From a virus: a stretch of DNA of 29,968 bases. The stretch's first letter is position 1, and each line of letters opens with the position of its first letter. The DNA lies in IMG/VR virus record IMGVR_UViG_3300009481_000062, positions 1 to 29,968 of that record. The stretch is one strand, 5' to 3'. Below are positions 1 to 29,968 of the stretch, piece after piece. The position numbers were made by a program, and so were the translations under genes. The notes under the pieces are model-generated. The model worked only from the letters and a program-made list of their open reading frames with translations, was not told the origin of the DNA and searched no databases.

Positions 1-7
1 CTAAATC

Positions 8-157
8 TCACAGTGCCACCCCATGAGATTTAAGAACAGAAATTGCCTTTTCAATTTCTTTAATATCTTCTAAGCATTTCAAGTATTTTGAAATGTCAGC
101 AGATTTTAAAAGTTCTAATTCAGCAAATTTGCTATCTAATAAAATATAAATATCCAT
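8..157 (-). CDS. Small protein of unknown function (49 aa), LexA-box associated
   Basis: The only convincing minus-strand gene. I do not recognise the protein. It begins MDIYILLDSKFAEL and looks helical and charged, with no membrane segment or Cys/His motif. I chose the ATG at 155-157 because it follows a strong ribosome-binding site, AGAGAGGT on the minus strand (165-172), with a 7-base gap. A longer reading from an ATG at 245-247 (79 aa) has no such site and would run through the LexA box. The gene is transcribed away from the rest of the window. A TATAAT lies at 230-235 on the minus strand, but its -35 match is poor. The LexA-type box at 178-197 lies in the leader and suggests repression by host LexA with release on DNA damage. 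A small lysogeny, induction or anti-host factor is possible, but nothing in the protein shows this. Confidence 0.6.
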   Translation of the reverse strand: MDIYILLDSKFAELELLKSADISKYLKCLEDIKEIEKAISVLKSHGVAL

Positions 158-177
158 AAGTTTTACCTCTCTAAAAT

Positions 178-197
178 TACTGTATGTATATACAGTA
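178..197 (-). promoter_or_regulatory. LexA (SOS) box, near-perfect gammaproteobacterial type
   Basis: The sequence is TACTGTATGTATATACAGTA. It has the CTGT-N8-ACAG core of E. coli-type SOS boxes and differs at one position from the consensus TACTGTATATATATACAGTA. It sits 21 bases upstream of the start codon of the minus-strand gene and 6 bases from its ribosome-binding site, so bound LexA could block transcription of that gene. Alphaproteobacterial LexA normally uses a GTTC-type direct repeat, so the box also hints at a gammaproteobacterial host. Confidence 0.75.
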
Positions 198-229
198 TGG
201 TTAATATTCAATTTCGTTTTCATATAACA

Positions 230-235
230 ATTATA
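230..235 (-). promoter_or_regulatory. Candidate -10 element for the minus-strand gene
   Basis: The minus strand reads TATAAT here. With a 17-base spacer the -35 would read AGGTAA (253-258), a poor match, and would fall inside the AACATT/AATGTT array at 248-285. Transcription would begin near 223, leaving a leader of about 65 bases that contains the LexA box. The weak -35 would suit an activated or repressor-controlled promoter. This is a guess from the hexamer alone. Confidence 0.35.
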
Positions 236-247
236 ACCCATAACCAT

Positions 248-285
248 AACATTTACCTAATGTTTTCTAACATTAATTTAATGTT
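248..285. promoter_or_regulatory. Four-half-site operator array (AACATT/AATGTT)
   Basis: Half-sites alternate in orientation: AACATT at 248-253, AATGTT at 259-264, AACATT at 269-274 and AATGTT at 280-285. Starts are 11, 10 and 11 bases apart, about one helical turn, so all four lie on one face of the DNA. The last pair is part of a perfect inverted repeat (AACATTAA-T-TTAATGTT, 269-285). The array sits between the minus-strand gene and the rightward promoter, a place where a phage repressor or activator would bind cooperatively. No regulator for it is obvious in this window. Confidence 0.5.
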
Positions 286-289
286 CTGA

Positions 290-336
290 GGGGGCAGTTC
301 TTAGACTATCAGCGTCACTCTCGCTCTGACACCCCC
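290..336. repeat. GC-rich imperfect stem (GGGGG...CCCCC)
   Basis: GGGGG at 290-294 can pair with CCCCC at 332-336, with an adjoining CAG/CTG pairing and an inner GTCA/TGAC pairing. The segment is much more GC-rich than its surroundings. It lies in the non-coding control region upstream of the first rightward promoter. It could be part of a small RNA, a transcription stop or a protein site. It lacks the T-loop and the other marks of a tRNA. Confidence 0.3.
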
Positions 337-363
337 ACGCGTACAACTTTTGAAAATTTTCGC

Positions 364-383
364 GTTGCTAGTAAAAACGCAAC
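364..383. repeat. Short inverted repeat GTTGC...GCAAC
   Basis: GTTGC (364-368) and GCAAC (379-383) flank a 10-base AT-rich loop. It sits upstream of the promoter at 419-447. The stem is short and no T-run follows at once, so it is not a convincing terminator. It may be part of the operator cluster. Confidence 0.25.
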
Positions 384-388
384 AGAAC

Positions 389-403
389 GCATCATGATGA
401 TGC
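389..403. promoter_or_regulatory. Perfect inverted repeat GCATCAT-G-ATGATGC
   Basis: A 7-base perfect inverted repeat with a one-base centre, placed 16 to 30 bases upstream of the -35 of the first rightward promoter. Relative to the predicted start of transcription at 454 it covers about -65 to -51, a usual position for an activator site. The binding protein is unknown. Confidence 0.4.
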
Positions 404-418
404 TTCCAAAAATAATTC

Positions 419-447
419 TTGACATGGAGTATAAAATTTGATATAAT
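419..447 (+). promoter_or_regulatory. Sigma70 promoter P1, perfect consensus with extended -10
   Basis: TTGACA (419-424), a 17-base spacer, and TATAAT (442-447), preceded by TGA to give an extended -10. Both hexamers match the bacterial consensus exactly. The expected transcription start, seven bases after the -10, is the A of the ATG at 454, so the first transcript is predicted to be leaderless. The same motif recurs at 9998 and 13273. P1 probably drives the long run of overlapping genes from 454 to 9994. Confidence 0.85.
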
Positions 448-453
448 TCAAGT

Positions 454-915
454 ATGAAAAATGAAATAGCAGTAAAAATGTCTCCCGAAGGATTAGAAGT
501 TGCGAACGCTTACCTGGAATTAGGTAATGTGCCAGCAGTTTGTGCTCGATTAAAGATATCTGAAAACGATGTCTCAGAGTTTCTAGCAAAAAGGGAAGTA
601 AAGAATTACATTGATACAGTCTTTCTAGACACAGGTTACCGAAATCGCTTCAAAATAGCAACAACATTAGATAATATTATAGAGCAGAAACTAGAGGAAG
701 CGGAAGAAAGTCAAGTGTATACTACTAAAGATTTGGCAGACTTACTGCAGATGGCACACAAAATGCGAATGGACGAAATTAAAGCCCAAACAGAGGCTGA
801 AAAGGCAAAATCCGCTAGCATTAAAACTCAAAATAATGTCCAGATAAATGCAGACTTACCGTTTGGACAAGGTAATTATGGTAAGTTGATGGAGAAGTTA
901 TTAAAAGATGAATAA
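454..915 (+). CDS. terS: Putative terminase small subunit
   Basis: The product (153 aa) has an N-terminal helix-turn-helix-like segment (about residues 11-50: a YLELGN step, then ISENDVSEFL). A long helical middle region (60-120) and a tail containing NNVQIN and NYGKLMEKLL follow. This arrangement, DNA-binding helices then an oligomerising region, is what small terminases look like, and the C-terminal wording resembles small terminases I associate with marine phages. It would recognise the packaging site and stimulate the large terminase. It lies about 11 kb upstream of terL, which is unusual. No ribosome-binding site precedes the ATG, and promoter P1 predicts transcription starting at that ATG. 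An ATG at 478 is an alternative start, also without a site. A DNA-binding regulator is the main other possibility. Confidence 0.6.
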   Translation: MKNEIAVKMSPEGLEVANAYLELGNVPAVCARLKISENDVSEFLAKREVKNYIDTVFLDTGYRNRFKIATTLDNIIEQKLEEAEESQVYTTKDLADLLQMAHKMRMDEIKAQTEAEKAKSASIKTQNNVQINADLPFGQGNYGKLMEKLLKDE

Positions 916-1132
916 TCACACACCAATACACGAATTTAGAAATAATTATAATGGTACAGATAGGTGGGCACAAGTATACAAACATGATGATTCTTATGCA
1001 ATAATGTTTTTTATTAATCAGATATATCAAAACACTATTTATATAAAAAATCACTCAGAACAGTATGCAGAAGACGCCGCAGAAAATTTTGTTTTAGGAG
1101 TATGGAATGGCTTACAGCAAGGAAGTAGTTGA
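908..1132 (+). CDS. Small conserved phage-type protein, unknown function (74 aa)
   Basis: Begins 8 bases inside the end of the putative terS and overlaps iscU by 26 bases, so it is translated as part of a tight operon. A GGAGAAG about 10 bases upstream could serve as ribosome-binding site. The C-terminal wording (HSEQYAEDAAENFVLG) resembles short uncharacterised proteins I associate with marine phage genomes. It is acidic, has no membrane segment and no recognisable catalytic motif. I cannot assign a function. Confidence 0.6.
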   Translation: MNNHTPIHEFRNNYNGTDRWAQVYKHDDSYAIMFFINQIYQNTIYIKNHSEQYAEDAAENFVLGVWNGLQQGSS

Positions 1133-1520
1133 AAGATTTGAACAGGTATTAAATTCACCCAAACAGTTTAGTGTTGGGCGATTTGACCCGAAAGACCCAA
1201 ATGTAGCAACAGGAATGACTGGTGCGCCTGCGTGCGGAGATGTCATGAAGTTGCAACTAAAACTAAATCCTGATACAGAAGTCATAGAAGATGTAAAATT
1301 TAAGACTTACGGCTGTGGTTCAGCAATCGCATCATCTACAATGTTTGTAGAAATGTTAAAAGGCAGAACTATAGAAGAAGCAAAACTAGTCAAAGATAAA
1401 GATATAGCAAAGGCTCTACAATTACCACCAATAAAACTACATTGCTCTGTTCTAGCAGAAGATTCAATCAGACAGGCAATCAAGGATTGGGAAAGTAAAA
1501 ATGATAGAGTTCACAGATAA
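1107..1520 (+). CDS. iscU: IscU-type iron-sulfur cluster scaffold
   Basis: The product (137 aa) is a full-length IscU, the scaffold on which Fe-S clusters are built before transfer to target proteins. It keeps the three cluster cysteines: Cys43 in GAPACGD, Cys70 in YGCGSA and Cys113 in LHCS. Asp45, next to the first cysteine, and the HscA-chaperone recognition motif LPPIK (106-110) are also kept. The long match to bacterial IscU (GAPACGDVMKLQ, FKTYGCGSAIASS, LHCSVLAED) makes the call secure. Start: ATG at 1107 after TAGGAG. No cysteine desulfurase, HscA/HscB or ferredoxin is seen nearby, so the host system would have to supply sulfur and chaperones. It overlaps iscA by 20 bases. Confidence 0.93.
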   Translation: MAYSKEVVERFEQVLNSPKQFSVGRFDPKDPNVATGMTGAPACGDVMKLQLKLNPDTEVIEDVKFKTYGCGSAIASSTMFVEMLKGRTIEEAKLVKDKDIAKALQLPPIKLHCSVLAEDSIRQAIKDWESKNDRVHR

Positions 1521-1863
1521 CGCATATGCGAAACTGGTGGAAAGACTCAGTAACGAAAAGACTAAAGCGATTAGATTTGGCGTTACGGGTGGCGGTTGTA
1601 CTGGGCATAAGTATATTTTTGATATTTGTACTAGCGTTGATAAAACTGATTATTGCGTAGATTTCGGTAAATTCAAGGTTTACATAGATAGACTTTCTAG
1701 TGAGTATGTTATTGATACAGTCATAGATTGGAAGACTGAAGGACTCAACGAAGAGTTTACATACTTCAATCCTCAAGAAGCAAGTTCCTGTGGTTGTGGC
1801 GAAAGTATTATGTTCAAACCTCGCGCGCAAGAAAATGAAATACGCGCCATACGAATAACATGA
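1501..1863 (+). CDS. iscA: IscA/HesB-family A-type Fe-S carrier
   Basis: The product (120 aa) is an A-type carrier of the IscA/ErpA/SufA family, which moves iron or assembled clusters from scaffold to client proteins. The three conserved cysteines are present: Cys33 in GGGCTGH and Cys97 and Cys99 in SSCGCGES. The family's EGLNE-F-NP stretch lies just before the CGCG motif. A tail of about 18 residues continues past the usual end. IscA, ErpA and SufA cannot be told apart from sequence alone, so the symbol is approximate. The start codon lies inside the end of iscU and the stop overlaps the oxygenase start, so the three are translationally coupled. Confidence 0.9.
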   Translation: MIEFTDNAYAKLVERLSNEKTKAIRFGVTGGGCTGHKYIFDICTSVDKTDYCVDFGKFKVYIDRLSSEYVIDTVIDWKTEGLNEEFTYFNPQEASSCGCGESIMFKPRAQENEIRAIRIT

Positions 1864-2462
1864 ACTTCAGACACATAGGAATGATTGACCTTCCAGATTG
1901 GAAGTTCGATGAAGCGGATTGGAACAACGAATTAGGGAATAAACGAAAAGAAGAGTTAACTATCTTTAGACATATAGATAGCATCTGTTTACAATGGCAA
2001 TATGCAAAAGGAAGACCACATAAAAAAGCCGAAAGGACAAAATATTATGACAAATACTACGATAGAGAGTTCTTTAAAGAACTGGAGCATCGACTCCTTA
2101 ACTACTATGGGCATGGTTACTTTGTTTCACTTCTTTTCGCAAGACTTAAACCAGAGGGAAGAATAGAACCACATGTCGATGGAGGTCTTTCTGTTGTGCA
2201 CAATAGGGATATACACATACCTATTCATACGAACAGCGATTGTATTTTTAAAGTGGGCGAATCGATACGCCATCTGGAAAGAGGAGAGATTGTAGAGATA
2301 GATAACACAGTCACACATTCTGTTATTAATGGTTCTGAACCAAGAATACATTTAATGGTAGAGTGGTGCAACACTGAGCCATATGATAATTATACTTACG
2401 AATATGTGGACAGTGTATTTGGAGATAATAAACAATATAAAATATGGAAATCTTTGTACTAA
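1860..2462 (+). CDS. 2-oxoglutarate/Fe(II) oxygenase, aspartyl/asparaginyl hydroxylase-like
   Basis: The product (200 aa) has the iron-binding facial triad of 2-oxoglutarate-dependent oxygenases: His105-x-Asp107 in EPHVDGG and His153 in VTHSVING. Arg162 in EPRIHLMVEW is well placed to bind the cosubstrate. The RDIHIPIHTN stretch between them is typical of the aspartyl/asparaginyl beta-hydroxylase branch. Such enzymes hydroxylate side chains using O2 and 2-oxoglutarate; the substrate is unknown. Oxygenases of this superfamily are common in marine phages. It overlaps iscA by 4 bases and the next gene by 19, placing an iron enzyme in the same operon as Fe-S assembly proteins. A small-molecule or nucleic-acid substrate cannot be ruled out. 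Confidence 0.8.
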   Translation: MNFRHIGMIDLPDWKFDEADWNNELGNKRKEELTIFRHIDSICLQWQYAKGRPHKKAERTKYYDKYYDREFFKELEHRLLNYYGHGYFVSLLFARLKPEGRIEPHVDGGLSVVHNRDIHIPIHTNSDCIFKVGESIRHLERGEIVEIDNTVTHSVINGSEPRIHLMVEWCNTEPYDNYTYEYVDSVFGDNKQYKIWKSLY

Positions 2463-2737
2463 TACAAGAAGTTGGCCTACCTATTGCGGGAGTTCTCGTT
2501 ATGGGATTTTTTATATTTACTATTATGCAACAAATGATGAATGGTCTTGTGAATGAGATAAAGACAATCGAAGGAATGTCAAAAATGCTTAATACACGAG
2601 GAAGTGCCATGAATAATGATATAATAAAAATAGATACAATAGTATCATCAGCACTGGGACTAGCACCAGATTTAGACCGAATTGCAAGAGCCGAAAATTT
2701 TGTGGAAGACGGGAAGATAGACGCTAGAAGAGACTAA
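2444..2737 (+). CDS. Small single-span membrane protein (97 aa)
   Basis: One hydrophobic segment near the N terminus (about residues 7-30, VGLPIAGVLVMGFFIFTIMQQ) is followed by a soluble charged helical tail. The next protein has the same plan and a related start: both begin M-acidic-I, then LI, an acidic or polar pair, G, and a Gly-containing membrane span. The two may be diverged duplicates. I do not recognise a family. A holin-like, spanin-like or anchor role is possible. Position just before the curli-type genes also allows an accessory secretion role. No direct evidence favours either. Confidence 0.6.
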   Translation: MEIFVLIQEVGLPIAGVLVMGFFIFTIMQQMMNGLVNEIKTIEGMSKMLNTRGSAMNNDIIKIDTIVSSALGLAPDLDRIARAENFVEDGKIDARRD

Positions 2738-2997
2738 TGGATATAGTATATCTAATCGAGACCTTTGGGTTCGAGATAGTCTTAATAGTAGGGTTAGGTT
2801 ACTTTGTTTACTATGTTTGGAAGACGATAACAGATGTTATCAAACCAGCATTAGACAATATGAAAACAACCATAATAAGGTTAATCGATCAACTACGGTT
2901 GCTCGACCAGGACATGATAAGACTGCAGAAGAAAGTAGAAACTATCATGCAAATGAAAGAAAATGAAAAACGAAAACAACGTAAGGGACAGGATTGA
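2737..2997 (+). CDS. Small membrane protein with coiled-coil tail (86 aa)
   Basis: One membrane span (about residues 8-29, TFGFEIVLIVGLGYFVYYVW) precedes a leucine/isoleucine-rich helix with coiled-coil character (42-72) and a very basic C terminus. The ATG overlaps the stop of the preceding gene (TAATG). The layout of N-terminal span, coiled coil and basic tail resembles small phage membrane proteins of lysis or injection modules, but no family motif is visible. It overlaps the csgF-like gene by 35 bases. Confidence 0.6.
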   Translation: MDIVYLIETFGFEIVLIVGLGYFVYYVWKTITDVIKPALDNMKTTIIRLIDQLRLLDQDMIRLQKKVETIMQMKENEKRKQRKGQD

Positions 2998-3466
2998 AGT
3001 TGCCGCTCTTTGCAGTTTATTCTTATTGTCCATAAGCGCTGTTCACGCAGATGAACAGGTACACACATTCAAAAATCCGTCATTTTCTGGAATAGGTACG
3101 TCTGCACATTATTTGACTATCGAAAACCAGGAAAAATCAAGACGAGACAAAATACGAGATGATATCGAGGCCGCTCTAAAAGCCGCAGAAAGAGAAGAGC
3201 AAAACTCGACACTCGCCAAATTTATTAGAAACCTAGAATCAAGAATATATGCTCAATTGTCTAAGCAATTAGTAGACAATATGTTTGGTAACGATGAAAC
3301 AAGTTATTCTGGTTCTTTTACATTAGAAGGTAATACAATCACATACCAAAGAACTGAACAATGTCAGGAAGATGGTGTATGTATTGAAGTTATTATCATG
3401 ACTATTACAGATAGCGAGGGAAGTGAAACGGTAATTACCATACCGATTGGTACTGGAGGATTCTAA
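2963..3466 (+). CDS. csgF: CsgF-like curli assembly protein
   Basis: CsgF binds the CsgG outer-membrane channel and couples secretion to fibre nucleation. This product (167 aa) starts with a signal peptide (hydrophobic residues about 14-28, cleavage likely after VHA-DE). The mature N terminus reads HTFKNPSFSGIGTS, closely matching the FRNPNFGG segment of E. coli CsgF that inserts into the CsgG channel. A variable charged helical middle (50-105) and a C-terminal beta-rich domain follow. The gene lies directly before csgG with stop and start overlapping, the usual pairing. It is longer than E. coli CsgF (138 aa), mainly in the charged middle. Two cysteines (residues 134 and 139) sit in the beta domain. 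Confidence 0.8.
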   Translation: MKNENNVRDRIEVAALCSLFLLSISAVHADEQVHTFKNPSFSGIGTSAHYLTIENQEKSRRDKIRDDIEAALKAAEREEQNSTLAKFIRNLESRIYAQLSKQLVDNMFGNDETSYSGSFTLEGNTITYQRTEQCQEDGVCIEVIIMTITDSEGSETVITIPIGTGGF

Positions 3467-4332
3467 TGCTTAGAGCATTTTTACTACTGATTCTATTATC
3501 GGGTTGTGCAAGTGTGCCTACTATGAGGGAGTTCGAAAATAACAACTGTAACAACGAGGTTAAAGATGTTGTAACTCTTATAGATAGGGCAATTCCATAT
3601 ACCTGTGTAGAAGAAGCAGAAATTGTTCAATTACCAACTTATCAACAATTATTAGATTTACCACCAGCCGTAAATAAGCCAATAGTCGCAGTTTATAACT
3701 TTCAAGATTTAACAGGACAAAGAAAGCGTAGAGACAATCTTGCTGATTTTAGTACTGCTGTAACACAAGGTGGAACAGAGTTATTAATTGACGCACTTAA
3801 AACTGCTGGTGGCGGAACATGGTTTCGCGTAGTTGAAAGACACGGTATTGACAACCTTGTACGAGAAAGACAGATTATAAGAAGCACACGAGAAGAACAT
3901 GACGAAGACAAAGGTTTACAGCCTTTGCTTTTTGCAGGTATATTACTAGAGGGTGGTATTATAGGATTTGATACTAACATGGAATCTGGTGGTAGAGGTG
4001 CAAGATATCTTGGAGTAGGTAGAACAGTATCTTACAGAAGAGATGTAGTAACAGTAAGTCTTAGAGGTATTAGTACATTAACAGGAGAGGTCTTACTTAA
4101 TGTACAGACTAAAAAGACTATTTTATCAGTTGGGGCCGGATTTGATGTATTTAAATTCATTGATATGGATACTGAACTGGTAGAGTATGAAGACGGTGTA
4201 GCAGAAAACGAAAGTGTTACTGTTGCAACGCGTGCGGCTATTGAGGCTGCTGTCCTTGCGCTAATTAAGCAAGGGGACAAAAGAGGCTACTGGGAAATCC
4301 AGGAGCGTAAGGGAGAGAACGAAAATGATTAA
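3466..4332 (+). CDS. csgG: CsgG curli secretion channel lipoprotein
   Basis: CsgG forms a ninefold outer-membrane channel that exports curli subunits. The product (288 aa) has a lipoprotein signal with lipobox LLSGC (Cys14). Strong family matches follow: VAVYNFQDLTGQ, DFSTAV, a WFRVVER-like stretch, NLVRERQIIR, GGIIGFDTN, GGRGARYLG, KTILSVGAG, FKFID and RGYWEI. These run across the whole family length, so the gene looks intact. In the constriction loop the phenylalanine corresponding to E. coli Phe56 is kept (ADFSTAV). Asn55 reads Asp, and the Tyr51 region is basic (RKRRDN), so the pore lining probably differs. It overlaps the following curlin-like gene by 8 bases. Confidence 0.93.
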   Translation: MLRAFLLLILLSGCASVPTMREFENNNCNNEVKDVVTLIDRAIPYTCVEEAEIVQLPTYQQLLDLPPAVNKPIVAVYNFQDLTGQRKRRDNLADFSTAVTQGGTELLIDALKTAGGGTWFRVVERHGIDNLVRERQIIRSTREEHDEDKGLQPLLFAGILLEGGIIGFDTNMESGGRGARYLGVGRTVSYRRDVVTVSLRGISTLTGEVLLNVQTKKTILSVGAGFDVFKFIDMDTELVEYEDGVAENESVTVATRAAIEAAVLALIKQGDKRGYWEIQERKGENEND

Positions 4333-5041
4333 ATTATTAGTCGTTAGCGCACTACTCACTGCAGGTATGTTGTATGCAGATACTACTGACAATGAAATTT
4401 TCATTGAACAAAGTGGTGATAACTTGACGCTTACAATTGACCAAGAAGGTTTTGGAAACAAATTCTGTGGAACTATCTCATCAGGGGCTTGTGCTACTGA
4501 TATGACAATTACAGGTAGTAACATAACATTTAACCTTGACCAAATCGGAAATAGTAATCAACTGTTTGGCCCGATAGTACTAGACTCTAGTAATATAGAT
4601 ATGGTATTTACTGGTGACTCAAACATATTTGACTGGAATATTGGTTATATTGGCTCAGCAGATAACATGGATTTAGATTTAACTGTAGTAGGTGATTCTA
4701 ATACATGGGACTTTGATGTAGGCTATAACCAATCAGCAGAAAGTTTTGATTATGACCTTACATTAGTTGGTGGAACAAATGTATTTACTACACTTGTTGA
4801 CTCTGACAATGTTAAATGGGAACTTGATTTAACTGGAGATGGAAATGATTTCAACACTACTCAGAAAGACGCAGACCAATCATTGGTTGTCGAGTATAGT
4901 GGTGACGATGGAAACATTGACATTGTTCAGGAATCTGGTACTTGCCCTACAGGGGTAACTACATGTTCAGGAGTAATTAACCTAGACATCACTTCAGACG
5001 ATGCAACTATTACGATTAATCAAAAAGATACTTCCGACTAG
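4325..5041 (+). CDS. Curlin-like repeat protein, likely CsgG substrate (238 aa)
   Basis: A signal peptide (MIKLLVVSALLTAGMLYA, cleavage before DTT) is followed by repeats of about 20-30 residues of alternating polar and hydrophobic strands. The repeats carry curlin-style motifs: IEQSGDN, IDQEGFGN, LDQIGNSNQ, GDSN (twice), GDGN and a final TINQ. This fits a CsgA/CsgB-like beta-solenoid built from strand-turn-strand units. Asn/Asp ladders are stronger than the usual Gln ladders, and the protein is very acidic. Two Cys pairs (48/56 and 207/214) may close turn loops. It follows csgG directly. I infer it is exported by CsgG; whether it makes amyloid is untested. Confidence 0.72.
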   Translation: MIKLLVVSALLTAGMLYADTTDNEIFIEQSGDNLTLTIDQEGFGNKFCGTISSGACATDMTITGSNITFNLDQIGNSNQLFGPIVLDSSNIDMVFTGDSNIFDWNIGYIGSADNMDLDLTVVGDSNTWDFDVGYNQSAESFDYDLTLVGGTNVFTTLVDSDNVKWELDLTGDGNDFNTTQKDADQSLVVEYSGDDGNIDIVQESGTCPTGVTTCSGVINLDITSDDATITINQKDTSD

Positions 5042-6113
5042 TTTGGTAGTACCCTGTCTTCTATTCGCTGACCCGATTGGCGATATAGTTGAACAGACAG
5101 GTAAAGGCGCGCTTACAAGAAATAATGAAGAGTTTGTTGCCGTTGTTGACCAGGACATTTTATTATATGACTTGCTTAACACCGGCAACGGACGAATGAA
5201 AGTAGCGTTCTTAGATGACTCTAATTTACGACTAACAGAACACAGTAGAGTTCTAATAGACGAAGTTATCTATGACCCAAATCCATCTAAGTCAAAGATG
5301 GTTATGAAGTTTGCAATGGGTACTGCAAGATTTACTTCTGGTAAACTTGCCAATATGAACAAAGCAAACATTAGTATTGAGACTCCTTCAGCACAGATTG
5401 CTATAAGGGGTACGGATTTTACTACTACAATAGATGAACTAGGTAGGTCACTAATAGTTCTTCTACCAGACGAAAATGGCAACGCGTCTGGAGAAATAGT
5501 AGTAATGAATGAAGGTGGAGAAGTTACACTAGACCAAGCATTTCAAGCGACTATGGTTTCAACGATTGCTAGTCCTCCAGTAGAACCTGTGAAGATAGAG
5601 AATGTAACAGTTGCACAAATAGACAATCTGTTTATTGTCAGTCCACCAGCAGAGATAGAACAAGCAGTAGAAGAAACAAGAACAGAAAACAGTTCTAGTA
5701 ATATTCTTACTACTGATTTTTTAGAATTTAGTGAATTAGAAACTGACTACTTAGAAGAAAGTGAAGACTGGAGTTTCTCAGAGTTAGATATTGATTTACT
5801 AGATGTAGATTTTTTACAAGATTTATTAGAGATAATAGAAGAAGCAGACTTGCTTGATAGAAAACGAGGAGAAGGATTTAACCAAGTTAACATTGTCGGT
5901 ACAAGACCTGGACTTGACCCTGATACTCAGTATAACACTATTGTTGATGATAGCGGACAAATCTGGTTTTATAGACAGGTTACTGGTATAATATCTATTA
6001 AGTTACCTATCGATGCAAATGCTAGTATTAGAACTATAACAGACGAGAAAGAAAGTTTGATTACCGTAGGAGACGGTGAATCAGTTAACATAATTATAAG
6101 GCAGACGAATTAA
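5001..6113 (+). CDS. FecR-domain periplasmic protein
   Basis: The product (370 aa) begins with a signal peptide (cleavage near FA-DP, residue 23-24). A FecR-type domain follows (about 25-165): the repeat-like GDIVEQTGKG, a LLNTGNGRMKVAFLDDSNLRLTEHS-type core in pieces, then FTSGK and IETPSAQIAIRGTDF. FecR domains are periplasmic beta-rich sensing or scaffold modules. A very acidic segment (about 225-285) and a C-terminal beta region (295-370) are not recognised. It overlaps the preceding curlin-like gene by 41 bases and the next by one base, so it is embedded in the curli-type cluster. In bacteria, FecR-domain proteins of this kind are, as I recall, often encoded next to CHASE2-cyclase genes; one lies about 2 kb downstream here. 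Confidence 0.82.
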   Translation: MQLLRLIKKILPTSLVVPCLLFADPIGDIVEQTGKGALTRNNEEFVAVVDQDILLYDLLNTGNGRMKVAFLDDSNLRLTEHSRVLIDEVIYDPNPSKSKMVMKFAMGTARFTSGKLANMNKANISIETPSAQIAIRGTDFTTTIDELGRSLIVLLPDENGNASGEIVVMNEGGEVTLDQAFQATMVSTIASPPVEPVKIENVTVAQIDNLFIVSPPAEIEQAVEETRTENSSSNILTTDFLEFSELETDYLEESEDWSFSELDIDLLDVDFLQDLLEIIEEADLLDRKRGEGFNQVNIVGTRPGLDPDTQYNTIVDDSGQIWFYRQVTGIISIKLPIDANASIRTITDEKESLITVGDGESVNIIIRQTN

Positions 6114-6898
6114 TGGCACAACAACTACAATTTGTATTTAAACCGAGGGACGCAACTCCCGAAGAAGCAAAAGAATGGCAGGAGAAAGAATTGAACTGGT
6201 GGGCAGAAAGACAACTATTAGCAGTAGCACTAGCATCTATAATACAGTTTAGTGCATTAGCATTTATGCTGAGTACATTCTTAATAATATCGCAGTTTGC
6301 AGAAGCAGACGACAATCACGTACACATCGACCAAGTTAATAATGGTGATGACACAAGTTTAACAGTAACACAGAAAGGATATGGCAATGAAGTAGAGTTT
6401 TCATTTGACCATCAAAGTAACACTTTTAATTTACAACAATATGGTTCTAACAATAAAATATCTTGGGTTCCTTACTGGGGCTCAGGCTATAGTTGGGGCG
6501 GAGATATAGACGGTGTATCTAATACTTTAAATATAGAACAACACGATGGGGCAACCTGGGGTGGACATGTTTGGGGCAACTCTAATCAAGTAGATGTATA
6601 TCAAAATGGTACTCATACACATTACTTAGATATACATTCAGACTATGTAGACCATGATGTACTACAAGAGGGTGGTGGAAGTCACTACACACACATCTGG
6701 TACTATGGAACAGCAGATGGCTCTAATACAAATGTACAGCAAAAAGGTAATGGTAATCATAATGCAAGTATTACTTTACAAGGAAGCCACCCAACAACTT
6801 TAAATTTATTACAGGACAGTGCAATTAGCAAATCATATACTCTAACACAGACTTGTGTTACAGTAGGCGGGTGTAACGTTACAGTTACCCAACAATAG
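6113..6898 (+). CDS. Histidine-rich curlin-like repeat protein (261 aa)
   Basis: A charged N terminus of about 34 residues is followed by a long hydrophobic segment (35-62) ending FAEA-DD. This is either an unusually long signal peptide or a membrane anchor. The rest has curlin-type repeats: HIDQ, VTQKGYGN, LQQYGSNN, NTLNIEQ, GNSNQVDVYQ, NVQQKGNGNHN, NLLQ and a final VTVTQQ. A tryptophan/glycine-rich stretch lies at 117-155. Thirteen histidines fall in clusters (HVH at 69-71, HTH at 168-170, HSDYVDHD, SHYTH), which suggests metal binding. Cys248 and Cys254 near the end mirror the Cys loops of the first curlin-like protein. Likely a second fibre or nucleator (CsgB-like) subunit. Confidence 0.68.
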   Translation: MAQQLQFVFKPRDATPEEAKEWQEKELNWWAERQLLAVALASIIQFSALAFMLSTFLIISQFAEADDNHVHIDQVNNGDDTSLTVTQKGYGNEVEFSFDHQSNTFNLQQYGSNNKISWVPYWGSGYSWGGDIDGVSNTLNIEQHDGATWGGHVWGNSNQVDVYQNGTHTHYLDIHSDYVDHDVLQEGGGSHYTHIWYYGTADGSNTNVQQKGNGNHNASITLQGSHPTTLNLLQDSAISKSYTLTQTCVTVGGCNVTVTQQ

Positions 6899-6909
6899 GA
6901 GGTGGTCGT

Positions 6910-7053
6910 ATGCCGTATCATAGAGGTAAAAAGAAAAAGAAAAATGGTAAAAAGAAAAAGGGTGGAATGAAGAAGAGAAAAGGTCTCACAGCCGCTCAGA
7001 AGAAATTACCAAAGAAACTTCAGCAAGCAATACTGAGGAGACAAAGAGGTTAA
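6910..7053 (+). CDS. Very basic small protein (47 aa)
   Basis: Begins MPYHRGKKKKKNG after an excellent ribosome-binding site (AGGAGGTGG, 6898-6906). It is extremely Lys-rich in the first half. A helix resembling LTAAQKKLPKKLQQAILRR closes it, a wording I associate with small uncharacterised marine-phage proteins. No membrane segment. Probable roles are nucleic-acid binding or a minor virion component; neither is shown by sequence. It is the first of seven tiny genes between the curli-type cluster and the cyclase. Confidence 0.7.
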   Translation: MPYHRGKKKKKNGKKKKGGMKKRKGLTAAQKKLPKKLQQAILRRQRG

Positions 7054-7056
7054 ACA

Positions 7057-7254
7057 ATGCCAAGACATAGTAGAAGACGAACAACTAGAAGGAAAAAGTC
7101 TAGTAAAAAACGTAATATCCCTACTAATTCCGCTTTGTATTCTAGGGTCAAGGCAGCAGCAAAAAGAAAGTTTGCTGTCTACCCTAGTGCCTATGCTAAC
7201 GCGTGGTTAGTTAGAGAATACAAAAAGCGAGGTGGGAGGTATCGTCGTGGTTAG
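7057..7254 (+). CDS. Basic small protein with YPSAYANAW motif (65 aa)
   Basis: Arg/Lys-rich N terminus (RRRTTRRKK), then a compact conserved-looking domain: ALYSRVKAAAKRKFAVYPSAYANAWLVREYKKRGG. I recognise this second half as a recurrent small family in marine phages and large DNA viruses, of unknown function. It follows the previous gene by three bases and its end overlaps a GTG-started gene. The charge suggests binding to DNA or RNA. Confidence 0.75.
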   Translation: MPRHSRRRTTRRKKSSKKRNIPTNSALYSRVKAAAKRKFAVYPSAYANAWLVREYKKRGGRYRRG

Positions 7255-7363
7255 AAAAAGAAAAAGAAAAAAGGCACCAAAAGGTTATCACTATATGCCT
7301 AACGGTAAACTTATGAAAAACTCTGCTCATAAAAAGAGAAAGAAAAAGAAAGGGAGAAAATAA
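7247..7363 (+). CDS. Very basic mini-protein (38 aa, GTG start)
   Basis: Starts at GTG 7247 behind GGGAGGT. The product begins MVRKRKRKKAPKGYH and contains YMPNGKLMKNSAHKK, then a Lys/Arg tail. The MPNGKLM motif resembles short phage proteins I have seen near head genes, without assigned function. It overlaps the genes on both sides (8 bases before, one after), so it reads as a real operon member in spite of its size. Confidence 0.6.
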   Translation: MVRKRKRKKAPKGYHYMPNGKLMKNSAHKKRKKKKGRK

Positions 7364-7488
7364 TGGATTTAACAGGATTATGGAATGACTTAAGTTATGT
7401 TGATGGTCTAATATTTTCACTTTATATAGGTGTTATGTATTGGTGTAAGCAGTGGATAGATGACTACTGGTGGAGGAAGAAAGACTGA
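7363..7488 (+). CDS. Small hydrophobic protein (41 aa)
   Basis: MDLTGLWNDLSYVDG, then a hydrophobic stretch (about residues 16-28, LIFSLYIGVMYWC) and a Trp-rich charged end. ATG and stop overlap both neighbours (TAATG and TGATG). It is the only non-basic member of this run. A single-span membrane peptide is plausible. No family is recognised. Confidence 0.55.
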   Translation: MDLTGLWNDLSYVDGLIFSLYIGVMYWCKQWIDDYWWRKKD

Positions 7489-7799
7489 TGGCCAGACATA
7501 AAAGAATATCAGGGGCTCGTCCAGGTGGTTTAACTAAATGGTTTAACGAAAAGTGGGTAGACATATCTAGACCTAAGAAAGGTGGTGGATTTGCTACTTG
7601 CGGAAGAAGAAAAGCAGGAAAGGGTGGTTATCCTAAATGCGTGCCACTAAGTAAAGCCAGAAGCATGACTGCTGCTCAAAGAAAAAGTGCAGTCAGAAGA
7701 AAGAGAGCAAAGAAACAAGGAGTTGGTGGCAAACCAACTAATGTCAGAACTTTCGCTAGAAAAAGAAAGACAACTCGTAGAACCCGTAGAAGGAGATAA
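7488..7799 (+). CDS. Basic protein with KWFNEKWVDISRP and paired-cysteine motif (103 aa)
   Basis: The ATG at 7488 is preferred over the upstream GTG at 7470 because it abuts the previous stop and has GGAGG about 11 bases upstream. The middle reads KWVDISRPKKGGGFATCGRR and GGYPKCVPLSKA, with two Cys flanking a Lys/Gly loop, then MTAAQRKSAVRRKR and an Arg-rich tail (TTRRTRRRR). This layout is a recurring small family in marine phages and some large viruses; I believe it lies in a Pfam domain of unknown function (possibly DUF5872). DNA or RNA binding is likely from charge alone. Confidence 0.75.
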   Translation: MARHKRISGARPGGLTKWFNEKWVDISRPKKGGGFATCGRRKAGKGGYPKCVPLSKARSMTAAQRKSAVRRKRAKKQGVGGKPTNVRTFARKRKTTRRTRRRR

Positions 7800-7801
7800 T
7801 C

Positions 7802-7960
7802 ATGCCAGTTAGAAAAGTAAAAGGTGGTTATCGATGGGGTAAGTCTGGAAAGACCTACAAGACTAAAAAGGCAGCAGAGCGCCAAGGTAGAGCAATCTAC
7901 GCATCAGGATATAGAAATGGCAAGAAAAAAAGATCCAAGACTAAAAAGAGCAGGCGTTAG
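7802..7960 (+). CDS. Small basic GGYRWGKSGK family protein (52 aa)
   Basis: MPVRKVKGGYRWGKSGKTY, then KAAERQGRAIYASGYRNG and a basic tail. This wording is a widespread short phage protein whose role is unknown to me. It begins three bases after the preceding stop and overlaps the next gene by 44 bases in another frame. The heavy overlap of two basic proteins in different frames favours strong selection for compactness. Confidence 0.72.
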   Translation: MPVRKVKGGYRWGKSGKTYKTKKAAERQGRAIYASGYRNGKKKRSKTKKSRR

Positions 7961-8207
7961 AGGGTTTAATAAACCAAAAAGAACACCTGGTCATCGAACC
8001 AAATCACACATTGTTGTTGCGAAGGTTGGTAACAAAGTAAAGACCATTAGATTTGGACAACAAGGTGCAAAAACTGCTGGTAAACCAAAGAAAGGTGAGT
8101 CAGCAAGAATGAAAGCAAAAAGAAAATCTTTCAAAGCAAGACATAGAAGAAATATTGCTAAAGGCAAAATGTCAGCAGCATACTGGGCAAATAAAGTTAA
8201 GTGGTAG
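7917..8207 (+). CDS. Basic phage protein, PKRTPGHRTKSHIVVAK family (96 aa)
   Basis: The ATG at 7917 is preferred to one at 7824 because the product from 7917 (MARKKDPRLKRAG) fits a known small family. Features are PKRTPGHRTKSHIVVAK, TIRFGQQGAKT and a C terminus with SFKARHRRNIAKGKMSAAYWANKVKW. I know this arrangement from marine phages and some large DNA viruses, without function (possibly DUF6321). The end overlaps the GTG start of the cyclase gene. Confidence 0.75.
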   Translation: MARKKDPRLKRAGVRGFNKPKRTPGHRTKSHIVVAKVGNKVKTIRFGQQGAKTAGKPKKGESARMKAKRKSFKARHRRNIAKGKMSAAYWANKVKW

Positions 8208-9994
8208 GAAGATTATTTACTTTATTTGTAGGATTATCCATGCTAGCATTATTAGCATGGAATCCATACCCACTAAAAGTTTTAGAATTAAAAACATTCG
8301 ACTGGTTAATTATGAATACAGAACCAGTACAAAACGAGAATATCCTGCTTGTAGATTTAGATGAAGAACTAATCGAAGCATACGGAGGATATCCACTTCC
8401 AAGAACTTTCTTTTCTTCAGCAATAAAGAAAGTAGAGGGTGTTCCAGGCATAACAGTACTTATGCCAGACCCAGACCTAAGAAATCCAGACAACGATACT
8501 GAACTAGCAATGACTATGACTTATAAACCAACAGTCTTGGCTTCAGCAGTAACAAATCAATCAGATAAAATATCAGCCTTTGTAGGCACAGCACAATTAG
8601 GAGAGGACCCATTACCATGGCTATATCAATACCCAGGAATTTTACGTACAGAGTCTATGCTGGCAACAAGCGCAAAGGGACTCGGAATAGTAACCGCTAC
8701 GCCGGAAATAGACGGGGTTACTCGTCGTATGCCCCTAGTCGTAAACGTACAGTCAAGACTCTACCCAAACTTCGCACTAGAACTCTTAAGACTAGGCGTA
8801 GGAGACCCGTCGTACCAAATAAAAACAGAAGAACAGGGTATAGTCTGGGTTAGAATACCCAACTATCCGAATATCAATACTGACCAGAACGGGAGAGTTT
8901 TCCTCAACTGGAACACCAAGTTTTACAGACAAACTGCTGCAGAGTTTATGAAGGAACCGATACCGGCTCCTTTTGTAATATTTGGTGTTACGGCGGAGGG
9001 AATCAGTAATCCTGTACCAACTCCATCAGGCCCCAAGTATCCACACGAACTACAAGCAAATGCACTTCACAACTTTATAGAAGGAACAGCCCCATCTATA
9101 CCTCAATGGGCTCCGAGCGCAGAACTAGCAGTAGGAGCATTAGTACTAATTATTTTAGCACTTACTAGTGGTATCATCTGGTTGAGTGCTCCGATACTTT
9201 TACTAACTGTGGGAGGTTTATCTTATGGTACCTGGTATGCTTACGAATCTTCTTACTTGCTAGACGTCAGCGGAATCGTAGTCATCTCGATTTTGTTTTG
9301 GAGTATTGTAACTTTCCGTAATTTCATTACGCAATATTTGTTGAGATTACAGATCAAACAACAATTTGGAACGTATGTTAGTCCCGCCTTGGTTGAAAAA
9401 TTACAAAATAACCCAAAATTACTGGAACTGGGTGGCGTTACGAAACAACTAACTTTCCTTTTTTCGGATATCCGAGGATTTACCCCGATTTCTGAAAAAT
9501 ACCAAAAGAACCCACAAGGACTTACTACTCTGATTAATCGTTTTCTTGACAATCAGACTGAGATTATACTCAAACACGGGGGTACAATAGATAAATACAT
9601 GGGAGACTGCATCATGGCATTTTGGGGTGCGCCACTCCCTGACGAGAATCATATACAAAATGCGACTAACGCTGCTATTGAAATGAGAATAGCATTAGGA
9701 GAATTAAATGAAAGACTCAGAGAAGAAGGCCTGGATCAGATTAATACAGGAGCGGGAATCAACACGGGGGACTGTGTCGTTGGAAACTTTGGCAGCAGCA
9801 CTCGCTTTGATTACAGTGTGCTTGGTGATAGCGTCAATCTCGCTGCTAGGTTAGAATCTAGTTGTAAAGAGTATGATGCTGACTTGATAATTTCCGAGTA
9901 CAGTTTGATAGAAGGTTATGACTACGAATTCCTTGACGAAGTAACTGTCAAAGGTAAGTCTGAACCTGTTAAAATCTATACCATACGAAAATAG
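8201..9994 (+). CDS. CHASE2-domain class III adenylate/guanylate cyclase
   Basis: The product (597 aa) is a membrane sensor cyclase. Order: N-terminal span (4-20), CHASE2 extracytoplasmic sensor (about 25-300), three spans (about 308-330, 331-347, 356-378), then a class III cyclase domain (415-595). Catalytic residues are present: metal-binding Asp423 (FSDIRGF) and Asp469 (DKYMGD), Lys465 and Asp537 for purine choice (fits ATP), and transition-state Asn546 and Arg550 (DSVNLAAR). It should therefore make cAMP. The GTG start keeps the whole first span. An ATG at 8240 has a better ribosome-binding site (AGGA) but would cut that span. A complete sensor cyclase is rare cargo for a phage. Promoter P2 begins just past its stop. 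Confidence 0.93.
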   Translation: MVGRLFTLFVGLSMLALLAWNPYPLKVLELKTFDWLIMNTEPVQNENILLVDLDEELIEAYGGYPLPRTFFSSAIKKVEGVPGITVLMPDPDLRNPDNDTELAMTMTYKPTVLASAVTNQSDKISAFVGTAQLGEDPLPWLYQYPGILRTESMLATSAKGLGIVTATPEIDGVTRRMPLVVNVQSRLYPNFALELLRLGVGDPSYQIKTEEQGIVWVRIPNYPNINTDQNGRVFLNWNTKFYRQTAAEFMKEPIPAPFVIFGVTAEGISNPVPTPSGPKYPHELQANALHNFIEGTAPSIPQWAPSAELAVGALVLIILALTSGIIWLSAPILLLTVGGLSYGTWYAYESSYLLDVSGIVVISILFWSIVTFRNFITQYLLRLQIKQQFGTYVSPALVEKLQNNPKLLELGGVTKQLTFLFSDIRGFTPISEKYQKNPQGLTTLINRFLDNQTEIILKHGGTIDKYMGDCIMAFWGAPLPDENHIQNATNAAIEMRIALGELNERLREEGLDQINTGAGINTGDCVVGNFGSSTRFDYSVLGDSVNLAARLESSCKEYDADLIISEYSLIEGYDYEFLDEVTVKGKSEPVKIYTIRK

Positions 9995-9997
9995 TAC

Positions 9998-10026
9998 TTG
10001 ACATCGAGTTGACTTTTTGATATAAT
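9998..10026 (+). promoter_or_regulatory. Sigma70 promoter P2, perfect consensus with extended -10
   Basis: TTGACA (9998-10003), a 17-base spacer and TATAAT (10021-10026), with TG one base before the -10. Both hexamers are exact. Transcription should start near 10033, giving a 40-base leader with a GAGGG ribosome-binding site before the gene at 10073. The sequence closely resembles P1 and P3 well beyond the hexamers. Confidence 0.85.
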
Positions 10027-10072
10027 TTAACAAATTGATACTTTTTTATAAAGTAAGAAAAGAGGGAAAACA

Positions 10073-10270
10073 ATGATGGAAGCCGAAGATGTCGCTTTAG
10101 AACTAGCGAAACATGAAGCCGTCTGTGCGGAGAGATGGAAAACTGCATTTAACCGTTTTGACAGCATCGATACCGCAGTGAACAGAATAGAAACTATATT
10201 AATATCAGCCGCTGGGGCTTTAATCGTCGGCGGAGCAGGCCTTATCATTACGATGTGGCACATTACCTAG
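10073..10270 (+). CDS. Small tail-anchored membrane protein (65 aa)
   Basis: A soluble helical part (EAEDVALELAKHEAVCAERWKTAFNRFDSIDTAV in pieces) is followed by a C-terminal membrane span (about residues 42-62, LISAAGALIVGGAGLIITMW). Such small C-terminally anchored proteins (XhlA-like plan) are common in phage lysis modules. The start could be the ATG at 10073 or 10076; GAGGG lies 6 or 9 bases upstream. It is the first gene after P2. The lysis role is inferred from shape only. Confidence 0.6.
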   Translation: MMEAEDVALELAKHEAVCAERWKTAFNRFDSIDTAVNRIETILISAAGALIVGGAGLIITMWHIT

Positions 10271-10278
10271 GAGAAACT

Positions 10279-10455
10279 ATGGAACAGGAATATCAGAAAA
10301 AAGATATGAAAGAATCACCAAAAACTAAAGCATGGCCACCAGCAGGGTGGGAACTATATGTTAAGCGTGGTGTTTGGTGTGTAAGAGACCCAAAGGGTCG
10401 TTTACATAAATTTGCAACAGAACAAGAAGCAAAGGTACTAATAAATGGCAAATAA
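10279..10455 (+). CDS. Small protein with WELYVKRGVWCVRDPKGRLHKF (58 aa)
   Basis: The ATG at 10279 follows AGGAGA by four bases and is preferred to an ATG at 10255 inside the previous gene. The product has a Lys-rich start and a compact region PPAGWELYVKRGVWCVRD and KGRLHKFATEQEAKVL that could form a small beta-rich fold. I do not recognise the family. It overlaps the next gene by 11 bases. Confidence 0.6.
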   Translation: MEQEYQKKDMKESPKTKAWPPAGWELYVKRGVWCVRDPKGRLHKFATEQEAKVLINGK

Positions 10456-10612
10456 AAAGACAAAGAGCACTTCAATGGAATCAGCACTGCAAAAAGCAGT
10501 TGAAGAACAAGAAAATTCAGAAACTTCTACTAGAATCAAAAGATTACTAGCAAGAAAAAAGAATCTACAGCGCAGAAAAAGAGCAAAACTACCACCATCA
10601 CTTAGAAAGTGA
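10445..10612 (+). CDS. Small basic helical protein (55 aa)
   Basis: MANKKTKSTSMESALQKAVEEQ, then a basic helix IKRLLARKKNLQRRKRAKLPPSLRK. No known family. The ATG lies inside the end of the preceding gene, and the stop TGA overlaps the GTG of the next gene, so it sits within a compact operon. Nucleic-acid binding or a scaffold-like role is possible from charge. Confidence 0.55.
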   Translation: MANKKTKSTSMESALQKAVEEQENSETSTRIKRLLARKKNLQRRKRAKLPPSLRK

Positions 10613-10758
10613 AGAAAAGCCATCAAGAGCGATTAAAAATCTGCGAAAAATGTCCTAAATATGATAAATTTTGGAAAACTTGTAGAGTTTGTATGTGCTT
10701 TATGCCGTTAAAGACTAAATTAAGGTGGACAGAGTGTCCCGAGGGAAAATGGAAATAA
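10609..10758 (+). CDS. Mini zinc-ribbon-like protein (49 aa, GTG start)
   Basis: GTG at 10609 overlaps the previous stop. The product reads QERLKICEKCPKYD, then TCRVCMCFMPLKTKL and TECPEGKW. Cys12 and Cys15, then Cys25, Cys28 and Cys30, then Cys43 give a C-x2-C...C-x2-C-x-C...C pattern ending in CPEGKW. I recognise this as a recurrent short phage family ending in CP-x-GKW, presumably zinc-binding, with unknown role. Confidence 0.7.
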   Translation: MKKSHQERLKICEKCPKYDKFWKTCRVCMCFMPLKTKLRWTECPEGKWK

Positions 10759-10760
10759 AT

Positions 10761-10904
10761 ATGTTTAAAAAGTTATGGAATATCGTTACTGGAGCCGACG
10801 CAAATGCTGATGGTAAAGTTGATATTAAAGACGCATTTATAAAAGCGGAGAGAAAAGTCAAGCGTAAAGGCAATGACAAAAAATATGCTCCGAAGGAAGA
10901 CTAA
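10761..10904 (+). CDS. Mini-protein with one EF-hand/dockerin-like loop (47 aa)
   Basis: MFKKLWNIVTGADANADGKVDIKDAFIKAERK carries one calcium-loop pattern, D-A-N-A-D-G-K-V-D-I-K-D (residues 12-23). Acidic or Asn ligands sit at loop positions 1, 3, 5, 9 and 12, and Gly sits at position 6. Position 12 is Asp, as in dockerins. An ATG at 10749 in the same frame would add four residues; neither start has a clear ribosome-binding site. A calcium-binding virion or assembly factor is a reasonable guess. Confidence 0.6.
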   Translation: MFKKLWNIVTGADANADGKVDIKDAFIKAERKVKRKGNDKKYAPKED

Positions 10905-10921
10905 GATAGGGGGTAATTACT

Positions 10922-11113
10922 ATGTTAGATTTTGTACTAGGGATTTTTAAATTTTTACAAGCAATCCCGATTATAATAACTGTGTGTTCGGCTGTCGTTA
11001 TGATGACGCCAACACCTGTCGATGACAAATTATGGGCAAAAGTTTACAAATGGATAGACAGATTTGCACTAAACATCGGAAAAGCAAAAGACAAAAACCC
11101 ATTATTGGATTAA
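10922..11113 (+). CDS. Small membrane protein with TPTPVDD motif (63 aa)
   Basis: One hydrophobic segment (about residues 2-28, ending VCSAVVMM) is followed by TPTPVDDKLWAKVYKWIDRFALNIGKAKDK. This plan, a span then a TPTP-x-DD motif then an amphipathic helix ending NIGKAK, is a short family I associate with marine phages. Sometimes it lies near lysis genes, but no function is established to my knowledge. The ribosome-binding site is the GGGGG run about 8 bases upstream. A strong hairpin follows the stop. Confidence 0.68.
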   Translation: MLDFVLGIFKFLQAIPIIITVCSAVVMMTPTPVDDKLWAKVYKWIDRFALNIGKAKDKNPLLD

Positions 11114-11124
11114 GTCTAAGCAGT

Positions 11125-11153
11125 CTTACTAAGGGCTATACGCCCTTGGTAGG
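11125..11153 (+). terminator. Strong RNA hairpin without T-run (possible processing or attenuation site)
   Basis: CTTACTAAGGGC (11125-11136) pairs with GCCCTTGGTAGG (11142-11153) across a five-base loop, giving 12 pairs with two G-T wobbles. The core AAGGGC/GCCCTT is perfect. No T-run follows, so it is not a textbook Rho-independent terminator. It could stabilise mRNA ends or partly stop transcription between the genes at 10922 and 11174. Confidence 0.55.
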
Positions 11154-11173
11154 AGTTGAATAGGAGAAATACT

Positions 11174-11344
11174 ATGGCGTATCTAACATCACAAGCGATT
11201 GGAAAGTTAGAACACAAAGTTGGATTAAATCTAAAACTCCGATTAATAAAAGAGGACATTGATAAAGTAATTAATGTTCAAAGGCTACGATTAGATGATA
11301 TGATTAAAGCCAAAGAGACGGCGCTAAGCCACAAGAGGAAATAA
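11174..11344 (+). CDS. Small helical protein (56 aa)
   Basis: The ATG at 11174 follows AGGAGA by six bases and is preferred to a TTG at 11156. The product, MAYLTSQAIGKLEHKVGLNLKL and on, is charged and helical throughout with no Cys, membrane segment or known motif. It has its own good ribosome-binding site after the hairpin at 11125-11153, so it may be translated from a separately processed mRNA. Function unknown. Confidence 0.6.
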   Translation: MAYLTSQAIGKLEHKVGLNLKLRLIKEDIDKVINVQRLRLDDMIKAKETALSHKRK

Positions 11345-11345
11345 C

Positions 11346-11633
11346 ATGGCACGACAAGGTGGATTTTTAAGCGGACCGACTGGTGTACATAATACCCAGA
11401 AGATTCGTAAACATGTACTCAAAAGAGGAGTAACAAGAGATATGAACAGCGCTGCTGGTACTGTTGTAAATTCAAAAAACCCAGGTTCTTTTGAATATGC
11501 AAGATATAGTACTGGTGCTAAAGCAGTTGGACCAAGATTCAGTAAAACAGCCAACCCAAAACGACCAAGTTTTAGGGGTGGTAGGACTTCAGTTGGAAGA
11601 ATCATGAGTAAGTCCAGAAGGCGTAGAAGATAG
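11346..11633 (+). CDS. Basic Gly/Ser/Arg-rich protein (95 aa)
   Basis: MARQGGFLSGPTGVHNTQKIRKHVLKRGVTR, then a Gly/Ser-rich low-complexity middle and a final SKSRRRRR. It begins one base after the preceding stop. It has no membrane segment or recognised domain. The composition suggests a disordered nucleic-acid-binding or capsid-interior protein. It belongs in style with the basic proteins at 6910-8207. Confidence 0.6.
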   Translation: MARQGGFLSGPTGVHNTQKIRKHVLKRGVTRDMNSAAGTVVNSKNPGSFEYARYSTGAKAVGPRFSKTANPKRPSFRGGRTSVGRIMSKSRRRRR

Positions 11634-11659
11634 AGATATTTAGTCAGTTTCATAAACTG

Positions 11660-11740
11660 ATGAAAAGCGGTAGACTCCATAAAGTTATAAAAGCAACTGG
11701 AGTTGCCAAAAAGAAAAAGTCCAAAAAACAGAGGAAGTAA
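11660..11740 (+). CDS. Possible basic mini-protein (26 aa)
   Basis: MKSGRLHKVIKATGVAKKKKSKKQRK, ending directly at the next gene's ATG. There is no clear ribosome-binding site, and the frame is open a little further upstream (FSQFHKL) without a standard start codon. It fits the basic-peptide style of this block and otherwise fills a 107-base gap, but a chance frame is possible. Confidence 0.4.
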   Translation: MKSGRLHKVIKATGVAKKKKSKKQRK

Positions 11741-11950
11741 ATGCAACGAGCAGAAATTAACAAATCAGAAATTTTCTTAGAAGAGGTGGCACTTGATGCC
11801 GTTCATCTTATCGAAGCAAACCCTAATAAGGAAGACAATCCTGAGTTACATAGACTATTTATGGCATATATGTACTTGTATACATTAGCACTTGATAAAG
11901 GTCTAGTAAGAGAATTAAATAACACCATACACAACATTAAGATTCACTAA
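11741..11950 (+). CDS. Small acidic helical protein upstream of terL (69 aa)
   Basis: MQRAEINKSEIFLEEVALDAVHLIEAN, then a segment of aromatic and leucine helices. The stop overlaps the terL start (TAATG), implying coupled translation. GAGGAAG 3-9 bases upstream is the likely ribosome-binding site. A small helical protein directly before terL could be a packaging accessory. It is too short for a usual small terminase, and a better candidate lies at 454. Confidence 0.6.
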   Translation: MQRAEINKSEIFLEEVALDAVHLIEANPNKEDNPELHRLFMAYMYLYTLALDKGLVRELNNTIHNIKIH

Positions 11951-13248
11951 TGCTAGATATCAGTAGAAAAGACATCATTAGTGAAGACTTAATGGCATAC
12001 GGAGATGATAGATTCATCAAACTTCCAATAGAAGGATATATGGACTTATTAGGGATTACTCCCAACTCAACACAAATAGCGATTATTAACTCAATAAATA
12101 ATCCTAAATATCGTTTTGTAACTGCTGCAGTTTCTAGACGACAAGGTAAAACTTATATTGCAAATGTAATAGCACAACTTGTCTGTTTAGTACCAAACTG
12201 TAATGTGTTACTAATGTCCCCAAACTATTCACTATCTCAAATCTCTTTTGATTTGCAGAGAAACTTAATCAAACATTTTGACTTAGAAGTAATAAGAGAT
12301 AATGCAAAAGATAAAGTTATTGAACTATCAAATCAATCAACAATTCGTATGGGTTCAGTCAATCAAGTAGACTCCGTAGTCGGTAGGTCTTACGACCTAA
12401 TTATATTTGACGAAGCCGCACTTGTTGATGGACGAGATGCGTTCAATGTTGCACTTAGACCTACACTAGATAAAGAGAACTCAAAAGCAATATTTATATC
12501 TACTCCTCGTGGTAGAAATAACTGGTTTTCAGAGTTCTATCAGAGAGGTTTTTCAAATGAGTTTGCAGAGTGGGCTAGTGTAAAAGCAACCTATCATGAG
12601 AATCCAAGACTATCTGAAGCAGATATAGCAGAAGCAAAGAAAACTATGTCTGACGCTGAATTTGCACAAGAGTACTTGGCAGACTTTAATGTTTATGAAG
12701 GTCAAGTATGGGCATTTAATTTTGAAACACAACAACAAGATTTAGCCGAACTTGAAACTGGTAATATGGATATATTTGCAGGAATGGACGTAGGTTATAA
12801 AGACCCTACTGCTTTTTGTGTTATAGCATACGACTGGGACGCAGAACAATTTTATGTACTTGATGAGTACTTAGATTCAGAACGAACAACAGAACAACAC
12901 GCTATGGAGATTCGAAAACTAATTGAGAAATGGAATATTGATTACATTTATATAGACTCCGCAGCACAACAAACTAGATTTGACTTTGCACAAAACTATG
13001 ATATTACTACTATCAATGCAAAGAAATCAGTACTAGATGGTATAGGGCAAGTAGCAGGGATTATTGATAATGATAAACTGACTGTAGACCAACGATGCGC
13101 AGAAACCTTAATGTGTTTAGATGCGTATCAATGGGATCCAAATCCAAACTTGCTGAAAGAAAAACCTAAACATAATCACGCATCTCACATGGCAGATGCT
13201 TTACGGTATGCGTTATATTCGTTTGAAACAAGCGCTACAACTTTTTAA
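11950..13248 (+). CDS. terL: Terminase large subunit (packaging ATPase and nuclease)
   Basis: The product (432 aa) drives DNA into the prohead and cuts the genome. Motifs in order: Walker A-like SRRQGKT (62-68), Walker B LIIFDEA (150-156, catalytic Glu155), coupling motif STP (184-186), then an RNase H-like nuclease with acidic residues Asp280 (GMDVGY), Asp336 (YIDSA) and Asp416 (HMADALRY). Length and order are normal for the family, and no key residue is missing. Start: ATG overlapping the preceding stop. The gene has no obvious terminator after it, and promoter P3 lies 25 bases downstream. Confidence 0.95.
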   Translation: MLDISRKDIISEDLMAYGDDRFIKLPIEGYMDLLGITPNSTQIAIINSINNPKYRFVTAAVSRRQGKTYIANVIAQLVCLVPNCNVLLMSPNYSLSQISFDLQRNLIKHFDLEVIRDNAKDKVIELSNQSTIRMGSVNQVDSVVGRSYDLIIFDEAALVDGRDAFNVALRPTLDKENSKAIFISTPRGRNNWFSEFYQRGFSNEFAEWASVKATYHENPRLSEADIAEAKKTMSDAEFAQEYLADFNVYEGQVWAFNFETQQQDLAELETGNMDIFAGMDVGYKDPTAFCVIAYDWDAEQFYVLDEYLDSERTTEQHAMEIRKLIEKWNIDYIYIDSAAQQTRFDFAQNYDITTINAKKSVLDGIGQVAGIIDNDKLTVDQRCAETLMCLDAYQWDPNPNLLKEKPKHNHASHMADALRYALYSFETSATTF

Positions 13249-13272
13249 ATTAACACCCCACAAAAATAGTTC

Positions 13273-13301
13273 TTGACATGAACTTAAATTTTTGGTAAAA
13301 T
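13273..13301 (+). promoter_or_regulatory. Sigma70 promoter P3 with extended -10
   Basis: TTGACA (13273-13278), a 17-base spacer and TAAAAT (13296-13301), preceded by TGG. One -10 mismatch from consensus. Predicted transcription start is near 13308, only 13 bases before the HNH gene, with no ribosome-binding site in the short leader. It shares an extended pattern with P1 and P2 and probably drives the head gene block up to the terminator at 17223. Confidence 0.78.
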
Positions 13302-13320
13302 TCTATGTATAAATAAGTAT

Positions 13321-13692
13321 ATGACACTAAAACGAGATTTAGTAAAGTATGTTAGAGATAAAGCAAAATCTAAATATAAGAAAGAAACGGAATGCTTTAT
13401 TTGCGGGAGTCAGGAAAATTTGGACTTCCACCATTTTTATGGTCTAACCGAATTGTTAGAGACATGGTTACAAAAGAATAAGATAACCATTGAAAACGAA
13501 ACAGACATACTAGCAATAAGAGAACGGTTTATAGCCGAAAAACACGCGGAAGTCTATGAGGAAGCAGTCACCTTATGTCATGAACATCACTTGAGGTTAC
13601 ATAGTATATACGGAAAACGCCCAACACTCGTGACAGCAAAGAAACAGAAACGATGGGTAAGAATACAGAGAGACAAATATGGCATGGTATGA
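13321..13692 (+). CDS. HNH endonuclease next to terminase
   Basis: The product (123 aa) has paired zinc cysteines (Cys25-x2-Cys28, CFICG), the catalytic FHHF pair (His37, His38), and LCHEHHLRLH (Cys86 to His94), the usual HNH layout. In HK97-type phages an HNH protein encoded beside terL stimulates terminase cutting, so a packaging role is most likely. A free-standing homing nuclease is the alternative. The start has no ribosome-binding site and a predicted leader of about 13 bases. It overlaps the portal gene by 14 bases. Confidence 0.85.
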   Translation: MTLKRDLVKYVRDKAKSKYKKETECFICGSQENLDFHHFYGLTELLETWLQKNKITIENETDILAIRERFIAEKHAEVYEEAVTLCHEHHLRLHSIYGKRPTLVTAKKQKRWVRIQRDKYGMV

Positions 13693-14905
13693 CAGATTTT
13701 TAGGCATTAATAGAGAGGAGGAAAAAGATAATCCTTCTCAATATGTAATCGCCAGAAATGAAGGACTTACAATAGATTCGCGTGAGGTAGTTACAAACTA
13801 CCGAAATGCGTACGAACAGTTAGAAGTAGTTAACCGAGCAGTGAACATGATAGTGGACGATGCGGCGGATATCCCTTTTGATGTTGGTACAGCAGTATCA
13901 GGATTAACTCCTATTAGGAAAGCAGTACGAAGAACAAGAGTAGAATCATTACTCAATGTGGAGCCTAATCCTTTTCAAGATGTAAGTAGTTTCAAAAGAA
14001 ACCTTGTCATTGATTTATTAATCGATGGTAATATCTTCGTTTATTTTGACGGCTCGCACTTATATCATTTACCCGCAGAGCATGTAACAATATATAGTGA
14101 TGATAGAAACTTTGTAGAAAAGTATTCATATGACCACTCTATTGATTATAGTCCAAACGAAATAATACACATAAAAGAAAACAGTTTTAATTCCATTTAT
14201 AGAGGAGTACCTAGACTTAAACCTGCATACAGAACTATGCAATTGCTAGGTAGTATGAGAAGATTCCAAGATAACTTCTTTAAAAATGGAGCAGTACCAG
14301 GTTTAGTACTTAAGTCACCAAACACTCTTTCAGAGAAAATCAAAGAAAGAATGTTACAGGCTTGGGTCGCTAGATATAATCCACAATCAGGAGGTCGTAG
14401 ACCTCTATTTTTAGATGGCGGATTATCAGTTGAAAACCTAACTGAAGTGAACTTCAAAGATTTAGACTTCCAAGATGGTATCAAAGCCAACGAGAAGATT
14501 ATCTTAGAAGCACTAGGTGTACCACCAATCTTATTAGACGGTGGTAATAACGCAAATATAAGACCTAATCATAGGTTATATTATTTAGAAACCATACTAC
14601 CGATTGTTAGAAAAATGGGGTATGCTTTCGAGAGATTTTTCGGTTTCAAACTTGATGAAGATGTATCAGGAGTACCTGCTCTACAACCAGAGTTAAGAGA
14701 CCAAGCCAACTATTACGCTACGCTTGTGAACACAGGTATTATGTCACCGAATGAAGCAAGGGAGGCAATGAGGCTTGAGAAGATCGACGGATTTGATGAG
14801 CCCCGAGTTCCTGCAAATATTGCAGGGTCGAGCGCGAATCCAAGCGAGGGAGGAAGGCCAGCAGAGGCTGACGAAGAACCCTCACAGCAAGAGGAAACAG
14901 AATGA
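13679..14905 (+). CDS. Portal protein (HK97 type)
   Basis: The product (408 aa) forms the ring through which DNA enters and leaves the capsid. Recognisable portal features are the N-terminal NRAVNMIVDDAADIPF, the IDLLIDGNIFVYF strand, GVPRLKPA, the long helix after FFKNGAVPGLVL, NEKIILEALGVPPILL and the late NEAREAMRLEKIDGFDE. Length fits the HK97 portal family. The C-terminal 25 residues are acidic and low-complexity. It follows terL and HNH and overlaps the next gene by four bases (ATGA). Confidence 0.92.
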   Translation: MAWYDRFLGINREEEKDNPSQYVIARNEGLTIDSREVVTNYRNAYEQLEVVNRAVNMIVDDAADIPFDVGTAVSGLTPIRKAVRRTRVESLLNVEPNPFQDVSSFKRNLVIDLLIDGNIFVYFDGSHLYHLPAEHVTIYSDDRNFVEKYSYDHSIDYSPNEIIHIKENSFNSIYRGVPRLKPAYRTMQLLGSMRRFQDNFFKNGAVPGLVLKSPNTLSEKIKERMLQAWVARYNPQSGGRRPLFLDGGLSVENLTEVNFKDLDFQDGIKANEKIILEALGVPPILLDGGNNANIRPNHRLYYLETILPIVRKMGYAFERFFGFKLDEDVSGVPALQPELRDQANYYATLVNTGIMSPNEAREAMRLEKIDGFDEPRVPANIAGSSANPSEGGRPAEADEEPSQQEETE

Positions 14906-15150
14906 CAAAAAATATGATGGTAAAGGCTTTGTCAGATTTTATGGCGTCAAAAGGCGTTGAATCAATGACATTGGCCGAATACAAGGCAGAAGGAAATGAC
15001 GTACCAGTTAAGGATTATCTCCTTAGAAGAACCTTTGGTTCCTGGAACAGAGTTATGTCTGTCGTTAAAAGTCGAGCCCCCATCGAAGCACCAGTGGTAG
15101 AGGAAGTTGTAGAAACTCCAAAACCAAAGGTAAAAGAGGGGAAAAAATAA
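14902..15150 (+). CDS. Small protein with a homing-endonuclease-associated repeat-like segment (82 aa)
   Basis: Residues 22-52 read MTLAEYKAEGN and DYLLRRTFGSWNRVM. This resembles the DNA-binding repeat that accompanies HNH homing nucleases (a tyrosine after a threonine-containing start, then RRxFGSWNxxL). No nuclease domain is present. A low-complexity Glu/Val/Pro/Lys tail follows (61-82). It sits between portal and protease-capsid with overlaps on both sides, so it is part of the head operon. It might bind DNA during packaging. The repeat assignment is from pattern memory. Confidence 0.6.
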   Translation: MTKNMMVKALSDFMASKGVESMTLAEYKAEGNDVPVKDYLLRRTFGSWNRVMSVVKSRAPIEAPVVEEVVETPKPKVKEGKK

Positions 15151-17201
15151 TGGAGAAAATTTTTCATTGGTCAAGCACCTTTAAAAACTTAGGAGAAACC
15201 GACGACGGTGGACTAGATATCAAAGGTTCTGCGAGTACAAATGCACTAGATAGAGCAGGCGATATAATAAATGCAGATGCATGGACTAAAGGTGGATTAG
15301 ATAACTTTAAAAATAATCCCATTATTTTGTTTAATCACAATTACGACAAACCTATTGGTCGTGCAAAAGACCTGTCTGTAACAGATGGAGGGCTAGATAT
15401 TACTGCCCGTATATCAAAATCAGCAGGCGAAATTAAAGATCTTATTAAAGACGGTGTCCTTGGGGCTTTTTCTGTTGGTTTCAAAGTCAAGGACGCTGAA
15501 TATATGACAGAAACCGATGGATATAAAATCAAGGACGCAGAACTTTTTGAAGTCTCAGTAGTATCAGTACCTTGTAATCAAGGAGCAACCTTCTCGATTG
15601 CAAAGTCATTTGATAATATGGAAGATTACAACAAATTTAAGCGTCAATTTGTAACGGCTAACTCAACAGAATCAGCAGACGCTGTGAAAATTGAGCAGCC
15701 AAGTCAGGCGAAAGCCGAAGTAACGGAGAAAGACGATATGTCAGAAGTAAAACAATCTCCTGATGCAGAAAACTTCGACCTTGAAGCATTTGCAAAAGAA
15801 GTAGCAGAAAAAACTGCGACTACAATTGCTATGAAGCAAGCCGAAGCAAAAGCAGCCGAAGAAAAGGCACTACAAGAGGAGGCTGAAAAAGTCGCTCAAG
15901 TAGAGGCTGAACAAAAGGTTGCTCAAGAAGCAGAACAGGAAGCACAAAAAATTGTTGTTAAAGCAGGAATTACAGGTGCCGAAAAACTTATGAATGACGT
16001 TGAAAGCCGAGTCAATGAAAAGCATGAAGATTTAGAAAAAGTTGTTAAAACTCTTGAAAAAGAATTAGCAGAAAAATCTGAAGAAATCATGAATATCAGA
16101 GAGTCAAAAAGGATTTTCAATGACAGACAAGGTCAAGGCGACTGGAAAAAAGCGTTCGAGAACGATATTATCGACGCTAAATTCGCTGGTTTAGCAACTG
16201 GTAAAGGCTGGGATAACGAATACTCTAAATCAGTGATGGAAAAAGTTAACGCTATGAGTGGTGTTGGCGTTTCATCAGCAGATTTTGAGCAAGTTGTTTC
16301 AACCAATATCGAAAGAGACATTCAGAATGAATTAGTATTAGCCCCTCTATTCAGAGAAATACCAATGACTTCTGCGAATATGATTATACCAATCCTACCA
16401 GATAGTGGTTATGCTGAATTTACCAGCAACCAGGCTGCTACTGGGTCAAGCCCACATGGTAACTTGGCACAAAGAGGCGACACATACGGGTCAGCCTATG
16501 GTGGTATAGACTTAACAGAAAGAACTCTTTCAACTAAGAAACTTATTTCACAATCATTCTTAGGAAATGAAACTGAAGAAGATGCAATTATGCCAATCCT
16601 TCCTTTAATTAGGGAATCAATGGTAAGATCTCACGCAAGAGGTATCGAAAATGCTATTTTAGCAGGTAACCATGCAGATGGTACATACGGTACTAGTGGG
16701 GCTTCCTTTGCTGGATTAATTAAATTAGCAGAAGGTGATAGTAATAAAACTCAATCATCAACTGCTTTTGCTTCAGACTCTCTAACAGCATTACAACTAC
16801 TTGCTGCTAGAAAGCAAATGGGTAAATATGGTATGAACCCATCTGAAGTGGTATACATTATATCTCAAACAGGATACTACCAATTACTCGAAGACGCTGA
16901 GTTCCAAGACGCTAACCTCGTTGGTGACATGGCAACTAAGTTGAATGGAGAAATTGGACAAGTATTTGGTTCAAGAGTATTAGTTTGTGACGAGTTCGCA
17001 ACACCTGCAGTAAGCAAATACCATGCTTTAGCAGTATACCCAAGAAACTACGTAATGCCAAGACTTAGAGGTGTAACCATTGAGTCAGATTACGAAGTTG
17101 CTAACCAAAGAAGAGTACTTGTAGCATCACAAAGAATAGGATTCAGCGATTTAATCGATGGTTCTGATTCAGTACATGCGCTTCAGTATAAGGCTAGTTA
17201 A
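15150..17201 (+). CDS. Prohead protease-major capsid protein fusion
   Basis: The product (683 aa) joins three parts. Residues 1-155 are a HK97-type prohead protease with catalytic His63 (FNHNYDKPIG) and Ser108 (GAFSVGF) and an acidic residue near 131-134. Residues about 160-315 are a charged coiled coil like the scaffolding delta-region. Residues about 320-683 are a HK97-fold major capsid protein (an AFENDI start, LAPLFREIPM, SQTGYYQLLED and GSRVLVCDE-like parts). Internal methionines such as the one in DDMSEV (about 197) could allow a shorter product, but the frame is continuous. Self-cleavage must free the capsid protein. A terminator follows. Confidence 0.9.
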   Translation: MEKIFHWSSTFKNLGETDDGGLDIKGSASTNALDRAGDIINADAWTKGGLDNFKNNPIILFNHNYDKPIGRAKDLSVTDGGLDITARISKSAGEIKDLIKDGVLGAFSVGFKVKDAEYMTETDGYKIKDAELFEVSVVSVPCNQGATFSIAKSFDNMEDYNKFKRQFVTANSTESADAVKIEQPSQAKAEVTEKDDMSEVKQSPDAENFDLEAFAKEVAEKTATTIAMKQAEAKAAEEKALQEEAEKVAQVEAEQKVAQEAEQEAQKIVVKAGITGAEKLMNDVESRVNEKHEDLEKVVKTLEKELAEKSEEIMNIRESKRIFNDRQGQGDWKKAFENDIIDAKFAGLATGKGWDNEYSKSVMEKVNAMSGVGVSSADFEQVVSTNIERDIQNELVLAPLFREIPMTSANMIIPILPDSGYAEFTSNQAATGSSPHGNLAQRGDTYGSAYGGIDLTERTLSTKKLISQSFLGNETEEDAIMPILPLIRESMVRSHARGIENAILAGNHADGTYGTSGASFAGLIKLAEGDSNKTQSSTAFASDSLTALQLLAARKQMGKYGMNPSEVVYIISQTGYYQLLEDAEFQDANLVGDMATKLNGEIGQVFGSRVLVCDEFATPAVSKYHALAVYPRNYVMPRLRGVTIESDYEVANQRRVLVASQRIGFSDLIDGSDSVHALQYKAS

Positions 17202-17222
17202 TAACTAAGAGTTATGGTTTTA

Positions 17223-17250
17223 GTGGGGCGACCAAAAGCCCCACACTTTT
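17223..17250 (+). terminator. Rho-independent terminator after the capsid gene
   Basis: GTGGGGC (17223-17229) pairs perfectly with GCCCCAC (17238-17244) around an eight-base loop, followed by AC and TTTT (17247-17250). It separates the capsid gene from the connector gene, which starts four bases later. Partial read-through is needed for the downstream genes unless an unseen promoter exists, so it probably sets capsid excess over tail proteins. Confidence 0.8.
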
Positions 17251-17253
17251 AAT

Positions 17254-17850
17254 ATGGCAGATTTAATAACAGTAAATGAATACAAAGACGCGCAAGGTCT
17301 CAGAGGCGAGAAGGACGACGACCGTCTTGCAATTCTAGTTCCACAGGTTTCAGACTTAGTCAAGAAATACTGCGGTATTAGTTTTATAGACTTTTATTCT
17401 ACTGATAAAGTAGAAACTTTTACAATCAGCGACAACTTCACTACCACCATTATTATGAGTGAAAGTCCGTTAGTTACGGTTGATTCAGTACAAGAGCGTA
17501 CAAGTTATTCAGGAGACTACACTACACTAACTACAGGTAATTATGAGTATTATGTAGATAGCGAGTCTGATGCGATTATCCGAACAGATAAACAAGGTAA
17601 TCCCAAATATTTTCCAAGTGGTGTTGGAGCAGTCAAAGTGACTTATAATGCTGGATATAGTGCTACACCCGATGATTTAAAGTTGGCTCTTTTCGATTTA
17701 GTAAACTATTATTTGAAAGGCGAACACAAAGAAAGAAGAACATTAGGGGGCGCTACGCTACAAAATCAGGGTACATCTGGAGTTCGAGACAATACCGATT
17801 TTCCAGACCACATAAAAAGAGTACTTGATTTGTATAGAGTTGTTATATGA
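17254..17850 (+). CDS. Head-tail connector protein (gp6-like)
   Basis: The product (198 aa) matches the HK97 gp6/SPP1 gp15-like adaptor family that sits under the portal. N-terminal helices (VNEYKDAQGL, RLAILVPQVSDLVKKYCG) are followed by a beta region with SPLVTVDSV, and a closing VKVTYNAGY, then DDLKLALFDLVNYYLKGE. The gene begins directly after the terminator hairpin and overlaps the next gene by four bases. Position after the capsid gene supports the call. Confidence 0.85.
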   Translation: MADLITVNEYKDAQGLRGEKDDDRLAILVPQVSDLVKKYCGISFIDFYSTDKVETFTISDNFTTTIIMSESPLVTVDSVQERTSYSGDYTTLTTGNYEYYVDSESDAIIRTDKQGNPKYFPSGVGAVKVTYNAGYSATPDDLKLALFDLVNYYLKGEHKERRTLGGATLQNQGTSGVRDNTDFPDHIKRVLDLYRVVI

Positions 17851-19484
17851 TAAGAGATGTAAAAAATGCAATCATGGGTATCCTTGATGACATGGACGAA
17901 GAAAGATTTATGTCGGATACATTATATGAACATCGAATTACTATAGACTATGATGAAGTTGCAAATATTTACATTAAGCATATTAATACCTTAGAAAAGA
18001 GAATGGGAGTAAAAGTAGCACATATGAAACCTGGAGCACTCAAAAGACAGGTAAAACAAAATGTAGCACAAGTTTATTCACCCACTAATGTTGGGAAACA
18101 CTTAAAAAGAGATTTAGTTTTTGGTTTAAATAAAGGTAGAGCAGGTAAAGTTGGATTTAGTAAAACTGGAAAAGTGCAGACTGGTACACAAATTAGATTG
18201 TTTGCAGGAAAGATGGCACAAAGAAAAAGAAAAGTTGTTAAAGGAAAAGTAACTGATGATTTTGTAGATGCACAAAAAGCCATAAACTTTGTGTATCAAG
18301 AACTTTTTCATGATATGGGTAGAGCCTTACAGGCTGATAATTTTTTCTCAGCAATACATAATACAGGCATTAACCCTAAGACAGGTGCTCCTAATACTAG
18401 TATTTTTACAGGTACAGATACCAAACCCCAACCTAACTTAACAGCACATGGCCAGAGGGGTAAGAGTGGATTCCAAACAACAGTTGCTCAAGTAGGATTA
18501 GCAGAGGGTATTGATTCTACAATGACAAATGTTAGGGACGATTTACAAGAAGCCTATTATTCTGATATTACTGATGGAAAATTTGCAAGTAAAGAATCAA
18601 AAGAATTAGCAAAAGCAAGTAAAACGACTACTGATGAATTTTATAATACATTAAAGAGAAAGTATAAATTTGACCAAGTATTAGACTATAGTTTTAATCC
18701 ACCAATTTTAAAGAAAGGACTTGTAATAGAATGTGAGTTAAGTGACCCAGTCGGTAACAAAGAAATGAGAGAGTTTGATAAAGATGGACTCAGAACAGAA
18801 TTAAAAAATATTGAAACAGCACTACTTGACGAATTTAAGAAACAATTTGGAGCAAAGTCTGAAAAGTTTAGAAAAATGAAAGGGTCTCCTAGTTTTGAAC
18901 AAGCACAAATAAGACTTGGTAACAGAGCAATAATCTTAGGACTATTAGGGAAGATAAAAGGAAAACCTGACTTAAGATTAAAGGTTAATAAAAAACTTTT
19001 ACAAGAAGCAAATAAAACTAAGTCAAAAAAGAAAAGTTCAAGTAAAATTGATAAGAAAGGTAAAACAAAGAAAAGAAGAACTAGAAACCAGGCAGCAACA
19101 GCAATAGCAGTTGGCAAAGGATTAGCAAGTGCAAGAGGTAAAGGAAAAGTTGATGCAGCCGCAGGAAGTAATCCTCTAGCATTAAAGAATTTACTAAATG
19201 AAGTGTTACCACAAGAGGTAGCAAAAAGAATGCAATCTCCAGCACTTAATTATAGAACTGGTAGATTTGCAAACTCAGTTAGAGTAGACGACGTAGCAAT
19301 GGGGCCAAGAGGGGGATTGCAAGGTATAGAATACACTTATCGTTTAAATCCATACGAAACTTTTGAACCTGGTAATAAACAAGGAAGTGTACAAAGAGAC
19401 CCAAGAAAACTGATTGGAGGCACTATAAGAGAAATAGCACAAGGTATGTTAGGAACTAAATTCGTACCAACTAGGAGAGTATAA
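17847..19484 (+). CDS. Putative neck/head-completion structural protein (545 aa)
   Basis: Long Lys-rich protein at the place where HK97/lambda-like phages encode head-closure and minor tail-joining proteins. The last 100 residues (LNEVLPQEVAKRMQSPALNYRTGRFANSV, then IEYTYRLNPYETFEPG and GGTIREIAQGML in pieces) resemble a joining or neck protein of the gp8-10 type. The first 400 residues are helical and unrecognised. A low-complexity Lys/Arg stretch (about 390-415) separates them. I infer a virion structural role from position and C terminus. It is much larger than normal for this slot, so a fused extra domain is likely. Confidence 0.6.
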   Translation: MIRDVKNAIMGILDDMDEERFMSDTLYEHRITIDYDEVANIYIKHINTLEKRMGVKVAHMKPGALKRQVKQNVAQVYSPTNVGKHLKRDLVFGLNKGRAGKVGFSKTGKVQTGTQIRLFAGKMAQRKRKVVKGKVTDDFVDAQKAINFVYQELFHDMGRALQADNFFSAIHNTGINPKTGAPNTSIFTGTDTKPQPNLTAHGQRGKSGFQTTVAQVGLAEGIDSTMTNVRDDLQEAYYSDITDGKFASKESKELAKASKTTTDEFYNTLKRKYKFDQVLDYSFNPPILKKGLVIECELSDPVGNKEMREFDKDGLRTELKNIETALLDEFKKQFGAKSEKFRKMKGSPSFEQAQIRLGNRAIILGLLGKIKGKPDLRLKVNKKLLQEANKTKSKKKSSSKIDKKGKTKKRRTRNQAATAIAVGKGLASARGKGKVDAAAGSNPLALKNLLNEVLPQEVAKRMQSPALNYRTGRFANSVRVDDVAMGPRGGLQGIEYTYRLNPYETFEPGNKQGSVQRDPRKLIGGTIREIAQGMLGTKFVPTRRV

Positions 19485-19945
19485 TGGACGCAACACAAGC
19501 AAGAAAATATTCAACGCGTAGGCGAGCCATAGTACAAGCACTAGCAGATGCATTGCAACAAATTAATGGTGCGGCTCCTTTCAGAACTTCAGTTCAAAAT
19601 ATAGAACCTAGATTGAAGTTTTGGGACGAAGTAACAGATTTTCCTGCAATCCATATAGGAGCAGGAGCAGAAACAAGAGAATACGAGGGCGGAGGCTTTC
19701 GATTCAGATATTTAAGATTAACAGTTCGATGCTATGTACAAGACAATGACGATGTCATTGCAGCATTAGAGGAATTGTTAGAAGATGTAGAAACTGTGTT
19801 GGAGGATAATGATCCGCTTACCTACACAGATTCAACAGGAGCGTCTCAGGCTACAGTGAAGACAACTATATTAACTGTAGACACAGACGAAGGTGTATTA
19901 GAGCCTCTCGGTGTAGGTGAGATTACAGCAGAGATTCAATACTAG
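19484..19945 (+). CDS. Tail terminator protein (lambda gpU-like position)
   Basis: The product (153 aa) starts with a helix (RRRAIVQALADALQQ), then FPAIHIGAGAETREYEGGGFRFRYLRLTVRCYV, an acidic helix IAALEELLEDVETVL, and a closing beta strand (LGVGEITAEIQY). This alternation and the IGAGxE motif are typical of tail completion proteins that cap the tube and join it to the head. It overlaps the previous stop by one base (TAATG) and precedes the tube gene, the expected place. Confidence 0.8.
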   Translation: MDATQARKYSTRRRAIVQALADALQQINGAAPFRTSVQNIEPRLKFWDEVTDFPAIHIGAGAETREYEGGGFRFRYLRLTVRCYVQDNDDVIAALEELLEDVETVLEDNDPLTYTDSTGASQATVKTTILTVDTDEGVLEPLGVGEITAEIQY

Positions 19946-19961
19946 GCATTAGGAGAATAAT

Positions 19962-21194
19962 ATGTCATTTTTCTTTAGTAGAGATACCAAAGTATTCATG
20001 AAGTTCCATGCAAGTGCAGATGGCACTGACGATGCACTTTATGAAATACCAGTACTTGATGGCTTTTCTTTCAGTCAAGCGACTAATAGTACTGAGGTAA
20101 CATTAAACGAGGCGGCCGATTCTAGCGGAAATAGTAAAAGAGGTAGAGCAATGTTCAACGATTCTTTTGCACCAGCAGAATGGTCTTTCTCAACATATAT
20201 GAGACCCTCCGTTTCAGATTCTAGTGATACTTATACTATCGCTAGTGGAGAAGGTTCTCACGCAGGTAACGCAAAGAAATTTGCAGTTGAAGGCCCATTA
20301 TGGGCAGCCATGAGTGCAACAACATATAACTTAGGAGTAGGTGGAACAGGAGCCCCTACACTGAATACATTTGAGCCAAATAGTTTTAACTTTCAAAACT
20401 CAAATAAAGTAGCACTAGGTGTATTTGATTTATTCTTCGTACTCGGAGCAAGTAAAGATACTGATGGTACATATACCTCAGGGTCAGGTGGAGTTATGAT
20501 TTACAAACTAGAAAGTTGTTCAATCGGCTCTGCTTCTATTGACTTCGATATAGAAGGAATAGCACAAGTAGCATGGTCAGGGAATGGTAAGTTAATTACT
20601 GAACAAGCAACATTAAATACAGCCGCAGGTCAAGCAAGTACCAAAGGGCTTATTAATGAAGGTATCAGTTCAACAACCAATTTCATAAGACAAAAATTAA
20701 CAGACTTAGCAATAGCATATGATGCTTCTGAATCAACTGGTGATACCACAGGTATTGGTAGTTCAGATATAACATATTCATTGACATTAACAGGTGGTAA
20801 TATTACGATTGAAAATAATCTAACTTACTTAACTCCAGAATCACTGGGAACTGTTAATCAGCCACTAGGTCACGTAATGGGAACAAGGAGTGTTTCAGGT
20901 AACTTTACTTGTTACTTAAATGATGTTTCCAACGGTTCAGCAGACTTATTCGAGAATCTCGTAGAGTCAACTGGATTAATTACAAATGCTTTCGCACTAA
21001 CCTTTGGTATAGGTGGAAGTGGAAATACTCCAAGCGTAGATGTAGCAATACCGAAAGCGCACTTAGAATTACCTTCACATTCTATTGACGATGTCATTGG
21101 AATAGAAGTTAACTTCCATGGATTGAGTTCAGACTTATCGTCTGCAACTGCTTCTAGTAGTGCAAACGAAGTGAGTATTACTTACGACGCATAA
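19962..21194 (+). CDS. Major tail tube protein
   Basis: The product (410 aa) begins MSFFFSRDTKVFMKF. It carries YEIPVLDGFSFSQATNSTEVTLNE, RAMFNDSFAPAEWSFSTYMRP in pieces, and repeated beta strands. I know this wording from tail tube proteins of marine siphoviruses. A GGAG ribosome-binding site lies about 8 bases upstream. It is longer than lambda gpV (246 aa), with an added beta domain in the second half (residues about 230-410). It is followed by a strong hairpin, in keeping with high expression. Confidence 0.88.
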   Translation: MSFFFSRDTKVFMKFHASADGTDDALYEIPVLDGFSFSQATNSTEVTLNEAADSSGNSKRGRAMFNDSFAPAEWSFSTYMRPSVSDSSDTYTIASGEGSHAGNAKKFAVEGPLWAAMSATTYNLGVGGTGAPTLNTFEPNSFNFQNSNKVALGVFDLFFVLGASKDTDGTYTSGSGGVMIYKLESCSIGSASIDFDIEGIAQVAWSGNGKLITEQATLNTAAGQASTKGLINEGISSTTNFIRQKLTDLAIAYDASESTGDTTGIGSSDITYSLTLTGGNITIENNLTYLTPESLGTVNQPLGHVMGTRSVSGNFTCYLNDVSNGSADLFENLVESTGLITNAFALTFGIGGSGNTPSVDVAIPKAHLELPSHSIDDVIGIEVNFHGLSSDLSSATASSSANEVSITYDA

Positions 21195-21210
21195 TAATTT
21201 AAATTAACTA

Positions 21211-21231
21211 GGTGGGGGTATTACCCCCACC
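21211..21231 (+). terminator. Strong hairpin after the tail tube gene
   Basis: GGTGGGGGT (21211-21219) pairs perfectly with ACCCCCACC (21223-21231) over a three-base loop. The following bases are ACACTTAAG, so there is no proper T-run. It may be a partial terminator or an mRNA-protecting structure that keeps tube protein level above the chaperone level. Confidence 0.6.
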
Positions 21232-21251
21232 ACACTTAAGAGGATAAAACA

Positions 21252-21683
21252 TTGGAACAAAATAAACAACAACCAGTCTCACTAGCGAGTCTTTTAACTC
21301 CTAGTAAAACGGTAAGCGTTGATTATCCTAGTAAACCAGGATTTTCGATAGACTTAACTTATCTCGCAAGAGAAGAGTTACTAAAATTGAGAAATAAATG
21401 TGTTTCTCAAAAACTTAACAGGAAGACTAGAGCATTTGAAGAATCTCTAGATGAAGATAAATTTTTAACAGAGTATTGTAAAGCAGTCATTAAGGGGTGG
21501 ACAGGCTTAAAATATTCCTACCTCGAAGAACTTCTATTGGTGGATATTAGTAAACTCAACCCAGACGATGAATTACCTTGGAGTCAAGAAAACGCAGAAA
21601 CATTAATGAAAAATGCTGCTGACTTTGACACTTGGTTAACTGAAACTGTTGGTGCTTTGGAGAATTTTACCAAAGTCAAGTAG
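21252..21683 (+). CDS. Tail assembly chaperone (lambda gpG-like), TTG start
   Basis: The product (143 aa) begins at TTG, placed seven bases after AAGAGGA; no ATG fits. It has SLASLLTPSKTVSVDYPSKPGF, a folded middle (LAREELLKLRNKC) and an acidic C terminus. Position between the tube and tape measure genes is that of the chaperone G, which keeps the tape measure soluble. The end overlaps an open -1 frame that encodes a clearly coding extension, as in the G/GT pair of lambda. Confidence 0.82.
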   Translation: MEQNKQQPVSLASLLTPSKTVSVDYPSKPGFSIDLTYLAREELLKLRNKCVSQKLNRKTRAFEESLDEDKFLTEYCKAVIKGWTGLKYSYLEELLLVDISKLNPDDELPWSQENAETLMKNAADFDTWLTETVGALENFTKVK

Positions 21684-22087
21684 ATAGAATTCTAGTACTA
21701 CTTGACAGAGAATACACGGAAGGCGCTGTCTCATTAGACGCATATTTAAATATATGTGAACAACGAGGCATCGAACCTGACCCAGAAAATATGCCACCTG
21801 AATTTAGTGATTACCCGCACGAAGTTCAAGTGGCATTTTTAGTATATGCACACTTGCCAGATAGGTGGGACGGAATGAGTGGTATGAACTTTGGTAAAGA
21901 TTTAGCACCTTTAGGAACATTACTAGATATCTATCAAGTTCCCCTAGAGGACAGACCAATTACTTTATTTTTTATAAAACAAATAGAAGTAAGGAAAGTA
22001 GAAAAAGATAACAATGAGTCTAAGCGTAGACAAGAGGCAGAGAAACGTAAGAACAAGGCTTCTCAGAGCAATATTCGTAAGAGATAA
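21662..22087 (+). CDS. Tail assembly chaperone -1 frame extension (lambda T-like)
   Basis: This frame is open from 21644 and reads FYQSQVDRILVLLDREYTEG, then AYLNICEQRGIEPDP and a well-formed end (HEVQVAFLVYAHLPDRWDG and on, with a Lys-rich tail). It has no proper start codon with a ribosome-binding site before the ATG at 21791, and the residues before that ATG look fully coding. A -1 shift between 21644 and 21683 would make a G-T fusion. The start given is approximate. No classical heptamer such as GGGAAAG is present; GAATTTT (21662-21668) is the nearest candidate. Confidence 0.75.
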   Translation, partial: EFYQSQVDRILVLLDREYTEGAVSLDAYLNICEQRGIEPDPENMPPEFSDYPHEVQVAFLVYAHLPDRWDGMSGMNFGKDLAPLGTLLDIYQVPLEDRPITLFFIKQIEVRKVEKDNNESKRRQEAEKRKNKASQSNIRKR

Positions 22088-22090
22088 TTA

Positions 22091-25000
22091 ATGGCAAAAG
22101 TAAAAGGCGCACAACTAGTACTAGAGATTACCGATGACGGTACTCTTAAAGTAGTAGAACAAAAAGCAAAGAAGGCTGGAAAGGGCATGAAGAACATGGC
22201 CGAAAGTGCACACACTGCTGACCGTAGAATCAAGGGAGCAGCACAGGCATCATCAGGGGCTTCTAAAAACTTCTCTAAAATGGCACAAGGCATACAAGGT
22301 GGCCTTGTACCTGCTTATGCGACTTTTGCAGCAACAATGTTTGCTGTTGGAGCGGCTTTCAGAGCGTTCCAAAACGCTGCCGACTTCCAAGCATTACAAG
22401 CATCACAAGAGGCTTACGCAAATAGTACTGGTGTTATGTTAAAACAGGTAACAGCAGACTTAGCAGCAGCAACACAAGGACAGTTAGACTTACAGAAAGC
22501 CGGTGCCTCAGCCGCCATCATGATTGCAAAAGGTTTCAACACTGACCAAATCAATGATGTAGCAGAAGCCTCCGTAGCAGCCGCACAAGCACTTGGTAGG
22601 AACTTCGAAGACACATTCAATCGTATCGTTCAAGGTACAACAAAAGCAGAACCAGAACTATTAGACGAACTAGGTATCACACTTAGATTAGAAACTGCTA
22701 CGCGTAGATATGCTAACGCTATCGGTAAAAGAAGAGATGAACTGACTACTTTTGAAAGGTCACAAGCGGTTTTAAATGAAACATTAAGACAGGCAGCAGA
22801 AAACTTTGGAGCAATCCAAGGACAAGTTCCTGTTAACGCTTTCAATAAGTTACAAACAACAGTTACCGACTTAACTATGAGTTTCCAAACTTTCATAGCA
22901 CCTATTGCAAACTTCTTTGCAAATGTATTCTCAACTAATATTACAGCAGCAGTAGCCGCTATTGGTTTATTCGCTGTATCTATTATTAAACAGGTTATAC
23001 CTTCACAAGCAGAAATGGTAGCAGGCTTACAAGAATTTTCAAGCAGACATGACCAAGCATATAAAGATGCAACTGCTGACCTTGAAGCATATAATGCAGC
23101 CCAAAAGAAACTAAGACAGAGTGAAGCACAAGCAGTTGCAAATGCAAAAAGAACAGGAACAACAACTGCTAAAAGTATGGTAGCGGGTGGAGCACAGAGT
23201 CCAATATTACAAAGAGCCGCAACTTCAGGAATCGGTGGGTTATCTGGAACAGACAAAGCAAACTTAAATAAAGCACTAAAATCTGCAGAAGCACAATATA
23301 GAAAACATGGTAAGATTGTTCGAGGAATATTCAAAGGAATGGAAATCGACAAAGTCAGAATGTTAGACCAAAGTACAAAGCAGATGGCAGCAAAAAATAT
23401 GTCTTTCACACAGAAAGCAGGTATGCAATATGACATGATGAAACTTAAGTTTAAGAAAGCAGTAACATCAATGCAAGTTACATGGGGTAAAGGTATGGCT
23501 GCTATGGGAAGAGCAGGTATTAAGTTTGGTAATGTAATGAGTAAAGTTATGGGAGCAGCAGGGGTTATCGGTATAGTATTAATGGTTGTACAAATATTAA
23601 TATCAGCAATAAAAAATCTTGATAATATTATACTTTCTATTATGTCTGGTATAGGAAAATTTGTAGATTTTATAATTGGCATGTTCAAAGGATTAGTACA
23701 AAGACTAGCAAAAATAATAGGATATTTCAAAGAGTCAACACCAGCACTTGATGCACTTATAGTTAAATTAGATAATTTTAGTGCAGAAGAAGCCATGACT
23801 GAGTTTGGTAATTCAATAGTCGGCCCAGGTTCTGCAATTGGAGATTTTTTACAAGGGTCAAGAGATGCCGAAATAAGGGCGGATAAATTAGAAGACAAAC
23901 TAACTTCTATGGCAGAAAAAACAGCAACTCTAGCCGAGATGGAAGAAAAAAGAAACGAAATCGCAAAACGAAGAGTAAGAACAGCAGAAAAAGAACTAAA
24001 AATATTACTTGATAAGAAAAAGGCAGGAGAAGATGTAGATGAAGGCGATTTATTAGGACTAGAAAGAGATAGCCGCCTACCTGGTGGTTTTAGTTCATTA
24101 GAACAAGCACAATTTGAAGGGAATATATTAGGAACATCAGGTATTACAGGAGCATTAAGAGAGTTAAGGGCTGCCGAAGAAAGTGGAAATTTCAGTAGTA
24201 CACAGTTAGCAAGAATGCAGAATGGTGTACAAAACTTAATGAACGGCTTAATTGATGTTATTCCTGAAATGGAAATATTTAGAGATGTAACTAAAGCAGA
24301 TGCAGATGCAGTAGATGCTTTTGTTCAATCAAATATTAAGGCTGGACAAGGACTAAAAACACTTACACAAATTTCAGAGGAAGCAGAAAGAAGAAGAGCA
24401 GAAGCAACAAAAAGTGTAGGAAATACTTTCTTTGATAAAGAACTCTCAGGAATAAAAAGTTTAGTGAGTGTTATGGACGCAGTTAACAAAAAAGGTGCTG
24501 AATTAAGTGATAATGAAGCAGCAACAGTTGCAAAACTTATGGGTATGACAAAAGAGCAAGTTTTAAGTATGGGTCTTACTGAAGTTATTTCTCATGTTCA
24601 AGGTATACAAACAATGGTGCAAGGTGAAATAGATAGTGTCCAAACTAGAGCAATGGCACAGTTAGGAACTCAATTAGCAACAGCACGAGTTGGTTCAAGA
24701 AAAGATGCAGCCGCAGTAAGAATGAAAGAACTTATAAAAATACAAGATTTTAAAAACAAAGAGGCAGATATACAAGCAAAACTTAATGAACTAAACTATA
24801 ATCATAGCCTACTAGATGAAACAAAACAAGCAGCAAACACAAAGTTAATTAAACAAGAAGAAGAAAGATTAAAGATTGCTCAAGCACAAACGGAGCAGTT
24901 TGAAAAATCAACAGAAACAGCATTTAAACTTCAACAAACCTTTGCAACAGGACTTCAAAAAATGTTTGAAGATATAGCAACAGGGGCTGCTTCAGCAAAA

Positions 25001-25444
25001 GACGCATTTAAGTCTTTAGCAACATTAATACTACAAGAGTTAGTAAAAATAGCAGCACAAAAAGCCGCTATGGCAGCAATCAATGCAATGGGATTTGGTT
25101 TTGCAAACGGTGGTATAATACCACTAGCAATGGGCGGATACACAAAAGGATATCGTTCTGGTGGTGTAGTAAGTCAACCGACTTTCTTAGTAGGAGAGGG
25201 CAGATACAATGAAGCAGTTGTACCTCTACCAGATGGAAGAAGTATTCCAGTTGAAATGCATGGTGGTGGAAGTAATGTTGTTGTAAATGTGAATGTAAAT
25301 GGACAGGGTTCAGCACAAGTATCAGGTAATGGTGGGCCAAACATGGAAGCCATGGGTAAAGCAATAGCAGCACTTGTACAAAAAGAAATGGTAGAACAAC
25401 AAAGACCAGGCGGAGTATTAAGTCCGTATGGAGGTACTTCATAA
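22091..25444 (+). CDS. Tail tape measure protein
   Basis: The product (1117 aa) sets tail length. It has an N-terminal helical region with many Ala/Gln, hydrophobic segments (about residues 73-90, 275-300, 490-515 and 520-540), long coiled-coil parts, and a C-terminal domain with QELVKIAAQKAAMAAINAMGFG, then GGIIPLAMGGYTKGYRSGG, VGEGRYNEAVVPLPDGR. That last stretch is typical of tape measure C termini. At about 0.15 nm per residue the tail would be near 165 nm. It is the longest gene in the window. Confidence 0.95.
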   Translation: MAKVKGAQLVLEITDDGTLKVVEQKAKKAGKGMKNMAESAHTADRRIKGAAQASSGASKNFSKMAQGIQGGLVPAYATFAATMFAVGAAFRAFQNAADFQALQASQEAYANSTGVMLKQVTADLAAATQGQLDLQKAGASAAIMIAKGFNTDQINDVAEASVAAAQALGRNFEDTFNRIVQGTTKAEPELLDELGITLRLETATRRYANAIGKRRDELTTFERSQAVLNETLRQAAENFGAIQGQVPVNAFNKLQTTVTDLTMSFQTFIAPIANFFANVFSTNITAAVAAIGLFAVSIIKQVIPSQAEMVAGLQEFSSRHDQAYKDATADLEAYNAAQKKLRQSEAQAVANAKRTGTTTAKSMVAGGAQSPILQRAATSGIGGLSGTDKANLNKALKSAEAQYRKHGKIVRGIFKGMEIDKVRMLDQSTKQMAAKNMSFTQKAGMQYDMMKLKFKKAVTSMQVTWGKGMAAMGRAGIKFGNVMSKVMGAAGVIGIVLMVVQILISAIKNLDNIILSIMSGIGKFVDFIIGMFKGLVQRLAKIIGYFKESTPALDALIVKLDNFSAEEAMTEFGNSIVGPGSAIGDFLQGSRDAEIRADKLEDKLTSMAEKTATLAEMEEKRNEIAKRRVRTAEKELKILLDKKKAGEDVDEGDLLGLERDSRLPGGFSSLEQAQFEGNILGTSGITGALRELRAAEESGNFSSTQLARMQNGVQNLMNGLIDVIPEMEIFRDVTKADADAVDAFVQSNIKAGQGLKTLTQISEEAERRRAEATKSVGNTFFDKELSGIKSLVSVMDAVNKKGAELSDNEAATVAKLMGMTKEQVLSMGLTEVISHVQGIQTMVQGEIDSVQTRAMAQLGTQLATARVGSRKDAAAVRMKELIKIQDFKNKEADIQAKLNELNYNHSLLDETKQAANTKLIKQEEERLKIAQAQTEQFEKSTETAFKLQQTFATGLQKMFEDIATGAASAKDAFKSLATLILQELVKIAAQKAAMAAINAMGFGFANGGIIPLAMGGYTKGYRSGGVVSQPTFLVGEGRYNEAVVPLPDGRSIPVEMHGGGSNVVVNVNVNGQGSAQVSGNGGPNMEAMGKAIAALVQKEMVEQQRPGGVLSPYGGTS

Positions 25445-25827
25445 TGGCAATAGGATTTACAACATCATCAAGTTTTGGTAGTAGGGCAGTAGTACCTGAT
25501 AAAGGTATGTCCGCACCATATAAACCTAGAGTTCTTGTAGCAAAGTTTGGAGATGGATATGAACAAAGAGTTAGAGATGGAATAAACAATGTTCAAAGAA
25601 CTTTTACTGTATCTTTCCAAAATCAACCAAAAGCAATCATTGACGACATTGCAGGATACTTCAATAGTCTTGGTGGAGTCGATAACTTTAGTTTCACTAT
25701 ACCTGACTCAAACGAATCAGGTAGCGAAGAAACATTAAAAGTAGTATGCGATACGTGGAGCAAAACTTATTCATACGACGAATTTTATAATTTAACAGCA
25801 ACACTAAGAGAAGTATTTGAGTCATGA
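25444..25827 (+). CDS. Minor tail protein, lambda gpM-like
   Basis: The product (127 aa) carries [16 protein letters not shown], then RTFTVSF and the C-terminal [25 protein letters not shown], all typical of the gpM-like family at the tail tip end of the tape measure. ATG overlaps the previous stop; the stop overlaps the next start by four bases. Order M, L, K, I, J matches lambda. Confidence 0.88.
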
Positions 25828-27383
25828 GCAACGTAAATTTACACACTGATTTTCAAACACTAGTACCAAGTTCTGGTGGAGTTACTGACGGAAATGCTTT
25901 AATAACAGTATTTGAAGTAGAACTAAAAGATATTGGTGGAGTAGGTGTTGATAAACTTTATTTTCACAATGATTCTACTTCTTCAGGCGGAAATATTCAG
26001 TGGTACAGTCTAATCAATGAGACAAATTACGGGTCAACTACATCTTCCGACTATCAACAAGTTTCTTATACTGCCTTTCCAGTCGAAGCCGATGGTTTTG
26101 AATATAAAGGAACAGGCTCACTTCCAAGACCCACAATCAAATTCGCAAACATAAATGCATATTGGAATACTTATCTTACTAACTTCGATGGCCTGTTAGG
26201 AGCAAAAGTTATTCGTAGAAAAACACTTCGTAAGTATTTAACAACAAATCCACCTGTAGAGTTGAATAGAGAAATTTATTACATAGAAAGAAAAGCATCT
26301 GAAAACGGTGTGGAAATTTCATTTGAGTTAGCAAGTGCGTTTGATGTGGAAAAGGTTAAATTACCCCGAAGAACCGTAATCGCTGCCCGTTGTCCGTGGA
26401 AGTATCAAGATACTGACCAAGGAGGTTGTGATTGGCCAAACGATAACGAGTTTACTATCAATGGAGTGGCCTATATATTATACTTTGATAAAGAGAATAC
26501 ACAAATAACTTTAGATACTACTGATTCATCATATACTGAAAATACTTATAATTACTGGGGATTACAAAATACTCAATCTAATAGAACGACAAGTTTGTAT
26601 GCAGCCAAGTCTTATGCAGTAGACCAGTATGCAGAATATCAAAGACCAGTAGGAGATTTATTTACAGTAACAAGTATTACAAATAATACAAATGCAACAG
26701 TTTATGAATTATCAACTTCAGCACATGGTATAACAGTAGGTGACTATGTAATTGCAAAAAGCACTACTAATTATGACTATAAACAAGTTCCACTTTATGT
26801 TACAGCAGTAAGTGGAGCAAATATAACAGTTGAAGATGATAATAGTGCAACTGGTTCTTATACAGCAAGTTCAGGATTTTTACAACTTACAAGGCGCACA
26901 TTGTTCCGATGTATAGCCGCACACAGTATCGCCACAAGTGATTCAGTAGATGATTTAATCAGACCGACTAATATATCTTACTGGAAACGAGGCGATATCT
27001 GTGGTAAGACTTTAGATTCTTGTAAAACAAGATATGGACATAGACCTGAAGTAGGTGGTTCGCTAATAACTGTACAAGCAGCAATAAATACTACTACCGG
27101 ATTACGACAAGTAGGCTCAGGTTACTCTAGTGCACCTACGGTTACTGTTTCTGGTGGGGGCGGCTCAGGAGCAGCCGTAACAGCAAATCTTTCAGGTGGA
27201 ACAGTAACAACTTATACAATTACAAATGCTGGAAGTGGATACACTTCTAATCCAACAATAACTGTATCAGGTGGCGGTGGCTCAGGAGCAGTCGCATATG
27301 CAAACATTTATAACCCAGTCAATTTACCGAATAGCAATGTATCATTACCATTCGGTGGCTTTCCAGGAGCGGCATTATATTAA
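25824..27383 (+). CDS. Minor tail protein, lambda gpL-like, with four Fe-S-type cysteines and extra domains
   Basis: The product (519 aa) contains the gpL core: an N-terminal beta region (1-180), then [16 protein letters not shown] (Cys190, Cys202) and [13 protein letters not shown] (Cys393, Cys400). Lambda gpL binds an iron-sulfur cluster through four such cysteines. Between the pairs lies an inserted region of about 190 residues with a beta-rich unit (280-357). After the core come two similar Gly-rich repeats ([17 protein letters not shown] and [17 protein letters not shown], about 424-500). At 232 aa, lambda gpL lacks these. The additions may bind host surface sugars, but that is inference. 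Confidence 0.85.
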
Positions 27384-28084
27384 TGATAGAACCAGTAAAA
27401 CAAGAAATATTTGAATACATAGGAAGTAAGATACCAGAAGAAGCATGTGGTATTGTAGGTATTCGTAAAGGTAGAATGAAATTTTATCCAACAGAAAATC
27501 AAGCATTTGATAAACTAAATGACTTTGTAATCGACCCAAAAGATTATAGAGATATAAATGCAGAATGTGATGTTGTTGGAATAGTACACAGTCACCCACA
27601 TGGTGATTTAGACCCAAGTCCTTTAGATAGGGCTGCCTGTGATAGATTAGGTATACCTTGGTATATATTTAACACAGAAGAATATATTAAGTTAGACTCC
27701 AAGAATGAGATTCTACCATTGATAGGTAGACCATTTGTATTTGGAGCATATGACTGCTATACAATTATAAAAGATTATTTTGATACTATCGGTATACATA
27801 TTAGAGAGTATCAGTACGAGTGGGAGTTCTGGGAAAGAGGACAAAACCTCTATGTAGAACACTACGAAAAAGAAGGATTTAAGAAAGTAACAGACGGAAG
27901 TCTAAAACCAAATGATGTCATATTGATGGCATTAAATAGTGAAATAACAAACCACGCGGGCGTCTATATGGGCAACTTTAAAATGTTACATCATGCACCA
28001 AGCAGATTATCTTGCAGAGATAATTACAATGGTATATGGAGAAACATTACAAGAATGGTTGTTAGACATGAGAGTATGATATGA
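27383..28084 (+). CDS. Tail assembly protein, lambda gpK-like (JAMM plus NlpC/P60)
   Basis: The product (233 aa) has two enzyme-like domains. The first is a JAMM/MPN metallopeptidase with Glu20, His69-Ser70-His71, Ser79 and Asp82 in exact H-S-H-x7-S-x2-D spacing. The second is an NlpC/P60 peptidoglycan-type peptidase with Cys125 (GAYDCYTII), His191 (NHAGVYM) and a late His203/204. Both sites look intact. It probably processes a tail tip partner or the cell wall at infection. Position between L and I matches lambda. Confidence 0.9.
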   Translation: MIEPVKQEIFEYIGSKIPEEACGIVGIRKGRMKFYPTENQAFDKLNDFVIDPKDYRDINAECDVVGIVHSHPHGDLDPSPLDRAACDRLGIPWYIFNTEEYIKLDSKNEILPLIGRPFVFGAYDCYTIIKDYFDTIGIHIREYQYEWEFWERGQNLYVEHYEKEGFKKVTDGSLKPNDVILMALNSEITNHAGVYMGNFKMLHHAPSRLSCRDNYNGIWRNITRMVVRHESMI

Positions 28085-28959
28085 GAAAAGTTTATTTAGA
28101 AGGAGTATTAGGGGATAAGTTCGGTCACGAATGGAACCTCGATGTTGCCTCGCCAACAGAGGCGTTGCAGGCAATCGCTGTTCAACGACAGGGCTTTAAA
28201 CAATATCTCATTGATGCAGCAGACAGTCTAGCATATGAAATTGTTTTTGGAGATAAAGAACTCAAAAAACCTGATGGAGTACAGACTGACTTGGATATCG
28301 TACACCCTGTCCCAGTTGGTATGCCTATGCACTTTGTACCTGTCGTAGAGGGGTCAAAAAGTAGAGGACTAGCAATTCTAACAGGTCTGGCACTTATAGC
28401 CGTCACGGGTGGTTTTGCTGGTTTTGGAGCCACTGGTTTCTTTGGAGGCACTGGTAATGCATTATCAGCAGGTATGGCACAAAACGCATCAACAATGAAA
28501 GCACTAGCAGGAGGAGCGGAACTTGCGGCTACTGCAGGATTCTCAGGAGTAGGATTCTTAGGGAGTATGATGTCAGGTGTGGGTATGATGATGGTTGCAG
28601 GACAACTATTACAAATGCTTTCTCCACAACCAGATACAGGAGATGCAGAAGAAAGAGCAGAAAACTATTTATTTAGTGGAGCAGTAAACACAACAAGACA
28701 AGGCGGCCCTGTACCTTTAGTATACGGTAGAATATTAACAGGGTCTTCCACTATATCTGCTTCGATATTTACGCAAACAGCAAGGTCAAAAGCAGGTGCT
28801 TCATCGAAGAGAAAATTAGTGGGTATCAGCAACTTTAGAACACCAGGTTCTAAATATGGACAAAATACTAATACAGGAAGTTACGGTCGTGGTGGTCGTG
28901 GCGGCGGCGGCGGAGGCCGAGGCGGTGGAACTACAGGAGCACAGAATCAAATTGAATAA
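28081..28959 (+). CDS. Tail assembly protein, lambda gpI-like
   Basis: The product (292 aa) has an N-terminal ubiquitin-like part (MRKVYLEGVLGDKFGHEW, DIVHPVPVGMPM), a hydrophobic Gly/Ala-rich middle (95-205), and the family's NYLFSGAVNTTRQGGPVPLVYGR in pieces near 197-219. The C terminus is Gly-rich (GRGGRGGGGGG, about 269-284) and unlike its neighbours in base composition. The stop overlaps the J-like gene. Confidence 0.88.
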   Translation: MRKVYLEGVLGDKFGHEWNLDVASPTEALQAIAVQRQGFKQYLIDAADSLAYEIVFGDKELKKPDGVQTDLDIVHPVPVGMPMHFVPVVEGSKSRGLAILTGLALIAVTGGFAGFGATGFFGGTGNALSAGMAQNASTMKALAGGAELAATAGFSGVGFLGSMMSGVGMMMVAGQLLQMLSPQPDTGDAEERAENYLFSGAVNTTRQGGPVPLVYGRILTGSSTISASIFTQTARSKAGASSKRKLVGISNFRTPGSKYGQNTNTGSYGRGGRGGGGGGRGGGTTGAQNQIE

Positions 28960-29968
28960 GAAATTTAAACCAATAATAATCAGAGGTTCCGGTGGAGGTA
29001 AAGGCGGAGGCGGAGGCTCGTCTTACGCTGCTGATGATAACTTATTTGCAAGACAAAGTGCAACGTTTATTGATGCCATAGCAGAAGGGCCAATCAAAGG
29101 ATTAGTGCATGGTGACGCTTCTATTTTTATTGATGAAACAAGACTCAGAGATGTTGATTTAGCAACAGGTAATATTTCAAAAACTGCAAACTTTGATAAC
29201 TTTGAAGTCGTAACTGCAAATGGATTAGCAAACCAAACACCAGATGGAAGATTCTTTGCAGAGTTTCCTACAGCAGCCATAGTAGAACAAAAGAGTGGAA
29301 CAGTATTAAAAGATAATGAACCACAATATTTTACTATTTCTAGTTCACAGTTTGAAAAAAGAAATGCTGATTATCTAAAAGTTACAATCTTTACTAATGC
29401 TATGGTGCGATTAGTAAAAACAGGAAAGAAGAAAGGTGACCAACACGAAACAAGTGTAAACTTTACTATTAAATTAAGATATGTAAACAATGCAGGTACT
29501 ACGAAAACTACAACCATGTTCAATACAGGTTTCAGAGGAAAGTGTACTGCAAAATATGCTCATACTTTTGGTTTCAATATTGAAGATATAAAAGACGACG
29601 AAGGCATACTTGACTGGGCGATAGAAGTTACTAGATTGTCAAGTTCTCCAAGTAGTGATGATGACAACCAGGTATCTAACGATATTTTCGTAGAGAGCAT
29701 TGAAGCATCGATTGCTGACAAACTGGAATACCCTTTTACTGCATATGTTGCTGGAAACATAGACGCAGAAAACTTCAATAGTATCCCCAAGCGTGGATAT
29801 GAGATTGATGGTAAATTAATATCTGTACCAACAAACTATGTTCCTTGCGATTACGATGGCCTTAAGTTAACTGTCGCAAGCACAACAAGTTTCCAAACAG
29901 GAGAATCTATCTCTCAAGCAATCACAGCAAGTGCTCTAGGAGGCACTAGAGATTCAAATACGAAGAAA
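28952..29968 (+). CDS. Tail tip attachment protein, lambda gpJ-like (partial, cut by window end)
   Basis: The frame runs from a TTG at 28952 to the last base (339 codons) with no stop. The N terminus has a Gly-rich linker (GGGKGGGGG), then LFARQSATFIDAIAEGPIKGLVHGDASIF, matching the start of lambda gpJ (VIDAISEGP motif), and LRYVNNAG, DWAIEVTRLS and YPFTAYVAG-like blocks of the hub. J-type proteins form the tail tip and bind the host receptor; the receptor-binding C terminus lies outside this window. The TTG start overlaps the previous stop and has no strong ribosome-binding site. Confidence 0.88.
   Translation, partial: MNKKFKPIIIRGSGGGKGGGGGSSYAADDNLFARQSATFIDAIAEGPIKGLVHGDASIFIDETRLRDVDLATGNISKTANFDNFEVVTANGLANQTPDGRFFAEFPTAAIVEQKSGTVLKDNEPQYFTISSSQFEKRNADYLKVTIFTNAMVRLVKTGKKKGDQHETSVNFTIKLRYVNNAGTTKTTTMFNTGFRGKCTAKYAHTFGFNIEDIKDDEGILDWAIEVTRLSSSPSSDDDNQVSNDIFVESIEASIADKLEYPFTAYVAGNIDAENFNSIPKRGYEIDGKLISVPTNYVPCDYDGLKLTVASTTSFQTGESISQAITASALGGTRDSNTKK

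Follow-up and report, generated by a model that had tools for sequence, protein, structure and literature searches.

A conserved pair of tandem dyad sites, probably a twin operator, before a leftward operon of uncultured T5-like phages

The OR and OL operators of phage lambda, on which CI and Cro act, consist of tandem 17-bp dyads that overlap the elements of sigma-70 promoters. The tum gene of phage 186 and the rstA gene of phage CTX are LexA-controlled phage switches. According to a published account, it is still unknown by what mechanisms T5 passes from one gene class to the next (PMC7472727). Here we describe an array of four AACATT half-sites in a 29,968-nucleotide stretch of viral DNA (IMG/VR record IMGVR_UViG_3300009481_000062), which we refer to as the window. 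The array comprises two adjacent dyad sites that are real and conserved, and judging from their sequence and placement they probably form a twin operator for a putative dimeric regulator that would control a leftward operon, most likely as a repressor. The features of the control region are collected in Table 1.

Table 1. Features of the control region and their positions in the window
Feature	Position	Strand	Sequence	Remarks
First gene of leftward operon, 49 aa	8..157	-		No assigned function
LexA (SOS) box	178..197		TACTGTATGTATATACAGTA	Upstream of divergent small gene; read from the sequence
Predicted -10 of leftward promoter	230..235	-	TATAAT	12 bp from the array; weakly supported, no good -35 found
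Putative operator nearer leftward promoter	248..264		AACATTTACCTAATGTT	Centre at about -33 from predicted leftward start
Putative operator farther from leftward promoter	269..285		AACATTAATTTAATGTT	Centre at about -54 from predicted leftward start
G-run element	290..350	+	G-run, TTAGAC, 33 bp, CGTACAACTTT	On the terS side, outside the array
Promoter P1 of terS	419..447	+	TTGACA-17-TATAAT	Perfect 12/12 sigma-70 match; not tied to the array
terS, small terminase subunit, 153 aa	454..915	+		PHROG 3802, E = 4.5e-40

Beyond terS, the window encodes the large terminase subunit and a portal protein, as well as a protein that matches families of head proteases and also of major head proteins. The best-matching cultured phages for both terminase subunits are T5-like, with less than 60% identity, and from these matches together with the late genes we assign the window, by sequence, to an uncultured T5-like phage, of which it represents the late-gene end. 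A nearly identical TerS is encoded by two other contigs (98 and 99%), those of L003/L004 and L016, and D5-like proteins also occur in the clade to which the window belongs. Elsewhere in the window, genes at 1107-1863 and 3466-4332 match annotated iscU, iscA and curli assembly genes of other phages.

Reading the sequence directly, we found AACATT at 248 (+), 259 (-), 269 (+) and 280 (-), exactly where the original prediction had placed the four half-sites. They make up two copies of the 17-bp palindrome AACATTNNNNNAATGTT with a period of 21 bp, and no other exact copy of this palindrome exists anywhere in the window. The hexamer itself is not enriched (40 occurrences seen and 35 expected across the window), so it is the arrangement of the half-sites that constitutes the signal. 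The idea that all four lie on the same face of the helix stands for the window lineage, in which the half-sites are spaced by 11, 10 and 11 bp, but not as a strict rule, as the site pairs of relatives lie 22-24 bp apart.

Conservation in related phages, whose absence had been named beforehand as the finding that would count against the array, is present. All four half-sites are kept in L003/L004 with changed spacers, and in L016 they are kept but for a single base, AACAAT replacing AACATT. The site at 248-264 is thus intact in L003 and altered at one base in L016 (AACAATAGTCTAATGTT), while the half-sites of the site at 269-285 are intact in both and only the L003 spacer differs (AACATTATTTTAATGTT). 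When 26 sites were pooled, the information lay in six positions of each half and almost none in the five spacer positions, although this conservation is partly built in, because the sites were gathered by the motif itself, a bias addressed by the shuffle test described below. Among 2.9 million viral contigs, just two (L003 and the contig of L022), both of them members of the T5-like group of the window, carry the exact tandem palindrome at a gap of 0-30 bp. Degenerate tandem arrays with a gap of 3-8 bp occurred in seven of these contigs; six belong to the clade of the window, and the seventh (L218) is unrelated to it and carries what looks like a chance array. Chance in AT-rich DNA would account for a hexamer that is not enriched, but the conservation of the sites and the clade specificity of the collection-wide searches refute it, and we regard this explanation as having a negligible probability. 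The expectation that the array exceeds chance is borne out by conservation, shuffles and searches alike.

The genes that accompany the sites point to their target. L016 extends past the edge of the window and reveals the rest of the leftward operon, in which small ORFs lead to a 299-aa exonuclease-like ORF; another two small ORFs follow, and then a gene for a protein of 170 aa that matches polynucleotide kinase families. The exonuclease-like label reflects conserved acidic motifs judged by eye without a family match: Pfam returned nothing for the 299-aa protein, PHROGs returned only a family of unknown function, and no close relative was found in the phage collection. A search with four proteins of the operon retrieved 21 loci. 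Of 17 regions covering the 1.3 kb before the exonuclease-like gene, 15 contain a site that departs from the motif by no more than one mismatch, and 11 contain a tandem pair with no more than four mismatches in total; dinucleotide shuffles give 1.9% per region for the single site and 0.15% for the pair. These regions include close relatives, so the independent cases are fewer than 17. In L104, where the operon is longer, a one-mismatch site has its start 40 bp ahead of the first gene. L106 has the operon with no near-exact site. The exonuclease-like gene also occurs, at 35 and 44% identity, in G006 and G007, which are more distant and again have no near-exact site there; it was not found in G005. 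We found no cultured phage with this operon, the only matches being distant and partial ones in Enterococcus phages. In L023 (G007), a different near-palindrome, GAAATTACTGGTAATTTC, lies between terS and the leftward operon, in the place of the AACATT sites of other relatives; it looks as though lineages had exchanged operator and regulator.

On its other side, the array adjoins terS and the G-run element, and in the window 4 bp separate its end from the G-run. Both circumstances would suit packaging or terminase-binding sites. Most other terS relatives, however, have no exact palindrome upstream of terS, and relatives differ widely in the distance between site and G-run, from 20 to 1148 bp. 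Because there is no fixed distance, we rejected a packaging or terminase site, which we consider very unlikely. The same variability indicates that the sites travel with the leftward operon, to which they appear to belong, rather than with terS and P1 or the G-run element; a link of the array to P1 is not supported, while its position beside a divergent gene with a LexA box is confirmed.

The terS side of the region has conserved features of its own. The G-run element upstream of terS is conserved in 33 distinct loci and follows the pattern of a G-run, TTAG.AGAC, a variable stretch and then C or T followed by GTACAACTTT. The variable stretch is exactly 33 bp long in 27 loci and 34 bp in six, and this constancy of length, together with a sequence that is free to vary, suggests a DNA site bound by a protein, which may be where packaging starts. 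A second palindrome, GCATCATGATGATGC (389-403 in the window), is found in 31 distinct loci, with the symmetric variants GCATCGTGACGATGC and GTATCATAATGATAC; it ends 50 bp ahead of the terS start in most of them and is likely an operator of the terS promoter. In L039, two tandem copies of CTGTACAAAAATTATACAG directly precede the G-run element.

The position of the sites relative to promoters, which in this comparison are sequence predictions and not mapped starts, indicates how they may act. In eight relatives (L091, L092, L093, L095, L097, L101, L102 and L107), a sigma-70-like promoter lies over the site pair. Counted from the start of the first site, its -10 begins exactly 40 bp further on; the -35, which reads TTGCAA, TTGATA or TTGATT, separates the two sites, and the spacer from -35 to -10 is occupied by the second site, a degenerate one in L091 and L093. 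The best promoter matches are those of L092 and L107. A single site covers the -35 in L104, L105 and L108, and in L098 and L103 the only site is upstream of it. Overlap with promoter elements is thus seen in the eight pair-type relatives and in L104, L105 and L108, and is weak in the window itself; L003 and L016 have TAAAAT at the same distance from the array as the predicted leftward -10 of the window. As most sites overlap core promoter elements, the geometry favours and points to repression, while the sites that lie only upstream of the -35 would fit an activator as well as a repressor. These upstream-only sites count against the repressor reading and leave room for activation or a dual role.

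Such a dual role is known from PRM of lambda, and the geometry of the pair-type relatives resembles that of OR2 and OR3 at this promoter. By analogy, a dual regulator, perhaps encoded in the leftward operon itself, would activate from the upstream site (centred at about -44 in these relatives) and repress at high level from the spacer site (about -21). The single upstream sites of L098 and L103 would suit this scheme. We consider it unlikely, however, since no helix-turn-helix (HTH) protein was recognised in the operon and the single site of L104, L105 and L108 lies over the -35, where activation is unlikely.

A structured RNA, with hairpins in a leader or terminator, would be another use of such dyads. 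The array of the window does fold better than its shuffles (z = -4.2 and -4.8), but this is lost in relatives (z = -1.7 and -0.9), sites of the form AACTTT-N5-AATGTT are retained even though their pairing is weaker, and the predicted start is downstream of the sites. As the fold is not kept and Rfam gave no significant match for the array, we rejected a functional RNA element and see hardly any prospect for it.

The reading that we prefer is that of a twin operator. It would consist of two 17-bp dyad sites with the consensus AACWWT-N5-AWWGTT, with a single regulator dimer on each site, and we infer the dimeric binding, the repression and the cooperativity from the layout of the sites. At least one site lies over the -35 or in the spacer between -35 and -10 in most relatives, so that a bound dimer would block RNA polymerase, and adjacent sites 21-24 bp apart would allow cooperative binding. 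The genes under control would be the small ORFs, the exonuclease-like gene and the kinase/phosphatase-like gene. In the window lineage, the pair would cover the -35 region and the DNA upstream of it, and the LexA box between the pair and the first gene would add SOS control. The CTGT-N8-ACAG dyad of this box is kept in L003 (TACTGTATATACATACAGTA) and L016 (TACTGTATATTTATACAGTA); an in-frame ATG further upstream would extend the product of the first gene up to 79 aa. Assignment to this class of operator is supported by the presence of at least two similar dyad sites in tandem, with half-sites conserved and spacers free across relatives.

The array was originally attributed to a phage regulator. 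It does resemble the kind of site to which a dimeric regulator binds, but the phage origin of this regulator is less clear, as the proteins examined in two large relatives included no recognisable canonical repressor. Among selected proteins of the 105-kb relative searched against Pfam and PHROGs, we found D5-like and sigma-region-4-like HTH proteins and no CI/Cro-type repressor. Gene presence and absence in G004 and G008, which have the sites, compared with G005 to G007, which lack a near-exact operon site, yielded no recognisable DNA-binding candidate, and the titles and abstracts of the literature gave no clear match to a regulator with this consensus. This lack of a phage repressor among the proteins examined would be explained if a host regulator reads the operators, wiring the phage operon into host control, and the adjoining LexA box shows host control in the window lineage. 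Such a reading is compatible with the twin operator and differs only in who makes the regulator; we hold it to be a serious possibility, if not the favoured one. Against it, the exact tandem array occurs in no gammaproteobacterial genome, in a scan that covered tandem arrays as opposed to single-site regulons. That scan returned 78 bacterial stretches, of which 76 belong to a repeat scattered through one Bacteroidaceae assembly and the other two come from one Bacilli and one Chitinophagaceae assembly. The repeat consists of tandem AACATTGCNNCAATGTT-like dyads in 76 stretches of a single genome from horse faeces (L121-L198 minus L151 and L189), and is unrelated to the phage finding.

If the regulator is made by the phage, it would be dedicated to the leftward operon, as the 105-kb and 75.6-kb relatives each have one such array. 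The operon encodes a conserved SAP-like small protein, confidently predicted to form three short helices (mean pLDDT 87), but as no structure match was significant (best E = 3.3), this protein remains a weak candidate for the regulator. It is conceivable, though improbable, that a clade-specific regulator, so far unrecognised, binds the twin operator and times the leftward operon, forming with LexA an SOS-gated switch in the window lineage; this regulator would possibly be an operon-encoded SAP/HU-N-like protein of about 50-65 aa without a classical HTH.

An operator that is conserved, specific to one clade and defined by a consensus provides bait for the regulator of phages that cannot yet be grown. 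It also marks which operon that regulator controls, and maps one control point in this group of phages. The phages studied here belong to the same broad group as T5, whose switching between gene classes is described as unknown (PMC7472727).

Tandem dyad operators are a familiar kind of control element, and what is new here is the occurrence of one in an uncultured T5-like phage group. As in OR and OL of lambda, the 17-bp dyads of the array stand in tandem at similar spacing over sigma-70 promoter elements; unlike in lambda, the half-site sequence is different, there are two sites instead of three, the phage is T5-like and not lambdoid, and no CI/Cro-like gene was recognised among the selected proteins. 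The layout is therefore lambda-like, without any claim to a particular repressor family. With 186 tum and CTX rstA, the window lineage shares a control region in which a LexA box is combined with a second type of operator, while it differs from these LexA-controlled switches in that no lysogeny genes were seen and the LexA box was followed in the window lineage only.
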